Of a DNA stretch of 64,000 bases, positions 1-64,000 are shown piece after piece (position 1 is the stretch's first letter; the number at the start of each line of letters is the position of its first letter). The stretch covers positions 1 to 64,000 of the IMG/VR virus record IMGVR_UViG_3300027749_000055. One strand, written 5' to 3'. Under the pieces are notes generated by a model. That model did not search any database. It had not been told where the DNA came from and saw only the letters and a program-made list of their open reading frames with translations. The stretch is from a virus. Made by a program: the position numbers and the translations under genes.

Positions 1-304
1 GGTAGTGAAATAAAACTAGGGGGGGGGGTGGTGGCTATGTCTGTGTACCTGTCCCTGTGCGCCTGTGGCTCTGGGCTGTCGTTGTCCTGCACTCTGATAG
101 CACTTGTCCTATCAAGCCCTATGGGTAGGGGGGGTCTTGTCCTATGGGTGGGCTAGTTGTTTCACTACCCCTAGGGGATTGCTGTATCACTTGGTTCTAT
201 ACCTTGGGCGGTATGGGGTGGAGTAGTGGCTACCCCTCCCGCTATGCCCTGTGCCCTGTGTGTGTGGTTGTGTGCCCCTCTACCCTTGGAGGGTGGGGGA
301 TTGG
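1..304. other. G-rich non-coding left edge
   Basis: No convincing gene on either strand. The plus strand is strongly G- and T-rich, with a run of ten G at 19-28, several GGGG/GGGGG tracts and two imperfect copies of a CTTGTCCTAT...CCTATGGGT block around 106-150. A perfect CCCCTAGGGG palindrome lies near 168-178. The stretch lies downstream of the small terminase gene, where phages often place a cos or pac site, but no terminus can be demonstrated from sequence alone. Confidence 0.5.
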
Positions 305-517
305 CTACATAAGCAGTTGAAGACGCTCTACGTCTACGCCAGCCTCGGCTAAGTCCTTTAGGCGTGGCTTGATGTAGCCATACTTCTGACTGATGATGAC
401 GGTCTTCAGGGGTGCGCTCACTATGTAGTGCGCCCCGTTGAATCTCGTCTCTAAGCCGTATTTGCGTATGGCTTTGAGAAGTCTGCGTAGTTCGTTGTTG
501 GCGACTTTACTTGTCAT
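305..517 (-). CDS. HicA-like small RNA-binding-fold protein
   Basis: 70-residue basic protein. It follows the HicA plan: an N-terminal helix (NNELRRLLKAIRKYG), a short strand with the HicA-type G-x-H-x-I/Y element (NGAHYIVS, usually GSHHIY), then a K-rich strand and a C-terminal helix. HicA toxins are dsRNA-binding-fold mRNA interferases, but isolated HicA-like proteins are common in phages and need not be toxins. The start ATG lies inside the end of the preceding 55-residue gene, so translation is probably coupled. No HicB-like partner is recognisable in that neighbour. Toxin activity is inference only. Confidence 0.6.
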   Translation of the reverse strand: MTSKVANNELRRLLKAIRKYGLETRFNGAHYIVSAPLKTVIISQKYGYIKPRLKDLAEAGVDVERLQLLM

Positions 518-674
518 TAGTGCCGTCTTTGTGTTCGGGGAATAGCCCGCTTACAAAGACAGCCATTCCGCCGATTGACTCAATGAATTCGACTTCGCTG
601 GCTAGGGCTTCTTCAAGCCTTGCGAGGTTGGACGGGTGGCGCAACTTTGCCTGTGATTCTTCTTGCGTGTTCAT
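507..674 (-). CDS. Hypothetical 55-residue acidic protein
   Basis: Short ORF with the best ribosome-binding site type of this phage, AGGAGGAACC six bases before the ATG. It begins MNTQEESQAKLRHPSNL and is predicted helical and acidic, ending KDGTNDK. A promoter lies just upstream and the stop overlaps the start of the HicA-like gene by 11 bases, so the two form a two-gene unit. Position before a HicA-like gene invites comparison with an antitoxin, but no HicB or other antitoxin fold is visible and I do not assign a function. Confidence 0.65.
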   Translation of the reverse strand: MNTQEESQAKLRHPSNLARLEEALASEVEFIESIGGMAVFVSGLFPEHKDGTNDK

Positions 675-707
675 TGGTTCCTCCTATGGTTAGACACTTC
701 TACTACG

Positions 708-736
708 AGTGTACCACAGTTGAGTAACAAGTGGTG
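708..736 (-). promoter_or_regulatory. Promoter of the 55-aa/HicA-like unit
   Basis: Reading on the minus strand, the phage promoter motif CTCAACTGTGGTACACT gives an extended -10 (TG-G-TACACT) at 708-713. The -35 region is weak. The start codon with its AGGAGG site is about 35 bases downstream. Confidence 0.55.
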
Positions 737-743
737 GATAGAT

Positions 744-770
744 ACAACAAAGCCCCCGCCGAAACGGGGA
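744..770 (-). terminator. Rho-independent-like terminator after small terminase
   Basis: On the minus strand a CCCCG/CGGGG stem (54-58 paired with 65-69 of the 700s) is followed by GCTTTGTTGT, a moderately T-rich tail. It would separate the terminase transcript from the following promoter. Confidence 0.5.
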
Positions 771-842
771 CTTGTCGCACCAGAGAAAGGAGGAACCCTA
801 GTGGGACAACACTACGACGGTTTGCTCATACGTCAATAAGTG

Positions 843-1448
843 TTAGTCGCTGAGACGCTTCCTCTGAGCGGGTGCTTGCTCTATCAGGGAATCAAGTTTG
901 CTCATTACGTCGTCCGTATTCGGCGTTTCCAATTCAAGCGTGGAATCTGGCTCGACCACCTCCGCCTCAATGACGTTGTATCCCGACGGCAGAATCGCTC
1001 GCTCGCTGAGTAGGGCTTCAATCTTGCGGTTCACGCTGGAAGCGTCAATTTCAATTGCTCCGCCGTCTGCGCCCGTAATCTCGGTGCGAGATACTCGACC
1101 CCAATCACGGGGGTTTGTGCGCTCTAGATACCACGCAGCGGCTTGCCACGTCTCGTTAGCGGCTTGTCGAATCTTCTCGACGGACTTGATTTCTGCCCAA
1201 GCCCGTGCCTTTTCTACTTCCACGGCAAACCAAACGAACAGTTGTTCGGTTTCGTCCAATTCACGGTCTTCTGCCTCGAAAGAAAGTGTGTTTCCCTTGC
1301 GAACCCACGCCGTAATGGAGGCTGGTGTAATCCCGACGTAGGCGGCTGCGGTGGCTAGGTAATTGCCACGCTTCAGGAGGTCAATAATGGCGTTTGCCAT
1401 TTCCTCGTTGAGAATTGAGGGTCGCCCGCCCTTAGTGTTCTTTGCCAT
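843..1448 (-). CDS. Terminase small subunit-like protein
   Basis: 201 residues. The N-terminal third holds GGRPS and a helix-turn-helix (about residues 22-50, ending GITPASITAWVRKG), followed by a helical block with FVWFAVEVEKARA and the AAWYLERTNPRDWGRVSR / TEITGADGG signature, a hallmark of phage small terminases of the HTH type. Small terminases form rings that recognise the packaging site and recruit the large subunit to DNA. The large subunit is not in this window; on a circular map it could follow to the left of position 1. The start has only a poor ribosome-binding site. Family assignment is by characteristic motifs, not by alignment. Confidence 0.8.
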   Translation of the reverse strand: MAKNTKGGRPSILNEEMANAIIDLLKRGNYLATAAAYVGITPASITAWVRKGNTLSFEAEDRELDETEQLFVWFAVEVEKARAWAEIKSVEKIRQAANETWQAAAWYLERTNPRDWGRVSRTEITGADGGAIEIDASSVNRKIEALLSERAILPSGYNVIEAEVVEPDSTLELETPNTDDVMSKLDSLIEQAPAQRKRLSD

Positions 1449-1469
1449 ATCTAAAGGCTATCAGGGGGT

Positions 1470-1592
1470 TTAGAGGTCGTCTATCTGTAGGTTGAGGGAA
1501 TCGAGGGTTGCCTTCATACGGTCTATGCGCTCTCCTAGTGCCCACATCATTACGAAGATTTCGGCGTATTCGAGTTCTTCTTCGGGGGTCAT
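1470..1592 (-). CDS. Hypothetical 40-residue helical protein
   Basis: Starts at an ATG that overlaps the stop of the preceding GNAT gene in an ATGA junction, indicating translational coupling. The product (MTPEEELEYAEIF...) is acidic and predicted to be a single long amphipathic helix or coiled coil. A longer in-frame reading to 1658 exists but would run inside the upstream gene without a ribosome-binding site. No family recognised. Confidence 0.55.
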   Translation of the reverse strand: MTPEEELEYAEIFVMMWALGERIDRMKATLDSLNLQIDDL

Positions 1593-2197
1593 TGGATAAG
1601 TGTATGAACTTGGTTGGCTGGCATTGTGTATATGGGCATTTCGGCGTAACGATTCCAACTGGTTTGCTCAAAGCCTTCGTGTTCCCAGAATCCTACCGAT
1701 GTGAGTTCTGGTTCGAACGCAATGCCGAGGTTCTGGCTAGAGGCGACCTTGGCTACTTCGCCTAGTAAAGCCTTGCCTACTCCGCTTGTGGTGTGGGTTG
1801 AGCCGATGTAATGAATGTAGAGTTCCTTTAGTCGGGGTTGAATCATCGTTGCGCCGACAGTCTTGCCTTCCGTATCCTTGGCTACCAGAATGGATACGGG
1901 GGCGTCTGGGTGTTCGTATTCTTCCTTCTCAAAGAGGGATAGGGCGGCGTAGGTCATACGGTATCCGAGCCATAGTTCGTGCTGGCTGGGGTCGGTTGGT
2001 TCTCCCTTGGGGAGTATGTCTATGCCTTGCGCCTTGGCTTGGTCAAGAACGCTTGATTGAGCGTCTCGGATTGCTTCTTCGTCTGTTAGGGGAGTAATCG
2101 AGCCTGTGAACTGCTTAGAGCCTTTGGGGTATCTTCCTGAACCTTCCCCACCTTTGGTAAAGGGGAGTAAAAGTGCGTCGGTGCTAAAGCGGTTCAT
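1589..2197 (-). CDS. Tagged GNAT acetyltransferase (polyvalent-set protein)
   Basis: 202 residues. The N-terminus MNRFSTDALLLPFTKGGEG carries the FSTDxLL tag followed by the KGGxGSGR linker (here KGGEGSGRYPKGS). The rest is a single GNAT domain; the acetyl-CoA loop is THTTSGVGKALLGEVAKVA and the C-terminal GFWEHEGFEQ element is typical of beta5-alpha4 in GNATs. I chose the start at 2197 because the upstream in-frame stretch only overlaps the previous gene out of frame. The substrate is unknown; protein or small-molecule acetylation in the infected cell is inference. It follows two giant relatives that contain the same linker. Confidence 0.75.
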   Translation of the reverse strand: MNRFSTDALLLPFTKGGEGSGRYPKGSKQFTGSITPLTDEEAIRDAQSSVLDQAKAQGIDILPKGEPTDPSQHELWLGYRMTYAALSLFEKEEYEHPDAPVSILVAKDTEGKTVGATMIQPRLKELYIHYIGSTHTTSGVGKALLGEVAKVASSQNLGIAFEPELTSVGFWEHEGFEQTSWNRYAEMPIYTMPANQVHTLIQ

Positions 2198-2214
2198 AGG
2201 TATTTGGTTCCAAT

Positions 2215-5085
2215 TCAGTTCGAGACGATTTGGTTGTTGAACTTCTCTTCGCCACCCAAAATAACTACTTCTCGTTCCTTCAGACAGCCGACACCTGTGA
2301 GGGGTAGTGAAAAAATGCGGTCTGCGGGGACGGTGGCGGAAATGATGTTGCCGTCTAGGTGTTTGCGGTCTTTGGAGGTCAGCCCACCGGCAAAACTTTC
2401 GGCGGATTGACGGGTGGTTGCAAATGACGAGAGTGGTCGAATGTTGATTGTTACCTCTCCCCCTTGCTTCTGCCACTCGGTTTGGGCGTTATACAGTCCT
2501 CGATACAGCGGGAGGTTGGTAATTCCGTGGTCGTTGAGAAATTGTTGGGTGTTGTCGTATTGCGCCTGCAAAAATGCTTTGTAGAGGTCGCCGTTCTTGG
2601 CGGTTTCCTTGTTCAGTTGTTCTTGTTGTTTGGGCGTTATGTCCCAATCGAGGGTTCGTCCAAGCCCGAACTGTTCTTTGGCGGCTTCTTGAATGGCAAG
2701 GGACTTGATTTTGAACGTAGAGGTCGTTCCTATGCCGTTGGAAGAAACTGCCCACAGATTGACAAGTTTGGAAATGGCTGCTTGGCGAATGAGCGAACGC
2801 AGTTCGGGGTCGTCCCCCTTGAAGAATTGTGCGCCTTTGTCTTTGAGGTCTTGGAAATACCAAGTGTTGAATTGGTCGCCGGTTTTACCGAAAAACTGAA
2901 TCTCCGTCTCCACTGCCCCCATTACGCCTTGGACATCTGTTTGCACCATAAAGTTGTTGTCGGCGGTTAATGCCTTCTCCCAATTGCGAAGCGGGGCGGT
3001 TCCAATCGAGATGATTCGAGCCATTGAGAAAAGTTGCTTGTCGAACTTGTCGCCCATACGGTCTGAAATGTCTTTGGCTACCTTGGCTTTGGCAAATTGG
3101 GCGTTTTCCTTGTTGTTCAGGGGGTCGTCGCTAACGTCTTCCTGCTTGTGGGGAAGAATCTTGGTTACTGCGTCGTAGAGACGGGCGTTGTTGAGGTCAG
3201 CGGTGGAAATTTGGCTTGTCCACCCTTCTTTGTGCCGCCCAGACCCAGGCCCGCCCTTTTCGACGTTTAGGTAGTTCTTGCCTATGGGGAGTTGGGCGAT
3301 TGCTTGCATTTCTTCGAGCGTCCAAGTGGAGGTGAACGAGCCTGTAGGGGTTTTGTCGAAGGGGTGGATAATGGGTGCGAGAGTTCTGCCAATAGCCGTG
3401 TGGTAGTTGGTTGCGTCTGCCGTAGAGACACTCTCTAGGTTGGTTTGCCCTGCGACGGTGGCTATGTAGTGTTCCAAAGCCGTTGCAGTGCCAGAAATTT
3501 CGTTAGTTGAGCCTAACTCCGTGATTTTCCAATCTTTGCCCGTGCGGTGTTGGATTGCCCCCATTACGCCAACGATATTGCCGTCTTTGTCTAGGGCGAT
3601 ATACGCCTCACGGTTGTTTTCCTTGTTGAGCATTGCTAAATTGCGTCTCATCATTTGGTAGCCCTCGATAAGCCGTTTGCGTTCGGGGGTCAGTCGCTTC
3701 ACGTTGGCGAGTTCCACAGCCTTTTGGTGGATTTCACTACGGGCTTCATCAAGGGATTTGCCGTTGGGGAGTTTGGTTGCGCCTGATTTGACTTTGATGA
3801 TTGTTCCGCCAGCCTTGTAGAACTTGTTGGCGTTGGTGGTGATGAACTCCGCTACTTCGGGCGTGATTCTACCTACCGTTGTCCACTTACTTCCTTTTGG
3901 GTATCGCCCACTACCGGGCCCACCCTTGGAAACGGGTGAAAAAACTTCACTCGCAACTGCTTTGACTTCGGCGGGGTTCCAATCTAGATATCCGTCTTCA
4001 TCAGTCATCAACCAACCGTCGAAATCCTTTTTACCAAGGTCGCCCCAGAAATCTTCGCCTTCGCCAGAAGGTTCAAGGCGTATTGAAAATCCGTTGTCGC
4101 TGGCGTATTGGAATAATGCTTGTGCCAACGACGCACCTGCGCCTCGAACTTCGCCCGTTGTGCCAAAAAATGAGCAACTCACCGTGTTGGCATAGGGGCG
4201 AAAGCCCAATGCGCCAACTGCCTTGCCGTTAGAGGTGGCTACAAAGGCGTAAGCGTTGCCCAAAGCCTCTAGTGCCATAGTTGCACCGTCGGAATCGGGG
4301 TGGGCGGAGAGAAACGCCTTTAGGTCGTTGGTGTATTGGGTCTTGTCCGTTGCCAGAACAACCTTTCCGCCGTTGGTGGAAAAATAACGAATGGCTTGGG
4401 AATAATCGCTCTCCTTGTGTCGCCCACTGCCTTGCCCGCCTTTGGAAACAATGTGGTCGAGAATGTATTGGGCGAACTTCTCTGGTGCGCCCTCTGGGGA
4501 ACTCATATAGCCCTTAGCGTCTTTGATAATGGCGGGGGTTGCGTCTACTAGGTGGTTGAAGAATAAACCGTTGTTCATCGGCTTTGGCTCTTCACCAAAG
4601 TTAATGCTGGTGATGAGGTCAAGGGCGTGAGGCTCGGTAATAACGCCCCGTGCGTCTAGATACTTGTCTTCGTCTATGGAGAGGACAAAATGGTCTACTT
4701 GTGGCGTTCCCCCTCGCTCGGTGGCACTCTCAATGTGAGAGAGTGAGGTCGTAATGCTTGCCTTCATTACGGCGTTTGGAAAAATGATGTTGAGTGCTTG
4801 TGCGGTCATTAGGCAACCGCCAAAAACGGGTGTGTTGCGAATCTCGGTGCTACCCGTGATAAGTCGGTTCAGTTCTTCGTGAGCCTCTTTGGTTTCCAAA
4901 ACTTTGGCTACTTGCTCTGGGGTGGCTTTTGCGCCTTCAAGCGAACCCTCTTTTCCAAAGGGGAACGCTGGGTGGATTTCAGTGTGCCTGCCACTGCCCG
5001 GCCCGCCTTTTACAATCCTGCCCAGACGAGCCTCGGAAAACGTCGGCATTGACTCTCGAAGAATCTTCGTTAGGTCAATGGTCAT
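2215..5085 (-). CDS. Polyvalent protein A: papain-like, two GNAT and ADP-ribosyltransferase modules
   Basis: 956 residues in four modules, each introduced by a KGGxGSGR linker at about residues 26, 213, 385 and 608. Module 1 has a Cys/His/Asp arrangement (GGCLMTAQAL, VDHFVLSIDE, YLDARG) consistent with a papain-like thiol hydrolase fold. Modules 2 and 3 are GNAT-like (NGKAVGALGF..., GNIVGVMGAIQHRTG...). Module 4 is an R-S-E ADP-ribosyltransferase: LPLYRGL, PLSSFATTRQSAESFAGG and an ExE motif in CLKEREVVIL. This mix of effector enzymes matches the 'polyvalent proteins' of phages (Iyer et al. 2017), thought to be injected to counter host defences. The start at 5085 forms an ATGA overlap with the upstream giant gene. 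The true start lacks the FST tag; it begins MTIDLTKILRESMPTFSEA. Confidence 0.8.
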   Translation of the reverse strand: MTIDLTKILRESMPTFSEARLGRIVKGGPGSGRHTEIHPAFPFGKEGSLEGAKATPEQVAKVLETKEAHEELNRLITGSTEIRNTPVFGGCLMTAQALNIIFPNAVMKASITTSLSHIESATERGGTPQVDHFVLSIDEDKYLDARGVITEPHALDLITSINFGEEPKPMNNGLFFNHLVDATPAIIKDAKGYMSSPEGAPEKFAQYILDHIVSKGGQGSGRHKESDYSQAIRYFSTNGGKVVLATDKTQYTNDLKAFLSAHPDSDGATMALEALGNAYAFVATSNGKAVGALGFRPYANTVSCSFFGTTGEVRGAGASLAQALFQYASDNGFSIRLEPSGEGEDFWGDLGKKDFDGWLMTDEDGYLDWNPAEVKAVASEVFSPVSKGGPGSGRYPKGSKWTTVGRITPEVAEFITTNANKFYKAGGTIIKVKSGATKLPNGKSLDEARSEIHQKAVELANVKRLTPERKRLIEGYQMMRRNLAMLNKENNREAYIALDKDGNIVGVMGAIQHRTGKDWKITELGSTNEISGTATALEHYIATVAGQTNLESVSTADATNYHTAIGRTLAPIIHPFDKTPTGSFTSTWTLEEMQAIAQLPIGKNYLNVEKGGPGSGRHKEGWTSQISTADLNNARLYDAVTKILPHKQEDVSDDPLNNKENAQFAKAKVAKDISDRMGDKFDKQLFSMARIISIGTAPLRNWEKALTADNNFMVQTDVQGVMGAVETEIQFFGKTGDQFNTWYFQDLKDKGAQFFKGDDPELRSLIRQAAISKLVNLWAVSSNGIGTTSTFKIKSLAIQEAAKEQFGLGRTLDWDITPKQQEQLNKETAKNGDLYKAFLQAQYDNTQQFLNDHGITNLPLYRGLYNAQTEWQKQGGEVTINIRPLSSFATTRQSAESFAGGLTSKDRKHLDGNIISATVPADRIFSLPLTGVGCLKEREVVILGGEEKFNNQIVSN

Positions 5086-7871
5086 AGCGGTTCCAATTCT
5101 ACAAGAACGTAATTGTTCAAACGGCGATTGTAATTTGTCCATTCTGGCATAGTGGGGTCTTCGGAGAGGGGTGCGTAGGGAACGTCTTTGGTGACGCTGA
5201 CGACCTTGAACGAAGATTCGGGAATTAGCCACTCCGCTTGGTATTTAAAATCCTCTATTGCGTAGGGTTCGGCGTTTACGCCCCGTGCGCCTTGTGGAAT
5301 GTGGAAAACGATGTAATTGTCGCCTCGGTTTCCCATAGGGCTGTTATCGGAAGCGAATTGTTCGCCCACCAACTTCTTGCGTGACCAACTCGAAAACGGC
5401 AACTTGACGGTTTCGCCTACTTGTAGCGACTTTATTAACTTGGGGTAGTCCTCGACGTCTACGTTAATCCCACGCCACAGTTCGGGGGCTTCTTTGTTGG
5501 CTCGCTTGGCAATTTCTTCCAATTCCTCCCGACTAGGGGAGCCCCACCCGTCGCAATTTTCTGTCCACGCTTCAATGGCTTGTTGCTCGGCTTGGGTAAG
5601 GTCGCTCTCCTTGTGCCGACCACTGCCCGGCCCGCCCTTGGTGACTTTAGAAGAAGGCGTGGTGAACGATATGCCAAGTTTGGTCAATGCCTTTACCTGC
5701 GCTGGTGTTGGCTCACCGTCAAACTCCACTCGCTCTATGTCCTTTAGGGATACGCCACCGTGAATCTGCGCCTCGACGTAGGTGTCCAACTTGGCGGAAC
5801 CGTTTTCTATCTCTTTCAACGTGGCGATTGCGTCGTTGTATATACGACTTGCCATTCCGTAGTTATGAAACATTCGAGGCGAGACAAAACCTGACGGTTG
5901 TGGGTCGGTGGCGGACAAGGGGTGATTCGTCCGCCCTAGAATCTTGTCGGTTGTTTTGTGAGCACCGTACATATCGAGGCTGTCTCCAATGGTGACGGTT
6001 GTTCTGTTCTTGACGGAATCTTTGAGAACAAACTTCACTCCGCCATACATAGTGGGGTCGGCTTCGCTTCCCTTGTGGTCTATGTATCCATAGACGGGGT
6101 GCTTACTATCAGGCTCACCCTTCAAACCGAAGAGGACATTTTCGGCTGAATATCTTTGGTATTCACCTTTTTTGCCCCAATATTTGCGTTCCGAAGTTTT
6201 AGATTCGTAGCCATTGAGGATTTTTCCGCTTTGGAGTATTTGGTCAAGGTTTTTTTCGGGAACTCGGATAGAGACGGGGTTCTCGGCAACAAAAGTCTTG
6301 ATTGCCTTAGCCGCTTCTTTTTGGTAGTCCTCTAGCGACCTGTAGCCGAGTTCGGAAAGTGCCTCTAACCCATTCTTTTGATTTTCTTCTCTAGCAGTAG
6401 CCGTGTATTGGAGGGCGTTCCGTCCTGCTTTGGCTCGCAACTTCTGGTTGGCACTTTCCAATCGAGCATTTAGGTCAGTTTCGTTTGACCTACTTGACCC
6501 CTTGTGCCGACCGGAACCAGGCCCGCCTTTGGAAATAGGGGCGATGACGTTCCAGCGGGGGAAATTCTCCTTCATCAAGTCCACGACGGGCGGGGGCGTG
6601 TCGGAGGTCATAATGGCACGGTTCGTTGCCATAGCGTAAGTCTCTGCCACGAACTCGGCGGGGTTTTTTGAGCCGTATTCAGTCATACCCGCTTCTTGAA
6701 GCATTTGGCGTTCGATTTGGTTAAATCCGCCCGTGTAATCCCATACGCCCTTGCCAAAATGGTTGCGCTCGGTGTATTGAATTTCACTGAATCGTTCCTT
6801 CCAATACGCCTCCGACGTCATTTCGTAATACGAATCCCGTTCTTCTTCCGTCAGGTATTCCTGACGGTTCCAAAACTCGTTGCCCTCAATGGCGAGTTCT
6901 GCCATTCCACTAAGCACGGGAACCAACTTGTCGAGGTTCTTTGTGTCCCAATGGAATCCTTCGTCTCGTCCGTCCTGCGCTTTGTCGCTGTAAGAAATTT
7001 CCATATCCCGCTCGAAGGCGTAGTGTCCGAGTTCGTGGGCAATCGTGTTGAAGGCGACTTCGGCTGAGTTGGTGCTAATACCGCCGACTTGGTAGTGGGT
7101 ATAGTCATACTCACGGGTGCTACTAAACGGGGAAAAATGGTCGGGTTGTTCGCCCCCCATAGCCGTTTCAATGTCGTGTCGGACTACGCCCTTGTAGATA
7201 CCCTTGTCGGGAATCAAAATCTGGTGCTGATAGCCAGAATCGGGGCGAGTTCCCGCCGCCATTCCGAGGTTGTTCTCGTAATAGGCGACTGCCGTTCTAC
7301 CACCAAAGTTGCTATTAGAAAAAAACAGTTGTATTCCGCCCTCTGGGTTCAGTTGGTCGAGCGCACTGACGATTTCACTACTTTCTTGGTCAGACGGACT
7401 CCACGCCTCGGAATTGCCCTCTGAATCCTTCGACCACTCCACTTGAACTGCGTTGTCCTTGCTGGTCAAGTAGTTGAGTATGTAATTGTCGGTTGGTTCG
7501 CCCGTCGAGCCATTCAGCACTCGGTCACTGCCAACAAATTTCCAATCCTTCGGCGTTTCCCACGAACAACCGTCGGGGAGACTGCCTGATTCGGGGTGTC
7601 TGCCGGAACCAGGCCCGCCCTTTTTGACCCGTTTTTCCTCTTTCTCCCGTTTTTCCTCTTCACCCAACATCTGAAAAAAATTTACGAACGACTGAATCTT
7701 GTATCGGTCAGCACGGAATCGGTGTCCGGCTTCGATTTCTTCTTGGGCGTGGCGTAGTGCCTCTGCCATTTGTTGTGAGTTCTTGCGCTCTTTGTCTGAT
7801 TGACGAGCGGGCTGGGCGGTTTCGTGCCCTTTTACACCACTACCGACTCCACCTTTGGAAACAGGACGCAT
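5082..7871 (-). CDS. Polyvalent protein B: zinc metalloprotease, DUF3626-like and ADP-ribosyltransferase modules
   Basis: 929 residues with four linkers at about residues 6 (KGGVGSGVKGHETAQP), 83, 447 and 744. A short charged helical segment comes first. The second module holds a HELGH zinc-protease motif at about residue 278 (NTIAHELGHYAFERD). The third contains YGGVKFVLKD, RTTVTIGDSLD and YVEAQIHGGVSL, resembling DUF3626 proteins. The last is an ADP-ribosyltransferase with LWRGI, FSSWSRKKLVGEQFA and a QxE motif (QAEWLIP). GAGGG lies just before the ATG and the stop is coupled to protein A. Like protein A it lacks the FST-type N-terminal peptide. The mixture of a protease, an ADP-ribosyltransferase and probable regulators suggests host takeover; that role is inferred. 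Confidence 0.8.
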   Translation of the reverse strand: MRPVSKGGVGSGVKGHETAQPARQSDKERKNSQQMAEALRHAQEEIEAGHRFRADRYKIQSFVNFFQMLGEEEKREKEEKRVKKGGPGSGRHPESGSLPDGCSWETPKDWKFVGSDRVLNGSTGEPTDNYILNYLTSKDNAVQVEWSKDSEGNSEAWSPSDQESSEIVSALDQLNPEGGIQLFFSNSNFGGRTAVAYYENNLGMAAGTRPDSGYQHQILIPDKGIYKGVVRHDIETAMGGEQPDHFSPFSSTREYDYTHYQVGGISTNSAEVAFNTIAHELGHYAFERDMEISYSDKAQDGRDEGFHWDTKNLDKLVPVLSGMAELAIEGNEFWNRQEYLTEEERDSYYEMTSEAYWKERFSEIQYTERNHFGKGVWDYTGGFNQIERQMLQEAGMTEYGSKNPAEFVAETYAMATNRAIMTSDTPPPVVDLMKENFPRWNVIAPISKGGPGSGRHKGSSRSNETDLNARLESANQKLRAKAGRNALQYTATAREENQKNGLEALSELGYRSLEDYQKEAAKAIKTFVAENPVSIRVPEKNLDQILQSGKILNGYESKTSERKYWGKKGEYQRYSAENVLFGLKGEPDSKHPVYGYIDHKGSEADPTMYGGVKFVLKDSVKNRTTVTIGDSLDMYGAHKTTDKILGRTNHPLSATDPQPSGFVSPRMFHNYGMASRIYNDAIATLKEIENGSAKLDTYVEAQIHGGVSLKDIERVEFDGEPTPAQVKALTKLGISFTTPSSKVTKGGPGSGRHKESDLTQAEQQAIEAWTENCDGWGSPSREELEEIAKRANKEAPELWRGINVDVEDYPKLIKSLQVGETVKLPFSSWSRKKLVGEQFASDNSPMGNRGDNYIVFHIPQGARGVNAEPYAIEDFKYQAEWLIPESSFKVVSVTKDVPYAPLSEDPTMPEWTNYNRRLNNYVLVELEPL

Positions 7872-7881
7872 TAACCCTCAC

Positions 7882-9618
7882 TTACGCCGAGGTGGTCTTG
7901 AAAATGCCCTTGTCAGACGACCAACCGTATCCTTCGGGAAGCAGGTAGTCACCAATGACGATATTGAAGTTAGCGTCGTTTGTCCACTCGGAGTCCCGTG
8001 CTGTCCGCATAAATTCACGGTCAATCGGTTCTCTAGAAATCTGTCGTGCTGGCTCACCCTGAATCTTGTCCAAGTTCCTAGCACCCGTGAAGTCAGCACC
8101 GACAAGGTTTGCACCTTCAATGTTGGCAAATGCAAGGTCAGCACCGTTGAAGATTGTTTCTGCTTGGTCACGTCTACCGTCAAGTTTTACTTTTGCAAAG
8201 TTGGCATTGGTGAGGTTAGCGTCAATGAATTTGCCACCAATCTCACGACCAGCGAAGTTCACATTGGAAAGATTTGCACCAGAGAAGTCTGCCTTCAACT
8301 CACCACGATAATCTGCCGTGAAGCCCTTGTCATTTACCTTGGGGTCGGCAAATGTTGAGCCACTTAGGTCAGCCATAGCGAACGACGGTAGTTTCATTCC
8401 GTAGGAGTTTGCCTCAAAACCACGCAAGTCGGCATTTCGCAAATCGGCACTTTCAAAGGTGGTGTTCCTTATGTCGGTTCCACCAATTCCCTTAGCGGAA
8501 GCGGCGGTTCGCACCCCTTGAAGATTCGCCCCGTCAAACGAAGCCCTAAAAGGCTTCATTCGTGCAAGGTTCGCACCGGAGAGGTCAGCGTCTTGGAAGT
8601 TTGCCCCCTCCAACTTTGCCCCCGACAAATTGGCATTGACCAAAGTTGCGTTGGAAAAATTGGCTTGTTCGGCGTTTACCTTCGTCAAGTTTGCGTCGGT
8701 AAGGTCTGCGCCTCGGAAACTACCCAATGGGACATACGCCTTAGTGAAATTAGTGCCAATAAGTTTTGCGCCGCTGAAGTCGCTCTCCTTGCCACGTTGT
8801 TCGGTGAAATCCTTGCCGGAAATGTCTTGTCCGGCAAAATCAGCCCTGATGTGCAAATCGCCAGCGACCCGTGCGGTGCTGAAGGTGTCGCTCGTCCATT
8901 CGACGGGTGCGGTGGGGAAACAGTGGGTGCAAAGCGTTGAGCCACCTTGGGCAACGGCTTCTTCTTCGGTCAAACCAGAAAAACGAGGCAACCATACAAA
9001 AGAAGTAGGGGTTATGCCGTTATTGCAAGAATGGCACTCCATTGACGAGTGAATGTGACCGTCTTGAACTCCAAAGTATCGGTTCCAACCCTCATAGTGG
9101 GAGTCGGCTTCCTCATAAACGGCACGGGCGGTGTCACGGGCTTCCTTGGTCTTTTCAAGTTCCGCCATAGATTTATCAAAATCTTCTTTGTAGTTGCGAG
9201 GCGACCCATACTGATTCTTTTCGGGAAACTCACCAAACTTGCCAGCGAGCCGTGCTTCGATAAGTTGGAACGCCTTTGGGTTCACCATTTGCTCGCCCGT
9301 GACGGTGGTGTAGACAGTCCGTTGTTGCTTGCCGTAGCCCTCCTTCTTTACTTCTACGCCTTGCTTTGCATACATAGCGGCACGTTCCTCGGCAACCATT
9401 TTGTCTGCAACCGTTCCCTGAAACTTGTAATACTTCTCGGCAATGTCGGTGTCTATACGCACCATTTCTTCACGGTCAGTGATTTTGCCGTTGGTGTTCA
9501 CTCCGGCGGGGTAACGACCTGTCCCCTCAGGGTGACGACCCGAACCAGGCCCACCTTTAGCAACGGGGTAGTTGCTCAACGGGCGCAACAGTTCTGAGGT
9601 TGAGAACGGGGTCTTCAT
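7882..9618 (-). CDS. Tagged zinc-ribbon and pentapeptide-repeat protein
   Basis: 578 residues. Starts MKTPFSTSELLRPLSNYP followed by KGGPGSGRHPEG, the full tag and linker. A charged helical region (about 40-180) precedes a double Cys element (MECHSCN ... LCTHCF, about 193-240) that probably binds zinc. From about 255 to 525 come many A(D/N)Lxx pentapeptides, predicting a right-handed quadrilateral beta-helix. Pentapeptide proteins such as Qnr and MfpA mimic DNA and protect or inhibit gyrase; that activity is possible here but unproven. The C-terminal 50 residues (GYGWSSDKGIFK) are non-repetitive. AGGGG precedes the ATG. Confidence 0.8.
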   Translation of the reverse strand: MKTPFSTSELLRPLSNYPVAKGGPGSGRHPEGTGRYPAGVNTNGKITDREEMVRIDTDIAEKYYKFQGTVADKMVAEERAAMYAKQGVEVKKEGYGKQQRTVYTTVTGEQMVNPKAFQLIEARLAGKFGEFPEKNQYGSPRNYKEDFDKSMAELEKTKEARDTARAVYEEADSHYEGWNRYFGVQDGHIHSSMECHSCNNGITPTSFVWLPRFSGLTEEEAVAQGGSTLCTHCFPTAPVEWTSDTFSTARVAGDLHIRADFAGQDISGKDFTEQRGKESDFSGAKLIGTNFTKAYVPLGSFRGADLTDANLTKVNAEQANFSNATLVNANLSGAKLEGANFQDADLSGANLARMKPFRASFDGANLQGVRTAASAKGIGGTDIRNTTFESADLRNADLRGFEANSYGMKLPSFAMADLSGSTFADPKVNDKGFTADYRGELKADFSGANLSNVNFAGREIGGKFIDANLTNANFAKVKLDGRRDQAETIFNGADLAFANIEGANLVGADFTGARNLDKIQGEPARQISREPIDREFMRTARDSEWTNDANFNIVIGDYLLPEGYGWSSDKGIFKTTSA

Positions 9619-9648
9619 AGCCCCTAGATTACACCAGCGATTTTGAAT

Positions 9649-9777
9649 TTAGTCGCAGCAAGAATCCCGCCACCCACACTTGCGACACTTGAAGTGGGCG
9701 TGTTCGGGGGTGAGTTCAGAACCACAATGCGGGCACTCGGTGAAACAGGCAAGCGAATTATTTGTTCTTTCGGTCAC
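9649..9777 (-). CDS. Small zinc-ribbon protein
   Basis: 42-residue ORF with two CxxC knuckles (ECPHCG and KCRKCGW) and a CC near the C-terminus, the layout of a single zinc ribbon. It uses a GTG start inside the end of the upstream membrane-protein gene and has no other possible start, since a stop precedes it closely. Weak ribosome-binding site. Probably a nucleic-acid- or protein-binding accessory factor; function unknown. Confidence 0.55.
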   Translation of the reverse strand: MTERTNNSLACFTECPHCGSELTPEHAHFKCRKCGWRDSCCD

Positions 9778-9982
9778 GAAACCACTTCACCAAGTTGCGG
9801 GAGTAAACAATACCGTAGAAGAGTCCGAAAAAATCAAAGCCGTATTGGTGGCTAACGACTCCGTAGATAAGCCACAAGCACAAATTGAATAATACAACTA
9901 GCCAACTCCACCAATACTTACGTCCAATTAGAAACGAACCGCAGACACCGATTCCCTCTAGAACCCACGACCACAGTTGCAT
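9758..9982 (-). CDS. Small membrane protein, PnuC-like paralogue 1
   Basis: 74 residues with three likely membrane segments rich in W, F and L (MQLWSWVLEGIGVCGSFL, then YWWSWLVVLFNLCLWLIYG and GLFYGIVYSRN). It is clearly paralogous to the gene at 12788-13021 (shared LWSW, G-K/R-YWW-W and QYGF elements). Small proteins of this shape in actinophages resemble one half of PnuC-type transporters, but transport is not supported by specific residues. The ATG directly follows the stop of the tagged gene upstream. Confidence 0.65.
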   Translation of the reverse strand: MQLWSWVLEGIGVCGSFLIGRKYWWSWLVVLFNLCLWLIYGVVSHQYGFDFFGLFYGIVYSRNLVKWFRDRKNK

Positions 9983-10726
9983 TTAGTAGTCGTAGTCGTA
10001 ATCGTCGTAATCGTCGGGTTCCCTAAAGTTGTCGTCTTCTCGACTCTCTTCTGCGTAATCTGTTGCCCTTCCTTCAATCCAAGAGTCAGAGTAGCCTTTT
10101 CCGCCGCCCGTGTAAGCAAAGTGCAACGCTTGTCCAGCCGTGCAGATTGGAACTCGCTCGCCCTTGGTGTTGTCTCCGAAGACCCAACTGTTAGGGGTAA
10201 GTTCCTTTGGTGCGTCTTCTTCCTTGCCCGATTGAGAAAAAGAAAAGTTGGTAAAACCCTTAATCAACGACTCGGCTCGAACCGCATAAGCACCTTTGGT
10301 TTCGTATTTTCCGTCATTGGCAAGGTCGGTCATAATGCTGTTGATTTTGTCGGGCAAAGAAAACTTGTAGTCCACCCGTGCTGTGCGCTCGTCGTCTAAG
10401 AAAACTTCGTAGTCATCGACCTCCACGTCTCCGGCGGGATACATAGTGTATGCGTCGTAGTTTTCGTCCTTGTTGGGGTCAAGGTAGCCCCTGCGCTCGT
10501 TGCTTGAAAACTCGTAATACTCCACATTGCCGTTGTTTTCCTTGACGGTTTGAACTGCCGGTATGGGCATCTTGCGACCAATTGCTTGACGGTAGCGAGA
10601 CAACTCGCTGTTTGCTTCAATTCTGAAGTCTTCCTTGTGGCGACCACTGCCCGGCCCGCCTTTGACGACGGGGTAGGTGCTGGCGTTCGGTAGCAGTGCG
10701 TCAGTTGAGAATGGGTTGTTGCTCAT
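9983..10726 (-). CDS. Tagged protein with acidic tail, unknown domain
   Basis: 247 residues. N-terminus MSNNPFSTDALLPNASTYP then KGGPGSGRHKED, the complete tag and linker of the polyvalent set. The body (about 40-210) has alternating acidic and aromatic residues and is not recognised; the sequence ICTAGQALHFAYTGGG near the C-terminus may be functional. It ends in a very acidic tract of repeated D and Y (DDYDDYDYDY). AGGG precedes the ATG, and a TATTGT box lies seven bases before it. The acidic tail could mimic nucleic acid; this is speculation. Confidence 0.7.
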   Translation of the reverse strand: MSNNPFSTDALLPNASTYPVVKGGPGSGRHKEDFRIEANSELSRYRQAIGRKMPIPAVQTVKENNGNVEYYEFSSNERRGYLDPNKDENYDAYTMYPAGDVEVDDYEVFLDDERTARVDYKFSLPDKINSIMTDLANDGKYETKGAYAVRAESLIKGFTNFSFSQSGKEEDAPKELTPNSWVFGDNTKGERVPICTAGQALHFAYTGGGKGYSDSWIEGRATDYAEESREDDNFREPDDYDDYDYDY

Positions 10727-10768
10727 ACCCTAAACAATACACCCCACCTGCGACACAGCGGTTGATAG

Positions 10769-11152
10769 TTACTCGTCCTGAAGAATCCTGTCCAACGTGG
10801 CGTTGAGTTCGTCCTGTTGCCCCTTTCCATTCTTTACGCCGTCCTGCACCATTTGGTTCAGGCGGTTGATGTTGTGCTGGTAGTTGGCTTTGATTACGTC
10901 GTAAGCGTCGCTGGTGGTCTGTGAGAGGACGGCTGAAGCCACCGCCATTTCTTCGTCGGTCATTTCGCCCGCCAGCCATTTCTTCGTAATCTCGCCCGCC
11001 CGTAGAGCGTGATTCACGGTCACTTGGTGACGGTCATACTTGGCGTGGTTCTCGAACATTTCCTCGACTTGTGCGATGAGGTAGCCCAACTTCTCGGCTT
11101 CGTGTTGAATCGAGGCAATGAGCGACGGGTCTGGATACTGAGGCTTATTCAC
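10769..11152 (-). CDS. Hypothetical helical protein
   Basis: 127 residues, almost entirely predicted helical, with AEKLGYLIAQVEEMFENHAKYD near the N-terminus and NINRLNQMVQDGVKNGKGQQ near the C-terminus. It uses a GTG start that overlaps the stop of the small CxxC/HTH gene upstream. No recognised family. It lies in a tightly packed run of small early-type genes. Confidence 0.6.
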   Translation of the reverse strand: MNKPQYPDPSLIASIQHEAEKLGYLIAQVEEMFENHAKYDRHQVTVNHALRAGEITKKWLAGEMTDEEMAVASAVLSQTTSDAYDVIKANYQHNINRLNQMVQDGVKNGKGQQDELNATLDRILQDE

Positions 11153-11369
11153 TGCAAATCCGAATCACTAACTCTGAGGTGACGTGATACTTCTTCGCCA
11201 CGTCTGCGGGGTCTTCACCCTTGGTCACAAGCCGACGAATTGCCTCAATTGTCCTGTGTCGTGAGTCCTGTCCACCACAGCCTCGACACTTGCCTCGATA
11301 CGGGATTTCACTATCCACCCATTCGGGCGGGCGGGAATCCACAAGGTCGTGGGGGTAAATCAACTTCAC
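11145..11369 (-). CDS. Small CxxC and helix-turn-helix protein
   Basis: 74 residues. A CRGCGGQD knuckle in the first half precedes a helical C-terminal part (DPADVAKKYHVTSELVIRICSE) that looks like a helix-turn-helix. The predicted role is DNA binding, perhaps regulation. It starts at a GTG overlapped by the stop of a tiny 20-residue reading frame, and its own stop overlaps the next gene. Confidence 0.6.
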   Translation of the reverse strand: MKLIYPHDLVDSRPPEWVDSEIPYRGKCRGCGGQDSRHRTIEAIRRLVTKGEDPADVAKKYHVTSELVIRICSE

Positions 11370-11428
11370 CGAGCCAACCGATACTCGTTACGGTTCTGGG
11401 CGGCTCGGATTGAGCGAACGTCCTGCAT
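11366..11428 (-). CDS. Putative 20-residue micro-ORF
   Basis: Tiny frame MQDVRSIRAAQNRNEYRLAR, fitted exactly between two genes: its ATG overlaps the upstream stop (TAATG) and its TGA overlaps the downstream GTG (GTGA). The perfect coupling at both ends is the only support. It may be a real basic peptide or simply a relay that carries ribosomes from one gene to the next. Confidence 0.4.
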   Translation of the reverse strand: MQDVRSIRAAQNRNEYRLAR

Positions 11429-11649
11429 TAGCGGTTGCGAGCCTTCTCTAAGCGGTTGATTTCGTCGTTGATGTAGAAGATTGCCTTTTTCAAGTCCTCA
11501 ATGTGCCTTTGGTCGTCCTTGATACCGGCTCGCCACAAATACTTGATTGCGTTTCCAATGTTGAAATTCCGGTGACGGGTCACTTCGATACATTCAATCC
11601 CCGACGGGTCGCTTGTGTAATGTGCGGGGTGATTTACAAAGTCTTTCAC
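11428..11649 (-). CDS. DUF3310 family protein
   Basis: 73 residues matching the DUF3310 pattern: VNHPAHY near the N-terminus, GIECIEVTRH, NIGNAIKYLWRAG and DLKKAIFYINDEI. The family is widespread in phages and has been linked to nucleotide metabolism, but its biochemical role is not established. A GTG start with AAGGAG upstream. It heads the run of coupled genes down to 10769. Confidence 0.85.
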   Translation of the reverse strand: MKDFVNHPAHYTSDPSGIECIEVTRHRNFNIGNAIKYLWRAGIKDDQRHIEDLKKAIFYINDEINRLEKARNR

Positions 11650-11790
11650 TTTTTCTCCTTCAGTGTTGCCAACAATACCGAAATTGGGGTTAGCAAATTG
11701 GCGTTTACCGCAACTCTTTTAGGGTCGCCATTGTAAGCGGTTCCAAGGGGGTAAAGGTCGCTGGCAAACCCCCCACCCAATCGGAAACAT

Positions 11791-11997
11791 TCATTTGGGG
11801 TCTTCGTAAATCAACGGATACAAAATTTCTACGACGGATTCGTGTTCGAAGAACTTTGCGGTCATTAGTGCCCTTTCCACACCGTCCACCAACTCTTTGA
11901 TTCGAACCTTCATTTTGGCTTCACGGACGCAGTGTGGGCAATAATCCTCACTCCAACCGTGCGGGCAATCAGGAGGGGAGGCGGTTCGCTCGGTCAT
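11791..11997 (-). CDS. Hypothetical small CxxC protein
   Basis: 68 residues. CPHGWSEDYCPHC near the N-terminus could bind one zinc ion; the remainder is helical and acidic (VDGVERALMTAKFFEHESV). The ATG overlaps the stop of the small membrane peptide upstream. After it, 11650-11790 holds no gene I can support; one 23-residue frame directly follows the stop but has no other evidence. Confidence 0.6.
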   Translation of the reverse strand: MTERTASPPDCPHGWSEDYCPHCVREAKMKVRIKELVDGVERALMTAKFFEHESVVEILYPLIYEDPK

Positions 11998-12071
11998 CTG
12001 CCAAACTGCCAGCCCGCCATAATGCAGAGCAAACCCGCCAACACAGCAACAACCAACGCTGCCGTGTTCAC
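11994..12071 (-). CDS. Putative 25-residue single-membrane-span peptide
   Basis: GTG start overlapping the upstream stop (GTGA) and TGA overlapping the downstream ATG (ATGA). The product is almost wholly hydrophobic (AALVVAVLAGLLCIMAG) and ends WQFGR, the profile of a small transmembrane peptide. Coupling at both ends and a coherent membrane segment make it more convincing than a chance frame. Confidence 0.55.
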   Translation of the reverse strand: MNTAALVVAVLAGLLCIMAGWQFGR

Positions 12072-12304
12072 GGTGCGGGTTTCTCAGCGAGAGCCTCTAG
12101 CCCCTTACGGATACAAACGTCTACGCCATCTCCGTAGCGGTGCTGAAAGCGTGTCGTGTAGTCCCAGAACGGGGTATCCCCGAAAGCGGTTTCCATTATG
12201 ACGTAGGTGTTGAGGTCGTCTGCGTCCGTGCCACCCGATTCCCGCCCAATGTGCAAAGACTTGATTGGAAGGTCGTTTACTCGAACGTCGATGTGAATGG
12301 ACAT
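12068..12304 (-). CDS. Hypothetical 78-residue protein
   Basis: Starts MSIHIDVRVNDLPIKSLHIG; an alternating strand pattern suggests a small beta-rich domain, ending in a helix and EKPAP. The ATG overlaps the stop of the DUF2516-like membrane gene (TAATG), which fixes the start. Seen in the company of similar small actinophage genes; no family assigned. Confidence 0.6.
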   Translation of the reverse strand: MSIHIDVRVNDLPIKSLHIGRESGGTDADDLNTYVIMETAFGDTPFWDYTTRFQHRYGDGVDVCIRKGLEALAEKPAP

Positions 12305-12501
12305 TACTTGGCGGCGACAACCACGGGTCGAATCGCAACAAGATAAAAAACCGCTGCGAAAATGCCGAAGAGGAAAATCAGAATCGCCCACAGAGCCTTG
12401 CTCTTACCAGCCTTGGCGTAAGCCGTGCTGGGCTGAACGAGCGAGTCAATAAACGAGCCAATTGTCACAATGGCAACAAACAAAATAATAAACGAGTCCA
12501 T
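12304..12501 (-). CDS. DUF2516-like two-span membrane protein
   Basis: 65 residues. Two hydrophobic spans flank a polar loop (QPSTAYAKAGKSKALWAIL), ending VAIRPVV, which matches the actinobacterial DUF2516 pattern (ALVDALxRPxxAFxAAxKxxKxxW). The function of the family is unknown. I start at 12501 because an AGGGGGGGG tract precedes it and the alternative upstream GTG falls in the -10 region of its promoter. It is first in a leftward operon of small genes. Confidence 0.7.
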   Translation of the reverse strand: MDSFIILFVAIVTIGSFIDSLVQPSTAYAKAGKSKALWAILIFLFGIFAAVFYLVAIRPVVVAAK

Positions 12502-12526
12502 AGCCCCCCCCTGATTGGTTGCACCC

Positions 12527-12556
12527 ACTCTACCAGAGTTGATGATTTGTGGTCAA
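12527..12556 (-). promoter_or_regulatory. Promoter of the small-gene operon
   Basis: Minus-strand TTGACC (12551-12556), an 18-base spacer ending TCAACTCTGG, and TAGAGT (12527-12532). This is one of the clearest examples of the phage promoter motif. The downstream ATG at 12501 has a poly-G ribosome-binding site. Confidence 0.75.
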
Positions 12557-12559
12557 GTG

Positions 12560-12646
12560 TTATTTGCCCCTAGCCCAAAATCCAGCAATAAACCCAGTGG
12601 TGCTAGAAATGAATGAGGAAAGCACGACGATAGCGGTGTGCGACAT
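12560..12646 (-). CDS. Putative 28-residue membrane peptide
   Basis: ATG overlaps the stop of the upstream gene (TAATG) and AAAGGGAG precedes it. The product starts MSHTAIVVLSSFISS and is hydrophobic until GFWARGK, so probably one membrane span with a positive C-terminal end. It ends just upstream of the -35 box of the next promoter. Third of several such peptides in this region. Confidence 0.5.
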   Translation of the reverse strand: MSHTAIVVLSSFISSTTGFIAGFWARGK

Positions 12647-12807
12647 TAGTTCTCCCTTTGTTGAATGTTGTAAGCGATAAGCAGGGCTTCGGCAAAACCC
12701 TGAGCAAAGCCGTTTTCATAGTCACTCTGCTTGGCTAACGCCAACTTGGTGTGGTGACGTGCTTCGTTTGAGAGAACCTCGACTGCTTCATTTAATTTTT
12801 TGCCCAC
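12646..12807 (-). CDS. Hypothetical 53-residue helical protein
   Basis: Chosen start is GTG at 12807, which has AAAGGA eight bases upstream; a longer in-frame version would lie inside the preceding gene. The product (MGKKLNEAVEVLSNEARHH...) is helical with a central ENGFAQGFAEALL segment. No family recognised. Confidence 0.55.
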   Translation of the reverse strand: MGKKLNEAVEVLSNEARHHTKLALAKQSDYENGFAQGFAEALLIAYNIQQREN

Positions 12808-13021
12808 GACCGTCCTTTCGCCATTCGACTGCGTTGCGAAAGTATATAACTTGATAAACGCAAGACGCAAGCAAAAATCCGTATTGTTTACTTATCACGG
12901 AGTAAACAATCCACGTCACGTTGTAAAACGACATTACGACCCACGCCCACCAATAACGTTTGCCCGTCAGGTAGGTTCCCGTCAAACCCATAATGCTCAA
13001 AATCCACGACCACAGTTTCAT
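12788..13021 (-). CDS. Small membrane protein, PnuC-like paralogue 2
   Basis: 77 residues, three hydrophobic spans; close paralogue of the gene at 9758-9982 (MKLWSWILSIMGLTG, YWWAWVV, KQYGFLLAS). The start at 13021 overlaps the deaminase stop in an ATGA junction and matches the start of the paralogue; an ATG five codons earlier is possible. The pair probably arose by duplication within this phage lineage. Confidence 0.65.
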   Translation of the reverse strand: MKLWSWILSIMGLTGTYLTGKRYWWAWVVMSFYNVTWIVYSVISKQYGFLLASCVYQVIYFRNAVEWRKDGRGQKIK

Positions 13022-13527
13022 ACGCTTGGTGTCCATAATTCCCCGTTGCGGAGAATCGGCGGAATATCGTCAATCGGCTGGTCGAGGGTGATGACCCTGA
13101 TATTTGTTTCTGCAAACATTTGCTCGGCGGACTCGATACTGTCGTCCCAATGCGAGTTGTGGTGTGGCGAATTGTAGCGCACCACGGTTGTAATGCCCGC
13201 TTGAATAATTGCACGGGCGCAGTCGTGGCACGAAGCCCAAACCGCCACCATTGTCGCCCCACGGGTAACAAGACCGTTTCGGGCGGCTTGATAAATCACA
13301 TTGCGCTCGGCGTGTTCGACAAAGTGATACTTGGTTGGGCGTTGCCACCGCTCGGAAGATTTCACTACGTCATTTGGAAAATCGTTCACCGCCAAAGCGA
13401 ACAAATCGTTGCCGCCGTAAGTCAAACAAGCCGCATTTTGCGTCGAGGGGTCAGGGCTTTGCGCCGCCAAAAGCAGAACATATTTCATTTGCGGGTAAAA
13501 ACCGCCTAGTTCCTGCGCCGTAGCCAT
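13018..13527 (-). CDS. Deoxycytidylate deaminase-like protein
   Basis: 169 residues of the zinc-dependent CMP/dCMP deaminase fold. The catalytic HAE sits in KYHFVEHAERNVIYQAARNG, and the two zinc cysteines in ASCHDCARAIIQAGI (a serine replaces the usual Pro before the first Cys). dCMP deaminases convert dCMP to dUMP and feed dTTP synthesis, which is a common phage function. The substrate is inferred from family resemblance. The start at MATAQEL follows a GGAAA stretch; longer frames run into the previous gene. Confidence 0.8.
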   Translation of the reverse strand: MATAQELGGFYPQMKYVLLLAAQSPDPSTQNAACLTYGGNDLFALAVNDFPNDVVKSSERWQRPTKYHFVEHAERNVIYQAARNGLVTRGATMVAVWASCHDCARAIIQAGITTVVRYNSPHHNSHWDDSIESAEQMFAETNIRVITLDQPIDDIPPILRNGELWTPSV

Positions 13528-13561
13528 TTCCAAATGGTAACAGGGTTGGGTGGTAAAAAAA

Positions 13562-13828
13562 TTATTCACCAACGGTGGCGGACAACGAATCTGGGTCGTC
13601 CAAATCACAATGTTGAGCGTTGGTGCGAAGGTGCTTCCAAACGCCCTTTGGCATAACGACACAACCACCGCAGTTTACGCACGTCTTGGCGTATTTTGCC
13701 ACCCACGTTCGAATAAAAGCAGAGACAGCCCCAGAAGCGTATTCTTCCACGCTGACGTTTGTTTCCTTCGCCGCCGTTTCGAGAAATGTGTATTCTTCTT
13801 CAGTTAGGTCAATAACAAATGTGCCCAC
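13562..13828 (-). CDS. Hypothetical protein with helical N-terminus and CxxC
   Basis: 88 residues. MGTFVIDLTEEEYTFLETAA and VSVEEYASGAVSAFIRTWV suggest a short strand and two helices, like a ribbon-helix-helix domain, followed by KTCVNCGGCV, a cysteine cluster that may bind metal. GTG start. DNA binding is plausible but unproven. Confidence 0.55.
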   Translation of the reverse strand: MGTFVIDLTEEEYTFLETAAKETNVSVEEYASGAVSAFIRTWVAKYAKTCVNCGGCVVMPKGVWKHLRTNAQHCDLDDPDSLSATVGE

Positions 13829-13849
13829 GGCTTACAGAATACCCTTTGA

Positions 13850-14272
13850 TTATTTCAAGTCGAGTGTTGCAAAACGACAGAGCGACAGGGGAATCTCCAC
13901 AAAATCTTCTTCGCTTGTGTAGATTGTGCGCTTCTTCACAATCTTGGCGGTAGTGAAATCTTCTCCCCGCACCGCAAGAAAACGGGTTCGCTCGTCATTG
14001 AGCATAAGAAAATGATGGTTTGGCAAGGCAAACTTCAGTTTTCGGGCGGCAAAGTGAACGGCAGAGTACGGAAATGTATTTCCCTTCCAACTGTGCTTGA
14101 CTTCGACTTCCCAGCCAAACGTTTTACCACCACGGGTTCCGAGTAGGTCAATGCCGTAATCGTCGGGATTTACCCACGCTTCGTAGCCTTTGACTTCGAG
14201 CCACGCAATCACTTGGTGCTTTGCCCCGTCATCAGCCTCATACAGCGAAGGACTGAAGGGCTTGGAAACCAT
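13850..14272 (-). CDS. PD-(D/E)XK nuclease-like protein
   Basis: 140 residues. The core reads YGIDLLGTRGGKTFGWEVEVK, that is an Asp, a short spacer and an ExK element (EVEVK), the active-site layout of restriction-endonuclease-like folds. The C-terminal half contains FLMLNDERTRFLAVRGEDF, typical of the same small phage nucleases. A TAGTGT box six bases before the ATG suggests an almost leaderless message. Possible roles are Holliday-junction or modified-DNA cleavage; specificity is unknown. Confidence 0.6.
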   Translation of the reverse strand: MVSKPFSPSLYEADDGAKHQVIAWLEVKGYEAWVNPDDYGIDLLGTRGGKTFGWEVEVKHSWKGNTFPYSAVHFAARKLKFALPNHHFLMLNDERTRFLAVRGEDFTTAKIVKKRTIYTSEEDFVEIPLSLCRFATLDLK

Positions 14273-14321
14273 TTTGCCACACTACCACGGTTGGTGACTG
14301 CGTGTTGTAATTACGTCGTTG

Positions 14322-15515
14322 TTATTCCGCTACAACCGCAGTAATTGGGATACCGAGACGGTGCAGGGCTTCGTTGGGCATTTCGACACCCTCGACCCAC
14401 TCTTCGTAAATGCTCTCTGGGGCGGAAAAACCGTAATCGCCCACCTTGAATTTTACCTTTGGTTGCTTGGGCGTGGATTCACGACCTTCCAAAACCTCAG
14501 TGAAATCTTCGTCGTCAAAGCCCGTGCCCTCCAGCGAATCAAGGCTCTTTAGAACGCTACCGAGTAGGTCGTTGTCGTAGGTTGCTTTGTCCGCCGTGCG
14601 GTTATCCGCTAGAACAATTTTGGCAGCCGCCACTTCGTCCACGTCCACCCAAACCACAGCAATTTCTGTCCACCCAAGGGCTGAGGCGGCGGCGGCGGTA
14701 TGGTTGCCCTTCAAAATCTCGTTGGTGCGTCGGTTTACAACTACGGGGCGATACTGCCCCAAAACCCGCAAAGACTCGCTCACAGCCCCTATATCGCCCT
14801 CACGGGGGTTCTTGTGGTATCGGCGTAGTTCCGAGAGGGGGACAAGTTCTGTGGCTTCCAGCGTGTATTCAGCGGGTTTAGAGGTCTTTGCTTCCTTGGC
14901 TTCCTTGGGCTTTGGCGGGCGAGGTTCCTTGGGAACGTCAAGTCGTGCCCGCAGTTCCTTGTTGATGGCGGCTTTTTTGTCCCCCACAACCTCGATAATG
15001 GAGTTCAACCAGATTTCGTGGAGTTCGTGGTCGAGTTGCGCCCGCCACGCCCCAATGCGAATTGGAACATTGAGGTTCTCGATTTCGTCGGTTTCGTTTT
15101 TGGGCTGGGAAACGCCTCCGCCGGACGATTCGGACTCAGATTCCAATTCTTCCAGTATTGACGGGTCGTAGCCAGTTCCTTCGAGGTCGGGCAGTTCCCG
15201 CAAAAGGTCAATCAGGTATTGGTTGTTGTAGGTGGCAATGTCCGAAGTGCGGTTGTCGGTAATAAGTACCCGCAGAGCGTCACTTTCCGAGCCTTCGTAG
15301 CGAGTAATGGCGACTTCCTTCCAGCCCAACGACTTTGCCGCCTTCCAAGTGTGCGTTCCGGCAATGATTATGTCGTTCCACACAACCACGGGTGAGTATT
15401 GCCCATTGACGGTGAGTGATTCGGCAATCGCCGCCACGTCGCCCATACGGGGGTTTGAGGGGTGGGGCTTGATTGAGTCAATGGCGACTTTTTCCGCCCG
15501 AACGTTGATAGCCAT
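14322..15515 (-). CDS. Tandem ParB-like nuclease-domain protein
   Basis: 397 residues containing two ParB/sulfiredoxin-like domains. The first has IDSIKPHPSNPRMGD, NGQYSPVVVWNDIIIAGTHT and ITDNRTSD; the second repeats the plan with LRRYHKNPREGDIG, LGQYRPVVVNRRTNE and KGNHTAAAASALG / LADNRTADK. A charged linker (about 150-210) joins them. Such proteins bind DNA and some are nucleases; in phages they accompany DNA methylases or packaging genes. Expression comes from a strong promoter at 15617-15645 with a leader of about 100 bases. The duplicated domain is unusual but both halves look intact. Confidence 0.8.
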   Translation of the reverse strand: MAINVRAEKVAIDSIKPHPSNPRMGDVAAIAESLTVNGQYSPVVVWNDIIIAGTHTWKAAKSLGWKEVAITRYEGSESDALRVLITDNRTSDIATYNNQYLIDLLRELPDLEGTGYDPSILEELESESESSGGGVSQPKNETDEIENLNVPIRIGAWRAQLDHELHEIWLNSIIEVVGDKKAAINKELRARLDVPKEPRPPKPKEAKEAKTSKPAEYTLEATELVPLSELRRYHKNPREGDIGAVSESLRVLGQYRPVVVNRRTNEILKGNHTAAAASALGWTEIAVVWVDVDEVAAAKIVLADNRTADKATYDNDLLGSVLKSLDSLEGTGFDDEDFTEVLEGRESTPKQPKVKFKVGDYGFSAPESIYEEWVEGVEMPNEALHRLGIPITAVVAE

Positions 15516-15612
15516 ACAGCAAGGCTACCCCCCTTAGATAAAAAAGAGGGGTGGCACGACAACGAGATAGGAGGAACCTATTGCGTGTCTGTTTGCCCCG
15601 CTGCCGTGCCGA
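15516..15612 (-). promoter_or_regulatory. Leader with anti-Shine-Dalgarno hairpin
   Basis: The 100-base leader between the promoter and the ParB-like start contains, on the minus strand, ATAGGTTCCTCCTAT, a perfect five-base stem with loop. Its GGTTCCTCCT is the exact complement of the AGGAGGAACC ribosome-binding site used by several phage genes. Outer GGCACG/CGTGCC arms could pair. Function unknown; possibly translational control. Confidence 0.4.
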
Positions 15613-15616
15613 TAAC

Positions 15617-15645
15617 AGTGTATCAGGGTTGAGTACCAACTGCAA
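15617..15645 (-). promoter_or_regulatory. Promoter of tandem ParB-like gene
   Basis: Minus-strand TTGCAG (15640-15645), 17-base spacer containing ACTCAACCCTG, and TACACT (15617-15622). It sits just after the tRNA-Gln gene and matches the phage promoter consensus. Confidence 0.7.
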
Positions 15646-15657
15646 GTTATTTATTAG

Positions 15658-15729
15658 CACGGGGGCAAGGACTCGAACCCTGAATGGCAGAGCCAAAATC
15701 TGCTGTGTTGCCAATTACACCACCCCCGT
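15658..15729 (-). tRNA. tRNA-Gln (anticodon UUG)
   Basis: 72-base cloverleaf. Acceptor ACGGGGG pairs with CCCCCGT; D arm GTGT/ACAC; anticodon stem CAGA/TCTG around loop TTTTGGC, giving UUG; T arm CAGGG-TTCGAGT-CCTTG with one G-U pair. CCA is not encoded. Decodes CAA, complementing phage codon demand. Confidence 0.9.
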
Positions 15730-15751
15730 AAGGCTTGTTCAGTGTATCGCC

Positions 15752-16717
15752 TTAGCGACGGGGGTAATTGGATAATGAACGAAGAAGGTCGTCGGTAAAA
15801 AAGGACTTTTTGGTGTCTTGCGGAACGGTTGTGATTTCCTGCAGTTTCACGCCCTTCTCCTTGTCCCACGTCAAGCCCAACTTCACGGCGTTATCCCACG
15901 TCGTGTTGATTTCGTAGACCGGCAGACGCATTGAGGGGTTCAAAATGTGCATTGCGATAGCCGCAGCCCAATTGTGGTGTCCGTCGAGAACGTGACCGTC
16001 CGAGGTGACAAGGATTCGCTGGTCGTCGGGGTAGCCACCCTTCTTCAAATACGATTCCAAAATTCCACCAGCCTTACGCCCGTTGATTTCTTTCTGAATA
16101 GGCTTTAGGTCTTCGGGGTTCACTTCTTTTTTAGTGAAAGTAATGCCGTGCTTGTCGCCCAGCCATTTCAAAAACTCAGGACGCTCGTTTGATTCAATTT
16201 GTGGCATTTTGATTCGGGCAAAGCCCTTGCCATTGTGTCCAATGAGATATGTGCCCATAAGACGCAGTTCGGTAATGTCGAGCGGTGACTTTCCGCCGAG
16301 GTGCGCCATTGCTTTGATAATGTCGGGAAATGACGTGCGTGTAATTTCGGGGTCACGACCACGCCTCAATGCACGGGCGATATTGGAAGCCATTTCCTTT
16401 ATTTCTTCGGGCGTTTTACCAGCCGTTGTGTGTGGGCCGTGTTCCGGTTGCTTGCGATTAGCGGGAGTTTTGGAATTCGGATTGGTCTTCGGTGCTTTAA
16501 GTCCGTTTCTACTAGCGGGGGCAGGCTTGGGCTTTGCCTCCGTTTTCGGTTGAGGCATTTCCTCACGGGTGGACTGATAACGGTCTTCGGAAACTTGATT
16601 ACGGGCTGGGTCGGATTGACGCTCAGGTTGAGCCGTGGTGTGCCCCTTGACACCAGACCCCTCGCCACCCTTGGCGACGTGCGACAAAAGACTGTCGATA
16701 GAGAATGGCGTTTTCAT
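15752..16717 (-). CDS. Tagged ParB-like protein with a second tag at the C-terminus
   Basis: 321 residues. Begins MKTPFSIDSLLSHVAKGGEG, the tag plus linker variant KGGEGSGVKGHTTAQP. A Pro/Lys-rich low-complexity stretch (about 35-100) precedes a helical domain, then a ParB/sulfiredoxin-like domain with RILVTSDGHVLDGHHNWAAA. This ParB-like form recurs in phage polyvalent proteins. The C-terminus ends SFFTDDLLRSLSNYPRR, nearly the same as the N-terminal tag of the 9.6-kb gene (PFSTSELLRPLSNYP), so this protein appears tagged at both ends. A GGGGG ribosome-binding site precedes the ATG; the longer in-frame extension lies across the tRNA-Ala gene and is rejected. Confidence 0.75.
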   Translation of the reverse strand: MKTPFSIDSLLSHVAKGGEGSGVKGHTTAQPERQSDPARNQVSEDRYQSTREEMPQPKTEAKPKPAPASRNGLKAPKTNPNSKTPANRKQPEHGPHTTAGKTPEEIKEMASNIARALRRGRDPEITRTSFPDIIKAMAHLGGKSPLDITELRLMGTYLIGHNGKGFARIKMPQIESNERPEFLKWLGDKHGITFTKKEVNPEDLKPIQKEINGRKAGGILESYLKKGGYPDDQRILVTSDGHVLDGHHNWAAAIAMHILNPSMRLPVYEINTTWDNAVKLGLTWDKEKGVKLQEITTVPQDTKKSFFTDDLLRSLSNYPRR

Positions 16718-16755
16718 ACCCCCAAGGATACAGAACGATTTTTGAAATCCAATTG

Positions 16756-16828
16756 TGGAGAGTAAGGGACTCGAACCCTTGACCCCCTGCTTGCAAAGCA
16801 GGTGTTCTACCAACTGAACTAACTCCCC
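16756..16828 (-). tRNA. tRNA-Ala (anticodon UGC)
   Basis: 73 bases. Acceptor GGGGAGT with ACTCTCC, D arm with TTAGTTCAGTTGGTAGAAC, anticodon stem CCTGC/GCAGG around TTTGCAA (UGC), T arm AAGGG-TTCGAGT-CCCTT, discriminator A. CCA is not encoded. A TAGAGT -10 box lies about 15 bases upstream. Confidence 0.93.
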
Positions 16829-16842
16829 AAATTCGTCACATC

Positions 16843-16875
16843 ACTCTAGCAACCCTGTTATTGTTCTTCTCGCCG
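16843..16875 (-). promoter_or_regulatory. Probable promoter of tRNA-Ala
   Basis: Minus-strand AACAGGGTTGCTAGAGT contains a TAGAGT -10 at 16843-16848 with a degenerate form of the phage promoter motif. No good -35 box is visible. The predicted transcription start is about eight bases before the tRNA. Confidence 0.4.
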
Positions 16876-16957
16876 TCAAATAACACGGTCTTCGCTGGAA
16901 AGTCTGGCGTTGTAATCAAACTGAAGCAATCCGACACTGCAAAGGTTTAACGATTTA

Positions 16958-16982
16958 CCCCCACTGCAAAGTGGGGGTTTTT
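16958..16982 (+). terminator. Intrinsic terminator with U-tract on plus strand
   Basis: CCCCCACT, loop GCAA, AGTGGGGG, then TTTTT: a textbook plus-strand terminator. It lies just beyond the stop of the minus-strand helicase gene, whose transcript would contain the hairpin without a U-tract. Either it works in both directions or it ends an unseen plus-strand transcript. 16829-16957 has no gene I can support. Confidence 0.75.
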
Positions 16983-16985
16983 CGT

Positions 16986-19469
16986 TTATTGCGCCATTCC
17001 TCGCTGAGCAAGCGCAACAAGAAGGTCGCCCAACAATGAGTTGTCTTCTTGCTCGTCGTCGTCCGAGCCGTCAATGGCACGGTTCACGATTCCCCGCTTG
17101 CGCTCGATAAGAGCCGCAATGTCTTCGTCAATCGTGTTCTGCGTGAGCATTAGCCAACCCGTCACGGAGTCTGTCTGACCGATACGGTGGCAACGGTCTA
17201 CCGCTTGTTCCATATCGGCGGGAGTCCAACCTTGCTCGATAAACAGCACGTCGCTCGCTGCAGTCAGGGTCAGACCAACGCCAGCCGCCTTGATTTGGCA
17301 GGCGATTACCTTCTGGTCGTCTGACTGTTGAAATGCGTCCACGGCTTCCTGACGCTTCTTCATAGACACGCCACCCTGAATCTTGCAATTGCCCGCAAAG
17401 TTATCGGCAACCATATCCACGACTTCCGTGTGCCAACCAAAGACAACCAACTTTTTGTCCTGAGCAAGAAAATCCCGAATCCATTGCTCAGCCGCCTTCA
17501 TCTTCGCCTTGGCTGCGAGTTGCTTTAACGTCGAAATAGAAACAAGGTGTTCTGCGCCACGGGCACGAAGGGCACGTTGCCACGCTTCGTTCTGCGCTTC
17601 CTTGTCGGACGCACCGGACTCACGGGCAATGCGAAGAGCCTCTTCCGAGAGATACTTCACAATGTCGGCTTCCGCCTTCTTGTATTCCTTCATAATGTTC
17701 TTGTCGCCCTCAACGAGAACTTCAGACCACATCTTCGGGGGCAACTCGGTCAGCACGTCAGCCTTGCGACGGCGAACGTAACAGGTCGCACGGAGTTTGC
17801 GATTGAGCGAGGCAAGGGTGCGAGCGTTTGAGCGTCCGTAGGCGTTGCGGAATTGCGACGACCCACCGAAATCGCCCAAGCGGTTCAGCACTTTCAACTG
17901 CGTCATTAGTTCAAGGGGTTGGTTTACGATTGCCGTTCCCGATAGGCAGATACGAACGCCGTCGTCCGTCACTTTCTCGGAAAGCGAGATACACGCCTTG
18001 GCACGAATCGTGCTTCCGTTTTTGATGTAGTGGCTCTCGTCCAAGACCAAGCCCCTGATGTTGCCAAACTTGGAATACCAATGGTCGAGAATGTCGTAGT
18101 TCACGACGTAGATGTCAGCGTCGGGGAGGTTTCCGGACGTGCCCGACAGCACAGCGACCCGAACGCCGTCAATCCACCTCTCAGCCTCTCGCTTCCAATT
18201 TATTTTGAGCGAAGCGGGAACGACCACGACTGCGGGAAAAGCGTTAGCCGCTTTGAGAACGCCCAAGCCCTGCGGGGTCTTGCCTAATCCCATTTCGTCG
18301 CCAATCAGAACGCCCTCATTACCTTCACGAACCTTGGTGAACTTGCCGTCGGCATACTCAAAGCCCATAGCCCGCATTGCATAGCGAACGCCCGCACGTT
18401 GGTAGGGAAACAGTTGAAGGTTGGGCTTACCAAACCCTTCAATAATCAACTCAGCGTCGCTGGCGGACGACGAGGCAATAATGTCTCGAACGTCAGCGGC
18501 TTCTTGGAGAAGAGCCATTGCGTCGGGGGTGACGACAGCCTCTTGCAGTGTTACAAAAGCCAGCACTTCGTCGGCGGCTTCGATTGGAACAAGCCACGCT
18601 CGCTTTGACGGATTCCACGACGAACCAGGCATTTGCCTAACGAGCGAAATGGTCTGAGCGTCGTAAGGGAATGAAAGCGCAAAGTTACGTTCGTGAACGC
18701 TGACGACTGAGCCGTTGCCCATATCAACGTCGGGCAAATCCTTCACTTCGTCGGTGAGGGTGATGTTGTATTCCTCGGCAATCTTGCGGACAAAACCCAC
18801 ACATTCCTTGGAGACAATCCACAACTTTTTTGCGCTATCCCAACGGCGATTGGGAATCGTGCGAACTGCGTCCACAATGTTCGGGTTGTAGTCGAAGCGA
18901 AGGGCGATTGACCCCTCTAAGATGAAGGCGTGACCGGCTGGCTCGGCGGGATTAGCGGACGTGTCTACCTCGTTGAGAATCGCCGTTGCACGTTCAGTGA
19001 TTGGAATGTTGTAGCGACCAGCCCAAGTGACGACTGAGCCATACTTCGCCACGCTGACTTGCCAGCCTCGAAGGTCACGATTCCAAATCGCACCCAAGCC
19101 GGACTTCGGATAGGCAATGTCGCCGTAGGGCAAGAAAACCAGCACCTTGCCACCACGAACGTCAATGCAACGAATGTCGTCTGCACCACGGGCTTCCGGT
19201 GGTTCGGGAATGGCGGTGTAGTCAATTCCGCTCTTAGACAACTGACCCTGATACTTGTGAAGCATTGTCCACGCCTTGCGCTGAAGGGCTGGTGTCCACA
19301 CTTCGGGCGGGGTGCTGGCAAGTTTCTTGCCAAACTTCGAATCAGTGCCGTTGAAACCTTGACCGTCGCTAGACGACGCACCGTCGCAACGGGCGGCTAT
19401 CGCTTGGATAGCGGAAACGAGAATGGGATTTGGTGTGTGAGCGGTGGTTTGCTCTAGAGTCATAGTCAT
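16986..19469 (-). CDS. SNF2-family helicase with HARP-like segments (SMARCAL1-like)
   Basis: 827 residues. Up to three HARP-like segments occupy the N-terminal 300 residues, each with a strand-FPY/FDY-W pattern (for example ALSFPYDAQTISLVRQMPG and ALRFDYNPNIVDAVRTIPN). The ATPase core has Walker A GDEMGLGKTPQ (about 393), Walker B-like DESHYIKN (about 475), LSGTAIVNQP, and the C-terminal RecA-lobe motif CHRIGQTD (about 763). HARP plus SNF2 defines the annealing helicases that regress replication forks. Its likely job is fork restart or recombination. I prefer the start at 19469: it is six bases after a TAAAGT box, implying a leaderless message; 19475 is an alternative. Confidence 0.85.
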   Translation of the reverse strand: MTMTLEQTTAHTPNPILVSAIQAIAARCDGASSSDGQGFNGTDSKFGKKLASTPPEVWTPALQRKAWTMLHKYQGQLSKSGIDYTAIPEPPEARGADDIRCIDVRGGKVLVFLPYGDIAYPKSGLGAIWNRDLRGWQVSVAKYGSVVTWAGRYNIPITERATAILNEVDTSANPAEPAGHAFILEGSIALRFDYNPNIVDAVRTIPNRRWDSAKKLWIVSKECVGFVRKIAEEYNITLTDEVKDLPDVDMGNGSVVSVHERNFALSFPYDAQTISLVRQMPGSSWNPSKRAWLVPIEAADEVLAFVTLQEAVVTPDAMALLQEAADVRDIIASSSASDAELIIEGFGKPNLQLFPYQRAGVRYAMRAMGFEYADGKFTKVREGNEGVLIGDEMGLGKTPQGLGVLKAANAFPAVVVVPASLKINWKREAERWIDGVRVAVLSGTSGNLPDADIYVVNYDILDHWYSKFGNIRGLVLDESHYIKNGSTIRAKACISLSEKVTDDGVRICLSGTAIVNQPLELMTQLKVLNRLGDFGGSSQFRNAYGRSNARTLASLNRKLRATCYVRRRKADVLTELPPKMWSEVLVEGDKNIMKEYKKAEADIVKYLSEEALRIARESGASDKEAQNEAWQRALRARGAEHLVSISTLKQLAAKAKMKAAEQWIRDFLAQDKKLVVFGWHTEVVDMVADNFAGNCKIQGGVSMKKRQEAVDAFQQSDDQKVIACQIKAAGVGLTLTAASDVLFIEQGWTPADMEQAVDRCHRIGQTDSVTGWLMLTQNTIDEDIAALIERKRGIVNRAIDGSDDDEQEDNSLLGDLLVALAQRGMAQ

Positions 19470-19475
19470 ACCCAT

Positions 19476-19500
19476 ACTTTACCACGGTTGAGAGGCAGAA
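19476..19500 (-). promoter_or_regulatory. Leaderless-type promoter of helicase gene
   Basis: CTCAACCGTGG followed by TAAAGT (19476-19481), then six bases and ATG on the minus strand. TAnnnT-N6-ATG is the spacing expected for leaderless transcripts common in actinobacteria. No good -35. Confidence 0.5.
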
Positions 19501-19553
19501 TCTAGTTATTTTGGGCGGTTACAAGAGATTTCTTATAACCTAGGCGGAATTGC

Positions 19554-19817
19554 CTACTTACCTCGGTTGTGGTGTTTGAACAAGGCTTGCTCGGTGGTGT
19601 TAGCCCACTCCGCAATCGTGCGCCAAGTAATTCCGTGTTCACGGAGACGGGTGACGGTCTGGCGACGGTCAATTCCCAACTCCACGACCTTCTTCTCGCT
19701 ATCACGCATTTGCTTGCATACGTCCTGAATGTGTTGTAGCAGTGAAGCGACTTCGGGCGAGTAGTCCTCGTCAATCGTCTTGCGGGTGGGTAGCGGGGTC
19801 ATAGGGTCTTTGGGCAT
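19554..19817 (-). CDS. Small HTH-type DNA-binding protein
   Basis: 87 residues. Mostly helical; the C-terminal half (VTRLREHGITWRTIAEWANTTEQAL) is a clear helix-turn-helix of the type found in small phage regulators. GAAAGGA precedes the ATG. It has its own promoter and lies directly upstream of the helicase gene, so it may regulate that transcript or itself. Confidence 0.65.
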   Translation of the reverse strand: MPKDPMTPLPTRKTIDEDYSPEVASLLQHIQDVCKQMRDSEKKVVELGIDRRQTVTRLREHGITWRTIAEWANTTEQALFKHHNRGK

Positions 19818-19841
19818 TGGAGTATTCCTTTCGCACGGTTG

Positions 19842-19871
19842 AGTGTAGTCGGGTTTGGAACGGGCTGTCTA
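19842..19871 (-). promoter_or_regulatory. Promoter of small HTH gene
   Basis: Minus-strand TAGACA (19866-19871), 18-base spacer, TACACT (19842-19847). Here the conserved ACTCAACCGTG block lies at and just after the -10, rather than before it, suggesting that the block can act as a separate protein-binding site. Confidence 0.6.
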
Positions 19872-20015
19872 GTTGGTTTCAGAAGAATCGCTTTTTACCA
19901 CTTCAGCGACCTTGCATTGGTTGGCGCAGAACCACTCCCCAGACACAAAAAATGCCCGAAGACGACAAAATAAGCAGTGACCTGCCTCGACTTCGGTGGG
20001 GACTAGATTTTCCAT
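19869..20015 (-). CDS. Small zinc-finger protein
   Basis: 48 residues. MENLVPTEVEAGHCLFCRLR followed by WFCANQCKV: a CxxC and a CxxxC pair, probably one zinc finger. GGGG precedes the ATG at a good distance. Its stop codon overlaps the -35 box of the next promoter. Likely a nucleic-acid-binding accessory protein. Confidence 0.65.
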   Translation of the reverse strand: MENLVPTEVEAGHCLFCRLRAFFVSGEWFCANQCKVAEVVKSDSSETN

Positions 20016-20022
20016 AACCCCA

Positions 20023-20397
20023 CTATACCTCAATAATGGTAATTTCTAGTGCGTCCCGTCCGAACTGCGGTGCTAAAAACGTCAGTTTGGTAACTATGTT
20101 GGCGTTATCGTCAATCAACACGCCTGCGTCCACAATTCCGTCAATGGCGGCTTTGACCACAGGGAAACAAGCCCCTACGTCTTGACGGTATCGAGCGTTC
20201 AGGACATACGGCTGAACCACGACCTCGATTTGTTCCAAATGTGGAACCATTGCGTCTTGCGCCAACTCGCAGAAAATCTGCCGCCAAGATTTCACTACTT
20301 TCGCCCGTGCGTGGTGGTGGACGGTGCGTTCCTTGTTGAGCGTGAAATCGGGGCGTTCTTCGTGAACAAGAACGTAGGACTTGGTTTTTTTGCTCAC
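20023..20397 (-). CDS. RusA-like Holliday-junction resolvase
   Basis: 124 residues. The conserved block NARYRQDVGACFPVVKAAID followed by GVLIDDNANIVTKL matches the RusA pattern (D at the start of the helix, DD before the last strands), and the C-terminus RDALEITIIEV is the final strand. RusA enzymes cut four-way junctions symmetrically in replication and recombination. GTG start overlapping the upstream stop (GTGA). Fits with the neighbouring helicase, recombinase and exonuclease. Confidence 0.75.
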   Translation of the reverse strand: MSKKTKSYVLVHEERPDFTLNKERTVHHHARAKVVKSWRQIFCELAQDAMVPHLEQIEVVVQPYVLNARYRQDVGACFPVVKAAIDGIVDAGVLIDDNANIVTKLTFLAPQFGRDALEITIIEV

Positions 20398-20882
20398 AGG
20401 CTCAGCACCTTGAAGGGCGCACGGACTTGGGCGGTGTGATACGCCGAGGCTTTGAGTGCGGTGGTAATACGGTCTTTGCCCGTCATAGTGGTTCCTTGCA
20501 GGGCGAACATTGCGGACATTGCCGATAAGCCTCCTGCGCCAATAGCCGTATAGTTCTCACGAAGTCGAACTACCGAGAAATCATTTCCAATTACCCATAC
20601 GCCCACAACACTAATTACCAAAATCGTTGTGTCGTTTTCGGCTTGCGACGAAGAATTGGATATCCACCAACTTTCAAGGTGGTCACGGAGTTTGTGAGGG
20701 TCGCCAATAAAAGAATCGTAGGCAATCTCCGCAAGACGGAACCCCCCAGAAGCACCCAGAAGGTAATCCTCAGCCTTCCAAACCTTGATTTCGGTCAGCG
20801 ACACGCTGTCTTCGTCAAATGCGCCGGAATCTCCGCCAATCCACGCTTGCTTCTTGTCGTGCCAGCCAACGATAACGGTCAT
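20394..20882 (-). CDS. Ntn-hydrolase, HslV/proteasome-like
   Basis: 162 residues starting MTVIVGWHDKKQAWIGGDSG. Removal of Met would expose Thr as the N-terminal nucleophile, as in HslV and proteasome beta subunits; the GGDSG Asp lies where the second catalytic Asp/Lys region begins, and LLGASGGFRLAE and AIGAGGLSAMSAMFAL are the sheet-helix elements of the fold. Found in a set of actinophages. May cleave host or phage proteins; it has no visible ATPase partner. Start codon lies in a hairpin CCCTA/TAGGG of the leader. Substrate unknown. Confidence 0.75.
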   Translation of the reverse strand: MTVIVGWHDKKQAWIGGDSGAFDEDSVSLTEIKVWKAEDYLLGASGGFRLAEIAYDSFIGDPHKLRDHLESWWISNSSSQAENDTTILVISVVGVWVIGNDFSVVRLRENYTAIGAGGLSAMSAMFALQGTTMTGKDRITTALKASAYHTAQVRAPFKVLSL

Positions 20883-20904
20883 AGGGCAAGAATACTAGAC
20901 CCTA
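20882..20904 (-). promoter_or_regulatory. Leader hairpin ACTAGGG...CCCTATG
   Basis: Five-base-pair stem (TAGGG/CCCTA) whose 3' arm runs into the ATG of the Ntn-hydrolase gene. One of four leaders with this ACTAGGG-loop-CCCTA pattern. Could hide the start codon until opened. Confidence 0.35.
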
Positions 20905-20913
20905 GTGAAATAT

Positions 20914-21432
20914 TTAGATTGAGCCTCGCATACTTGTTCCAAAATCGTTGATTTGACGCATTACAGAGCCCCAAGCACAGTTGTAGTGGCGACCTTCGAT
21001 ACTGCCGTCGGCGTTGCGGGCAAAGTCCTTTTTAGACGGAATCCAAGTGACCTTCACATAGGAGTCAGGCTTGCTCTCTCCCTCGGCTGGCTCGCTCATC
21101 TTTTTTGCACAAACTTTGCAAACAACCTTGTCTATGTCGGGCGAACCCGCTGCCAACTCGACAGTTTGAGCGTTGCGAAGTCGAAGTTTGGAAAACGCTG
21201 TCTTGATAGCGGCGAGCGTGTCGCCAACTTGAATCTTGTGCCACTCCGAGTTGAGGTTGGAACGGAAGACACCGTTACGTCCAGCAACGTAGTCGTGGGT
21301 GTGAGCGTCGGGCATATGCTTACCCGCAATTTGGCTACTGCCAGCGGGGTAACGCCCCGAACCCGGCCCACCTTTAGTCAGCGGGAAGAAATGCTCGTTG
21401 ATGAGATTTTCGGTGGAAAACGGGTTCGTCAT
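20914..21432 (-). CDS. Tagged protein with a CxxC motif
   Basis: 172 residues. Begins MTNPFSTENLINEHFFPLTK, then KGGPGSGRYPAGS: full tag and linker. The body is a single unrecognised domain with KVVCKVCAKK (possible zinc site) and conserved-looking W/D residues (TWIPSKKDFARNADGSIEG). It is separated from the other tagged genes by 4 kb and sits next to the Ntn hydrolase. A TATCGT box is seven bases before the ATG. The extended in-frame N-terminus is rejected for lack of any start signal. Confidence 0.7.
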   Translation of the reverse strand: MTNPFSTENLINEHFFPLTKGGPGSGRYPAGSSQIAGKHMPDAHTHDYVAGRNGVFRSNLNSEWHKIQVGDTLAAIKTAFSKLRLRNAQTVELAAGSPDIDKVVCKVCAKKMSEPAEGESKPDSYVKVTWIPSKKDFARNADGSIEGRHYNCAWGSVMRQINDFGTSMRGSI

Positions 21433-21457
21433 ACTTGTAACGATACAACAGGGTTGG

Positions 21458-21685
21458 TTATTTTCCGTTCTTGATTTGGAAGATGACCGACGGGTACGGG
21501 CGTGGGTCGGCAATGTGTTTTTTCGCCCCTGCCTCCGCCGTGGGCTTGGTGAAAAACCGCTCTAGCCACCCGCAAGAACACTTGGCTTCAAACATATTTC
21601 CAAACATTTGCGACTTGTAGTCCTCAACGGTTGCTGAGTGGTCATCATTCGCAAAAGCGGGAGCGGTCTTCTTCTTAGGGGGCAT
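21458..21685 (-). CDS. Hypothetical CxC protein
   Basis: 75 residues, starting MPPKKKTAPAFANDDHSATV. Contains AKCSCGWLERFFTKPTAEAG and a C-terminal strand (PSVIFQIKNGK). ATG overlaps the upstream stop (TAATG). The CSCGW element with the F-F-T-K stretch suggests a half zinc ribbon. Unknown function. Confidence 0.6.
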   Translation of the reverse strand: MPPKKKTAPAFANDDHSATVEDYKSQMFGNMFEAKCSCGWLERFFTKPTAEAGAKKHIADPRPYPSVIFQIKNGK

Positions 21686-22023
21686 TAGATGTTGCGCTTG
21701 AACAATTCCCAGAACCGTGCGCCACGCTTGACGACAACAATCCATTGGTCGTAGCACATACGTCCCTCACGATATCCCACACACTCCCAAATGGTTCCAA
21801 TGGGCGTGTTCCACGAATCGGGCAAGTCGCAGTTGTGCGGGCTGTAAATAATTCGACCCGTGGGCGGTTGAGGGTGGTGGTGTTCTACCTCAGGAGACGG
21901 CTTAGTGAAATGTTTGCGGTAAGCCTCTTCGCTCATCTTGGGCGCAGAAACAACCCGCCACGGCAGGTTCTTGTTTTCGGCGTTCCATTTGTTTATAAAA
22001 TTCTTGCGCTCTTCGTCGGACAT
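21685..22023 (-). CDS. Hypothetical 112-residue protein
   Basis: Starts MSDEERKNFINKWNAENKNL; helical N-terminus, a Pro/His-rich centre (VEHHHPQPPTGRIIY) and a C-terminal beta-like part with WECVGYREG and VVVKRGARFWEL. GGGGA before the ATG, and the ATG overlaps the stop of a tiny basic gene upstream. No family recognised. Confidence 0.6.
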   Translation of the reverse strand: MSDEERKNFINKWNAENKNLPWRVVSAPKMSEEAYRKHFTKPSPEVEHHHPQPPTGRIIYSPHNCDLPDSWNTPIGTIWECVGYREGRMCYDQWIVVVKRGARFWELFKRNI

Positions 22024-22166
22024 TACTTCCCCATAGCCTTGTGAGCCTCACGACGCTCTGCGTTTCGCCTGTGTAGTGAAGCACGGTTTACGGTTTGTAT
22101 ATTAGACCTGTGCTTGCGTAGGCGCAAGCGTGTTTCGAATCGAGCCAACTCACTGAAAAAAAACAT
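22023..22166 (-). CDS. Small very basic protein
   Basis: 47 residues with AAAGG six bases before the ATG and a stop overlapping the next start (TAATG). About one third of residues are R, K or H, mainly in a helical C-terminal half (RASLHRRNAERREAHKAMGK), suggesting nucleic-acid binding. No family recognised. Confidence 0.5.
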   Translation of the reverse strand: MFFFSELARFETRLRLRKHRSNIQTVNRASLHRRNAERREAHKAMGK

Positions 22167-22175
22167 CGGAAACCT

Positions 22176-22736
22176 TTAGGACTGAGGACGAATTGCAATC
22201 CACAATTGCGTGGGAGTAACAGTATAAATGTCGTCCCAATCAAAGTAGACACCGCCATATCGCAGTGCTTCCGCTGCAAGGGCTGAACAAATCCACGTTC
22301 CATTGCGTCGAACCGACAAAAACCAATCGGGGGTCAAAATGTCCGTGGCGATACACAGGTCGCTCAAAAGTCCATACGGTTTACCCACCTGAGCGTGAGC
22401 AAAGTCAGCCACCCTGTTTGGATTTACTTCCTTTGGCGGGTGAACAATATGAATTGACGCACCTGATTCAATTAGGTTGTGAAGGTTACTTACCACCACG
22501 CCCTTCAGGGTCGCTTGGGCAATCCAAATTTCGTTAGCAAGTTCCCCAACGCTTACCACAACAAAGGTGTGGTTCCACTCACACTCACGCCACTTTAATT
22601 TTTCACCGGCTCTAATCAAGCCACCAAGAACTCCGGTGGTGTGGGCAAATCCAATATCGCCAACTTTGATTTCGCCTTCAGTGACGAGGCGGGGCATTTT
22701 TAGGGAAGCGGTCACGGGTAAGAGCCTACAAGTCAT
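22176..22736 (-). CDS. NlpC/P60-like (YiiX-type) amidase or peptidase
   Basis: 186 residues. The order of catalytic elements is His first (WNHTFVVVSVG) then Cys (GTWICSALAAEALRYGG), the circular permutation seen in YiiX/YebB-type papain-like enzymes; GEIKVGDIGFAHTTG and VGKPYGLLSDLCI are further family-like stretches. Such enzymes cut amide bonds in peptides or lipids. Could be a lysis or entry enzyme, but no cell-wall binding domain is present. The ATG at 22736 overlaps the upstream stop (ATGA); a later Met (MPRLVTEG) is an alternative start. Confidence 0.6.
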   Translation of the reverse strand: MTCRLLPVTASLKMPRLVTEGEIKVGDIGFAHTTGVLGGLIRAGEKLKWRECEWNHTFVVVSVGELANEIWIAQATLKGVVVSNLHNLIESGASIHIVHPPKEVNPNRVADFAHAQVGKPYGLLSDLCIATDILTPDWFLSVRRNGTWICSALAAEALRYGGVYFDWDDIYTVTPTQLWIAIRPQS

Positions 22737-23212
22737 TCCCAAGAATGTTTGGTAAGCCCTAAAGCGTGGGCTTCTTCGGGGTTGTCTTCAATCCAAGTGT
22801 TGTGGTGGTTGCAGACCAAAATGATTCCCGATACGTCAAGAAGGTTCTCGTCTGTGCGTCCAGCCCGTGCCCGTGAGAGGATTTCGTGTCCGTTCACTTC
22901 GCCCCAGCACATTGTTGGGAGAATGTCTCGAACTGAACATTTCCAATCCTCACGCTTGCCGAAATGCTCTTCGAGAGCGATACGGCGTTTCTTATTTACT
23001 TCTTTGCGTCTGTCGCTTATTGGCTTCAGGGCGGTGCGCTTCATCGTCGAAGTCTTGCGCTCTAACGGCTTGCGTTGCAGCGTTTTTGTTTGACGCTCAG
23101 AAGCCCGACAGGACTTGCACCGTGGCAAATACTTGTCGGGCTTGTCTTTGCGTTGAATGAACTCGGTTAGTGGCAGTATCTCCCGACACGACCCGCACCG
23201 CTTGTTGTCCAT
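22733..23212 (-). CDS. HNH endonuclease
   Basis: 159 residues. N-terminal CGSC...RCKSCRASER is a zinc knuckle like that of phage NinG/HNH proteins; basic linker (LQRKPLERKTSTMKRTALKP); then an HNH core with MCWGEVNGHEILSRARAG, and GIILVCNHHNTWIEDNP. HNH proteins act in packaging, recombination or as free-standing homing-type nucleases. Located in the replication/recombination region, not by the terminase, so packaging is less likely. TAATG coupling upstream. Confidence 0.75.
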   Translation of the reverse strand: MDNKRCGSCREILPLTEFIQRKDKPDKYLPRCKSCRASERQTKTLQRKPLERKTSTMKRTALKPISDRRKEVNKKRRIALEEHFGKREDWKCSVRDILPTMCWGEVNGHEILSRARAGRTDENLLDVSGIILVCNHHNTWIEDNPEEAHALGLTKHSWE

Positions 23213-23307
23213 TAGTTGTCGTCTTTCAGGCGGAAGCAGTGGTTAATCACAGCGACTATCAGCACCAAGGCATTTATGCCCAGCCAAAAACAAACGACGT
23301 TGAACAA
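23212..23307 (-). CDS. Putative 31-residue membrane peptide
   Basis: Uses TTG immediately after the stop of the upstream gene and ends in a TAATG overlap with the HNH gene. The product is one hydrophobic span (FWLGINALVLIVAVIN) with a charged tail RLKDDN. Fourth member of the micro-ORF membrane peptide group. Confidence 0.45.
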   Translation of the reverse strand: MFNVVCFWLGINALVLIVAVINHCFRLKDDN

Positions 23308-23880
23308 TTACTGCAGAGTGTTGTTGGCGTTCGACAAGGCGTTCGACAGGTTCTCAATGTCTTTGCCAACCGCCGAACTTGCGTCGATGAAGCCCTGCGT
23401 CACGTCGCCACCGTTCTGAATGTTCGAGATTGACGTAATGCCCTCAAACGAAAGCGTCTGAACATCGTTTGCCAATTGTTGAACTACCTGAGTGGTTGTC
23501 ACGTCGGGCGAGATTGAGTCAGAGTCCAAGTTCGTAGCGTCCTGCCCCAGCGTTGCGAGGTCAGAGGTAGCCGCAGAAGCGTCGTTGTTGTTCAGGTCGG
23601 CAAGCGTGGTGGTGTAGTCCGAACGGAACTGCGAGAAAAGGGGCTGAAAGTTTGCTTTCCAATCAGACCACTGCGACGAGAGGCTCTGCGTCGTAGGGGT
23701 GGTGTCCTGAGTCGAGGGCGTGTTGTTGCTATTTCCATTGTTGTTACCACCGCTCGCACCGGCGATAATCAAAACCACCACAACGACGGCAACGCCAATA
23801 GCAATCTTGGCGTTCTTACTCAGGGTGTTCCAGCCCGACTTCGGTTCAGCCGTCGGGGTGGGGGTTGGGGTTGCTTCCAT
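23308..23880 (-). CDS. Single-span membrane protein with exposed helical domain
   Basis: 190 residues. A Pro/Thr N-terminal tail (MEATPTPTPTAEPKSGWN), one span (IAIGVAVVVVVLIIAGAS), an Asn/Thr-rich spacer, then a helical domain (WSDWKANFQPLFSQFRSDY to the C-terminus) on the outer side. The anchor-plus-outer-domain plan is that of some phage superinfection-exclusion or envelope proteins, but no family link is visible. AAGGAGG and a strong promoter upstream imply high expression. Confidence 0.6.
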   Translation of the reverse strand: MEATPTPTPTAEPKSGWNTLSKNAKIAIGVAVVVVVLIIAGASGGNNNGNSNNTPSTQDTTPTTQSLSSQWSDWKANFQPLFSQFRSDYTTTLADLNNNDASAATSDLATLGQDATNLDSDSISPDVTTTQVVQQLANDVQTLSFEGITSISNIQNGGDVTQGFIDASSAVGKDIENLSNALSNANNTLQ

Positions 23881-23900
23881 TGTCTGTTCCTCCTTGGGAA

Positions 23901-24437
23901 TCAGTCGCCTTGTGGCGCACTGAGAGACTCTACCACAGTTGATTTGAGAAGCGCAACATTTCCTGATTCAAGGGCAAATCCCTTGCTTGCGATAATTTGC
24001 TGGTCGGACTTGTTTTTGAGTTGTTCATACATTTTGTTGAACTGCGCTCGAACCGTCGTGATGTTATCCGTCTGGCAGATGTGCCAGTAACCCAATGCCT
24101 TGACGGTTTGACGAATCAAATCGTGCGACCAAGGGGGGCGAGCCTCAAACTGATAAACGCCGTAGCGTTCAGCCACGTCCTGCACTTCAACCCACGCCTC
24201 GGCCGGAGACGGGGCAAGAAATCCTTGTAACTCGGCGGACTTTTTGCGGAGAGCCGCCACACTCGGCGGACGTTCTTCGGTCAAAATCCATTGCGTCGCC
24301 GCTTTATGAATTACGGTGGCGGGAATGTCCTGCAGTGCCCTGTGAAATACCAGCACGGTTTCCTTGGGCGCACTCCACGACGGATATGCGCCTGCGATAA
24401 TAGCCATCACCTCGGCTGTCTCTTGCGGTGTGGTCAC
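23901..24437 (-). CDS. Putative helicase-loader-like replication protein
   Basis: 178 residues. The N-terminal 70 residues (VMAIIAGAYPSWSAPKETVL, IPATVIHKAATQWI and PPSVAALRKK) resemble the helical loaders of phage replicative helicases (the G40P loader family). It overlaps the end of the initiator gene (GTGA), an arrangement typical of initiator-loader operons. Loading host DnaB-like helicase at the origin would be the expected job; no helicase gene of the DnaB type is present in the window. Confidence 0.55.
   Translation of the reverse strand: MTTPQETAEVMAIIAGAYPSWSAPKETVLVFHRALQDIPATVIHKAATQWILTEERPPSVAALRKKSAELQGFLAPSPAEAWVEVQDVAERYGVYQFEARPPWSHDLIRQTVKALGYWHICQTDNITTVRAQFNKMYEQLKNKSDQQIIASKGFALESGNVALLKSTVVESLSAPQGD
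23927..23956 (-). promoter_or_regulatory. Promoter of membrane protein gene
   Basis: Minus-strand TTGCGC (23951-23956), 18-base spacer ending TCAACTGTGG, TAGAGT (23927-23932). It lies within the 3' end of the helicase-loader gene. Confidence 0.7.
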
Positions 24438-25279
24438 TGAACTTCCTCCAAAAATTGTATGATTCCGCTAAAGCCCTTGGGCTGTGTCTTCTTGAAATCC
24501 TTTTCCGCCTGAAGACGAAGGCGGTCATACTGCTTACGCAACTTGGCGGGGCTGAGAATGTTAGCCCGCCAGAAATCGCTGGCTTGTGCCCAGCGAATCA
24601 GAACCTCGACCTCAACGGGGTCACGCTTGTCTATGCGAATGGTCTTCTCAATGTCTCGCACCCACGCCGCCGTAACCGTTGGGGGCTTACAGCCGTTCTC
24701 GACAATCAACGTGGCGAGCAGCGTCGCTAAACGGTGAGGCTCAACCCACTTGCCCGCAGTCAAATCGTTTGCGGTTAGTTCGTCGTCGTCAGGGTCATAA
24801 ATCTCAGCCTCGACAACGACGAAAGAATCCGCCCCGAAGGGTGCGGCCTCCATTTCAGTTATTTCTACTTCATCAGTATTTACTAATAAATCAGTTCTTA
24901 CTATGTCTACGGGTTTGCCGTATACGGCTGAACCGTTTACGGTTTTACCGTATACGGTTTTGCCGACTACGGTGGAATCGGAAATGTCGTGGACGATTCG
25001 TTCCATTTCACTAAACTCGCCACCTTCGCAGCGGGTCTGTTCCTGCGTGATGTAACCAGCCGTCTCTAGTTCGTTGAGGATTCGATAAACCTTCTCTCGA
25101 CCAGCGGACGGCGATTCACTGATGAGGTGCTTTACGTTCACCTTCCAATGGTCGGGCTTGGATAGGAGATAAACGAGAAGCCCACGGGCTTCCCAAGACA
25201 AGCGGGAATCGGTGATTGTCGGATTACTGACGATAGTGAAGTTCCTACGAAGGGCTGAGGGCGAACGACGAATAGCCAC
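24434..25279 (-). CDS. Replication initiator with internal origin iterons
   Basis: 281 residues. N-terminal winged helix typical of phage initiators (RRNFTIVSNPTITDSRLSWE, then LLVYLLSKPDHWKVNVKHLI and VYRILNELETAGYI). A middle segment of repeats of the form TVYGK encodes the origin iterons. The C-terminal part (VEVLIRWAQASDFWRANILS) looks like a DnaD-type or O-type partner-binding domain. This matches lambda O, which binds iterons in its own gene. AGGAGA precedes the ATG. Confidence 0.8.
   Translation of the reverse strand: MAIRRSPSALRRNFTIVSNPTITDSRLSWEARGLLVYLLSKPDHWKVNVKHLISESPSAGREKVYRILNELETAGYITQEQTRCEGGEFSEMERIVHDISDSTVVGKTVYGKTVNGSAVYGKPVDIVRTDLLVNTDEVEITEMEAAPFGADSFVVVEAEIYDPDDDELTANDLTAGKWVEPHRLATLLATLIVENGCKPPTVTAAWVRDIEKTIRIDKRDPVEVEVLIRWAQASDFWRANILSPAKLRKQYDRLRLQAEKDFKKTQPKGFSGIIQFLEEVQ
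24851..24905. other. AT-rich segment next to iterons
   Basis: A stretch of about 55 bases with TTATTTCTACTTCATCAG and TATTTACTAATAAATCAG that is markedly richer in A and T than its surroundings. Lying directly beside the iterons, it is the likely unwinding element. Confidence 0.6.
24914..24973. repeat. Four tandem 15-bp iterons; predicted replication origin
   Basis: Four contiguous imperfectly palindromic 15-mers, consensus TTTRCCGTATACGGT, at 24914-24928, 24929-24943, 24944-24958 and 24959-24973. They lie in the reading frame of the initiator, beside an AT-rich segment, which is the layout of lambda-type origins. Confidence 0.75.
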
Positions 25280-25303
25280 GGTGTCTCCTTTCTGTGTAAG
25301 TGG

Positions 25304-25332
25304 AGTAGCACTCTACACTCAACTGTCGTCAA
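25304..25332 (-). promoter_or_regulatory. Putative promoter of initiator gene
   Basis: Minus-strand TTGACG (25327-25332), and at 21 bases a GCTACT-like -10 (25304-25309); the conserved ACTCAACTGTCG block lies here in the opposite orientation. Weak -10, so the call is tentative. Confidence 0.35.
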
Positions 25333-25345
25333 ATGGGTGTAGACA

Positions 25346-25383
25346 CGAAAAGACCACCCCAGCATTTCTGCCAAGGCGGTCTT
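25346..25383 (-). terminator. Terminator after Sak4-like gene
   Basis: On the minus strand AAGACCGCC and GGTGGTCTT form a nine-base stem with one G-T pair and a 16-base loop, followed by TTTTCG. It lies 20 bases beyond the stop of the recombinase gene. Confidence 0.65.
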
Positions 25384-25401
25384 CTCCACTGCGGGTCTGC
25401 C

Positions 25402-26310
25402 CTACGAGGGAATGACCTCTTCGGCTTCGCCGTCCCCACCCTCAATGTAAGTCAGAAGGTCAATGACTTCCTGATAACGGGTTTCGGTGAGTTGCGCCAC
25501 CTTCGGCAAGTTTGCCTCCGACCACGCCTTCTTCAACGCCGACTTAGTTTCGGGATTGAGGTTGGCAATGCGGTTCTCGACAGCGTTGCGCTTGTTTGAG
25601 TCAAGCAACGGCTCGCCAGCGTTGAGCCACGTCGTGAACGTGTCCAATGCTTCCTGCGAGTTAGCCGGAGTAAAGGTGCGGTCAGCGAGAGCGACGCAAC
25701 GGGTCTTTGATACGGAAGCACGGTGCTGAGCGTCAATGTCGAAGACGAGGGTGAACTCGTATTCGATACCGTCACGCTGTTGCGGGGCGAGTCCGACTTT
25801 GCGAATTTCGGTCTTGCCCTTCTCGTTCTTGTCCATAGCCCACTCGGTCTTTGAGCGCATAGTGACGACAATGTGCCCGTTGAACGAGAGCAGTGCGTCA
25901 ATCATCTGCTGTTGAATCGGAGTGCCGACCGCCCACGCACGATACGAATTGTTGAGACGAGCGTTTGCTTCCTCAACAATTTCGAGAGTACCTCCCTTGC
26001 CCGACCAGAAGTGAGTAAGTGAGTCAATGACGACGACCGCATACTCTTCTTGCTCGGCAACACGAAGAACCTCGACGAGACGCTGGGGGTTGTAGGGCGG
26101 TGAAAACGACAAGGTGTCGAAAGCAAACTTGTCTGCGTAGAGCGAAGCGGAACTGCGCTCGGTGTCTATCACGGCAATCTTTCCGCCGTCAGCCAACTCG
26201 GTTGCCATTTGCAATGACCAATAGGTTTTGCCGGAACCGGACGGCCCGCTGAAAGCGACCCGTGCCTTTGCCTGCGACTTCTTTGCCTTGCTAAACAATG
26301 AACTACTCAT
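25402..26310 (-). CDS. Sak4-like RecA-fold single-strand annealing or recombinase ATPase
   Basis: 302 residues. Walker A is FSGPSGSGKTYWSLQMA, the second strand AVIDTERSSAS matches the Sak4/RecA-lobe signature, Walker B is YAVVVIDSLTHFWSG, and TMRSKTEW with DGIEYEFTLVFDID completes the core. Sak4 proteins promote homologous recombination with an SSB. The C-terminal 60 residues form a helical acidic tail. AGGAGG site and a strong promoter. It is divergent from the Gam-like operon. Confidence 0.8.
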   Translation of the reverse strand: MSSSLFSKAKKSQAKARVAFSGPSGSGKTYWSLQMATELADGGKIAVIDTERSSASLYADKFAFDTLSFSPPYNPQRLVEVLRVAEQEEYAVVVIDSLTHFWSGKGGTLEIVEEANARLNNSYRAWAVGTPIQQQMIDALLSFNGHIVVTMRSKTEWAMDKNEKGKTEIRKVGLAPQQRDGIEYEFTLVFDIDAQHRASVSKTRCVALADRTFTPANSQEALDTFTTWLNAGEPLLDSNKRNAVENRIANLNPETKSALKKAWSEANLPKVAQLTETRYQEVIDLLTYIEGGDGEAEEVIPS

Positions 26311-26351
26311 TTTGAGCCTCCTGTATCTATCTGTCCTAATGTCCTGCGGTC

Positions 26352-26381
26352 AGTGTAGTGCGTAAACACAACCCCCGTCAA
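26352..26381 (-). promoter_or_regulatory. Leftward early promoter
   Basis: Minus-strand TTGACG (26376-26381), 18-base spacer, TACACT (26352-26357). The spacer begins with GGGGTT, which is also part of the adjacent 33-bp repeats. Confidence 0.7.
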
Positions 26382-26389
26382 GTCAAGAA

Positions 26390-26455
26390 ACCGTGGAACC
26401 CCCGTTTAGTAGTTTCCCTTGTACCGTGGAACCCCCGTTTAGTAGTTTCCCTTGT
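26390..26455. repeat. Tandem 33-bp direct repeat in divergent control region
   Basis: Two identical 33-base units (26390-26422 and 26423-26455) containing GTGGAACCCCCGTTTAGTAG. They are flanked by an inverted pair CAAGAAAC/GTTTCTTG and followed by a TGTAATTACA palindrome. A partial third copy of AACCCCCGT overlaps the leftward promoter. Likely operators between the divergent promoters. Confidence 0.75.
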
Positions 26456-26489
26456 AATTACAGGGGTTTGAAGTTTCTTGTTCAATGAT

Positions 26490-26518
26490 TTGCAATCTTC
26501 ACTCAACCATAGTAGAGT
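26490..26518 (+). promoter_or_regulatory. Rightward promoter of the plus-strand operon
   Basis: TTGCAA (26490-26495), 17-base spacer with ACTCAACCATAG, TAGAGT (26513-26518). Drives the only two plus-strand protein genes. Confidence 0.75.
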
Positions 26519-26557
26519 TCACTACGTCACAACGACACGGACGCAAGGAGGAACCAA

Positions 26558-26905
26558 ATGTCCGAAGTAAAACAAGACACACTTCTCGAAGAAGTAACGC
26601 TTCGTGAGAAGGCTCAGTATGAAGGCAAGACGTTTGGCAGTCTTCGCTTGACCAACATCACTTTCGAAATCTCGCTGAGCGAGAAAAACGATTGGGTCAT
26701 CACCGCAAACGAATACAACGGCGAGGGCAGGTTCTTCGTCAGCGGATTCATCAGCGGTGATTCAGCGAAGTCGGCAATGGACGTGGCGATTGAGGTTATG
26801 GCGAATCCCCTGCTTACCAACGTCTACAACGTCGAGGCGCAGTTGCAAATGGGCTACGACCTATTGAGCGTAATTGCAGTGTCACACGACTCTGCAATCA
26901 TTTAG
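26558..26905 (+). CDS. Hypothetical early protein
   Basis: 115 residues, starting MSEVKQDTLLEEVTLREKAQ. A predicted mixed alpha/beta domain: strands around SLRLTNITFEISL and WVITANEYNGEGRFFVSGF, then a helix AKSAMDVAIEVM. It has an AGGAGGAACC site at the best spacing. First gene of a two-gene operon with a Gam-like protein; could be a partner in DNA end protection, but nothing specific supports that. Confidence 0.65.
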   Translation: MSEVKQDTLLEEVTLREKAQYEGKTFGSLRLTNITFEISLSEKNDWVITANEYNGEGRFFVSGFISGDSAKSAMDVAIEVMANPLLTNVYNVEAQLQMGYDLLSVIAVSHDSAII

Positions 26906-26930
26906 TTTCAACAACAAGGAGAGAAAAACA

Positions 26931-27506
26931 ATGGAAACCACTATTACCGAAATGTCGCTGGAAGACTTCCTTACCAGCGAGGCAACTCCCGAAGGCTTTG
27001 CCTTTGGCGAGGCGTTCACCATCAACAACGACGACGAGGCTCTGTGGGCTATGCGCTCACTGGCTCAGGCTCAGCGTTGTATTGACGAGGTGGAGCGTCA
27101 GGCTCAAATTGAACTTGACCGAATCAACCGTTGGGTCGAAGCGAACGTGGTCGGCAACACGCAGACCGTTGAATACTTTGACCGTATTCTTGGTGACTAC
27201 CTAATGCGAGTTCGTGAGAACGACGCTGACGGGCGCAAGTCGCTGTCCTTCCCCGACGGCACAGTGACGAGCCGTGTGACCCAGCCCAAGGTTGAAGTCA
27301 CCGACCTCGAAGCGTTTTTGACGTGGGCGGAGTCCAACGGTCACGCCGAGTGGGTGCGTGTGAAGCGTGAGGCGAACCTTGCCGAAATCAAGAAGGGCGT
27401 GGACTTTGAAGAGTCCGCTGTCCTCGACCCGATTACGGGCTTACCGATTGACGGGCTTGCGCCTGTCGCTGGCGGTATCAGCACCTCAACCAAGGTGGCT
27501 GAGTAG
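26931..27506 (+). CDS. Gam-like host nuclease inhibitor
   Basis: 191 residues. Helical N-terminus with long coiled-coil (AQRCIDEVERQAQIELDRIN, NTQTVEYFDRILGDYLMRVR), then SLSFPDGTVTSRVTQPKVEV and the closing EFLTWAE/EWVRVKREANLAEIKK-like region. This is the Mu Gam pattern; Gam proteins bind DNA ends and block RecBCD or AdnAB-type exonucleases. AAGGAG site. An internal Met downstream is less likely. Confidence 0.7.
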   Translation: METTITEMSLEDFLTSEATPEGFAFGEAFTINNDDEALWAMRSLAQAQRCIDEVERQAQIELDRINRWVEANVVGNTQTVEYFDRILGDYLMRVRENDADGRKSLSFPDGTVTSRVTQPKVEVTDLEAFLTWAESNGHAEWVRVKREANLAEIKKGVDFEESAVLDPITGLPIDGLAPVAGGISTSTKVAE

Positions 27507-27620
27507 CCCACGGTCGTCACGGTGGGTAGGGAAATCACTACCCAATCAGGGTTGCAGTTGTGCTACCCCTACCTACCGTGTCGTTAGCCGTAGTGTGGAC
27601 TACAACGCTACGCAAAGCAG

Positions 27621-27658
27621 AAATCCCCACCAGCCCTTATTTGGTTAGGTGGGGATTT
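27621..27658. terminator. Bidirectional terminator between convergent operons
   Basis: Eleven-base perfect stem AAATCCCCACC/GGTGGGGATTT with a 16-base loop; T-containing tails follow on both strands. It separates the plus-strand Gam-like operon from the leftward late genes. Sequence 27507-27620 carries smaller hairpins (GGGTAG...CTACCC) and no gene. Confidence 0.8.
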
Positions 27659-27710
27659 CGCCGTTCTAAGACGGCCACTGTGCTTGCCTATCGCAAAGCC
27701 TGTGGCGATA

Positions 27711-27989
27711 CTACTGCTTGTTTAGTGAAGCGGGCTTGGTAGCACCAAGAAGACGGCTGAGGGCGGGAACCTTCGCTTCGAGGTAGTGAGAGACGGTGCT
27801 GTAGACCGTGCCAACTACGGGTGCAACGATTCCAAACGCCTGTGCAGGCGAGAGGCTGAAGCCAGCCTTCGCAGCAAGCGATACAAGAACGCCGACCAAC
27901 GTGGGAACAACGTAACGAATGACTGTGGCTTGAATAGCCTTAGGGTCAATCTTGATTGGGGTGGATTGTGGGGTAGGTTGGGTAGTCAC
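27711..27989 (-). CDS. Holin-like small membrane protein
   Basis: 92 residues. Two hydrophobic spans (VIRYVVPTLVGVLVSLAAKA and AFGIVAPVVGTVYSTVSHYL) between polar ends, the layout of class II holins. It ends the late leftward transcript, next to another TM-plus-coiled-coil protein, a usual place for lysis genes. GTG start with AAGGA. Endolysin is not nearby, so the call rests on topology and position. Confidence 0.55.
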   Translation of the reverse strand: MTTQPTPQSTPIKIDPKAIQATVIRYVVPTLVGVLVSLAAKAGFSLSPAQAFGIVAPVVGTVYSTVSHYLEAKVPALSRLLGATKPASLNKQ

Positions 27990-28314
27990 CTTTGTATTCC
28001 TTCTTTAGAGCCGATTCTAGGTCAAAATCACTTTCGGCTTCGGCTCTATGCCAACCGAGGTGACGCTCTACCTTATCCTCAATCGAGTCGAAGCGTAAGT
28101 CCATACGCTCAACCTTGATATCAACTTTTTCGAGGCTTGTCTGCAGAGTTCCAAAACGATTGTCGAGTTGCAGCAAACGGTCTTGAACGATGGCGTGGTC
28201 GGAACTGTTTTCTTTGCGACCACGATGAGAGTTTTTCCAAGCGGCGATAGACGAAACCGTTGCCGGAATAGCGGTGATTACCGCTGCAATTACAAATGGT
28301 TGCGCTGTCGCCAT
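27946..28314 (-). CDS. TM-coiled-coil protein (DUF2746-like, holin-associated)
   Basis: 122 residues. An N-terminal span (QPFVIAAVITAIPATVSSIA), a short basic stretch (KNSHRGRKEN), then a heptad region (VQDRLLQLDNRFGTLQTSLE). The same plan is found in actinophage DUF2746-type proteins near lysis genes. Overlaps the holin-like gene by 44 bases. Possible role in holin timing or in tail-associated membrane interaction. Confidence 0.55.
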   Translation of the reverse strand: MATAQPFVIAAVITAIPATVSSIAAWKNSHRGRKENSSDHAIVQDRLLQLDNRFGTLQTSLEKVDIKVERMDLRFDSIEDKVERHLGWHRAEAESDFDLESALKKEYKGDYPTYPTIHPNQD

Positions 28315-28351
28315 AGCAAAATCCTACATTCAAGTTTTGGAAATAAAGTTT

Positions 28352-29191
28352 CTAGGAGTGAACGCCCAAGTCGGTAATCATCAACCGCTGGGGGGAACTT
28401 GCGCTCATTGTGACCGTCGTGGCTGCGTTGGCAACCCTGAAGGCAACACCCCAAAACCCCTTGTTATTTGGGTGTCGAGCCGTCCAAGCACCAACGTTGG
28501 TGTAGTGCGTGGGGTTGTTATCCCACCACGTCGTTGATGCGCTGACCGTGTAGGTCTGCCCTGCAGTGGTCGGGCTTTGGAAAACTTGGTGCGGAACCTG
28601 CGTGGTCGAAGACGTGGCGGAAAGACCGTCGGGGGTGACTACGCCAACCGAAACACTGCTTGCCGTGCCACCTACGGTGAAAGAGATGAGCAACTCCGCT
28701 TTGTAAATCCGATTTGGAAGAACGTTGTGCGTCACCAGAAATGGCGTAGGGGCTGTCGAGGACGTTACGGGGTCTAACTGCTTCCACCAGAAAGGGCTTG
28801 TCCAACCAGAAAGAACCGTGGTGCTAGTGAAATCTCCGTGGCTGACCGTGGTTGCCGAGGAACGCTTGAATCCCACAACGTCACTTGGAATGTCGGATTG
28901 GGCGGAGGTCATAGAGCCAAGAACCCACAAGTCTTCGCCACTCATAGTTATCCATACCGTGTCGCCCAGAACCGGCGTGTAGGTGTCGGCAAAGCGAATT
29001 CCGTGAACAACCTGTGAGTCACCGCCGATAGTGACGCTAACAACGGGATAACCGTGGCTTTGATTAGCAAAGTTGTAGGACGGGTCGTATCCAATTACTC
29101 GCCCAAGGCGCAGATTGTCCTGCGGGGGCAAACGAAACTGCCCATTGTTCACAATTGAATTGGAAAGTGACTTGAAGTCGAAGTTTGCCAT
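28352..29191 (-). CDS. Minor tail protein (distal)
   Basis: 279 residues. N-terminal part (LRLGRVIGYDPSYNFANQSH and VVSVTIGGDSQVVHGIRF) forms an OB-like barrel typical of proteins adjoining tail hubs; a beta-rich C-terminal domain with AELLISFTVGGTASSVSVGV and KGFWGVAFRVANAATTVTM looks like a jelly-roll. The ATG overlaps the hub gene stop (TAATG). Probably attached to the baseplate. Confidence 0.6.
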   Translation of the reverse strand: MANFDFKSLSNSIVNNGQFRLPPQDNLRLGRVIGYDPSYNFANQSHGYPVVSVTIGGDSQVVHGIRFADTYTPVLGDTVWITMSGEDLWVLGSMTSAQSDIPSDVVGFKRSSATTVSHGDFTSTTVLSGWTSPFWWKQLDPVTSSTAPTPFLVTHNVLPNRIYKAELLISFTVGGTASSVSVGVVTPDGLSATSSTTQVPHQVFQSPTTAGQTYTVSASTTWWDNNPTHYTNVGAWTARHPNNKGFWGVAFRVANAATTVTMSASSPQRLMITDLGVHS

Positions 29192-30825
29192 TAGTTGTAA
29201 ACCGCCCACGGGTCGGGAAGGGTGTATTCACCGATACGAATAGCCTCCTGCTTGGTTCCCACTCGACGCTCACGGGCAACAATTTCCATTGGTTTGTCGA
29301 GGTCTAGTGGAATCGTAACGGAGTCCACCATATAGTTTGTTCCACCGTCACCGCCCGTGTTGGGGTCAATGAAGTCGGTGTAACGGCGGAAGTTTGTGAG
29401 CAACGTCACAGGGTTGATGTGTAAAACCGTGTCGCCCTTATTGGCGTTTGCCGACACGACAACATTTTGCGTGGCAAACGAGTTGATGAGTTGAAGGGTC
29501 GTGCCTGCGCCAATTGGTTTTGCCAGCGGTTGCACACGGATTTCACCAATCGGGCTTGCGTCGTATTGGCGAAACAAATCCTGTCCTAGCGAGGCAACAC
29601 TATTACGTTTATTGAAGATTCCAAGACGCTGACGGCGAACTCGAACCACGTCGCCTACGTCCAAAGCGGGATTTACCACGCCTTCGATAGTTACGGCTTC
29701 GTCACCGCCCGTATACCAATTGAGGTAGGTCTTCGCCGCCAAGTCCACCTCGGCTTGGGTTGTAAGTTTCTTACGGCCTGGTTCCATTGCGGAGACAATG
29801 CCAAAATCGCCACCGTAGTAGGTCGGGGAGGACGGGTCATTGTTGATAGCAATCGAGCGCAGCGGTAATTGCGTCATTGAACTTTCGCCCGTCGCCCACA
29901 CATAGTTCACAGCCTTCGAATCGTCCAACTTGCGGGTGGCGGAAATTAACAGACCGCCTTCGCCGTCCAAAAACTCCCACGTCGGCTGAACCGAGTTGGG
30001 GTCTACGATTTCCAAAAGTGTGAACGCACCTTCTGGGTCTACAAAGATTTCAGCACCCATAGACGCAGCGATACCGGAAATATCAGTCCACGGAGAGGTT
30101 GAACTCATTGAGGTCGGGTTGGTTGAACCGAAAACAATGGGTTTGAGTAGTTTCTTGTCCGCTACTGCGCTGAAATGAAAAACCGGCTGACCAATATGGC
30201 TTTTCTTAGGCCACCTATCTCGAACAAGCAGTTCGATTGCTTCCTTGAAATACGAAGCGATAAGCGTCTGAACGTTGAGAAGAATGGCAGACACTTGCGT
30301 CATAACAATTGGCGGAGTGTAATGAGTTGTCCATACGGTAGTCGTGCCCGTCCAATGGTTTTTGGCAATGTTTGACGTAATATCCGAGCCGCTTACCTGC
30401 AGTTCCAAGGTTCCGTCACCCTTTTCGTCAATGGTGACGGAGTTGATTCGGAAAACACCCACGGGGACGAGTTCATATGCAAGATTGGCGGGTCGTAGCA
30501 TTTCTTCGGAGAGCGGAACGTTGGCAGACCATAATTTCGGGTCAATCTCAGGACGGTTCCAAATCACGCCTCGATAAGCAAAAATGTGGTTGGCGTAAAT
30601 GTTGAGCGGGTCGGCATTGTGAAGCGGAACCAGAGTTTCGTCATTGGTAGTGAAATTTATGGTGCGCCGAGCGTCCTGAGAGGTTCGGTCAATCTTGACC
30701 GAGCCACCCGTAATTGGAATGTTCGTCATTGTTCCATCTATCGACAAAACTTTGATGACGACAAAGGGAACGTGCGGCCCTTTGATTGTGTCCGTCATTC
30801 GCTGCGTCATTTTTGCGTAGGGCAT
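29191..30825 (-). CDS. Tail hub/baseplate protein (DUF5047-like)
   Basis: 544 residues. Follows the giant tail gene and shows the pattern of actinophage tail hub proteins: N-terminal strand-rich domain (GGSVKIDRTSQDARRTINFT), RGVIWNRPEID, a central domain with EIFVDPEGAFTLLEI, and a C-terminal VRVRRQRLGIFNKRNS. AGGA lies before the ATG. Expected to form the ring at the tail tip that joins the tube to fibres. Assigned by position and pattern, not by strong motifs. Confidence 0.6.
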   Translation of the reverse strand: MPYAKMTQRMTDTIKGPHVPFVVIKVLSIDGTMTNIPITGGSVKIDRTSQDARRTINFTTNDETLVPLHNADPLNIYANHIFAYRGVIWNRPEIDPKLWSANVPLSEEMLRPANLAYELVPVGVFRINSVTIDEKGDGTLELQVSGSDITSNIAKNHWTGTTTVWTTHYTPPIVMTQVSAILLNVQTLIASYFKEAIELLVRDRWPKKSHIGQPVFHFSAVADKKLLKPIVFGSTNPTSMSSTSPWTDISGIAASMGAEIFVDPEGAFTLLEIVDPNSVQPTWEFLDGEGGLLISATRKLDDSKAVNYVWATGESSMTQLPLRSIAINNDPSSPTYYGGDFGIVSAMEPGRKKLTTQAEVDLAAKTYLNWYTGGDEAVTIEGVVNPALDVGDVVRVRRQRLGIFNKRNSVASLGQDLFRQYDASPIGEIRVQPLAKPIGAGTTLQLINSFATQNVVVSANANKGDTVLHINPVTLLTNFRRYTDFIDPNTGGDGGTNYMVDSVTIPLDLDKPMEIVARERRVGTKQEAIRIGEYTLPDPWAVYN

Positions 30826-30833
30826 ATCTATTC

Positions 30834-33800
30834 CTAATTTACATAAGTGTAAGTAGGCGGCGCAGACTCCACGAACGGAATGGTTATTTCTCGATAAGGG
30901 TTCACGGCGGCGTGGTGAACAATTTGAATGTCCTGATTGACGAAGATGTAGCGACGCTCGTTCTCGACGGGGTTGAGCAAGATAAAGATTTCACCACGCT
31001 TCAAGAACGCCAAGAACGCTTCCCACGTTGTCGGGTCTGTCCACATAACCTTCAGCGAGCCGTCTCGACCCGTCACCACCCCAGGCACGGTCAGCGGATA
31101 CGGAGAGCCAAGCGGGTAGAAGGTTCCCGCAGGGTGACGCTGGCTTTCGTCCATACCGTCCAAAACGTTGATAGCAAAGCGGATTGAATCGTCCGAGGTG
31201 CTGGCAATCCACCACGAATTGTTGGAAATCGTGTTTGCTTGCAGAGAGGCAGAACGAATACCGACCACGCCTTTTCCGGCAGGTGTCGTGTAGGTCGGGG
31301 TTATGCGGTAAATTGTGGTTTGGTTTGGAATTGCCTCATAGTCAATGAGAGATGTGAACCCGCTGCTATTTACTTGCAATTGACTACCACCACGAAGGGA
31401 CGACCACGTTTGCCCTTGGTCTTCGCTGCGCTCAACCAAAACCTTGTAGGAAGTGTGGGTATTAGCAGTGTTCACCCAAGCGGCGGTGTTCCAATTGAAG
31501 ACCGCAACCTGAGTTCCACTGTTTTGATTTTGACGAACCTGACCCGAAATACCGGCAGTCGCAGCATAAATCTGTGCGCCCTTCTTGTGGCTGAACCACA
31601 GGGGCGAAGCAAGCGTCACGGTTGCCGAACCGTTCCACGTCGAAGAAATGTTTACATATTCGACCTGAGACGAGCCAAAATCCACCGTCAGGGCAGAGTT
31701 GGCGGCAAGTCCTTCAACGGAATTCAAAATAATTGAGGTGTCGCCCACGTTTGCTGCGGAGGTCAGCGACGACCAAAGGGCGGAGTTTCCACTGCCGTAG
31801 TGGATTTCACGGGTTCCAGCGTCGTTGGCGGGGTCAATGACGTAAATCGAGGCTTCACCCAACGTCGGAGTGCTACTAGGAATGGTCAAAGCATTGTTAT
31901 TGGGCTGGTTGATAGCCCCTGTGACCACTGAGGACTGTAGGGTCGCCAGAGACGTGTTGAGGGGGCTGTAATCGCTTGTGGGGGCTGGGGCTTGCATAGC
32001 CTTGAACATCACCGCAGAGAGCGAATAGGCGTCCGTGTTGAGAACGTTTACCCATTGGAAGCGAGGACAAGCGTAAGAGGCGGAAACGGTGATATTTCCA
32101 ACAGTCGGCGGAACGGTTCCAGTGGTAAAACGAACTGCCATTGTGGTTGCGCCCTGAGCCGTGGTGGTCGTGGTAATAACGTTAAACGTGCCATTAAAGG
32201 TCAGCGGGGTTCCGGCTGAGATTGAGTGTGCCAGACCAATTGAGAAGTTGAGTTGTGCCGTTGAAGACGTTACGCCCGAAGTCGTGGCGGCGTAGGCAAG
32301 AACGTAATTTTGCGGGGCGGTGGCGACCATAAACGCAGGACACCAACCCTGACCCCACACGTTTTTTGTGTCGGTCAAAACCGTCGCTGCGTCTTGAACA
32401 GGGTTCAACTTGGTTCCCGCAGTGAAATTGTTGTGAACGTAAATATTTATGTTTGTCAAAGAAGCGGTGGCATTGGCGGACATAGTGATTGTCGTGCCAG
32501 AAATCGAGGAAACCGTTGTGCCAGAGGGAATTCCAATTCCCGAAATCACCTGATTCACGGCGACGTTTGTAATGGGCGACACGTTGCTCAGTTGGTTGCT
32601 ACCAGAGGTGATGTTTCCGGTAACAAGGGGCTTTGTCAGGCTTCGAGTGCCATTTGAAGTTGCAATTAAGTTGCCATAGGAGTCATACCAATCCACATAG
32701 GGCGTAAACAACGGATAATCCGGCGTGGAAATACCAGCCGTGCTGGGCACACGGGTTCCCTCAATCATCTTCGAGAAGCCACCAAAACCGTAGGTGTTAC
32801 CGGCATAAACCGGAACCGAGTTCGTAGCCGTCCAACCGTTCCACGACGCAGGGGCTAATGAAATCTCTGCGGTGAGCGGTGAAGCGTAGGTTCCTGATAG
32901 CGAAGGGTCAATCGTGGCGGTGTTCTGTCCAAAAATTGGCGGGTTGGTAATAACAATTGGGCAGTAAGCGTCGTAGTTGAAGTTGGAGTAGAAGGGCGTA
33001 ACGGGAATACTCGTTGAACCGGCAGGAATTTTTTTAGCGGCGGGTGAGTAAAGAATTACATCAACCGTGCCAGAGAGCGTGAACGAGCCGGTAGAACCGT
33101 TGTAGCCCGTAGCGGCTTGCTGGCAAGAGTTACTCAGCGTCACCGTAAACGAGCCACCGCTCGACGCAGTATTAGAAACAACGTATGCGCCCGCAGGCAT
33201 ACCAACGCCTGAAATAATCCAACTTTGATAGGCGTTTGAGGCAACGCTGGTTGTAATCGTCGTCGTCGTTCCGTTGGCGGTTGCCTTGTTCGAAAGCGTG
33301 ATTGAGTTGTTGATGTTGTTGATGTAGGTAATGGTGGTGCTTGACGGAATACCCGTTCCCGAAACGTTCATTCCAATCGTCAAACCACCAAGCAGGCTGG
33401 CGGAAATATTAGAAACAGTGGTCGAACCATTCGTGGTATTTCCGGTGAACGACGAGGTTCCAAGCGGAATCGAGAGTGTCGTGTAGGGGTCGGACGGAAT
33501 TACCGCATTTTTATAGGTGGCGTAATACTGCGTCAGACCAACATAGAACGTCTGATAGGTCTTGTTGGAAACTTGTTTTTGCGGGGTAAACCACTGCCCC
33601 TGAGCCGTTGAACCACCAACAACTTTGTTCGTGGTGAACTGCAACTTGTCGTTCTTTCTAACGGTCTGACCCGCCCACTGACCTTGATTCAGAGACTTAT
33701 CAAAAATGACCTTCTTGCGAGAAGCGTGACGGGGTGCGGGAACGTAGTGAACCATATTGCCGACAGGAATTGCCGACATTTTTGTCCCAGGAATCGTATA

Positions 33801-36800
33801 CATTGGGCACGAAGTCGTGGGAACAACGGGAATGTTCCACGTTGAAACACCGCCCGCAAACTGCCCGCCGGAAAAATTTGAAGCAACTGTAAAAATGGCT
33901 GCGACAGTTCGGCTTGTGTCTTGTGTTCCGTCCGCCTTGAAGGGGTGTCCAAAAACTTTGAAAATGTCGCCCTTGCGCCAACCGTCATCGTAGAGACGAG
34001 TGGCATTGGGGGTAGCACTGTTCAAGGGTGATACTGAAATATTTGTGTTTGTAACCGTCACCTTTAGGTGAGTAATAACTTTGACCTTGCCGGTGTGCTG
34101 GTCGGTTCCGCAAGCGTGGTCTTGTGACAAGTATCCAATTCGAACATCGGCTCCACCGGACGTAGTAGCACCCACAACGCTAATGATTTTTGCAGGTTCG
34201 GCTGATTGCGCCGAGGTCGGGGCGGTTTGCGTTGCCTTGGGCTGTATGAAAGTAACCGCTTGGCTGCTTCCGGCAGAGTTGAAGGTGTAATAACTCTTAG
34301 CCGCCGGAACCGTCCACGTCGAGTATTGAATTTGACAGTCGAGGCTTTGACCACTGCCAACGGGCAGGCTGTCGTTTGGGTCGTCAATGAGGACGTAATT
34401 CTTGTGCTGGTCGTTGCCTTCAACAATATTGTAAGAGTTAGTGACTGACTTGGAGTAAGTTCCGCCCGTTGCCGGTTCAACAATTTTCCAAACCGCCGTG
34501 CCGAGAACGGTGGTGTCGTAAGTAAATGACAAAATTCCATTACTGCCGGTGTAAATGGGTTGTTGCAGACCATAAACAATTTGCGACCATTTGGAGTGCG
34601 TCAGACCCGTGCCGCCCGTGCCCGTTGAGTAGTTGTAGTTGCGGAGAATAATTTTGAACGTGTCCGCCTTAGTTTTGGAACCGTCCGAGAGGTTTTTCAC
34701 TAAGATTTGCTCGGCGTTGGTTCCGTCGGCATTTTGGACAGTTACCCAAAATGGCGGGCTGGTCGGGCTGGTTGAGCCAATCGGAAATCCCGTTGCTTTG
34801 ACGGTTGCACCATTGAGGCTCGACACGGAGAACGTGCCGGTTCCGGTGGTGGTAGAAAGCGCACCCACCGTAGAGACGTATCCAGAAGCACCTACGGGAA
34901 TTGAACTAATCAACTGACCTTTGGTGAACGAACTGCTTGAGTTGGTGGCGGTCTTGCCAAAATAAAGCGACGTTCCGGCGGTGTCGTTAGTTCCCTTGTG
35001 CCAACCACCCACGCTGGAACCAAAGTCGGCGTTGTTGTCGCCCAAAAGGTTGTCCGACACTTGAATCGCCAAGTGATTGACTGCGTTGGTGTTGTCTGTG
35101 AAAGCGGTCACAAGCGGTTGCTGTGGCTGAGTTACGAGCGTGGCAAAATACGCCGAGTTCCAATCACTCCACCACGCCTTCTGGTGGAAATCTTTGGAGA
35201 CACGAACAAAAACCCAATAAAACTCGCCGCTAATGAACCGCTTTGTTCCGGTAAAACCGTCTGAAGTCAAGAAAACCGACGAAGCGTCGTTGTTGGCGGA
35301 CTTTTTCCAAATTGGCGTTGAAGAGTTGGGGTCGAAAGCGGAGTTCTGATAAGTGAAATCGTCAAAGACTCGAACGTCCCAGCCGGTCTGTGGGTCGTTT
35401 TCAACGTCGGAGTAAGTCCACCCAATGTAGGGGTTGGTACTGTCGGATATTTCCAAAATATCCGAAGGCGAGAGGTAAATACCGGCAACTGACGGGCCGC
35501 CTCGGAACGTAATCTGCATTGCGATTGCTCGGAGAGCAACGCTGGTGGACTGAGGAACAACAACCCGTGCGTTGAGCAAAACGTTTTGCAAAGAACTTGC
35601 CGACCATTCGTTACCGTTGGGGTCGGTCGGGCGAACATTACCGACGTTCACCGTGTAACTAGCGGGCGAGTTGTTCGAGAAACTGTCGGCAGTTCCCACC
35701 GCACCCGTCACGGGGTCTACAAGGGTGAAAATTTCTTTGTCTTTGTAGGACGAAGAAACTGCGCCAAGGACTGAGTAGACATTTTGAACGTTGTGGACAC
35801 GGGCATAACTCCACCCGTTGCCGTCAAAGATGTAGAAACTGTCCAAATCGGGGCGGTAGGTAACGTCGCCAATGGCGGGATTTGTGGGGAACTCATACCA
35901 TTCGAGGGTTGCGCCTGCGCTGTGGTTGTAAACCGTCGGGAAGGCAATTGGAAGGGCAAACGGCGGGGTTCCGGCGGTGATGTTCGAGGTGGAATACGGC
36001 AGAGCCGTGGGGTAGACGGTTTCTTGCACTGCGCCAGAATCCAAAACCAAGGGGTAGAGGTATTGAATTTGCGCCGTGTTGTCGTAGGGGTAGTTCGGGT
36101 TGAACGGCTTTACGGAGAATGATGTAGACGTTTCAGGCGTGTAAGCGGTGACGGTCAATGTTTGGGTCGTGGTTCCATCACCGGAAGTAAGCAAAACAAC
36201 GTCATTTTGATTGAGCGGAATGTTCAACCCGACGGTGATAATGGTGTTGTAGTTGGTAATTACACCATTTGAGCCAATTACCGCAGGGAAATTGTGCGGA
36301 GGCTTAAAATATTGAATTGGAATTGTGGTTGAACCAGCGGGGGTGTCCTGCGCCACCGTAACAACTGCCGAGGCGGTTCCGTAAACGAGGTAAAGGTTCA
36401 AGCCATTTGTCAAAGCAATCGGCGTAGGTGTTGTCGTCAATGACGTAATGGGGTTTCCAATAACCACATTGACCGTGGGGTAAAAGTAGGGGACGGATAT
36501 TGAAGTAATGGTGCTGGATACGTCCATAACCGCCGTCGAAACGGGCGACAAATCGGGGTAGGTATTTGTTGTGGGCGAAGTCAGTGTAAAAACGTATGAC
36601 GAAGTATTGTTCAAAATCGAGGAACACGTCAGCGTGTCTCCGTTGATAACGATTTGGAAGTTTGACGTTCCCGACAGGGCGATTGGTTGCTGAAAGCCAG
36701 AGGTGACGTTGATTGAAATTTGCGTTGAGCCGACGGGGGTGTTCCCAACCACCCGACCCAAAGAGCCAATGGATAGTCCGATGGGGGTCTTTGTGGTGTC

Positions 36801-39800
36801 GTCATTTTGATTGTAAACCGAGGAATAAGCAGTGGGGAAGTCGTTTGCGTCGTCAATGGTGATAGAGCCGGAGCCAACGGTTGCCGAGTAAGTCAGCGTG
36901 GTGTTGATGTTGGGCTGACCGCTTACGCCAGACTGATACCAAGGCTGAGTGAAATTCATAGACGCATTTGTGGTGAGTGTCGTTTGACCACTTGGGTTTG
37001 AGGCGACAAGTGCGCCAGCGGTTAATACGCCGTTGTTGGCAACGGTTCCATTGTCTGCTCCACTGAGAACGGGGGCATTCTTGCCGTGGTTGTTGGCAAA
37101 ACTGCCAATAACGTTTGGAATGGTAACAGTTTCACCCGCACTGTGATTGTATTGAAACGACTGCCCTTCGGCAAGCGACCAAATTACCGCCCCAGCGTTG
37201 GCTTGTGTAATGTCGCTACCGTCGATTGTTGAATACGAGCCACTAATTACAACGGCTTCTTGCGTTTCGCCGTCGCCAACAATGACGACGTTGTTGGCGT
37301 TGCCGTAGGTCAAGTTTATGAAATTGGTAATGGGTGCAACGGGGCTTCCCGAACGTGCAGGCTTGTAAGAACTGCCCGAAGTCAGTCCGCCGTTTACAAT
37401 TAACGCTTGCGAGGACTGAGAAACAATGTCGGAAAAAAGAGTTCCGCTAACGTATGAGCCGAGGAAGGCGGGGGCGACTGTTTCAATGTCTCCCGTCGTG
37501 CTACTGCCAAAATAACGATTGCCGGAAAGCCAACTGCCGACGGCGGTTCCCGCAACGTGCTTCTTGGCGATGGCGTCCACATACACACAACCAGAACCCG
37601 TATTTTGATATCCGGTGTTCGTAATCATTGAGCCGTCGGAATAACCAGCGGAGTTGTATGCAAAAAACGAATTTTTGGCGTAGTCGCCGTTGGTGTAGGG
37701 GGTGGTAGCCAAGGTGTAAGCGGGGCTTCCCGTGTTAGCGACAAAATACGGTTGAGCAACGTTTACAACGCCGCCACTGACGTAAACGTCCGTCTCCGTG
37801 CTACTGACGGTAAAGGTGTTTGAGGTTGTTCCCGTGATATTTACACCGACCAAGTTCAACGTCGTTGGGATAATGCCGGAAATGGTGACGGTCTGAAGCG
37901 TTGCAAGATTGTGCGTTGCGGAGGTCGTGTAAGTAACGGCAGAACCCGTGGTCGAAACTCCAATAATTGTCCACGACTGCGATTTTGTTGTGACCGTGTA
38001 TAGAGCGTTGCGGAAGAGGTAGGTAGAGTTAATGTTTATATTTGCGGTGGAATCAACAAAGAACGTTGAGGTTCCGGTCTGTAATGACGTTGATTGAACC
38101 AACGTCGCCGCAGGAGTTTTTGCAAAGTTGGTCAAAGACAACGTGACTTTGCCATAGGGTGCAGTAACAGAACCAACGTCCTGTGCCCGCCACGGGAAGG
38201 TTCGGAACTGACCATAAAAAGATGATTCGCCAATCTGCGAGCCGTCCAGAGTGCAAAAAGGATAAACCAACGAAGGCGTGAAGGTCGAAGACGAAACAAG
38301 CAACCAATTGCCGGAAACCGTGGTGCTTCCGCCGTTGGTGTCTATGGTTGAACTGCCGTCGGCAATATTGACAGCCACATTGGAAGAAAGCGTCCCCGTG
38401 AAGGCGTTGGAGATAGTGAAATAACTTGTGTCCGCCAAATATGCCGATACAGAGCCGCCCGTTGAAAGGTGTGAACTACCGTCGGTGGCGAGGCTCCACG
38501 TTCCCGTCAGCGTTCCACCAGACGGGTTGGTTGCACGGGTAATGGTGAACTGCGTAGAGGTGGCAGAAACAACCTTTTCGCCGGTGGCCACGTTGAAGTT
38601 GGTGGTTCCCGTGACCGTGATGTAGTCGCCCGCTTGCAGGTTGTTGCCTGCGGTATAAGTCCAAGTGTATAGGCCTCCACCAGCCGCCGAAGAAGAAACG
38701 GTAGTGATAGAACCGTAGGCGGTTTTGGAAATGTTGAATGACGTGGACGAGGGAACGCTTGAAATCGTGTAAGTGCCGTTGATGTAATTTCCACCCGACA
38801 ACGTAACTTGTTGCCCAACAACAAAGGGGTGCGCCGACGAGGTGGCAACCAAGCACCACGCTTCGTTGTAAGGGGAAGAATTAGTTACGATTGACGTAAC
38901 TGCATATGAAGGTAAGGAGACACCCGCACTGCCAACGCTGGGGATTCCGGTAACGGTGGTGCTGGTGGGGATTCCACTGCCCGTAATCGTTGTACCAATG
39001 CTCGGTGAGTATGAACCGCTAGTCAAAGACATTGGGTTCTGAGTAGAAACCGTCGAACCCGTAATCAACTTGTTTTGTAACGAAGAAGGGGTGGTAATCG
39101 AAAAGGCTTGGCCAGGGCTGGCGTAGGTATATGAACCTTGTGCGCCCGTGTTGATGTAAATTGCGTTGTTGGCAGCGTCCACGCCTACAACCGTGGACGC
39201 TGCAAGGTATCCGCCAATTACCCCAAACGCCATTCCGACTTGGATACCCACTGTGCTATTTACAATCAAACGGGTAACGGCATTTATCATAATTCCAACC
39301 GCCCCAACGCTGGTGGTGGTGCTAGTGCTGGAAAATGTAAGAGTGGTGGAACTATTGACGGTTACAACGGTGTAAAAACCCGTGTATGCCGAAATGTTCG
39401 CAAACGAAATCAAGTCGCCAACCGAACGTCCGTGGGCGGTTCCCGTTACCAAAACGGCATAATAGTTAGTAGGTGAACCAGCGGCTGTAATCGAGGTTAC
39501 GGTGTGTAAGGTAGAGGCATACGAGGCTGTGATATATCCGGTAATGGTCGGGTTTTGAAATTGCGTTGTAAACGTTGCACCAGAAATGGGTGCGGAAATC
39601 GCTTGACCAATTAAGGTTCCACCAGCGTTGGTGGGGTCGTAGAGATTATCTCCGCTAAGAACCGACGGGCTGGGAATTGGGGTGTTGATGTATCCCGTGT
39701 TGTCGAGGTAGTCAAAGAGGATAAAACTCTTTGGGCTTCCAATGGTTGCACCGGCAATTTCGTGATATTGAGCGGTTGCGCTGATACTTGCACCCGACAT

Positions 39801-41351
39801 TGCGCCATAAATGGAAACAATGTAAGCGGTTCCGCCACCGTTGGACGTTCCCGTTGTCGAATTGGTGACGGTGAACTGCGAACTGTCTGCGTATGCGATA
39901 GTCGCATTAGAGAGGTTGAGCGAGGGCGTATCGGTAAGACCAATAATCGTGACCGCCTGACCCGCCACAAAAGAGTTGGGTGCGGTGTAGGTGACTGTCG
40001 TTCCATTACCCACAGCCGACGAAATCAAAGCGGTGGTAGAAACCGACACGCTTACATAGTCGGTTGAAGAAACCGTCGTGGAATAGTTGTAGGAACTAGG
40101 CGTTGCGCCAGAAATCGTAATGGGCGTTCCAACGGGCTTTTGAAGGTAACTGTCGTTCCACCCAATTTGGAAATATCCCAAAGTGGCAACTCCCGTTTGC
40201 CCCGTCAAAGTGCCGGAAGCATTGGAACTAACGGTAAATTGCGTCGAGGTTGCGGTGGCAACCGGAACGTTCGTCAGGTTAAACGCCGAGTTCGTTAGCC
40301 CTAAAACGGTAACTACGTCGCCCACGGAAAAGTTGTTGCTTGCGGTATAGGTGACTGTCGAAATACCATCACCACTTGCGCCCGTGATTTGAGCGGCATT
40401 TTTCACTGTAGAAAAATTACTTGACGTGGTGGCGTTGGTGCTGGTGTTTGACTGAGTGTCCTGCAAGGTTAAATAACCTGCCGACACCGCTGTAATTACA
40501 CCAAGGTAATTCGAGTAAGAGTCTGTAAGCGTTTGCCCAACAACAAAGTTGAGTCCGTCGTTGTTTGGAAGAAAAACAACGTTATTGGGAATTGTTACTG
40601 TTACGGTTCCCGCACCCGTGGTGGGGGCAGAAATGGTAATTTGCTTTGACGAACCAATTGAAACAATGGTTGCACCGGACGGAATGTTTGTTCCTGATAC
40701 CGACATACCTACGGCAAGGTTGGCGGTTGAAGAAACGTTGGTCAAAACTGCAGTCGAACCGTCCGTGGTTGCAGTCAGCGTCCACGGCAAGTTGGTGTAA
40801 TAACCAGATGAGAGCGTGTAGTCGGAGAAAAGGCGACGCATAACGGCTTGCGGAACGTCTGGTGGAGTAGAAAAATTCATTGTGATTGGGGTTCCGCCAC
40901 CAATGGTGTCGGGGTATGGAACCGCAGTCCACGTTGGAACGTTTGTGGTGGGAATCAAACCAACCGATTGAATGTTGGCTTGCTCACTGTAAAAATTGTC
41001 CGTTGAGGTATTACCACCATAACCTTCGATAACGGCAAGATTTTGACCCTTTTGGAAACCAGCAACCTCATCTATGAAAAGCCACGATTGGTCAGCACCC
41101 TTGGGAAAGTCGTTTGCGTAAATCGCACTGCCGATAAGGGTGCTATTAGTTGTTGTGGAAAAGCCGGTGAAAAAACGAGTAATGTCCTCAACCTGAATAG
41201 AACTGTAAAGCGAAATGCTATCCAAAATGTTGCCAGCGGCAACTTTGGTCAGGGTTGAAAGTGCTGAGGCTGCGTCGGACGTTTGCGGAACAGACCACCC
41301 TTGGTCGGTCTGGGCATTGGCGTAATTGGGGGCTGCAGTCAGAATCCTCAT
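30834..41351 (-). CDS. Giant repetitive tail protein (3505 residues)
   Basis: The largest gene of the window. Starts MRILTAAPNYANAQTDQ and ends with a compact domain (RRYIFVNQDIQIVHHAAVNP). Most of it is a series of Ser/Thr/Gly/Val-rich beta modules. Two kinds recur: VTYTAxNxFxVGDxVTVxG (first third) and VSGTGIPSGTTIxxI...ITLS (several, for example near residues 200 and 2670). FN3-like segments occur near 1980 (WTYSDVENDPQTGWDVRVFD) and a carbohydrate-binding-like module near 2110 (NNADFGSSVGGWHKG). It lies between tape measure and hub, so it is probably a central tail-tip or fibre protein for host contact. It may be processed. Confidence 0.75.
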   Translation of the reverse strand: MRILTAAPNYANAQTDQGWSVPQTSDAASALSTLTKVAAGNILDSISLYSSIQVEDITRFFTGFSTTTNSTLIGSAIYANDFPKGADQSWLFIDEVAGFQKGQNLAVIEGYGGNTSTDNFYSEQANIQSVGLIPTTNVPTWTAVPYPDTIGGGTPITMNFSTPPDVPQAVMRRLFSDYTLSSGYYTNLPWTLTATTDGSTAVLTNVSSTANLAVGMSVSGTNIPSGATIVSIGSSKQITISAPTTGAGTVTVTIPNNVVFLPNNDGLNFVVGQTLTDSYSNYLGVITAVSAGYLTLQDTQSNTSTNATTSSNFSTVKNAAQITGASGDGISTVTYTASNNFSVGDVVTVLGLTNSAFNLTNVPVATATSTQFTVSSNASGTLTGQTGVATLGYFQIGWNDSYLQKPVGTPITISGATPSSYNYSTTVSSTDYVSVSVSTTALISSAVGNGTTVTYTAPNSFVAGQAVTIIGLTDTPSLNLSNATIAYADSSQFTVTNSTTGTSNGGGTAYIVSIYGAMSGASISATAQYHEIAGATIGSPKSFILFDYLDNTGYINTPIPSPSVLSGDNLYDPTNAGGTLIGQAISAPISGATFTTQFQNPTITGYITASYASTLHTVTSITAAGSPTNYYAVLVTGTAHGRSVGDLISFANISAYTGFYTVVTVNSSTTLTFSSTSTTTSVGAVGIMINAVTRLIVNSTVGIQVGMAFGVIGGYLAASTVVGVDAANNAIYINTGAQGSYTYASPGQAFSITTPSSLQNKLITGSTVSTQNPMSLTSGSYSPSIGTTITGSGIPTSTTVTGIPSVGSAGVSLPSYAVTSIVTNSSPYNEAWCLVATSSAHPFVVGQQVTLSGGNYINGTYTISSVPSSTSFNISKTAYGSITTVSSSAAGGGLYTWTYTAGNNLQAGDYITVTGTTNFNVATGEKVVSATSTQFTITRATNPSGGTLTGTWSLATDGSSHLSTGGSVSAYLADTSYFTISNAFTGTLSSNVAVNIADGSSTIDTNGGSTTVSGNWLLVSSSTFTPSLVYPFCTLDGSQIGESSFYGQFRTFPWRAQDVGSVTAPYGKVTLSLTNFAKTPAATLVQSTSLQTGTSTFFVDSTANININSTYLFRNALYTVTTKSQSWTIIGVSTTGSAVTYTTSATHNLATLQTVTISGIIPTTLNLVGVNITGTTSNTFTVSSTETDVYVSGGVVNVAQPYFVANTGSPAYTLATTPYTNGDYAKNSFFAYNSAGYSDGSMITNTGYQNTGSGCVYVDAIAKKHVAGTAVGSWLSGNRYFGSSTTGDIETVAPAFLGSYVSGTLFSDIVSQSSQALIVNGGLTSGSSYKPARSGSPVAPITNFINLTYGNANNVVIVGDGETQEAVVISGSYSTIDGSDITQANAGAVIWSLAEGQSFQYNHSAGETVTIPNVIGSFANNHGKNAPVLSGADNGTVANNGVLTAGALVASNPSGQTTLTTNASMNFTQPWYQSGVSGQPNINTTLTYSATVGSGSITIDDANDFPTAYSSVYNQNDDTTKTPIGLSIGSLGRVVGNTPVGSTQISINVTSGFQQPIALSGTSNFQIVINGDTLTCSSILNNTSSYVFTLTSPTTNTYPDLSPVSTAVMDVSSTITSISVPYFYPTVNVVIGNPITSLTTTPTPIALTNGLNLYLVYGTASAVVTVAQDTPAGSTTIPIQYFKPPHNFPAVIGSNGVITNYNTIITVGLNIPLNQNDVVLLTSGDGTTTQTLTVTAYTPETSTSFSVKPFNPNYPYDNTAQIQYLYPLVLDSGAVQETVYPTALPYSTSNITAGTPPFALPIAFPTVYNHSAGATLEWYEFPTNPAIGDVTYRPDLDSFYIFDGNGWSYARVHNVQNVYSVLGAVSSSYKDKEIFTLVDPVTGAVGTADSFSNNSPASYTVNVGNVRPTDPNGNEWSASSLQNVLLNARVVVPQSTSVALRAIAMQITFRGGPSVAGIYLSPSDILEISDSTNPYIGWTYSDVENDPQTGWDVRVFDDFTYQNSAFDPNSSTPIWKKSANNDASSVFLTSDGFTGTKRFISGEFYWVFVRVSKDFHQKAWWSDWNSAYFATLVTQPQQPLVTAFTDNTNAVNHLAIQVSDNLLGDNNADFGSSVGGWHKGTNDTAGTSLYFGKTATNSSSSFTKGQLISSIPVGASGYVSTVGALSTTTGTGTFSVSSLNGATVKATGFPIGSTSPTSPPFWVTVQNADGTNAEQILVKNLSDGSKTKADTFKIILRNYNYSTGTGGTGLTHSKWSQIVYGLQQPIYTGSNGILSFTYDTTVLGTAVWKIVEPATGGTYSKSVTNSYNIVEGNDQHKNYVLIDDPNDSLPVGSGQSLDCQIQYSTWTVPAAKSYYTFNSAGSSQAVTFIQPKATQTAPTSAQSAEPAKIISVVGATTSGGADVRIGYLSQDHACGTDQHTGKVKVITHLKVTVTNTNISVSPLNSATPNATRLYDDGWRKGDIFKVFGHPFKADGTQDTSRTVAAIFTVASNFSGGQFAGGVSTWNIPVVPTTSCPMYTIPGTKMSAIPVGNMVHYVPAPRHASRKKVIFDKSLNQGQWAGQTVRKNDKLQFTTNKVVGGSTAQGQWFTPQKQVSNKTYQTFYVGLTQYYATYKNAVIPSDPYTTLSIPLGTSSFTGNTTNGSTTVSNISASLLGGLTIGMNVSGTGIPSSTTITYINNINNSITLSNKATANGTTTTITTSVASNAYQSWIISGVGMPAGAYVVSNTASSGGSFTVTLSNSCQQAATGYNGSTGSFTLSGTVDVILYSPAAKKIPAGSTSIPVTPFYSNFNYDAYCPIVITNPPIFGQNTATIDPSLSGTYASPLTAEISLAPASWNGWTATNSVPVYAGNTYGFGGFSKMIEGTRVPSTAGISTPDYPLFTPYVDWYDSYGNLIATSNGTRSLTKPLVTGNITSGSNQLSNVSPITNVAVNQVISGIGIPSGTTVSSISGTTITMSANATASLTNINIYVHNNFTAGTKLNPVQDAATVLTDTKNVWGQGWCPAFMVATAPQNYVLAYAATTSGVTSSTAQLNFSIGLAHSISAGTPLTFNGTFNVITTTTTAQGATTMAVRFTTGTVPPTVGNITVSASYACPRFQWVNVLNTDAYSLSAVMFKAMQAPAPTSDYSPLNTSLATLQSSVVTGAINQPNNNALTIPSSTPTLGEASIYVIDPANDAGTREIHYGSGNSALWSSLTSAANVGDTSIILNSVEGLAANSALTVDFGSSQVEYVNISSTWNGSATVTLASPLWFSHKKGAQIYAATAGISGQVRQNQNSGTQVAVFNWNTAAWVNTANTHTSYKVLVERSEDQGQTWSSLRGGSQLQVNSSGFTSLIDYEAIPNQTTIYRITPTYTTPAGKGVVGIRSASLQANTISNNSWWIASTSDDSIRFAINVLDGMDESQRHPAGTFYPLGSPYPLTVPGVVTGRDGSLKVMWTDPTTWEAFLAFLKRGEIFILLNPVENERRYIFVNQDIQIVHHAAVNPYREITIPFVESAPPTYTYVN

Positions 41352-41389
41352 AGTCGGCTCTCTACCACTCTACTCCGCCTTTGGAAAAA

Positions 41390-44089
41390 CTACCGCCCCA
41401 TTGCCCGCAACGTGCGGTGAAATTCTTTGAACTGACCTTCGACGTGGTGCTTGATGAGTTCGACAGTGTGCTGGTCGGCATTGCCATTGACCACAATGTT
41501 CACGTTGGGGGCTTGCTGAGCCTGTCCGTTGCCTCGACTGCCACGACTCAGGGCGTGAACCGCCGAAATGCTCAATACGGCTTCACCCGCCTGAAGAATG
41601 GCGGGAACTTCGGAACCCTTGCGGCCAGGAACCATACCGCCTTGGTGAAACTTGATGACTTTGGCAGTCTTCGTGTCGTGGACGGTTCGGGTCGGCTTGG
41701 GAGGCCCTGAATTTCCAAGACCGAGGAAGTGTCCAATTCCCTTCAGCGCACCGCCAATTTGGTGACGGAACTGATACGCCAAAAGACCGGCAGCAACCAC
41801 CTGCCCAATACCAGGAATCAAGTTTGCCAACGCCTCTGCACCTGCCATTTCAGCACCCGTGGCAACTGCGTCTGCACCGAGGCTTAGACCCAACTTTTTA
41901 GCAAGCGAGGTTCCACCCAACTTTGCCAGACCGCCACCAATTTTGGTTGCGCCGAACTTCTCTGCCATTGCGCCAAGGCGACCTCCACCCGCTCGAAGAA
42001 GACCATTGCGAGCAAATTTGGCAAGACCCTTTTCGCCAAACTTTTTCATTTCGCTTTCAGCCTTGTTTTTGATTTCTTTTTCAATTGGGTTTGAGCCACT
42101 GCCACCCACACCACCGCCACCTTTTTGAATGACTTTGGTGAGGTTGATAATGGCGTTCGTCAGGTTCACGGTGGGGTTTTTGGTGTTGGTGGACAACATT
42201 CCACCAAGGTCGCCAGTCATTCCGCCAGCCTTGCCCAATAACTTGCCAGCCATTCCACTGAATTTTCCAATAATGGGAATTTTGGAGAATAACTTGACCG
42301 CCAAGCCGGAGTGTTTTTCCACTTCCTTAGCGACGATACCCTCAACCTTTGAGGTTGTTCCGCCACCCAAACGCTTTAGCATTGGAATAGACGCAATAGC
42401 ACCTGCTACACCTTCGCCGCCTTCGAGGGCAGTAACGCCCATCTTGGCAACCTTTCCAAGACCAAACAACGATTTGACCTTGCCTCCCACCGAACCCATA
42501 ATTCCGGTAAGACCACCAAGCCCGCCAGCAATTGCCTTGATTCCCGAAAGCATAAAGTCAATCGGGCCTCCAAACATCTTTTTAGCAAACCACACCGTTG
42601 CAAGTATGGCAAAAGCGTCCTTCAAAAGACCCACACCACCGACCAATTTTGCCATTGAAGCAATGACGAGAAGAAATTGGTTTCCCGCTTTGATGAGAAT
42701 GGCTAGAAACTTAACAAAATATTCGACCAAAAGGGCAAGATACGGCAACATCTGAATCAACGTCGGCAAGGCGGCGATAAAAAACTGTGCGAACGTCGTT
42801 GCCAACAACGGGAGAAGGGGCGCAATGGCAACAATGGTTTGTTCGAGGGCGTTCAGGAAGACTTGCATTTGCCCATTGCTGACCATATCGCTGAACGCCT
42901 TAGATACCGCTTCGGCGGCGGGCTGAAGGTTTTTGGCAAACGTGTTTGCCATATCGGTCAAAATGTAAGCCAGACCCTTGAAATCGCCCTTGCCGTTGAT
43001 AATGGTGGTCAAAATACCCACCAAGGGCTTAGCCATTTGTGCAATGACGTTGATGACTGATTCTGCAATGGTCAGAATGGCTGGCAAAATGCCTTGGGCT
43101 AGGGCGTTGAACAAGGGAACTAAAACCGTGAAAATATCACCAAGGCTCTTACCGAGTGCTTCGGTTGTTGCCTGAATCGCAGTCGCCATAGATTCGAACA
43201 CGGGCTGTAGCGCATTGAGAAGCGGGGTCAAAGCCTGTGCGAATGATTCAAGAATTGGAAGAAGACCGACACCAATAGACTGATAAATCAACATCAAGTC
43301 ATTTTTCAATCTGTCCATAGGAGAACGGCTTGCCGACGCAATTCCCTGAACGTGCTTGTTGATATCTTGAAGCAACAAGTCCTGAGCCGCAAGCAGACCA
43401 GAGGTCGCTTCGGTAGCCTTAATTCGCTGTTGCTCAGCCTTCGAGAGCGACACACCCGTTCGCACCATTGCGCTCATACGCTTGGCGGGGTCGGTCAAAA
43501 CACGGCTCAGGAGTCGGGCTGAACCAACTACAGAACCACCGCTACCGCCACCCATAACCTCAGCCATATTTGCAGCGTTCTGCAATGTAAGTTTCATATC
43601 GCTGGCGTGTGCTTGATACAACTTCGCAAGGTCTTGGTTGGGAAGCAGAAGGTTCTGTGCTTGGATATATTGGTTTTTAGCAATACCCGTTTGAACAGAC
43701 AGGCTGTTTGCCTGATTGTCGAGGATTACCGAGTAGGCACGACCCGACTTAGTAACTTGGTCGTTGGTTTTTACTATTTTGCCGGATTGGTCTACGATAT
43801 TGCCCGAAATGTTCTTCAGGCTCACGCCCATTGCGGCTTGGTTGTTGAGAAGGACAGCCTGAATCTTCTGCAACTTGACTTGCTGTGCGCCGAGTTCAAG
43901 ACCCTTATCAACGGCTGTGCCAAGGGCAAGCCAACCAACGGCTTTCTTTAGGATTCCACCAAGTTCGTTGAACTGCTCGCCAACCTTTTTGGAAGTTTCC
44001 GAGGCGGCTTTTTCGGTTTCCTTAAACGACTCCTTTACCCCCGAAGCGTCGCCAAGGATTTTATAAAGGAGTGAGTTTTCGTCTGCCAT
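41390..44089 (-). CDS. Tape measure protein
   Basis: 899 residues. N-terminal helical and coiled-coil half (SLLYKILGDASGVKESFKET, EKAASETSKKVGEQFNELG), a central block of hydrophobic helices (LLNALQPVFESMATAIQATT; ILPAILTIAESVINVIAQMA), a Gly/Lys-rich spacer and a C-terminal HQGGMVPGRKGSEVPAIL element shared by many tape measures. Position directly after the tail chaperones agrees. At roughly 0.15 nm per residue it would measure a tail of about 135 nm. Confidence 0.9.
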   Translation of the reverse strand: MADENSLLYKILGDASGVKESFKETEKAASETSKKVGEQFNELGGILKKAVGWLALGTAVDKGLELGAQQVKLQKIQAVLLNNQAAMGVSLKNISGNIVDQSGKIVKTNDQVTKSGRAYSVILDNQANSLSVQTGIAKNQYIQAQNLLLPNQDLAKLYQAHASDMKLTLQNAANMAEVMGGGSGGSVVGSARLLSRVLTDPAKRMSAMVRTGVSLSKAEQQRIKATEATSGLLAAQDLLLQDINKHVQGIASASRSPMDRLKNDLMLIYQSIGVGLLPILESFAQALTPLLNALQPVFESMATAIQATTEALGKSLGDIFTVLVPLFNALAQGILPAILTIAESVINVIAQMAKPLVGILTTIINGKGDFKGLAYILTDMANTFAKNLQPAAEAVSKAFSDMVSNGQMQVFLNALEQTIVAIAPLLPLLATTFAQFFIAALPTLIQMLPYLALLVEYFVKFLAILIKAGNQFLLVIASMAKLVGGVGLLKDAFAILATVWFAKKMFGGPIDFMLSGIKAIAGGLGGLTGIMGSVGGKVKSLFGLGKVAKMGVTALEGGEGVAGAIASIPMLKRLGGGTTSKVEGIVAKEVEKHSGLAVKLFSKIPIIGKFSGMAGKLLGKAGGMTGDLGGMLSTNTKNPTVNLTNAIINLTKVIQKGGGGVGGSGSNPIEKEIKNKAESEMKKFGEKGLAKFARNGLLRAGGGRLGAMAEKFGATKIGGGLAKLGGTSLAKKLGLSLGADAVATGAEMAGAEALANLIPGIGQVVAAGLLAYQFRHQIGGALKGIGHFLGLGNSGPPKPTRTVHDTKTAKVIKFHQGGMVPGRKGSEVPAILQAGEAVLSISAVHALSRGSRGNGQAQQAPNVNIVVNGNADQHTVELIKHHVEGQFKEFHRTLRAMGR

Positions 44090-44109
44090 AAGGGTTTACC
44101 TAGCCCTTA
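44089..44109 (-). promoter_or_regulatory. Leader hairpin before tape measure
   Basis: TAAGGG/CCCTTA stem whose 3' arm touches the ATG of the tape measure gene. Preceded by TGTGGCAGACTA, also found before the gene at 50341-50997. Confidence 0.35.
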
Positions 44110-44130
44110 GTCTGCCACAGGATTTTAGAA

Positions 44131-44669
44131 TTACCCATTGCGGGCGGCACGTTCCGCTTCTTCTTGCTCATAGGCACGAAGATTCCATATAGCCTGCCAT
44201 TCCACTAACTCTTTTGAAGATAGTGGTCTATGCGCTGGGGAACCTTCGAGAAGTTCGCCAACCGTCCGACCCAATTTTTCCGCTAACTCAAAGAGAAAGC
44301 GTCGGTCAGGGTTGGCTAAGAGTCTTTTCCCGCAACATCAGCCGCCCCGTCAGCCAAACCCGAAAGTTCCATTGCGACGGTAGCGATTTGCTCAATGGCA
44401 GCGGCACTCTTAGCAAGAAGAGCGTCACGGTCATTTTCGCTAAACACCCTCTCGCCCGTTTCGGGGTCGTAGGTACAAAGGATAACAATTTCGGGCAGCA
44501 CGTTGCCGAGGTCAATGTTGCCACCATTTTCAGCGGCCGACGCCAACATCTTGCTACGGTCACGGGCGGTCATTGACTTGACGACAACGCTCACATTCCA
44601 CTGCTTGACTTCGACAACCTTCGACTCAATGTCGTCGGAAGCAAAAATCTGTTCTGAAAGGCTAGACAT
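44131..44669 (-). CDS. Tail assembly chaperone, -1 frameshift fusion
   Basis: Produced by a programmed -1 slip at GGGAAAA (44325-44331) near the end of the short chaperone. After the shift, 64 further residues are read: RLLANPDRRFLFELAEKLGR ... LSSKELVEWQAIWNLRAYEQ and a stop at 44131-44133. The (S)SKELVEWQA element is the signature of the T part of G-T-type chaperones (lambda gpG/gpGT and actinophage equivalents). The fusion guides tape-measure and tail-tube assembly and is not in virions. Not a contiguous frame; coordinates include the slip. Confidence 0.85.
44316..44669 (-). CDS. Tail assembly chaperone, short form
   Basis: 117 residues. Starts MSSLSEQIFASDDIESKVVE, mainly helical, with KQWNVSVVVKSMTARDRSKM and GNVLPEIVILCTYDPETGER; ends ADVAGKDS. 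The sequence follows the actinophage G-protein plan, with about 100 residues before the slippery site. Ribosome site CGGAG with a preceding hairpin. Confidence 0.8.
   Translation of the reverse strand: MSSLSEQIFASDDIESKVVEVKQWNVSVVVKSMTARDRSKMLASAAENGGNIDLGNVLPEIVILCTYDPETGERVFSENDRDALLAKSAAAIEQIATVAMELSGLADGAADVAGKDS
44325..44331 (-). promoter_or_regulatory. Slippery heptamer GGGAAAA
   Basis: In the zero frame the site reads G GGA AAA, a canonical X XXY YYZ slippery heptamer. It is 11 codons or fewer from the zero-frame stop, and the -1 frame continues into a conserved chaperone tail. Confidence 0.85.
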
Positions 44670-44681
44670 AGCACTCCGTTT

Positions 44682-44699
44682 CTAGGGGTAAACCCCTAG
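44682..44699 (-). promoter_or_regulatory. Leader hairpin before tail chaperone gene
   Basis: Perfect eight-base stem CTAGGGGT/ACCCCTAG with a two-base loop, about 13 bases upstream of the ATG. Same pattern as the leaders at 20882, 44089 and 51006. Confidence 0.45.
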
Positions 44700-44736
44700 T
44701 CATAGAGTGTAGTCGCTGTTTTGGAATCGTGCAGGA

Positions 44737-45459
44737 TTACAGAATCGAGCGGGTCACGACACCCGTGACCTGCAATTCGCCGTCAAACGAAATCACAGCG
44801 TTCACGCCCGACTTCAAGTCATACTTGTTCAGGAGAGCCTGACCGTAGAAGACAACCGAAGGGGTCTGACCCGTAAACGCCCCAGGCGTCGAAGGCCCGT
44901 AGATGAACGAGATGAACTTGCCAGCGTCCTGAAAAGAAATCAGCGAGTTCATAATTGCGTCAGTTCCACCCGTGGTGGTCGAAGAACCGGCGGTGGGGTC
45001 ATACATACCGGCAAACGTAATCGTGTAGGCCTTCAGACCCACAATGTAGGTCTTTACACCAGCCTGCGAGAACGTGGTCGTCTCAGGGGTTTCTATTTGC
45101 GTCGGGAACGAAACGTCGTTGATGAAGGGCGAGAGGTTCACCATAGGAAGCACGGGGCTTCCTGCAGCAGCGGAAACCGAAGAGGGTGACACCGAGAGGG
45201 TGTAGGACGTCGTGGCGGTGGCAAACGGGGTTGCCGTGCCAACGGGGATACCGTTCACGAACGCACCGTAGACCGTCGAGGTCGGGGTGGAAATCGCCTT
45301 GTCCGCTAGTGAAATACCGCCAGCGAGCAAAGTTCCCGCCGTGGGGGTCACGGTCAGCGAACCACTCGTAATCGAGCCTGTGTTTATCGTAGCGGCACTT
45401 GTTTCGTAGCCAATTGCCAGAAACCCGTTCTTACCGTGTTGGAAAGCAGGAGTAGCCAT
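44737..45459 (-). CDS. Major tail-tube protein, paralogue 2
   Basis: 240 residues. MATPAFQHGKNGFLAIG, LSPFINDVSFPTQIETPETT, FSQAGVKTYIVGLKAYTITF, and ALLNKYDLKSGVNAVISFDG match the tail-tube pattern and the sister gene at 45473-46429. An N-terminal insertion contains an Ala/Thr/Gly-rich SGSLTVTPTAGTLLAGG segment. Thirteen bases separate the paralogues. One may form the tube and the other a decorated or terminator ring; which is which cannot be told. Confidence 0.75.
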   Translation of the reverse strand: MATPAFQHGKNGFLAIGYETSAATINTGSITSGSLTVTPTAGTLLAGGISLADKAISTPTSTVYGAFVNGIPVGTATPFATATTSYTLSVSPSSVSAAAGSPVLPMVNLSPFINDVSFPTQIETPETTTFSQAGVKTYIVGLKAYTITFAGMYDPTAGSSTTTGGTDAIMNSLISFQDAGKFISFIYGPSTPGAFTGQTPSVVFYGQALLNKYDLKSGVNAVISFDGELQVTGVVTRSIL

Positions 45460-45472
45460 TATTTATTCCTTC

Positions 45473-46429
45473 CTAGAAACGGGCAAACCCGTAGCAGATA
45501 GTTGCCGACGGGCTTGTTCCCGAAAGCGTCCAAATGAGTTGTGTGTATTGCAACAGCGGATTCGGCAAAAACAAGACCACGTTGCCAACCGTCGAAATGG
45601 TTGAACCAGAAACCGTCTGGTAGGTCGAGTTGTTAGCCGAGTGCTGAAAACTGAGGCTCAAAGTTCCTTGCAGTGCAAGAACGTTGATAATCAGAAGACC
45701 GCCCCTAGTGGTTTGCAGACCATTGTTTTTGGCAGTGGTGCTACTGCTAGAGGTCGTAGTGAAATATTGCCCGAAGCCACGCCACACGCCACCGTCGGAG
45801 ACGATTTCGGTGTCTATAGCCACAACGCCCGAAACGGGAGTCTTCAGGTCATACTTGTTTTCCAATCCACGGGCGAGGTGGCACACAGAATTCTGCGCCG
45901 TTCCGCCGTCGGGGAACACAAGTACCGCCTCGTCTGCGGAGTTTTTTGTGGCGTTTGCCATAATCTCATCTACCGCAGCGTATGAGCCGTCGTAAAAACC
46001 GGCGAGGGTGATTGAGCCCTCCTTCAAGCCTGAGATGTAGGTCTTCACACCGCTGTTTTGGAAGGTCGTTGTCTCAACGGGGTCTAAGGCAGTGGCGACA
46101 CTTACATCATTGAAGAACTGAGAGAGGTCGAATGAAGCACCATTCGAGAGGGCAAAGGAGATAAGGGTCGGCGCAGTCAGGCTTGAAGAAGCCGTGGCAT
46201 TTGCCGAGAGGGTCAAAGTGTATTGAGTAATCGCCGTAACCGTGGTGCTTGACGGGATTCCCGTGCCCGTGACGGTTGCGCCGAGAGGCAGGGTGGCAGG
46301 CAGATTTCCCACAATGGTCACAACGTTGCTACCACTGGCGAGAACGCCTAGGAACGATTGGCTGGTCTGCGAGGGGTTTGAGAACACAACCCGTGAGTTC
46401 TTACCGTGGAGAAATGAAGGGCCAGCCAT
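45473..46429 (-). CDS. Major tail-tube protein, paralogue 1
   Basis: 318 residues. Shares HGKN near the N-terminus, FFNDVSVATALDPVETTTFQ, SGVKTYISGLKEGSITLAGF, and LENKYDLKTPVSGVVAID with the sister gene. It carries an inserted GSNVVTIVGNLPATLPLGAT / GTGIPSSTTVTAI module like those of the giant tail protein and a C-terminal beta-rich extension of about 90 residues that may project from the tail surface. TAATG coupling upstream. Confidence 0.75.
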   Translation of the reverse strand: MAGPSFLHGKNSRVVFSNPSQTSQSFLGVLASGSNVVTIVGNLPATLPLGATVTGTGIPSSTTVTAITQYTLTLSANATASSSLTAPTLISFALSNGASFDLSQFFNDVSVATALDPVETTTFQNSGVKTYISGLKEGSITLAGFYDGSYAAVDEIMANATKNSADEAVLVFPDGGTAQNSVCHLARGLENKYDLKTPVSGVVAIDTEIVSDGGVWRGFGQYFTTTSSSSTTAKNNGLQTTRGGLLIINVLALQGTLSLSFQHSANNSTYQTVSGSTISTVGNVVLFLPNPLLQYTQLIWTLSGTSPSATICYGFARF

Positions 46430-46689
46430 TATTGAGCCTCTGTAGTGACCTCAGAGCCGTCGGAAGGAACGCTCGAAGGGTTTGGGGTAGGAGATTCATC
46501 AGGTGTTACGGGGGTTTCGGCAGGCACGGGGGCAGCGTCAGAGGGGGCAATCCAGCCCAACGCCAAGTCCGACGTAATGCTGTCGGCTGGGTAGTCGGTC
46601 ACGATATCGCCCGTCTGCACGAATTTCCCGTTGTAGTAAAGCGGCGTAGGGCTGATGACCACATACGCAACTTGCTTAGCCTTTGCCAT
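46429..46689 (-). CDS. Hypothetical structural-region protein with Pro/Thr tail
   Basis: 86 residues. N-terminal beta-like 45 residues (VAYVVISPTPLYYNGKFVQT, DIVTDYPADSITSDLALGWI) followed by a Pro/Thr/Ser-rich acidic tail. GAAGG site. Probably a small virion or assembly protein, coupled to the tail-tube genes. Confidence 0.6.
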   Translation of the reverse strand: MAKAKQVAYVVISPTPLYYNGKFVQTGDIVTDYPADSITSDLALGWIAPSDAAPVPAETPVTPDESPTPNPSSVPSDGSEVTTEAQ

Positions 46690-46737
46690 ACGACCTTCCG
46701 AGTAGATGACTTCGGGAAAATCGTAGCATTGGAAATA

Positions 46738-46767
46738 GAAAAACCCGTTGGCTCAAAACCAACGGGT
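46738..46767 (-). terminator. Intrinsic terminator
   Basis: Minus-strand ACCCGTTGG, seven-base loop, CCAACGGGT, then TTTTTC. A perfect nine-pair stem with a U-tract, ending the one-gene transcript of 46788-47060. Confidence 0.85.
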
Positions 46768-46787
46768 CTTTCATTGTGGAGGTGGGT

Positions 46788-47060
46788 TTAGTCCTCCGAG
46801 GCTGTCCTGCGCTTGCGCTTACGGATTGCCGAGACACGGTGAGGGTAGAAGGCTCGAATGGACTTGTTCCCATTCGTGCCGCCGTGGACGATTACGTCCG
46901 TGACCTCGCCCTGACGAGTGTGAATCTTGATGAACGTGAACTCGCCACGCTCGCCCTGAACCCTCACGGGGTCATTGGGTTGAATTCCGTTCCACTCCAA
47001 CTCGACCTGATAGGTCGGCGTGTAGTGAGGCGCAATCTCCATTGTCTTCCTAGTTGCCAT
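46788..47060 (-). CDS. Small basic actinophage protein
   Basis: 90 residues: ERGEFTFIKIHTRQGEV, DVIVHGGTNGNKSIRAF and YPHRVSAIRKRKRR. A small beta barrel with a basic tail; a recurrent type in actinophage genomes, of unknown role. It has its own promoter, an excellent AGGAGGAACC site and a strong terminator, so it is expressed apart from the structural genes around it. Confidence 0.65.
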   Translation of the reverse strand: MATRKTMEIAPHYTPTYQVELEWNGIQPNDPVRVQGERGEFTFIKIHTRQGEVTDVIVHGGTNGNKSIRAFYPHRVSAIRKRKRRTASED

Positions 47061-47090
47061 ATGTGGTTCCTCCTTTGAAGCAACGAGTGA

Positions 47091-47119
47091 ATCCTAGCAT
47101 ACTTATCAACCCCCATCAA
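47091..47119 (-). promoter_or_regulatory. Promoter of single-gene unit
   Basis: Minus-strand TTGATG (47114-47119), 17-base spacer, TAGGAT (47091-47096). Leader of about 25 bases with AGGAGGAACC. Confidence 0.7.
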
Positions 47120-47122
47120 GTA

Positions 47123-47359
47123 TTAGGAAACAATTTTTTCTTGATAACCACATTCACAAACTTGAAACACGCCTGCGCCCGTTGAGATTTTCAATGCGTT
47201 TTCGTGGGTGCAATCCCCTTCGACAACATCTTCTGTCGCCTCTACGGGCTTCTGAGCGGGTGCGATTATCTCCAACACAGCGTCAATCGCCATAATTGAA
47301 GCGAGATTGCTTTCACGGGCTGCTTGTAGCGCAAGCACTACGACGTTGGGAGAACTCAC
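47123..47359 (-). CDS. Hypothetical Cys-rich protein
   Basis: 78 residues. Helical N-terminus (VVVLALQAARESNLASIMAI), an acidic linker, then DCTHENALKISTG and FQVCECGYQEK, three cysteines and a histidine that could bind one zinc. GTG start overlapping the stop of the terminator-like gene (GTGA). Role unknown. Confidence 0.6.
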   Translation of the reverse strand: MSSPNVVVLALQAARESNLASIMAIDAVLEIIAPAQKPVEATEDVVEGDCTHENALKISTGAGVFQVCECGYQEKIVS

Positions 47360-47820
47360 GGCATAGGCAGACCGTCACTGCCAACGTTCATAGTGAAGGT
47401 GAAGTTCATTGTGAACTTGGGACGTTGAATCTCGTCATAACCAATTGGGTTAGGAATACCGAGTGATTCAATCCTGAGAACATTTGTGAAGTAAGTCGAG
47501 TTCGGAAGAATCACTCCGGTCAGCGTGTTGCGAATCAAGCGTGACCACGCATACGCCGTTGGGTAGTCCTCTCGAAGACCACGCACCTCAATCTGCACCT
47601 TGGGATACTCGATTGCGGAGTTGCCACCTGCGCCCATAGTGAACGTCGGGGCTTTGCCCTGATATTGCTGAATGACGATTGCAGCGTCGGGGGCTTCGGC
47701 GGGGTATCGAGCCAAGAACATATTGACTCCACTCACCAATCCCTGAGTCCCGTAAGTTGCGGGAACAAGCGTCGCTTGTAGGTATGAGGCAATCTCTTCG
47801 ATTAGTGGCGTGTAGGTCAT
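47356..47820 (-). CDS. Tail terminator/tail completion protein
   Basis: 154 residues. Pattern of the phage tail terminator family: N-terminal helix LIEEIASYLQATLV, APDAAIVIQQYQGKAPTFTM, PKVQIEVRGLREDYPTAYAW, and C-terminal MNFTFTMNVGSDG. Located between the HK97-gp10-like gene and the tail-tube genes, the usual place. Would cap the tail and join it to the head. Confidence 0.75.
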   Translation of the reverse strand: MTYTPLIEEIASYLQATLVPATYGTQGLVSGVNMFLARYPAEAPDAAIVIQQYQGKAPTFTMGAGGNSAIEYPKVQIEVRGLREDYPTAYAWSRLIRNTLTGVILPNSTYFTNVLRIESLGIPNPIGYDEIQRPKFTMNFTFTMNVGSDGLPMP

Positions 47821-48218
47821 AGTTGTCCTAGAAATTGGTTAATTGCTTCCGAGAGTTGTGAGGTTATCTCAGGCACTTGTTCCTCGAAGGGGATTTCGAG
47901 GAACTTTGCTTGACCGCCGTGGGGGTGGTGCATTTGCAGGTCTTCGTGAACCTTGACCGCATAGTCCACCAAACCACCGCCATAGGAGATAGACGCATAC
48001 ATTTCTTCGTTACCTTCGGGGTCTTTGGTCAGCACTTCGCCGGAATCCCGCAGCCTACCCGTGAGAACCGGAATAAGGGGCTGGCTGTTCTCGTAAATGA
48101 TTTGAGCGTTGTCCTCGAAGACTTTTTGAACAACCTTGGGAATTCCTCTTTGCGCTTTTTTAAGGTTCTTTTTGAAATTGGAATCCTCGACCTTGATACT
48201 GATTGCCTTGCCCTTCAT
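47817..48218 (-). CDS. HK97 gp10-like tail completion protein
   Basis: 133 residues. MKGKAISIKVEDSNFKKNLK starts a helical N-terminus; IIYENSQPLIPVLTGRLRDS is the PVxTGxL motif of the gp10 family, and YGGGLVDYAVKVHEDLQMHH the adjacent strand-helix. Role at the head-tail interface. ATGA-type overlap with the next gene. Confidence 0.8.
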   Translation of the reverse strand: MKGKAISIKVEDSNFKKNLKKAQRGIPKVVQKVFEDNAQIIYENSQPLIPVLTGRLRDSGEVLTKDPEGNEEMYASISYGGGLVDYAVKVHEDLQMHHPHGGQAKFLEIPFEEQVPEITSQLSEAINQFLGQL

Positions 48219-48220
48219 AA

Positions 48221-48655
48221 CTACTCGAAGTGAATTGTCGTGTTGTATCCAACTATGCCGGTTTCGTCATAGTTGTTCTCAATGAACGCAATGACGGGGT
48301 GCTGCAGGGCGGGCTGAACTTGTTGTGGAACCGTGAGGCGGGCTTCTGTCGAGATTTGCGGGAAAAATCCAGCGAGGTAGGCACGACCAGAACTTTTGCG
48401 GTCACGCCCGTCTTTGCTTGGGACGATTTTTACCGAGTATTCCAAACGGCACTGATACGTCACGCCCGCTTGCCACTCGACGTTGCCGGAGACGGAGGGC
48501 GTTCCGGTGCTAGTGGAATCGTGTCGTCCATACAAGTCCAAGACGGGCGTAGGGGTTCCCGAAGCACTGACGGGCGTGTAGGCAGTGACGGGCGTGGGGT
48601 TTTCCACGATAATCGTCTGCGTCATCACCTCTAGAAGTTCGGGGTCAATAGTCAT
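48221..48655 (-). CDS. Head-tail connector protein
   Basis: 144 residues, starting MTIDPELLEVMTQTIIVENP. Beta-rich with DLYGRHDSTSTGTPSVSG and YQCRLEYSVKIVPSKDGRDR, ending GYNTTIHFE. Lies between the adaptor and gp10-like genes and has the plan of a head-tail stopper. The N-terminal extension upstream lies in the previous gene and is rejected. Confidence 0.65.
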   Translation of the reverse strand: MTIDPELLEVMTQTIIVENPTPVTAYTPVSASGTPTPVLDLYGRHDSTSTGTPSVSGNVEWQAGVTYQCRLEYSVKIVPSKDGRDRKSSGRAYLAGFFPQISTEARLTVPQQVQPALQHPVIAFIENNYDETGIVGYNTTIHFE

Positions 48656-48666
48656 TACATTGAGTC

Positions 48667-49140
48667 CTATCCGCCACCGTTTTGCGGGTTGTAGCCCGTT
48701 CCGTAGGTGGTGGTAACACCCAGCACGGACTCGGACGGCCAATCGTTGGGAGAGGCGTAATAGGGGTCAAACTTGCCAATAACAAACTCCGCACCAAGGG
48801 CGTTGGAGTCTACGTTCACCATTGGTGGGTTCACACGGCGTGAGCGGGCAAGCAAGTCCTTCGAGAGACGTTGATACTGTTGCGCCTTGTCGCCAAACGA
48901 CTTGCTGAGGCTAAGTCCACCAACTGACTTGCTGGTGCTTTGGGCCCCTCCCGTGTAAAAAGCGGCAATGCTCTGTGCCACCGTCGAGGCGGCTCGGTAG
49001 ATTTCACCACCGAACTCAGCGAGGCAAAAAGCGATTTCCTCGTCCTGAATCAACGGCGAGTCAATATCGGTGTCGCCCACCAACCAGCGAATTGCGTCCT
49101 TCTTCGAGGTTGTGGGGTCTGCGCTATAAGTCCAAGACAT
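48667..49140 (-). CDS. Head-tail adaptor protein
   Basis: 157 residues. MSWTYSADPTTSKKDAIRWL, GDTDIDSPLIQDEEIAFCLA is the actinophage adaptor pattern, followed by a helix and FGDKAQQYQRLSKDLLARS. AGGAG site. Attaches under the portal. Confidence 0.75.
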   Translation of the reverse strand: MSWTYSADPTTSKKDAIRWLVGDTDIDSPLIQDEEIAFCLAEFGGEIYRAASTVAQSIAAFYTGGAQSTSKSVGGLSLSKSFGDKAQQYQRLSKDLLARSRRVNPPMVNVDSNALGAEFVIGKFDPYYASPNDWPSESVLGVTTTYGTGYNPQNGGG

Positions 49141-49150
49141 TTTTACACTC

Positions 49151-49492
49151 CTACATTGGTTGATAATCAAAGCGCATTGAACCCGTGAGGATTCGCTGTG
49201 CGTTATTCGAAATTTGAGTTGCGGTGATTTGGAAATACCAGCGACCAGCGGTCAAACCGGAGAGTTCGTTGTTTGTCCACGCAACAACGAGATTTGCTGT
49301 TCCGTTTGCGCCATTACTGCTCGTAAAACCGACGGTCTTAGTGATTTTGGCGGTGTTCGGCGGTTGCCCAATCTTCATTGAGAACGTCCAGCCGGTAGTG
49401 AAATCTACGGGGTTGCCACCTGCGTCGAGCCAGCGAAAGTTTGCTGCGGGAAGGCTGGAGGCGGGGGTGGGGTATTCAAGCGTGTCGGGCAT
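49151..49492 (-). CDS. Ig-like minor virion protein (BppU-like fold)
   Basis: 113 residues, MPDTLEYPTPASSLPAANFR then WLDAGGNPVDFTTGWTFSMK, ANLVVAWTNNELSGLTAGRW and RILTGSMRFDYQ. An immunoglobulin-like beta sandwich as in the N-terminal part of baseplate upper proteins. TAATG overlap with the upstream gene. Between fibre-like and adaptor genes, so either a capsid- or connector-borne minor protein. Confidence 0.55.
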   Translation of the reverse strand: MPDTLEYPTPASSLPAANFRWLDAGGNPVDFTTGWTFSMKIGQPPNTAKITKTVGFTSSNGANGTANLVVAWTNNELSGLTAGRWYFQITATQISNNAQRILTGSMRFDYQPM

Positions 49493-50325
49493 TAGGAGTT
49501 GTTCCACTTTCTCTCGGTAAAGAAGGATACCTCGCCCTCTTGGAAAACCTCGGTGGACTGCGGTTCAACAACGGTGGCAAACGTGGCGGTTTCGGCACTT
49601 GTGGCAGTGTTGTGGTCGGTTTGAGAACCCGTGGTCAGGAACTCGGTAAAAAGAATCGGGCTGGTGAGAATGATTTGAGTGACGTAAGCCCACACGCTCG
49701 TCGCTTGGGTGAGCGCAGCCTGCCCGTCCTTGCTAAATACCGCCCGTTTAATTGCGGTGACGGTCTGAGACAACGCCGAGGACACGTTTTGAACCCGTCG
49801 AACAGCCCTGACGGACGATACGGCTTGCGTCTCCGAAGCAGAACCAACCACTTTATGAACAACCGTTTTAGCACCCCTTGTGGCTTGTGATTCGGCATTG
49901 GCGGAACGACGAACCAGCGTTCTAGCCGCCGTGCCGACAGCCGATTCGGTTTGTGTTTCAATGCCAACCTGCGTGTGAATGGTTGCACGATTGGAAACGG
50001 TTGCTTCCGCAAGTATTTCTGAGCCAAGGCGGATTTTGACGGTGTTGGTATTTCCCAACGCCGATTCCAAAAGTGGATTCGCCCCAGAACGACCCAGAGC
50101 GGTGTTTTTACCACCATTGACCGCTTCGGTTCCCGCCACAGAATTCGAGCGAACCAATACAAGTGTGCGTGTTCCAATTGCGCTTTGTAGCAAACTTGCT
50201 ACGCCGACGACGTTGTAAGCGGTTCCCGAAAACGAGATTCCGTAATACAAGCCAGAGAAGGGCGTGTTGCCTCCGCCGTTGTAGAGGGTGCTAAAAACTC
50301 CGTAGGTAGGTTTGGTTATGGGCAT
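49492..50325 (-). CDS. Repetitive minor virion protein
   Basis: 277 residues. After an N-terminal glycine-rich part (GVFSTLYNGGGNTPFSGLYY) come about seven Ala/Thr/Val/Arg-rich repeats of 21-24 residues (for example AVGTAARTLVRRSANAESQA and VVGSASETQAVSSVRAVRRV) that suggest a beta-helix or a stalk. Ends in charged FQEGEVSFFTERKWNNS. No family found; probably a fibre or a head spike. Confidence 0.55.
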   Translation of the reverse strand: MPITKPTYGVFSTLYNGGGNTPFSGLYYGISFSGTAYNVVGVASLLQSAIGTRTLVLVRSNSVAGTEAVNGGKNTALGRSGANPLLESALGNTNTVKIRLGSEILAEATVSNRATIHTQVGIETQTESAVGTAARTLVRRSANAESQATRGAKTVVHKVVGSASETQAVSSVRAVRRVQNVSSALSQTVTAIKRAVFSKDGQAALTQATSVWAYVTQIILTSPILFTEFLTTGSQTDHNTATSAETATFATVVEPQSTEVFQEGEVSFFTERKWNNS

Positions 50326-50340
50326 AGCCCGTCACCAGCC

Positions 50341-50997
50341 TTAGTTGCTCATCAACCAAGTAGGCGTGAAGTTCAACGAGTCGTTGGGGGTCAAAACGGG
50401 GCTAGAAGCGTCCGCAAAGTTGGCTGCGTAGAGGGCGGTTCCACCCGACAAAGCCGTGGCAATAAAGAAGCCGTTAGCCGCAGTCCACGTTCCCTGAGCC
50501 GAGAAGACCGAGTTCGAGGCAGGAACGGACTTCATACCCGTCACAGCGTCACCAAACGTCACCGTTGCGCCGTTGGATTGGTTCGAGGCAAGGGGCGACG
50601 AGAGAACGACTTGGTTTCCGACAATGGCGGTCACGACCTTGACGGACTCCGTGCCGACCACAATGCTCATACCGACGGTCAGCGTTTTACTACTTGGGGC
50701 AACGCTGGTAAGGGTCACAACTTGAACGCCAGCGAGGACTGCGCCGTTGAGGGTCGTAGTTCCAAAAGGCGTGGTGTAAGAGGTGGCGACAGCGGGGGTT
50801 CCGTAAGTAACAGTCTGACGAGCGTAGTTCTGACCCGAAACCTCAACAATCGCAGGGGAACCGCCCGCCGCTGGAACTGTCGTGCCAGAAAGACTCGTAA
50901 ACAAACCAACATACAACTGCGAGTAGGTCACAGGGGAAGCCGTGATGACCTGATTGAACAGGACTGTAAGACCGCTATTGAGGAAAACCTGTGCCAC
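50341..50997 (-). CDS. Phage virion protein with domain insertion
   Basis: 218 residues. LYVGLFTSLSGTTVPAAGGS, QNYARQTVTYGTPAVATSYT at the front, and GTWTAANGFFIATALSGGTA / LNFTPTWLMSN at the back form one domain family widespread in actinophage tails. It is interrupted by an Ala/Val/Thr-rich insert (LAGVQVVTLTSVAPSSKTLT). GTG start with AGGAG. Perhaps a short tail fibre. Confidence 0.6.
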   Translation of the reverse strand: MAQVFLNSGLTVLFNQVITASPVTYSQLYVGLFTSLSGTTVPAAGGSPAIVEVSGQNYARQTVTYGTPAVATSYTTPFGTTTLNGAVLAGVQVVTLTSVAPSSKTLTVGMSIVVGTESVKVVTAIVGNQVVLSSPLASNQSNGATVTFGDAVTGMKSVPASNSVFSAQGTWTAANGFFIATALSGGTALYAANFADASSPVLTPNDSLNFTPTWLMSN

Positions 50998-51005
50998 GCA
51001 TACTC

Positions 51006-51030
51006 CTAGGGGACGTTATTCTCCCCCTAG
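51006..51030 (-). promoter_or_regulatory. Leader hairpin ACTAGGGG...CCCCTAG
   Basis: Seven-pair stem CTAGGGG/CCCCTAG, preceded by TGTGGCAG, just before the ribosome site of the gene at 50341-50997. The 5' segment TGTGGCAGACTA recurs before the tape measure. Confidence 0.4.
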
Positions 51031-51053
51031 TCTGCCACAAAGTTTGGAAAAAC

Positions 51054-51305
51054 CTACTGTGCGGGCGGGGTGGCTGGCTCAGGCAAAGCGGCAAGTTCTT
51101 CGATGTGAACCTGCAGGGCCTGGTCGAGGTTGGCAATCGAAGCCGTGGCATAATCAACGGCATTGGTATCGCCCGTGAGTTCGGCAACCTTCAGGTTCAG
51201 GCTGTGCTGGTAAGCCTCAGCCGCAAATTGCTGAATTCGCTGGGTCAGAAGTTCACGCTTCTGGTCGTCGGTAAGAAGTGCTGAGTAATCCATAGATTTC
51301 ATCAT
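51054..51305 (-). CDS. Hypothetical helical protein
   Basis: 83 residues, MDYSALLTDDQKRELLTQRI..., a helical bundle or coiled coil with an Ala/Pro tail, similar in plan to the small helical proteins found near tail fibres (possible fibre chaperone). Two Met codons at 51305/51302 and one at 51293 are possible starts. Confidence 0.6.
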   Translation of the reverse strand: MMKSMDYSALLTDDQKRELLTQRIQQFAAEAYQHSLNLKVAELTGDTNAVDYATASIANLDQALQVHIEELAALPEPATPPAQ

Positions 51306-51373
51306 AGCGCACTATTCGCTTGGATAAGGGAACTTTTGCCAAGCCATAAAGCGTTGTGAGTGGGGGTAAATAC

Positions 51374-51391
51374 GCTAATCATTTGATTAGC
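51374..51391 (-). terminator. Palindrome after tail fibre gene
   Basis: GCTAATCA-TT-TGATTAGC, a perfect eight-pair stem, 12 bases after the stop of the fibre gene. A short T-rich stretch follows on the minus strand (GTATTTACC). Possible terminator or operator. 51306-51373 holds no gene. Confidence 0.4.
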
Positions 51392-51403
51392 CTAAATTAT
51401 CCT

Positions 51404-54400
51404 TTATTGAAGGCCCAGAACGGTGAACGTAAAATAGTTGTAGGTGGGGGCGGTTGTTGGTGAACCGCTGTATTCCGTTTGAAAACTTAACGTAGTTGAA
51501 CCGCTGGTGCTAATGGTAATAGGCCAAGTAACGGAGTGAGAATTAAGCGAAGTAGATGTTGATGATGCTTGCCCAAGCGTATAAAAAGTAGTTGCTCCGG
51601 CGGTTATGGTTCCGGTGCTTAATGCAACTTGTCCCAACATACGAACCGAAGTGTTGGCGGCAACGGTTTGAGTCATACTGAATGAAACCAAATACTGGGT
51701 AAAACCCGACACAGTTACACTGTTTTGCGTTACAAATGATGAGGTTTGTTGAACAGCAATGTTGTTGTAACTAAACCAATAGTTGTTAGGAATACCAGCA
51801 CCAAGGTTGGTCAAAGCACCTGTTGCGGTTGTTGCGCCAGTACCACCGTTGGCAACGGGTACGGCACTTCCGTTCCAAGTTCCTGAAGTAATAGTTCCAA
51901 CGGTGGTGATTGAAGATGAACCGGCGAGGGGCGACAATGTTGCTTCAGCGGCTAACGCCCGTGTTTTTTCTACACCAACGGCAGAATCGGCGTAAGCGGT
52001 AGTTGCAAGTTGGGTCGAGTTGGTAAGCGCAGTAGCGGTGGGAGCGGTAGGGGTTCCCGTTAAAACAGGAGAAGCAAGTGGGGCTTTAAACGTTAAATCA
52101 GTTGATGTAGCAAGCGTTGCCGACGAAGGGATTGTCGTGCCGTTTACCGAAGTTACATTTGGAAGCGACACGGTTGCGCTGGTAATAAGCGTTGCCGAGG
52201 CGGGAATAGACGTTCCGTTTACCGTCGTCAGGCTGGGCAACGAGGTGGTGGCGGTTGTTACCAAGGTAGATGAAGCGGGAATCGTGGTTCCATTGACGCT
52301 GGTAACGCTCGGTAATGAAGTTACATTGGAAGCCATTGCGCCGAGGTTGGTGAGCGCACCAGAAGCGGTGGTTGAGCCGGTTCCACCCGCTAAAACAGGG
52401 AGGGTTCCAGCCGTAAGTGCTGATGAGGAAGTTGAATAAATAGCGTTATTTGCTGCCGTAAAATTAGTTAAGTTTGTTCCGCCATTAGCGGTGGGTAAAA
52501 CACCCGTTACGCCAGAAGTAAGGGGCAAATCCGTTGCGTTTGTCAGGGTTCCCGATAAGGGTGTTCCTAGCGCACCACCCGAAACCACAAGGGTTGCTGA
52601 CAACGGAATCGTCGTTCCATTCACCGAGGTAACGCTCGGCAAGGAAGTTGTCGCAGAGGTAATCAGCGTGGCACTAGCAGGGATACTGGTTCCATTAACC
52701 GTCGTGAGGCTAGGTAGCGAGGTTGTTGCCGTCGTTACCAAAGTTGCTGATGAGGGAATGGTAGTTCCGTTGATAGACGTGGCAGTAGCGACACCCAATG
52801 ACGGCGTAGTGAAAGACGGACTTACTAGCGGGGCTTTGGCAGCAAGGTCGGTGGTGAGGTTAGTTACTTGTGATTCCGTAACAACAAGGCTGGGAAGGCT
52901 TGTAGTTGCTGAAGTGGCAAGCGTCGCTGACGAGGGAATGGTCGTGCCGTTGATGGTAGTGGCGGTGGCAACTCCAAGCGAAGGGGTGGTAAAACTTGGA
53001 CTGACCAACGGGGCGTATGAAGCCAATTGACCGTAAGCAACTGCGTCGCTAGAGGCAGTGCCGTTAGCCAGACCCGTAATCTTGTTGCTGTAGGCGTTGA
53101 TTACCCAAGTAGGCGCACCAGCCGAGCCTGTGTTGGAAACACCGAACAAAGCCGTTCCTGCGGTATCCTGAACTTGTAAAACATCGGCGGTTTGACCCGT
53201 CGTTGTGGCGGTTCCCGTCGAAGTCGCACCCGTGGTTGCGCTGGTAATCGTGAACAAAATACCTGTAGCCGTGGCGATTGTGTAGGTTCCGTTGTAATTG
53301 GTTGTTCCCGTGATTACAACGGTCTGACCAACCGAGAAGTAGTGGTTGGCGGTGACGGTAATGGTCGTTCCGTTTCCAACAATCGCCGTAATTGAGGCGG
53401 TGTTTTGAACCGCTCGAACCACAAATGAAGTTGAACCACCACCCATAATCCAGCGTCCTGATGTATCGGCTCGCAGTAGGGTGTTGGTTGGGGCGGAGCG
53501 CAGTGAAATCAAGTCACCCGTGTTTACACCGTTTTGATAAATAGCAAGTCCGGGCAAGTTTGAGCCTGCATAGTTTGGGAGAGTAAGTACCCCCAACTGG
53601 TTCGCACCTGCAACTCGTATGTAAGGGCCTGTGTGATATAAGGCTTCGCTGAGGGTGGTTGTGCCATTATACTTAGTACCAGTTTGTAAAACTGTTGTTC
53701 CAATTGCGTCTTTCACCACCAACCCATAGGTGGTATTTGTGTATGCGGTTGCGGTTCCGCCCGATGTGTAAGTTCCAGTTGCGGTTGAGGCGATGGTGAA
53801 ACTCGTTGAGGAAACTGCCGTAATAGCCGCACCTGAACCCCCAACGTTAAACGCACCCGTTGGTACTGAAACCACACCCGTAACAGTGACATACTGACCA
53901 ACGCTAAATGAGTTGTTTGCGGTAAACGTCACCGAACCGGCAGAGGGCGAACCTGCTGCCACACCTGTAATGGTTGCGGTAGCACCTTGTTGTTGAATCG
54001 TCATTGTTGAGTTGGCGGTTGTAGTTCCCGAAGCGGTAGTGATACCGCCTAGCGTGACGGTGTTGTTGAAGGTATTAGCACCTGAAAAGGAATTTGTGCG
54101 AGACAAATATGGTTTATTGGCGTCGGCTACTACTGGCTCCCACGATGTAGACGCCGAATTGTAAACCACCACAAGCGTTTGATACTGCGTTGAGGAAGCG
54201 GCGGCGGCAGAGGTGGTGGAACCACGAATCGTGTCCGAGCCACTAGGCGCAAGAGTGGTTGTTCCTGTTCCTATATTGACAACGCCTACCTGAGTACCGT
54301 TAGCAGGGGCGGCAGGCAGTGTGACCGTTGTGTTTCCACTACCGTTCATCACGACAAAATCGCCAGCAACGGCGTTGGCGGAGGCGGTCTGAACGGTTGG

Positions 54401-55069
54401 TGTTAGGGAGCGACCAATCCATTGTCCGTAAGCCACAGCGTCCGAAGCCGACGTGCCGTTAGCCAGGCCCGTAATCTTCTGCGAGTTGAGGGTGATAAGT
54501 CCAGCCGAGGAAATCGCAACGAGGTTTGTTCCCGCCGAGTTTTGGATATCTACCAAGTCGCCCGTTTGTGAAGCAAGACCCTTGACGATTAGACCTACTG
54601 CAGAAGTCGAGGACGGGTTCAGGGTTGGCGAGAGAAGCGGGGCATACGTCGTTGGAATTGTGGAAATTACACTCCACAAAGCAGAAAAGTCGGTTCCGCC
54701 GATAAAGGGGAAGCAGTTGAGGTTTGCCGACGAGCCAGCCGAGTGAGCGGATTTTGGCGTTCCGTCCCAACCTCGCCCGTTATTGGTTCCGTCTGTCCAA
54801 ATCGTGACTACGCCCGTGGAGACGTTTACCGCTGAACAAAGTATGTGTTCTTCCGCTGCCGTGCCAAAATCCACAACTACGGTGAAAACTCCCGACGTTC
54901 CAAGGGGATTGGAAGTGCGCTGACCGTTGATTCCCGTTTCATACCACGTCGAAGCGTCCGCAATCGTGAAAGTCGTCTCGACATAAGTGCTAGAAAGCGT
55001 TGTGGTCGGGTATGAGGGATTGGCTGAACCTGCGACAGAGCGAAGTGCGGTAGCCAAGGGGTATGCCAT
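51404..55069 (-). CDS. Tail fibre protein (1221 residues)
   Basis: Typical trimeric fibre composition (Thr/Ser/Gly/Ala). Domains in order: an N-terminal attachment region (ALRSVAGSANPSYPTTTLSS), a duplicated KITGLANGTSASDAVAYGQ element, two VTFTANNSFSVGQYVTVTGV-like modules shared with the giant tail protein, seven copies of a 20-26 residue VNGTSIPASATL repeat in the C-terminal half, GGTGATTATGALTNLGA elements and a C-terminal jelly-roll-like domain (STTLSFQTEYSGSPTTAPTY). It probably binds the host surface. No ribosome-binding site; four bases after the upstream stop. Confidence 0.75.
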   Translation of the reverse strand: MAYPLATALRSVAGSANPSYPTTTLSSTYVETTFTIADASTWYETGINGQRTSNPLGTSGVFTVVVDFGTAAEEHILCSAVNVSTGVVTIWTDGTNNGRGWDGTPKSAHSAGSSANLNCFPFIGGTDFSALWSVISTIPTTYAPLLSPTLNPSSTSAVGLIVKGLASQTGDLVDIQNSAGTNLVAISSAGLITLNSQKITGLANGTSASDAVAYGQWIGRSLTPTVQTASANAVAGDFVVMNGSGNTTVTLPAAPANGTQVGVVNIGTGTTTLAPSGSDTIRGSTTSAAAASSTQYQTLVVVYNSASTSWEPVVADANKPYLSRTNSFSGANTFNNTVTLGGITTASGTTTANSTMTIQQQGATATITGVAAGSPSAGSVTFTANNSFSVGQYVTVTGVVSVPTGAFNVGGSGAAITAVSSTSFTIASTATGTYTSGGTATAYTNTTYGLVVKDAIGTTVLQTGTKYNGTTTLSEALYHTGPYIRVAGANQLGVLTLPNYAGSNLPGLAIYQNGVNTGDLISLRSAPTNTLLRADTSGRWIMGGGSTSFVVRAVQNTASITAIVGNGTTITVTANHYFSVGQTVVITGTTNYNGTYTIATATGILFTITSATTGATSTGTATTTGQTADVLQVQDTAGTALFGVSNTGSAGAPTWVINAYSNKITGLANGTASSDAVAYGQLASYAPLVSPSFTTPSLGVATATTINGTTIPSSATLATSATTSLPSLVVTESQVTNLTTDLAAKAPLVSPSFTTPSLGVATATSINGTTIPSSATLVTTATTSLPSLTTVNGTSIPASATLITSATTSLPSVTSVNGTTIPLSATLVVSGGALGTPLSGTLTNATDLPLTSGVTGVLPTANGGTNLTNFTAANNAIYSTSSSALTAGTLPVLAGGTGSTTASGALTNLGAMASNVTSLPSVTSVNGTTIPASSTLVTTATTSLPSLTTVNGTSIPASATLITSATVSLPNVTSVNGTTIPSSATLATSTDLTFKAPLASPVLTGTPTAPTATALTNSTQLATTAYADSAVGVEKTRALAAEATLSPLAGSSSITTVGTITSGTWNGSAVPVANGGTGATTATGALTNLGAGIPNNYWFSYNNIAVQQTSSFVTQNSVTVSGFTQYLVSFSMTQTVAANTSVRMLGQVALSTGTITAGATTFYTLGQASSTSTSLNSHSVTWPITISTSGSTTLSFQTEYSGSPTTAPTYNYFTFTVLGLQ
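52095..52990 (-). repeat. In-gene 20-26 residue protein repeats
   Basis: Seven copies of SLPSxTxVNGTxIPASATL, with differing codons so that the DNA copies are not identical. This shows long-standing protein-level selection or recombination. Confidence 0.65.
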
Positions 55070-55073
55070 AGCG

Positions 55074-56201
55074 TTATTCTACGCTGACGATTTTTATTTT
55101 ACCCTTGTATTCGTGGGAATAAGAAAGCCGTGGGCTTGGTTGCCAATTGGAAAACTTGGCCACTCGGTTTTCCCTATGCATTGTATCCGTCCGTTTGACG
55201 TGGTTTTTTGACGTAGCCCGCCAGAATGGAGAAGCGTCTCGATATGCACCCATACGGGGGTGAGTTGTTTTGGCAAAGTAGCGGTAGCCGGAGGCAGTGA
55301 AATATTCCCCCAGCCAATCCGAAAGTCGCACCCCCAGCCCTAAACCTTGAAAATCGGGCAGAGTAACAACCCTGTGCCCCCGCCAAGCGTTTTTTAGGGT
55401 TCCGCTGGGAAGAGTGATTGCTGAGGCGAAGGCGGCTGGTCGTCCGTCAATAACGGCGACAAAGCATTTGGAAGCAATTGAAATATCTCCCGTGAGGTAG
55501 TGGTGTTCCAAGAAATGCGACCACAAGCCTCGGCTGACTTCATATACGTCTGCCACCAATTTTGGTTGTTGAAGACACTCCTTAGGACGAATGGCATACA
55601 TACCGGAATCGGTATCCACAACCCAATCGGGCTGTAGCCAAGGTAAAACGTCACGGTGGCAGGTGGCAAAGACCACGCCCGTAATTCTATTTTTCCGAAT
55701 GAACCCGCTAATTGAGCGTGATGTAGCCATAGCCACGGTTCTGTCTACGACGGAGGTGAACTCGTCAATTGCCGCTTCATTTTCCAATTGTCGAGCAAGG
55801 TCGGCTCGGAATTTCTCCCCCACAGACAAAACGTCGTAGGGCTTCAGCCACGTCGGAACGGAAGACAAGCCCACGGCGTAGAACTTCTCGGCGGCTTCGT
55901 CCGCAGTGGAAAAATGGTCGGCAATCGTCTTGTCGGACGACCACTCGACGAGCGTGGAAGAAAAGTTTTCTTTCAGAAGAGTGGATTTGCCCGTTCCTGA
56001 GCCACCGACGATTACGCCGACGTTCCACCCCTCAGGTAGTTCTGGGAGTATCCACGGGTCGAAATTAGCCCTTTTGTCGGGGTCGTAGTCAAATCGGCTG
56101 ACCAACTCCCTAGCGACGCCCTGAGGGGCTACAGGGGTCGTCAGAGGGGTTCCTAGACGCTCTAGTGGTGTCCAAGCGTCTTCGAAGGCGAGAGAACTCA
56201 T
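55074..56201 (-). CDS. ABC ATPase fused to GNAT (Mom-like?)
   Basis: 375 residues. The N-terminal half is an ABC-type ATPase without membrane spans: Walker A GGSGTGKSTLL, signature LSVGEKFRADLAR, Walker B EAAIDEFTSVVD, HRD. The second half is a GNAT domain (VVTLPDFQGLGLGVRLSDWL) with HHYL before it, resembling a family that includes phage Mu Mom, which modifies adenines. ABC-GNAT fusions recur in actinobacteria and their phages. DNA modification is a reasonable but unproven hypothesis; protein or tRNA acetylation are alternatives. ATGA overlap with the upstream gene. Confidence 0.75.
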   Translation of the reverse strand: MSSLAFEDAWTPLERLGTPLTTPVAPQGVARELVSRFDYDPDKRANFDPWILPELPEGWNVGVIVGGSGTGKSTLLKENFSSTLVEWSSDKTIADHFSTADEAAEKFYAVGLSSVPTWLKPYDVLSVGEKFRADLARQLENEAAIDEFTSVVDRTVAMATSRSISGFIRKNRITGVVFATCHRDVLPWLQPDWVVDTDSGMYAIRPKECLQQPKLVADVYEVSRGLWSHFLEHHYLTGDISIASKCFVAVIDGRPAAFASAITLPSGTLKNAWRGHRVVTLPDFQGLGLGVRLSDWLGEYFTASGYRYFAKTTHPRMGAYRDASPFWRATSKNHVKRTDTMHRENRVAKFSNWQPSPRLSYSHEYKGKIKIVSVE

Positions 56202-56782
56202 TTGCAGGCGCAGTTGTCACTGCAACAAGCGGTTTTTGCTTGCTCGGAATCCCACAGAACCTTGGTGATGACAATTTGGTTCGCCAAGTCAAGGAGGCTG
56301 TCCGTGACGTTTTCGTGGTTCATTTTTTTTCCACCAAAGAAGTTGGTCAAGCGTTGCACTTTCTCCAAAGCACGAACAAAGCACGACTTCCAAGCCGGAA
56401 CACCAATGGCTTCGGCAGCGACGTAGTTGGCATACGGGTCTGCGCCCGTGCCGTAGTCGTTGGACTTGGAAATATGAATAGTTAGCATTTCTGCTAACAC
56501 CGCACGGAATCGAGGGTCGCCACCTTCGGGGAACTCTGGCTTGGTGTAGGGCGTTCCGTCGGGGTTCACACGACGACGACCCGAACCGGCTCGCACGACC
56601 TTGGGCGGAAGGCTAGTGAAATAGAACGTTCCGTTGCTGGTTTCGCTGGTATTGCCACCCGCAACGGTAACTTTGGCGAAGGGGGTGTGCAACTGCTTTT
56701 CCTGAATCTTGCGTTCTTCTTCACGCAAAAACCTGTTTACCCGCTTGGTGTAAGCGGGGCTGGTCAGTGATTCTTCGGTCAT
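56198..56782 (-). CDS. DUF1599-like nucleotide-modification-associated protein
   Basis: 194 residues. N-terminal 100 residues are Gly/Pro-rich and unstructured, with RRVNPDGTPYTKPEFPEGGD. The second half has KSNDYGTGADPYANYVAAEA, then RALEKVQRLTNFFGGKK and VTDSLLDLANQIVIT, the metal-binding helical plan of DUF1599 (nucleotide modification-associated domain 1; MazG-like). Ends in a Cys cluster (TACCSDNCACK). Neighbours are an ABC-GNAT fusion and a deoxyribosyltransferase-like protein. Confidence 0.65.
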   Translation of the reverse strand: MTEESLTSPAYTKRVNRFLREEERKIQEKQLHTPFAKVTVAGGNTSETSNGTFYFTSLPPKVVRAGSGRRRVNPDGTPYTKPEFPEGGDPRFRAVLAEMLTIHISKSNDYGTGADPYANYVAAEAIGVPAWKSCFVRALEKVQRLTNFFGGKKMNHENVTDSLLDLANQIVITKVLWDSEQAKTACCSDNCACK

Positions 56783-57258
56783 TCCGACTCCCTTCTTTCC
56801 AATTCAACAAGCGTGTGAATCTCGCTTGTCAATTTTTTGACGGCTCGAACTTCCCTTTGCAGTTCTTTGATTAGTTCACCGCTAGTCTTCGAGATGGTTA
56901 AGTGAGATAAGGCTTGCTCTGCGGCTACAGCGTCCGCTCGCTTCGCAGCGATAAGAAGGATTGCGCCCTGCAGACCCGCCAGCATAGACAAAAAAAGGTT
57001 GAGCAAGATGTATGGGTAAACGTCCCACGCACTGTGGCGCAGGATAAGTGAGTTTGTAGTTGCCCACAAAACCATAAACAGTAAGAATGAAGCAACAAAC
57101 CCCCACGAACCCATACGGTTGCGAACTGCGTCAGCGGCTTTTTCACCACGGGTCAGTTCTGCGCCCGTGCGGACGCCTGGGAGGTGTGTCCAAGGGTTGC
57201 TGGGGTCGAACCACGCCTCGGTTTCTATCCCGTCAGTCCACGCTTGAACTTCTGCCAT
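56779..57258 (-). CDS. DUF1003 membrane protein
   Basis: 159 residues. RGEKAADAVRNRMGSWGFVA, FLLFMVLWATTNSLIL and YPYILLNLFLSMLAGLQGAI are the DUF1003 signature with two membrane spans; the C-terminal coiled coil (LIKELQREVRAVKKLTSEIH) follows. DUF1003 proteins are common in actinobacteria and function is not known. TAATG coupling upstream. Confidence 0.85.
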   Translation of the reverse strand: MAEVQAWTDGIETEAWFDPSNPWTHLPGVRTGAELTRGEKAADAVRNRMGSWGFVASFLLFMVLWATTNSLILRHSAWDVYPYILLNLFLSMLAGLQGAILLIAAKRADAVAAEQALSHLTISKTSGELIKELQREVRAVKKLTSEIHTLVELERRESE

Positions 57259-57599
57259 TATGCCAAGACCTCAGCACGGGTCACGATTTTGATGTTGTTG
57301 AGTTGTTCTAACACTTCGGGACGGTATTGGTGGTAGGCATACACGGGCTTGCGGAGAAGTGTGGCGACCAAAATCTCACTTTTGGCAATGTCGTCTCGAC
57401 CCCACGCCGGTAAAACAATTACAGCGTCAGCGTCCAAAAGGGCGTTCATACGTTGAGTGTTGCTCGACAAATACTCCATTGGATTTTGAAGGTTGCAATT
57501 TTTCCGTAAAAGTGTGCCGTAAGCCTCGTCAAATGAAGCAATGTTGTTGTTGGGCAGTCCAGCCGTCGGGCCGGTCAGGTAGTAACGAATGTCGCTCAC
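57258..57599 (-). CDS. DUF4406-like, deoxyribosyltransferase-fold protein
   Basis: 113 residues. RYYLTGPTAGLPNNNIASFD is the GP(M/T)xGxPxxN motif, LQNPMEYLSSNTQRMNALLD and VIVLPAWGRDDIAKSEILVA complete the nucleoside 2-deoxyribosyltransferase-like pattern of DUF4406. Glu in KSEIL matches the catalytic position. Likely acts on a nucleotide; GTG start overlapping upstream stop. Confidence 0.75.
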   Translation of the reverse strand: MSDIRYYLTGPTAGLPNNNIASFDEAYGTLLRKNCNLQNPMEYLSSNTQRMNALLDADAVIVLPAWGRDDIAKSEILVATLLRKPVYAYHQYRPEVLEQLNNIKIVTRAEVLA

Positions 57600-58822
57600 A
57601 GAACTTCCAAATCTCCCCAGCCACGAACCCCGTAGTCCAAGCCGATACCAATGGTAATCATTCCCGCAGGGCTAGTTTGCCCCGTGTTCGAGGTAAACCA
57701 ATTCGAGCCACCGTCCATTGCCGGACTTTGAAAAATGGTACGTCCGGTTGCTTCCGAGCAAATGAAATGGTGCAAATGCCCGCTAAAAAGAATGGCGCAC
57801 TGTGATACGGGTGTGCGACCCATAACCTGACCCGTCAGCCAATTTTCCAACTTGGTCTGCGACTTGCCCGACTTGGCGCATTGGTGTCCGTGAATAAACG
57901 ATACGGGAACTCCGGCGATTTCTACCGTGGCAGAAAGGTCGTCGCTATTGAGAATCTCGTCAAAATCAGGGACGTGGACGTTGGCATATCGTTCGGGGTT
58001 GCCAAGGCAGATTTCACCGACTTGCTCGAAGACAGCCAAATCGTCGTTGTCGAGCCACGTTGTAAATGCTCGTCCTGACGCATTGCGGTTCTCTCCGTGA
58101 TTGCCAGGCACAGCCAAAAGCACAATTGGAATGTCAAACTTGTCCACCAGAAGGTCAATCAACTTCAGAATCAAACGGCGAGCAAGGCGCATTTGCGAAC
58201 GCCTATCCAAATCGGTATTGGCGGTCTGCATTGCGTAGTGTCCCGCACATTGTTCGATAAGGTCGCCCAAACCCGCTATATAAATAGCACTAGGGGCTTG
58301 ACCCTTCTTGACAAGTTCGGTAAGGCGGTGGACAATTTTGTCGTAGGCAAGAAGAATTCGCTCGGTTGTGCCTTTCGAACCGCCCCCCTCATTTTTGCCC
58401 AACTGCCAATCGCTCAAAACGTAAAGGAAGGCTCGGTTGCCGGTTCCGGCGGGGAGGGTCTTCTTGGGGGTCTTGTGCTTCGCTACAAGGGCGCAGAGAG
58501 CCTCAATGTCCTCTCGGTCATCTCCCGCCTCCCGACGCTTAATTGACGCTCGGTAGTAGCGCATACGGCGGATTTCACCACCGCCGACGTTGGTATCCCA
58601 GCCCCGAATGTGAACGCTTCCGTCCACGATTTCCGTAAACTTTGGGTCTAATCCCCAATCCTGAATAACGTCAGCCCAAATGCTTTCGTCGGGTTCTTGG
58701 TCGAGAAGGGGGGTGTCTATGTATCCCTCTTTGCCGTTCCACTTGATTGAGGGTTCGGTTCCCTTGTGAATGGTTGGCACACGCTTCTTGGGCAAAGAGG
58801 CTTCTACGTCTCGCAGGCTCAT
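57596..58822 (-). CDS. Calcineurin-like metallophosphoesterase
   Basis: 408 residues. Metal-binding motifs LSDWQLGKN (Asp, then Gln in place of His), AGLGDLIEQC, AVPGNHGENR, IHGHQCAKSG and FSGHLHHF occur in order with usual spacing. N-terminal 130 residues are a separate basic, Trp-containing part. Related to phage and bacterial exonuclease or phosphatase families of the Mre11 type. May act on DNA or on nucleotides; it lies in the putative modification group. ATGA overlap upstream. Confidence 0.8.
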   Translation of the reverse strand: MSLRDVEASLPKKRVPTIHKGTEPSIKWNGKEGYIDTPLLDQEPDESIWADVIQDWGLDPKFTEIVDGSVHIRGWDTNVGGGEIRRMRYYRASIKRREAGDDREDIEALCALVAKHKTPKKTLPAGTGNRAFLYVLSDWQLGKNEGGGSKGTTERILLAYDKIVHRLTELVKKGQAPSAIYIAGLGDLIEQCAGHYAMQTANTDLDRRSQMRLARRLILKLIDLLVDKFDIPIVLLAVPGNHGENRNASGRAFTTWLDNDDLAVFEQVGEICLGNPERYANVHVPDFDEILNSDDLSATVEIAGVPVSFIHGHQCAKSGKSQTKLENWLTGQVMGRTPVSQCAILFSGHLHHFICSEATGRTIFQSPAMDGGSNWFTSNTGQTSPAGMITIGIGLDYGVRGWGDLEVL

Positions 58823-59073
58823 TGGTAAACCCCTCGCTGAACGGTTTTCTCAGGGCAGTGGCATACACCGTCGAGGTGACGCTTTAGCGTCTTTTCGTTG
58901 ATGGAAAGACCACCCGCCTTGACGACACGGGAAATCCAACCTGCGGGCTTTTTTTCACTAACCCACTCGTCAAATACCGACTTATCGTCTTTGTCTAGAC
59001 CTTGGTAAAAAGAGACGAACTTGCAGTGTGCAGAAGCCTGTTCCAAATGCTGTTGCGCTTGCCGTAATGACAT
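58819..59073 (-). CDS. Small HTH-like regulator
   Basis: 84 residues. AFCKF-like N-terminal helix, KSVFDEWVSEKKPAGWISRV, INEKTLKRHLDGVCHCP: the final C-x-C after an HTH-like helix resembles a family of small phage DNA-binding proteins (terminase small-like or regulators). It begins the downstream operon that contains the metallophosphoesterase. Confidence 0.6.
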   Translation of the reverse strand: MSLRQAQQHLEQASAHCKFVSFYQGLDKDDKSVFDEWVSEKKPAGWISRVVKAGGLSINEKTLKRHLDGVCHCPEKTVQRGVYQ

Positions 59074-59113
59074 ACTGCAAGAATACAGCGTCCTCTGCGG
59101 AAATCAAGTCTTC

Positions 59114-59404
59114 TTACTTGTCCGTGGACGGTGCAGCCTTCTTTGCGGCGGTTGCCTTCTTAGCCGGTGACTTTTTTGCCACGGGCTTCTCGTCTGCTTC
59201 CAAAACAGGCTCGGCAGGAACCTCGACGGCGGGTTTGCTCAACTTGGCAATCTCTTCGGGGGTAAGGCGGACGACAAAGCCCTTTTCTTCGACATACTTT
59301 TTGCCGTAAACAGTCCAAGATTCGTCCGACATAAGAGTTCCTACAGGAACCCACTCGTCGTTCTCCTTGAACGTGTGAACTACTCGGTGGGTGAAATTGG
59401 TCAT
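59114..59404 (-). CDS. Hypothetical protein with Lys/Ala-rich tail
   Basis: 96 residues. N-terminal beta-like domain (MTNFTHRVVHTFKENDEWVP, SWTVYGKKYVEEKGFVV) and histone-like tail (KKSPAKKATAAKKAA). A TATTAT box six bases before ATG is preceded by a terminator, suggesting a leaderless start. Tail suggests DNA or RNA binding, as in capsid-associated phage proteins. Confidence 0.6.
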   Translation of the reverse strand: MTNFTHRVVHTFKENDEWVPVGTLMSDESWTVYGKKYVEEKGFVVRLTPEEIAKLSKPAVEVPAEPVLEADEKPVAKKSPAKKATAAKKAAPSTDK

Positions 59405-59426
59405 AGTGAAATAATACACCCCCATA

Positions 59427-59459
59427 GCAAAACCCCCCCACCCTAAGGTGAGGGGGTTT
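59427..59459 (-). terminator. Terminator after capsid gene
   Basis: Minus-strand AACCCCCTCACC paired with GGTGGGGGGGTT (one mismatch) and followed by TTTTGC. It lies 27 bases after the major capsid stop. Confidence 0.7.
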
Positions 59460-59485
59460 CACTGAGAAACCGAGGGGTTTACTTC

Positions 59486-60505
59486 TTAGATAATCGCTGT
59501 CCAGAAGTAGCCCAAGTCCTTTGCAACGACCTTGTTGTCGAAGGCGATTTCAGCCTCAACACGGTCAGCCTTCAACTCTTCCATACGGAAGCGTGAAACG
59601 CCGACAGTCGTTCCCAGACCGCCCGACACACCCGTCCACATAAACGAGTAGCCAGCCGAGGGGGTCATCAGACCAGGGTTCGGAGCCGTGTAGCAAAGCA
59701 GAGCCGCACCCGCACCACCGTTGGTGGCGACGAAGTTGTAGGTCTGCGAGTTGCTGCCTTCCTTACCCGTGTTCACAACCGACTTGGCGACCAGCACACG
59801 GTCTACTCCGAAGAGTTGAGCGAGCAGGTCTTCCGTGACGATTGCGCCCGCTTGCGTATACTTGTAGCGGTCTACGAGCAGCGGGTGGTTCTTCAGGACT
59901 TGGAACACCTTGTAGCCAAGGACGAGCGTGTTCGGCTCGTAGCCGGTGTTCTGCAGGACGATTGCCTTGGCGACTTCCACGTCCACGATAGGGTTCGACT
60001 TGTAAGTCGTCGGGGCAGCCTCGTAGTCAGACCAAGCGTAGGTCTGACTAGCGGTGGGGTTGGTCGAAGCGTCGGCCACTCCCGTAATGTCGGTTGCCCA
60101 GACACCCGTTTGGAAGTAGTCCACTGCCCACTGAACCTCACGACGGAGAAGGAGACGCTGAGTAACAAACTGCGTAGCCTCCATATCGGGGTTCAAGGGG
60201 TTGTCGGCGTTCGCACGGGTCTGGTCGCCAATGTCCTTGTGGAAGGCAAACACGTCAGTCTGATAGGTGTCCGTGGTCAGACCGTAGCCGGAACCAGCCG
60301 AAGCAGTGCCGTCAGCACGACGCTGAGCCTCGTCACGGAACCAATCGTCCTTCGTGTATTTGAAGTAGAGGTTCGACTTCTTGTCCACAGGGATAGTCGG
60401 GAAGACCTTATCCGCAATGAAGTTGTTGGTGTTCTGCAAATAAGCAACCGAGATGTTGGTCAGGATTGCGTCAATGTGAACGTTGTTTACGTTGGGTTGT
60501 GGCAT
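59486..60505 (-). CDS. Major capsid protein
   Basis: 339 residues. Classic phage capsid signature: NFIADKVFPTIPVDKKSNLY, WFRDEAQRRADGTASAGSGY, FHKDIGDQTRANADNPLNPD and ATQFVTQRLLLRREVQWAVD, ending with ELKADRVEAEIAFDNKVVAK. The fold is HK97-like. No long N-terminal scaffold domain; assembly probably depends on the upstream scaffold. AAAGGA site. Confidence 0.93.
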   Translation of the reverse strand: MPQPNVNNVHIDAILTNISVAYLQNTNNFIADKVFPTIPVDKKSNLYFKYTKDDWFRDEAQRRADGTASAGSGYGLTTDTYQTDVFAFHKDIGDQTRANADNPLNPDMEATQFVTQRLLLRREVQWAVDYFQTGVWATDITGVADASTNPTASQTYAWSDYEAAPTTYKSNPIVDVEVAKAIVLQNTGYEPNTLVLGYKVFQVLKNHPLLVDRYKYTQAGAIVTEDLLAQLFGVDRVLVAKSVVNTGKEGSNSQTYNFVATNGGAGAALLCYTAPNPGLMTPSAGYSFMWTGVSGGLGTTVGVSRFRMEELKADRVEAEIAFDNKVVAKDLGYFWTAII

Positions 60506-60525
60506 TTTAGATTAGTCCTTTCTGA

Positions 60526-61278
60526 CTATGCCGCACGGCCAGCAGCGGCAGCCGCTACAGCCATAGTGATAACGTCGCCCTGAATACCCGAAGCGAGAGC
60601 CGTTCCGAGAATGTATTGGGTCGAAGACGTGGTGGTCTTTACCGAACCGGCAGAGCCGTAAGTAACCGTGCTTGCGACAGGGTTGGTAATGGTGAAGGCG
60701 TAAGAACCCGACGAACCACTGACGGCACTGATAACGCCCTCGTAGTTCAGCGAGCCAGCACCCGTGCCGGTCTGAACAATGCCCGAAACAGCCACGAACT
60801 GACCAACCGTGAAAGCAGTGGTCGAGTTAGTGGTGTAGGCAACGGTAGTGCCGCTAGCGGTTGCACCCGTAATGGTTGCAGTCGTCTGGGCGGCCGCAGA
60901 CACACCAAACTGTGCAGTGACCGCACGACCCGAAGCGTCAATGGTCAATGCGTCACCAACGGTAACGCTGTCGCCAGCGACAATTTTCGAGATACCGGAA
61001 ATGGTCACTTCAGCCTCCGACACACCCTCAATGTTTCCAGCAGCGTCGAACCAAGCCTTAGGCTGGTTCTGCAGGATACCGAGGGGACGGTCAGTAGCGA
61101 CGGTGCAAGCGGTCACGACGTTGCCGGACTCGTTGTAGGACGTAATGCTGGCAGTAGCCAACTTGACGAACGTGAACTGAGTCTGCAGGTAGGTCGAACC
61201 ACCAACGACTACGCTTGCGCCAGTAGCGTCTGCGACAGCCGTAATCTTTACAGCGTAGGGATTTTGCTCGTAAGCCAT
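60526..61278 (-). CDS. Capsid decoration/cement protein with inserted module
   Basis: 250 residues. DRPLGILQNQPKAW, VSEAEVTISGISKIVAGDSV and LGTALASGIQGDVITMAVAA are the DUF2190-type cement pattern. Inserted at about residues 136-225 is AYTTNSTTAFTVGQFVAVSG, followed by SYAFTITNPVASTV, a beta module also found in the giant tail protein and fibre. The insertion suggests a surface-exposed decoration of the capsid. Followed directly by the capsid gene. Confidence 0.75.
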   Translation of the reverse strand: MAYEQNPYAVKITAVADATGASVVVGGSTYLQTQFTFVKLATASITSYNESGNVVTACTVATDRPLGILQNQPKAWFDAAGNIEGVSEAEVTISGISKIVAGDSVTVGDALTIDASGRAVTAQFGVSAAAQTTATITGATASGTTVAYTTNSTTAFTVGQFVAVSGIVQTGTGAGSLNYEGVISAVSGSSGSYAFTITNPVASTVTYGSAGSVKTTTSSTQYILGTALASGIQGDVITMAVAAAAAGRAA

Positions 61279-61280
61279 TG

Positions 61281-62039
61281 TTATCGTGCCTTCTCGTTCA
61301 GGTATTGAACGTAGAGTTTGGGGTTAGCCTGCGAAGCGGCAAGAAGCGCAGCCTCGTAGGAAGCCGACGTGCCAGAAGCGACGGCAGCCTTAGCGATTCC
61401 GTCCAACTTAGCGAAAGCGTCGTCAGCGGCAGGTGCGCTGTCTGAGCCAACTTCAGTGAAAACGGCGTTTGTGACCAGCAACGAGTTAGCCGAGTCAAGA
61501 GCCTTGACGATTTCGTTAGCCAGAACAGCGTCCGACTCCGAAAGACGACGAAGCGCAGGGCCAACAATCGTAGGGTCAATGTTGAGTTGCGACCACTCGG
61601 CAGCCTTGATTACGGCAGCCTCATCAGCACGGGCTTCACGCTCGTTGATGAGGGCTTGCTCGCTCGCAGCAGCCTTGCGGAGAGCCGCCTCAGCAGTTGC
61701 CTTGCTGTCATTCAACATTTTCTTGATGACGCTCGGCATTGCCTTGACGATATCCGCCTCGTTCGCACTCTCAGGAATCACGACCATTGACGGACGTGGA
61801 GAGGTGAAAGACATTTGGAAATCCTCCAAGTTAGTAGGGGTTGGTTGTGCTTTGAAAACTCGCTTCGTCGTCTCGACGGGGGCTTGCTTCTTTAAGCGCA
61901 GTTCGTCAAGAACTGCTTGAATTTCGGAGGACGTGTTAGCAGACGACTTCATTACAACCCAACCTTCGTGGAGGTGTGCGGGGTGGTCTACCCCACTCGT
62001 CTCCTTGATGTTGAGTTTTTGCAACTTACGTCGTGCCAC
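61281..62039 (-). CDS. Capsid scaffold or XkdF-like protease/scaffold protein
   Basis: 252 residues. Starts VARRKLQKLNIKETSGVDHP (GTG with AGGAG). The GVDHPAHLHEGWVVMK stretch resembles XkdF-type prohead proteins (usually SxVDxPA). A long Ala/Glu/Lys helical scaffold region (ALRKAAASEQALINEREARA) follows. It lies directly before the decoration and capsid genes. Whether it retains protease activity is not clear; no His/Ser catalytic pair is obvious. If it has protease activity, KGGxGSGR could be its cleavage site. Confidence 0.65.
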   Translation of the reverse strand: MARRKLQKLNIKETSGVDHPAHLHEGWVVMKSSANTSSEIQAVLDELRLKKQAPVETTKRVFKAQPTPTNLEDFQMSFTSPRPSMVVIPESANEADIVKAMPSVIKKMLNDSKATAEAALRKAAASEQALINEREARADEAAVIKAAEWSQLNIDPTIVGPALRRLSESDAVLANEIVKALDSANSLLVTNAVFTEVGSDSAPAADDAFAKLDGIAKAAVASGTSASYEAALLAASQANPKLYVQYLNEKAR

Positions 62040-62094
62040 TTGTTCTCCTAGAACTAGCAACCTTTGAGTTATCTCGAAGGTCTTGACTACTAGA

Positions 62095-62122
62095 AGCGTA
62101 AGTGACGTTTTGGAAAAGTCAA
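62095..62122 (-). promoter_or_regulatory. Putative promoter of capsid operon
   Basis: Minus-strand TTGACT (62117-62122), 16-base spacer, TACGCT (62095-62100), about 55 bases upstream of the scaffold start. Confidence 0.5.
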
Positions 62123-62163
62123 GGCGTGTGAGTGTGTGCGCCCGAATTCGTTATTTTCTATGA

Positions 62164-62973
62164 CTAAAACGGGTCAGGCTCAGCCTTGGCGGGGCAAATG
62201 TCTTGGTAGGAACACCACCCGCAGAGGACACTCTCTTTCGGCGGGAAGAAGCCGTCCTCGTAGCAAGCCTCAACATTCGCCCACGTCTCCTTGACCCGTT
62301 GCTCAGCCTGAGCGATATCAGAATCAGTGACGGGCAGGGCGAGTGTCGTGCCGGTCTTGACGTAGAGCAACTTCATTTCCTTGGGGCGAATCCCATAGAC
62401 CTTCTCAATGAGATAGGCGTAAGTCTGCACTCCGTGGAAGGCTTTGGCTTCCCACCCTCGACGTGGGGGCTTGCCGGTTTTGTAGTCCACAATGGAATAC
62501 GAGCCGTCGGGCAGAACGTCAAGGCGGTCAATGATTCCTCGAAGACCCCAATCGTCGCCCATAGAGAAATCCAAACGAATCTCGACTTCTTTGGCAACAA
62601 CCGTGGTTGGGTCTTCCATTTGATAGTAGTTGCGAATCAACTTCACAATCTCGGCGGCAAAGTTTTGACGACCCACTGAATCGAGTTCAAGTTCTTCGGC
62701 AACCTCGTCGGTCACAAAGATAGGGAAGACCAGACGGAAGAACTCTAGGCAGTTGTCGAGCGTTCGCTTTTCGGGAGTCTCCATACTTTCTTGAAACATC
62801 ATCTCCATAACGGCGTGAAAGACCGTGCCACGGAAAGCGTCAATTTTCTTGCCCTCGACTCGTTTCTCGACGGAAACGTATTGGTATTGGCGGGGGCAGT
62901 TATTGAACTGCGAGATACGAGAGGGGGATAACCCGTCGGGCTTAGGGTGCAGATGAACGGGGGTTGAATCCAT
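62164..62973 (-). CDS. RecB/Cas4-like Fe-S exonuclease
   Basis: 269 residues. One cysteine near the N-terminus (SQFNNCPRQYQY) and three at the C-terminus (VLCGWCSYQDICPA) are the 4Fe-4S ligands; the nuclease core is RGIIDRLDV and SIVDYKTGKPP, with QTYAYLI following. Cas4-like enzymes degrade DNA from 5' ends and, with Sak4-like recombinase, form phage recombination systems. Start at MDSTPVHL; the longer frame adds only ten residues without a ribosome site. Confidence 0.85.
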   Translation of the reverse strand: MDSTPVHLHPKPDGLSPSRISQFNNCPRQYQYVSVEKRVEGKKIDAFRGTVFHAVMEMMFQESMETPEKRTLDNCLEFFRLVFPIFVTDEVAEELELDSVGRQNFAAEIVKLIRNYYQMEDPTTVVAKEVEIRLDFSMGDDWGLRGIIDRLDVLPDGSYSIVDYKTGKPPRRGWEAKAFHGVQTYAYLIEKVYGIRPKEMKLLYVKTGTTLALPVTDSDIAQAEQRVKETWANVEACYEDGFFPPKESVLCGWCSYQDICPAKAEPDPF

Positions 62974-63053
62974 AACGCACACGATAGCAGGACGGTGCGA
63001 CAAGGTATTGAAACCCTTACAAATATTGGGCTTTCAAAAGTTAGATAAATAAC

Positions 63054-63082
63054 TTGCGTCTGTTACTCAACTGTGGTAGAGT
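63054..63082 (+). promoter_or_regulatory. Plus-strand promoter of ncRNA
   Basis: TTGCGT (63054-63059), 17-base spacer with ACTCAACTGTGG, TAGAGT (63077-63082): a very clear example of the phage promoter. Confidence 0.8.
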
Positions 63083-63088
63083 ATTAGA

Positions 63089-63242
63089 AGAACTAAAGAA
63101 CCACCCTGCGAAGGCGGGGAGGTGAGCCCGAACACCTTGCAGGGTGGGTCGGGAAGTTGTGAGCGAGACGGTTAGCCCTAGGAAACGGGAACTCCGGTAA
63201 GTAGCACAACGCAGAAGCCTCACCTTCGGGTGGGGCTTTTTT
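63089..63242 (+). ncRNA. Structured plus-strand non-coding RNA
   Basis: About 154 bases from the predicted start to the terminator GCCTCACC-TTCG-GGTGGGGC-TTTTTT (63217-63242). No ORF with a ribosome site. A perfect nine-pair stem (63101-63109 with 63139-63147) encloses a smaller hairpin, and GTTGTG/CACAAC (63156-63161 with 63205-63210) encloses a second internal stem. It runs against all neighbouring genes. I do not recognise a known RNA class. Confidence 0.7.
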
Positions 63243-63244
63243 GT

Positions 63245-63514
63245 TTACAGGGTGACTAAGCCGTTGTAGCGACGAGCCTTGCGGAAAATACGGTTGATTT
63301 TCTCCGCCGTCTTCATAGCCATAAGCAGGTCACGGACGGTCAGCGAGAAGTCGTAAAAGGGAACGCCCAGCCCGCCCTCAATGTAGTCGTAGCGAATCAA
63401 CCGCAGTTGTGCGTGGTCTTTGTCCGAGTAAACGACATACTTGTATTGACCGTCACGGGCTTCGAGGACGTTAGGGTCAGTTGTCTTCCATTCCAAAGCA
63501 GGACGGCGCAACAC
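63245..63514 (-). CDS. Hypothetical 89-residue protein
   Basis: MLRRPALEWKTTDPNVLEAR; a beta-rich front (YKYVVYSDKDHAQLRLIRYD) and C-terminal basic helix (KTAEKINRIFRKARR). GTG start, overlapping the preceding stop (TAGTG). No family. Confidence 0.6.
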   Translation of the reverse strand: MLRRPALEWKTTDPNVLEARDGQYKYVVYSDKDHAQLRLIRYDYIEGGLGVPFYDFSLTVRDLLMAMKTAEKINRIFRKARRYNGLVTL

Positions 63515-63759
63515 TAGATAGAACCCTCGGCATACTGTGCCAAATGCGACAGGTGTTCCATCAGTTCCAACTTGGTAATGTGTTCACCCGCAATGCGGAG
63601 AGCCTCGGTGAGACGCTCGTTATCGGCGGCGAGTTGTTCAAGGCTTGTTCTTTGGTTGAGCGCAATCTGAATAAGACGACCAATATCGGTAGCGTCGTAA
63701 GCGTCTTGCGTCACGGACTTCCAAATTCTGTCGGTCAATTCTTGCAAAGGCTGGCTCAT
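63514..63759 (-). CDS. Hypothetical helical protein
   Basis: 81 residues starting MSQPLQELTDRIWKSVTQDA; helical with a heptad-like LEQLAADNERLTEALRIAGE. GAGGGAG site before the ATG. Unknown. Confidence 0.6.
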   Translation of the reverse strand: MSQPLQELTDRIWKSVTQDAYDATDIGRLIQIALNQRTSLEQLAADNERLTEALRIAGEHITKLELMEHLSHLAQYAEGSI

Positions 63760-63786
63760 AATGTCTCCCTCACTAGGGTTGCTTAC

Positions 63787-63811
63787 CCACAGGTTAGCAC
63801 ACAACCTGTGG
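63787..63811 (-). terminator. Hairpin between small genes
   Basis: CCACAGGTT/AACCTGTGG, nine perfect pairs with a seven-base loop, without a T-run on the minus strand. It lies just after the stop of the right-edge gene. Confidence 0.35.
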
Positions 63812-63812
63812 A

Positions 63813-64000
63813 TTACTGCTGTTCCATAAAGCGAAACCACGTTTCGGGCTTGGCGGGGTCGGGTTTGTATTCGACGGCGGTTTCACGCCAACACAAAATG
63901 CAAACAACAAAGATTTCCCCGTTTTCGTTTGCCTCGGTGGTCTTGACCCGCCAATCGTGCTGGCATATTTCGGGATTATGACCGCTAACGACTCGAATCA
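63813..64000 (-). CDS. Partial CxxC protein running off the right edge
   Basis: Open to the window edge. 62 residues visible: EICQHDWRVKTTE, FVVCILCWRETAVEY, then PAKPETWFRFMEQQ. A probable zinc site is formed by CxH and CxxC. The start lies beyond 64000. Confidence 0.65.
   Translation of the reverse strand, partial: IRVVSGHNPEICQHDWRVKTTEANENGEIFVVCILCWRETAVEYKPDPAKPETWFRFMEQQ

What the first reader, a model, noticed from the sequence alone, without database searches (positions are those of the whole stretch)
63054..63242. Unrecognised structured plus-strand RNA
Complete plus-strand unit with -35, 17-base spacer, -10, two stem domains and a tetraloop terminator in 190 bases, without an ORF, opposite to every neighbouring gene. 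Candidates are a regulator of the late operon, a host mimic, or a packaging RNA.
Basis: partly seen in the sequence, partly recalled or inferred. Interest (0 to 1): 0.75.

Follow-up and report, generated by a model that had tools for sequence, protein, structure and literature searches.

The report
New modular phage noncoding RNA family
A lake virus that probably infects actinobacteria carries a small stand-alone folded RNA gene belonging to a family not found in the RNA library searched, whose relatives in related viruses grow to about 600 bases by adding or losing folded pieces; its job is unknown, but the fold is clearly preserved by evolution.

Summary
Window 63054-63242 (+) is a stand-alone noncoding RNA gene: promoter TTGCGT-17-TAGAGT, a transcript of about 155 nt and a strong intrinsic terminator. 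No Rfam family matches it. Related IMG/VR phages carry homologues, nine distinct sequence types with the core counting the window. Every complete homologue has its own sigma70-like promoter and a terminator. Where neighbours were mapped, the RNA is transcribed against them.

The fold is supported by covariation: 34 pairs, 95.8% of cells paired, 11 pairs changed on both sides (shuffled mean 6.2). It is strand-specific: 54 G-U pairs against 4 A-C. The location moves between phages (exo/p89 gap, upstream of p108, between terS and terL), so regulation of one neighbouring operon is unlikely.

The family is modular. A conserved ~60-nt 3' core plus terminator is joined to 5' modules that come and go, giving 155 nt here and about 610 nt in another phage (fold z = -10.7). 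The window's promoter belongs to a phage-specific class found ten times in the window (0.7 expected).

It resembles GOLLD and ROOL in style but matches neither. I think it is a trans-acting accessory RNA that works as a binding scaffold; target and mechanism are inferred. No transcript evidence was available.

The parts
63054..63082 (+). Promoter TTGCGT-17-TAGAGT with the phage-specific spacer motif ACTCAACTGTGG (motif 63065-63082)
   Evidence: Sequence; motif 10 times in window, 0.68 expected; same class at other sites of the genome; homologous RNA genes carry sigma70-like promoters with 17-18 spacing
63088..63242 (+). Predicted noncoding RNA, about 155 nt (5' end inferred from the -10 box)
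   Evidence: Fold z -4.2; 91% identical homologue in L083 with different surroundings; R2 match 63093-63212, E 6.8e-23, only significant copy in the 113,659-bp genome
63100..63123 (+). Hairpin a, GNRA-like loop (GAAG here, GAAA in L083)
   Evidence: 10 pairs, 5 with changes on both sides, 90% of cells paired over 8 sequences
63127..63153 (+). Hairpin b (CCCGA...UCGGG with inner hairpin)
   Evidence: Helices 2 and 3; changes on both sides at 3 of 10 pairs
63152..63211 (+). Conserved 3' core: GUUGUG...CGG-UUAG-CCC-UAGGAAAC-GGG-AACU-CCG...CACAAC with near-invariant internal and terminal loops
   Evidence: Model R1 87.9 bits; outer helix 100% paired with 3 double-change pairs; found in 8 other distinct phage sequence types
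63213..63242 (+). Intrinsic terminator, UUCG tetraloop, 12-pair stem plus U run
   Evidence: equivalent terminator in each complete homologue
62164..63003 (-). Neighbour: PD-(D/E)XK / Cas4-like exonuclease
63245..63514 (-). Neighbour: 89-aa protein of unknown function (p89), convergent with the RNA
   Evidence: conserved in relatives

Best explanation
It is a trans-acting structured noncoding RNA gene of a tailed phage, probably infecting an actinobacterium, and a compact member of a family not in Rfam. SHOWN by sequence comparison: a stand-alone gene with promoter and terminator, read from the + strand, whose fold is kept by compensatory change; a ~60-nt 3' core with near-invariant loops followed by the terminator; 5' modules that are gained, lost or exchanged between close relatives; a genomic location that changes; and patchy detection. 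INFERRED: it is transcribed during infection from the phage's own promoter class. It acts away from its gene, with the core's conserved loops binding a protein or ribonucleoprotein and the 5' modules adding further binding sites or bulk. It is probably an accessory scaffold or decoy that captures a host factor (for example one of the RNA metabolism, translation or defence apparatus) rather than an essential part of the virion.
For: Real RNA: fold z -4.2 here and -10.7 for the 611-nt homologue. In the eight-sequence alignment 95.8% of pair cells form, 11 pairs have double changes (shuffled mean 6.2, 0/500 as high), and slid controls pair 30-45%. Strand: 54 G-U cells against 4 A-C cells. Stand-alone: promoters and terminators in all complete homologues. 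Trans-acting: same RNA in the exo/p89 gap (window, L083, L022), upstream of p108 (L042, L048, L059), and between terS and terL (G010, L086). Modular: near-identical phages L059, L110 and L103 share promoter, 5' domain and terminator but differ by whole modules between them. Binding surface: core loops are near-invariant while the outer helix and hairpins a/b change by compensation. Accessory: core found in 6 of 50 related records; the capsid tree needs at least 4 presence/absence changes, though well-supported branches force only 1.
Against: No transcript data. The partner and the scaffold/decoy role rest on inference alone. Some absences may be undetected divergent copies: the R1 core model missed L015, L040 and L061, which carry other parts of the family. 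The conserved loops could equally belong to a ribozyme, an aptamer or RNA-RNA assembly. In the window's own sequence a competing fold is 6.4 kcal/mol better than the comparative one for hairpins a and b.
Confidence: 0.55

Rival explanations
1. RNA-only assembly: like GOLLD and ROOL, several copies associate through conserved loops into a multimer or cage, and the shortened window form is a minimal subunit.
For: Conserved 3' region with a variable 5' region, large ornate versions (611 nt, z -10.7), phage-borne; GOLLD is also described as a conserved 3' region with a less conserved 5' region (PMC12286853).
Against: No Rfam match to GOLLD or ROOL; not near tRNAs; a 155-nt member is far smaller than known cage RNAs.
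Confidence: 0.15
2. Base-pairing regulatory sRNA that controls one or more phage or host mRNAs through its loops.
For: Own promoter and terminator, size typical of an sRNA; the promoter class also serves replication-type genes (helicase, ParB-like).
Against: Loop conservation and modular growth are unusual for a base-pairing sRNA; location and neighbours change; no conserved target was sought systematically.
Confidence: 0.2
3. Counter-defence RNA: a decoy or inhibitor of a host anti-phage system, which would explain patchy presence and rapid module turnover.
For: Patchy detection and module exchange between near-identical phages.
Against: No direct evidence; the host is not identified; the core itself changes slowly.
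Confidence: 0.15
4. Packaging RNA of the phi29 pRNA type.
For: In G010 and L086 the gene lies between terS and terL.
Against: Elsewhere it does not; phages have terS plus a two-part terminase; not detected in many close relatives; no Rfam match.
Confidence: 0.04
5. DNA-level or chance structure with no functional RNA.
For: No transcript observed; the - strand also carries a 60-aa ORF.
Against: Compensatory changes, strand-specific G-U pairs, and promoter plus terminator in all complete homologues.
Confidence: 0.03

Closest known systems
GOLLD RNA (Rfam; phage and prophage large RNA)
   Same: Phage-borne, ornate, conserved 3' region and variable 5' region, function unknown (PMC12286853)
   Different: No covariance-model match; window member 155 nt where many GOLLD members exceed 800 nt; not next to tRNAs; different core sequence and fold
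ROOL RNA (Rfam)
   Same: Phage-borne large structured RNA without known protein partner
   Different: No covariance-model match; not near tRNAs; patchy modular architecture
ICP1 ~800-nt noncoding RNA (PMC7567579)
   Same: Phage noncoding transcript in an ORF-less gap, not near tRNAs, role unknown
   Different: Only known from RNA-seq in a Vibrio phage; not compared directly here
Ordinary phage sRNA genes (promoter, short transcript, intrinsic terminator)
   Same: Gene anatomy
   Different: Here a compact 3' core with near-invariant loops is shared with versions up to ~610 nt

Membership tests
GOLLD | Match to the Rfam covariance model | tested here: not met
   No hit at gathering score or at E up to 3-10 in the window, L097, L103 and L042
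GOLLD | Location near tRNA genes | tested here: not met
   Only tRNAs in G000 are at 15.7 and 16.8 kb; none in the homologous loci scanned
GOLLD | Homo-oligomeric RNA cage | not testable with these tools
   Needs cryo-EM or mass photometry
ROOL | Match to the Rfam covariance model | tested here: not met
phi29-type packaging RNA | Match to the family model and association with the packaging motor | tested here: not met
   No Rfam match; location variable; terS and two-part terL present
6S RNA, tmRNA, RNase P, SRP and other known RNA families | Rfam or ARAGORN match | tested here: not met
TnpB/IscB guide RNA | Cognate nuclease gene in the genome | tested here: inconclusive
   No PF07282 (TnpB/Cas12f) match in G000, with working controls; IscB itself not searched; HEARO, the IscB-associated RNA in Rfam, gave no hit
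Stand-alone phage noncoding RNA gene | Own promoter, terminator, no ORF, conserved fold | tested here: met
Stand-alone phage noncoding RNA gene | Detected transcript | not testable with these tools
   No RNA-seq available

The most novel reading that the evidence does not exclude
The founding compact member of a new class of modular ornate phage RNAs, built from exchangeable folded modules on a fixed 3' core and promoter, forming an RNA or RNP machine as elaborate as GOLLD or ROOL but unrelated to them.
Probability: 0.3. Interest if true: 0.85.

Novelty: new variant of a known kind. Interest (0 to 1): 0.6.

Why it matters
Large phage noncoding RNAs are among the least understood RNAs known. 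A family whose members run from 155 to about 610 nt, with near-identical phages that differ by whole modules, gives natural deletion variants. It narrows the minimal functional unit to a roughly 120-nt 3' domain that can be synthesised and tested. It also shows that an Rfam search alone misses such families in lake viruses.

Tried and rejected
Rfam at gathering and relaxed thresholds on the window and homologues: no credible hit. Best sub-threshold hits (rnk_pseudo, b55) were essentially hairpin/terminator resemblance. BLAST against cultured phages: terminator-only or marginal short matches; Arthrobacter phage Ottawa and Microbacterium phage ValentiniPuff, the nearest cultured relatives by capsid, give no R1 match. 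Bacterial genome collection: no pattern match. E. coli genomes: no match. TnpB-type nuclease in G000: none. Conserved small ORF: rejected, frames not kept. Internal duplication (module in L110/L103 resembling the core): only suggestive, 15 to 53 of 1000 shuffles as good. The long stem CCACCCUGC/GCAGGGUGG as the conserved fold: not supported by homologues.

Full report
Setting. The window is bases 1-64000 of a 113,659-bp virus record (G000). The capsid gene at 59486-60505 (-) has relatives in at least 80 IMG/VR contigs, and its nearest cultured relatives are Arthrobacter and Microbacterium phages, so an actinobacterial host is likely but not shown. The lake origin is my inference from the contig sources, which the tools do not describe.

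The observation. The 155-nt transcript folds better than all 200 shuffles. The -35 box is weak by E. coli standards, but the promoter belongs to a class, TTGCRN-N5-ACTCAACYGTGR-TARAGT. Its core motif occurs ten times in the window where 0.68 are expected, and further matches lie in the rest of the genome. Such sites lie upstream of, among others, a helicase gene (16986-19475) and a ParB-like gene (14322-15515).

Homologues. BLAST of the RNA against capsid-anchored loci found a 91% identical copy in L083/L004 and a conserved core in L022, L042, L048 and L059. Pattern scans of IMG/VR added L086 and L103, and a covariance model (R1) found G010. Scans of bacterial genomes found none, nor did cultured phages. 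In G000 the RNA is single copy.

Fold. Eight sequences aligned over the 3' domain give hairpin a, hairpin b and a core hairpin with two internal loops and an 8-nt terminal loop. 95.8% of cells pair, 11 of 34 pairs have changes on both sides, the covariation score is 0.36 against 0.21 in shuffles (0 of 500 as high), and sliding the partners drops pairing to 30-45%. In this alignment 54 cells are G-U and 4 are A-C, so the + strand is the selected one. Hairpins a and b differ from the single-sequence fold of the window, which is 6.4 kcal/mol more stable; L083 folds the comparative way without help. A switch between the two folds in the window lineage is possible.

Modularity and size. L042 carries a 611-nt version (z -10.7). 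L022 and L048 share its promoter, 5' hairpin and 3' domain but differ in the middle. L059, L103 and L110 come from near-identical phages with the same promoter and 5' domain, and the same terminator, but with the core alone, an extra module plus core, or the extra module alone between them. L015 keeps the middle domain of L086 and G010 with a different 3' end. The window has the short form. Whether the extra module is a duplicate of the core is only suggestive.

Location. The gene lies between the exonuclease and p89 genes in the window, L083 and L022; about 1 kb upstream of p108 in L042 and L048; over 4 kb upstream in L059; and between terS and terL in G010 and L086. In the mapped cases it is transcribed against its neighbours. 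A gene that keeps promoter, core and terminator while changing neighbours most likely acts in trans. The core is present in 6 of 50 related records; L015, L040 and L061 hold other parts of the family. On the capsid tree presence needs four changes, although well-supported branches force only one.

Function. Near-invariant loops in the core, against outer helices that change by compensation, point to a binding surface. Variable outer modules, patchy presence and mobility point to an accessory role. I therefore favour a scaffold or decoy for a host protein or ribonucleoprotein, with an RNA assembly, a base-pairing sRNA and a counter-defence RNA as rivals. None of this is shown; no transcript or partner is known. 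I put the chance that this is a real structured RNA gene at well above 0.9, and the scaffold/decoy mechanism at roughly a third; the stated confidence of 0.55 covers the combined statement.

Comparison. GOLLD and ROOL are phage RNAs of similar style; GOLLD too has a conserved 3' and a variable 5' region (PMC12286853). In one prophage GOLLD accumulated during lytic growth but was dispensable (PMC7567579). Neither model matches here, and tRNA neighbours are missing. A literature search found no description of this family, within the papers held.

Noticed in passing
Genome G000, 35 places on the - strand, e.g. window 2155, 3258, 5010, 7622, 9558, 10663, 21375: The peptide KGG[P/E/A/V]GSGR recurs 35 times in many different large proteins of this phage. 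It could be a prohead-protease cleavage site or an encapsidation tag; not tested.
   Followed up: partly
G000 100456-102071 (+), also L086 2589-4294 (-): The large terminase is split into two overlapping genes, an ATPase half (Terminase_6N, 327 aa) and a nuclease half (Terminase_6C, 210 aa).
   Followed up: partly
window 708-725(-), 15617-15634(-), 19476-19493(-), 23927-23944(-), 26501-26518(+), 63065-63082(+): A phage-specific promoter class with a conserved spacer, TTGCRN-N5-ACTCAACYGTGR-TARAGT. It may be read by host RNA polymerase with a phage factor, or overlap a repressor site.
   Followed up: partly
window 30834-41351 (-): A 3505-aa open reading frame with no Pfam match.
   Followed up: no
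L015 4930-5360 (-), also L016 and L017: A related long RNA with the middle domain of the family but a different 3' end, in the same exo/p89 gap.
   Followed up: partly
window 26390-26460: A direct repeat of about 33 bases (CCGTGGAACCCCCGTTTAGTAGTTTCCCTTGTA, two copies) just upstream of a promoter-like site.
   Followed up: no
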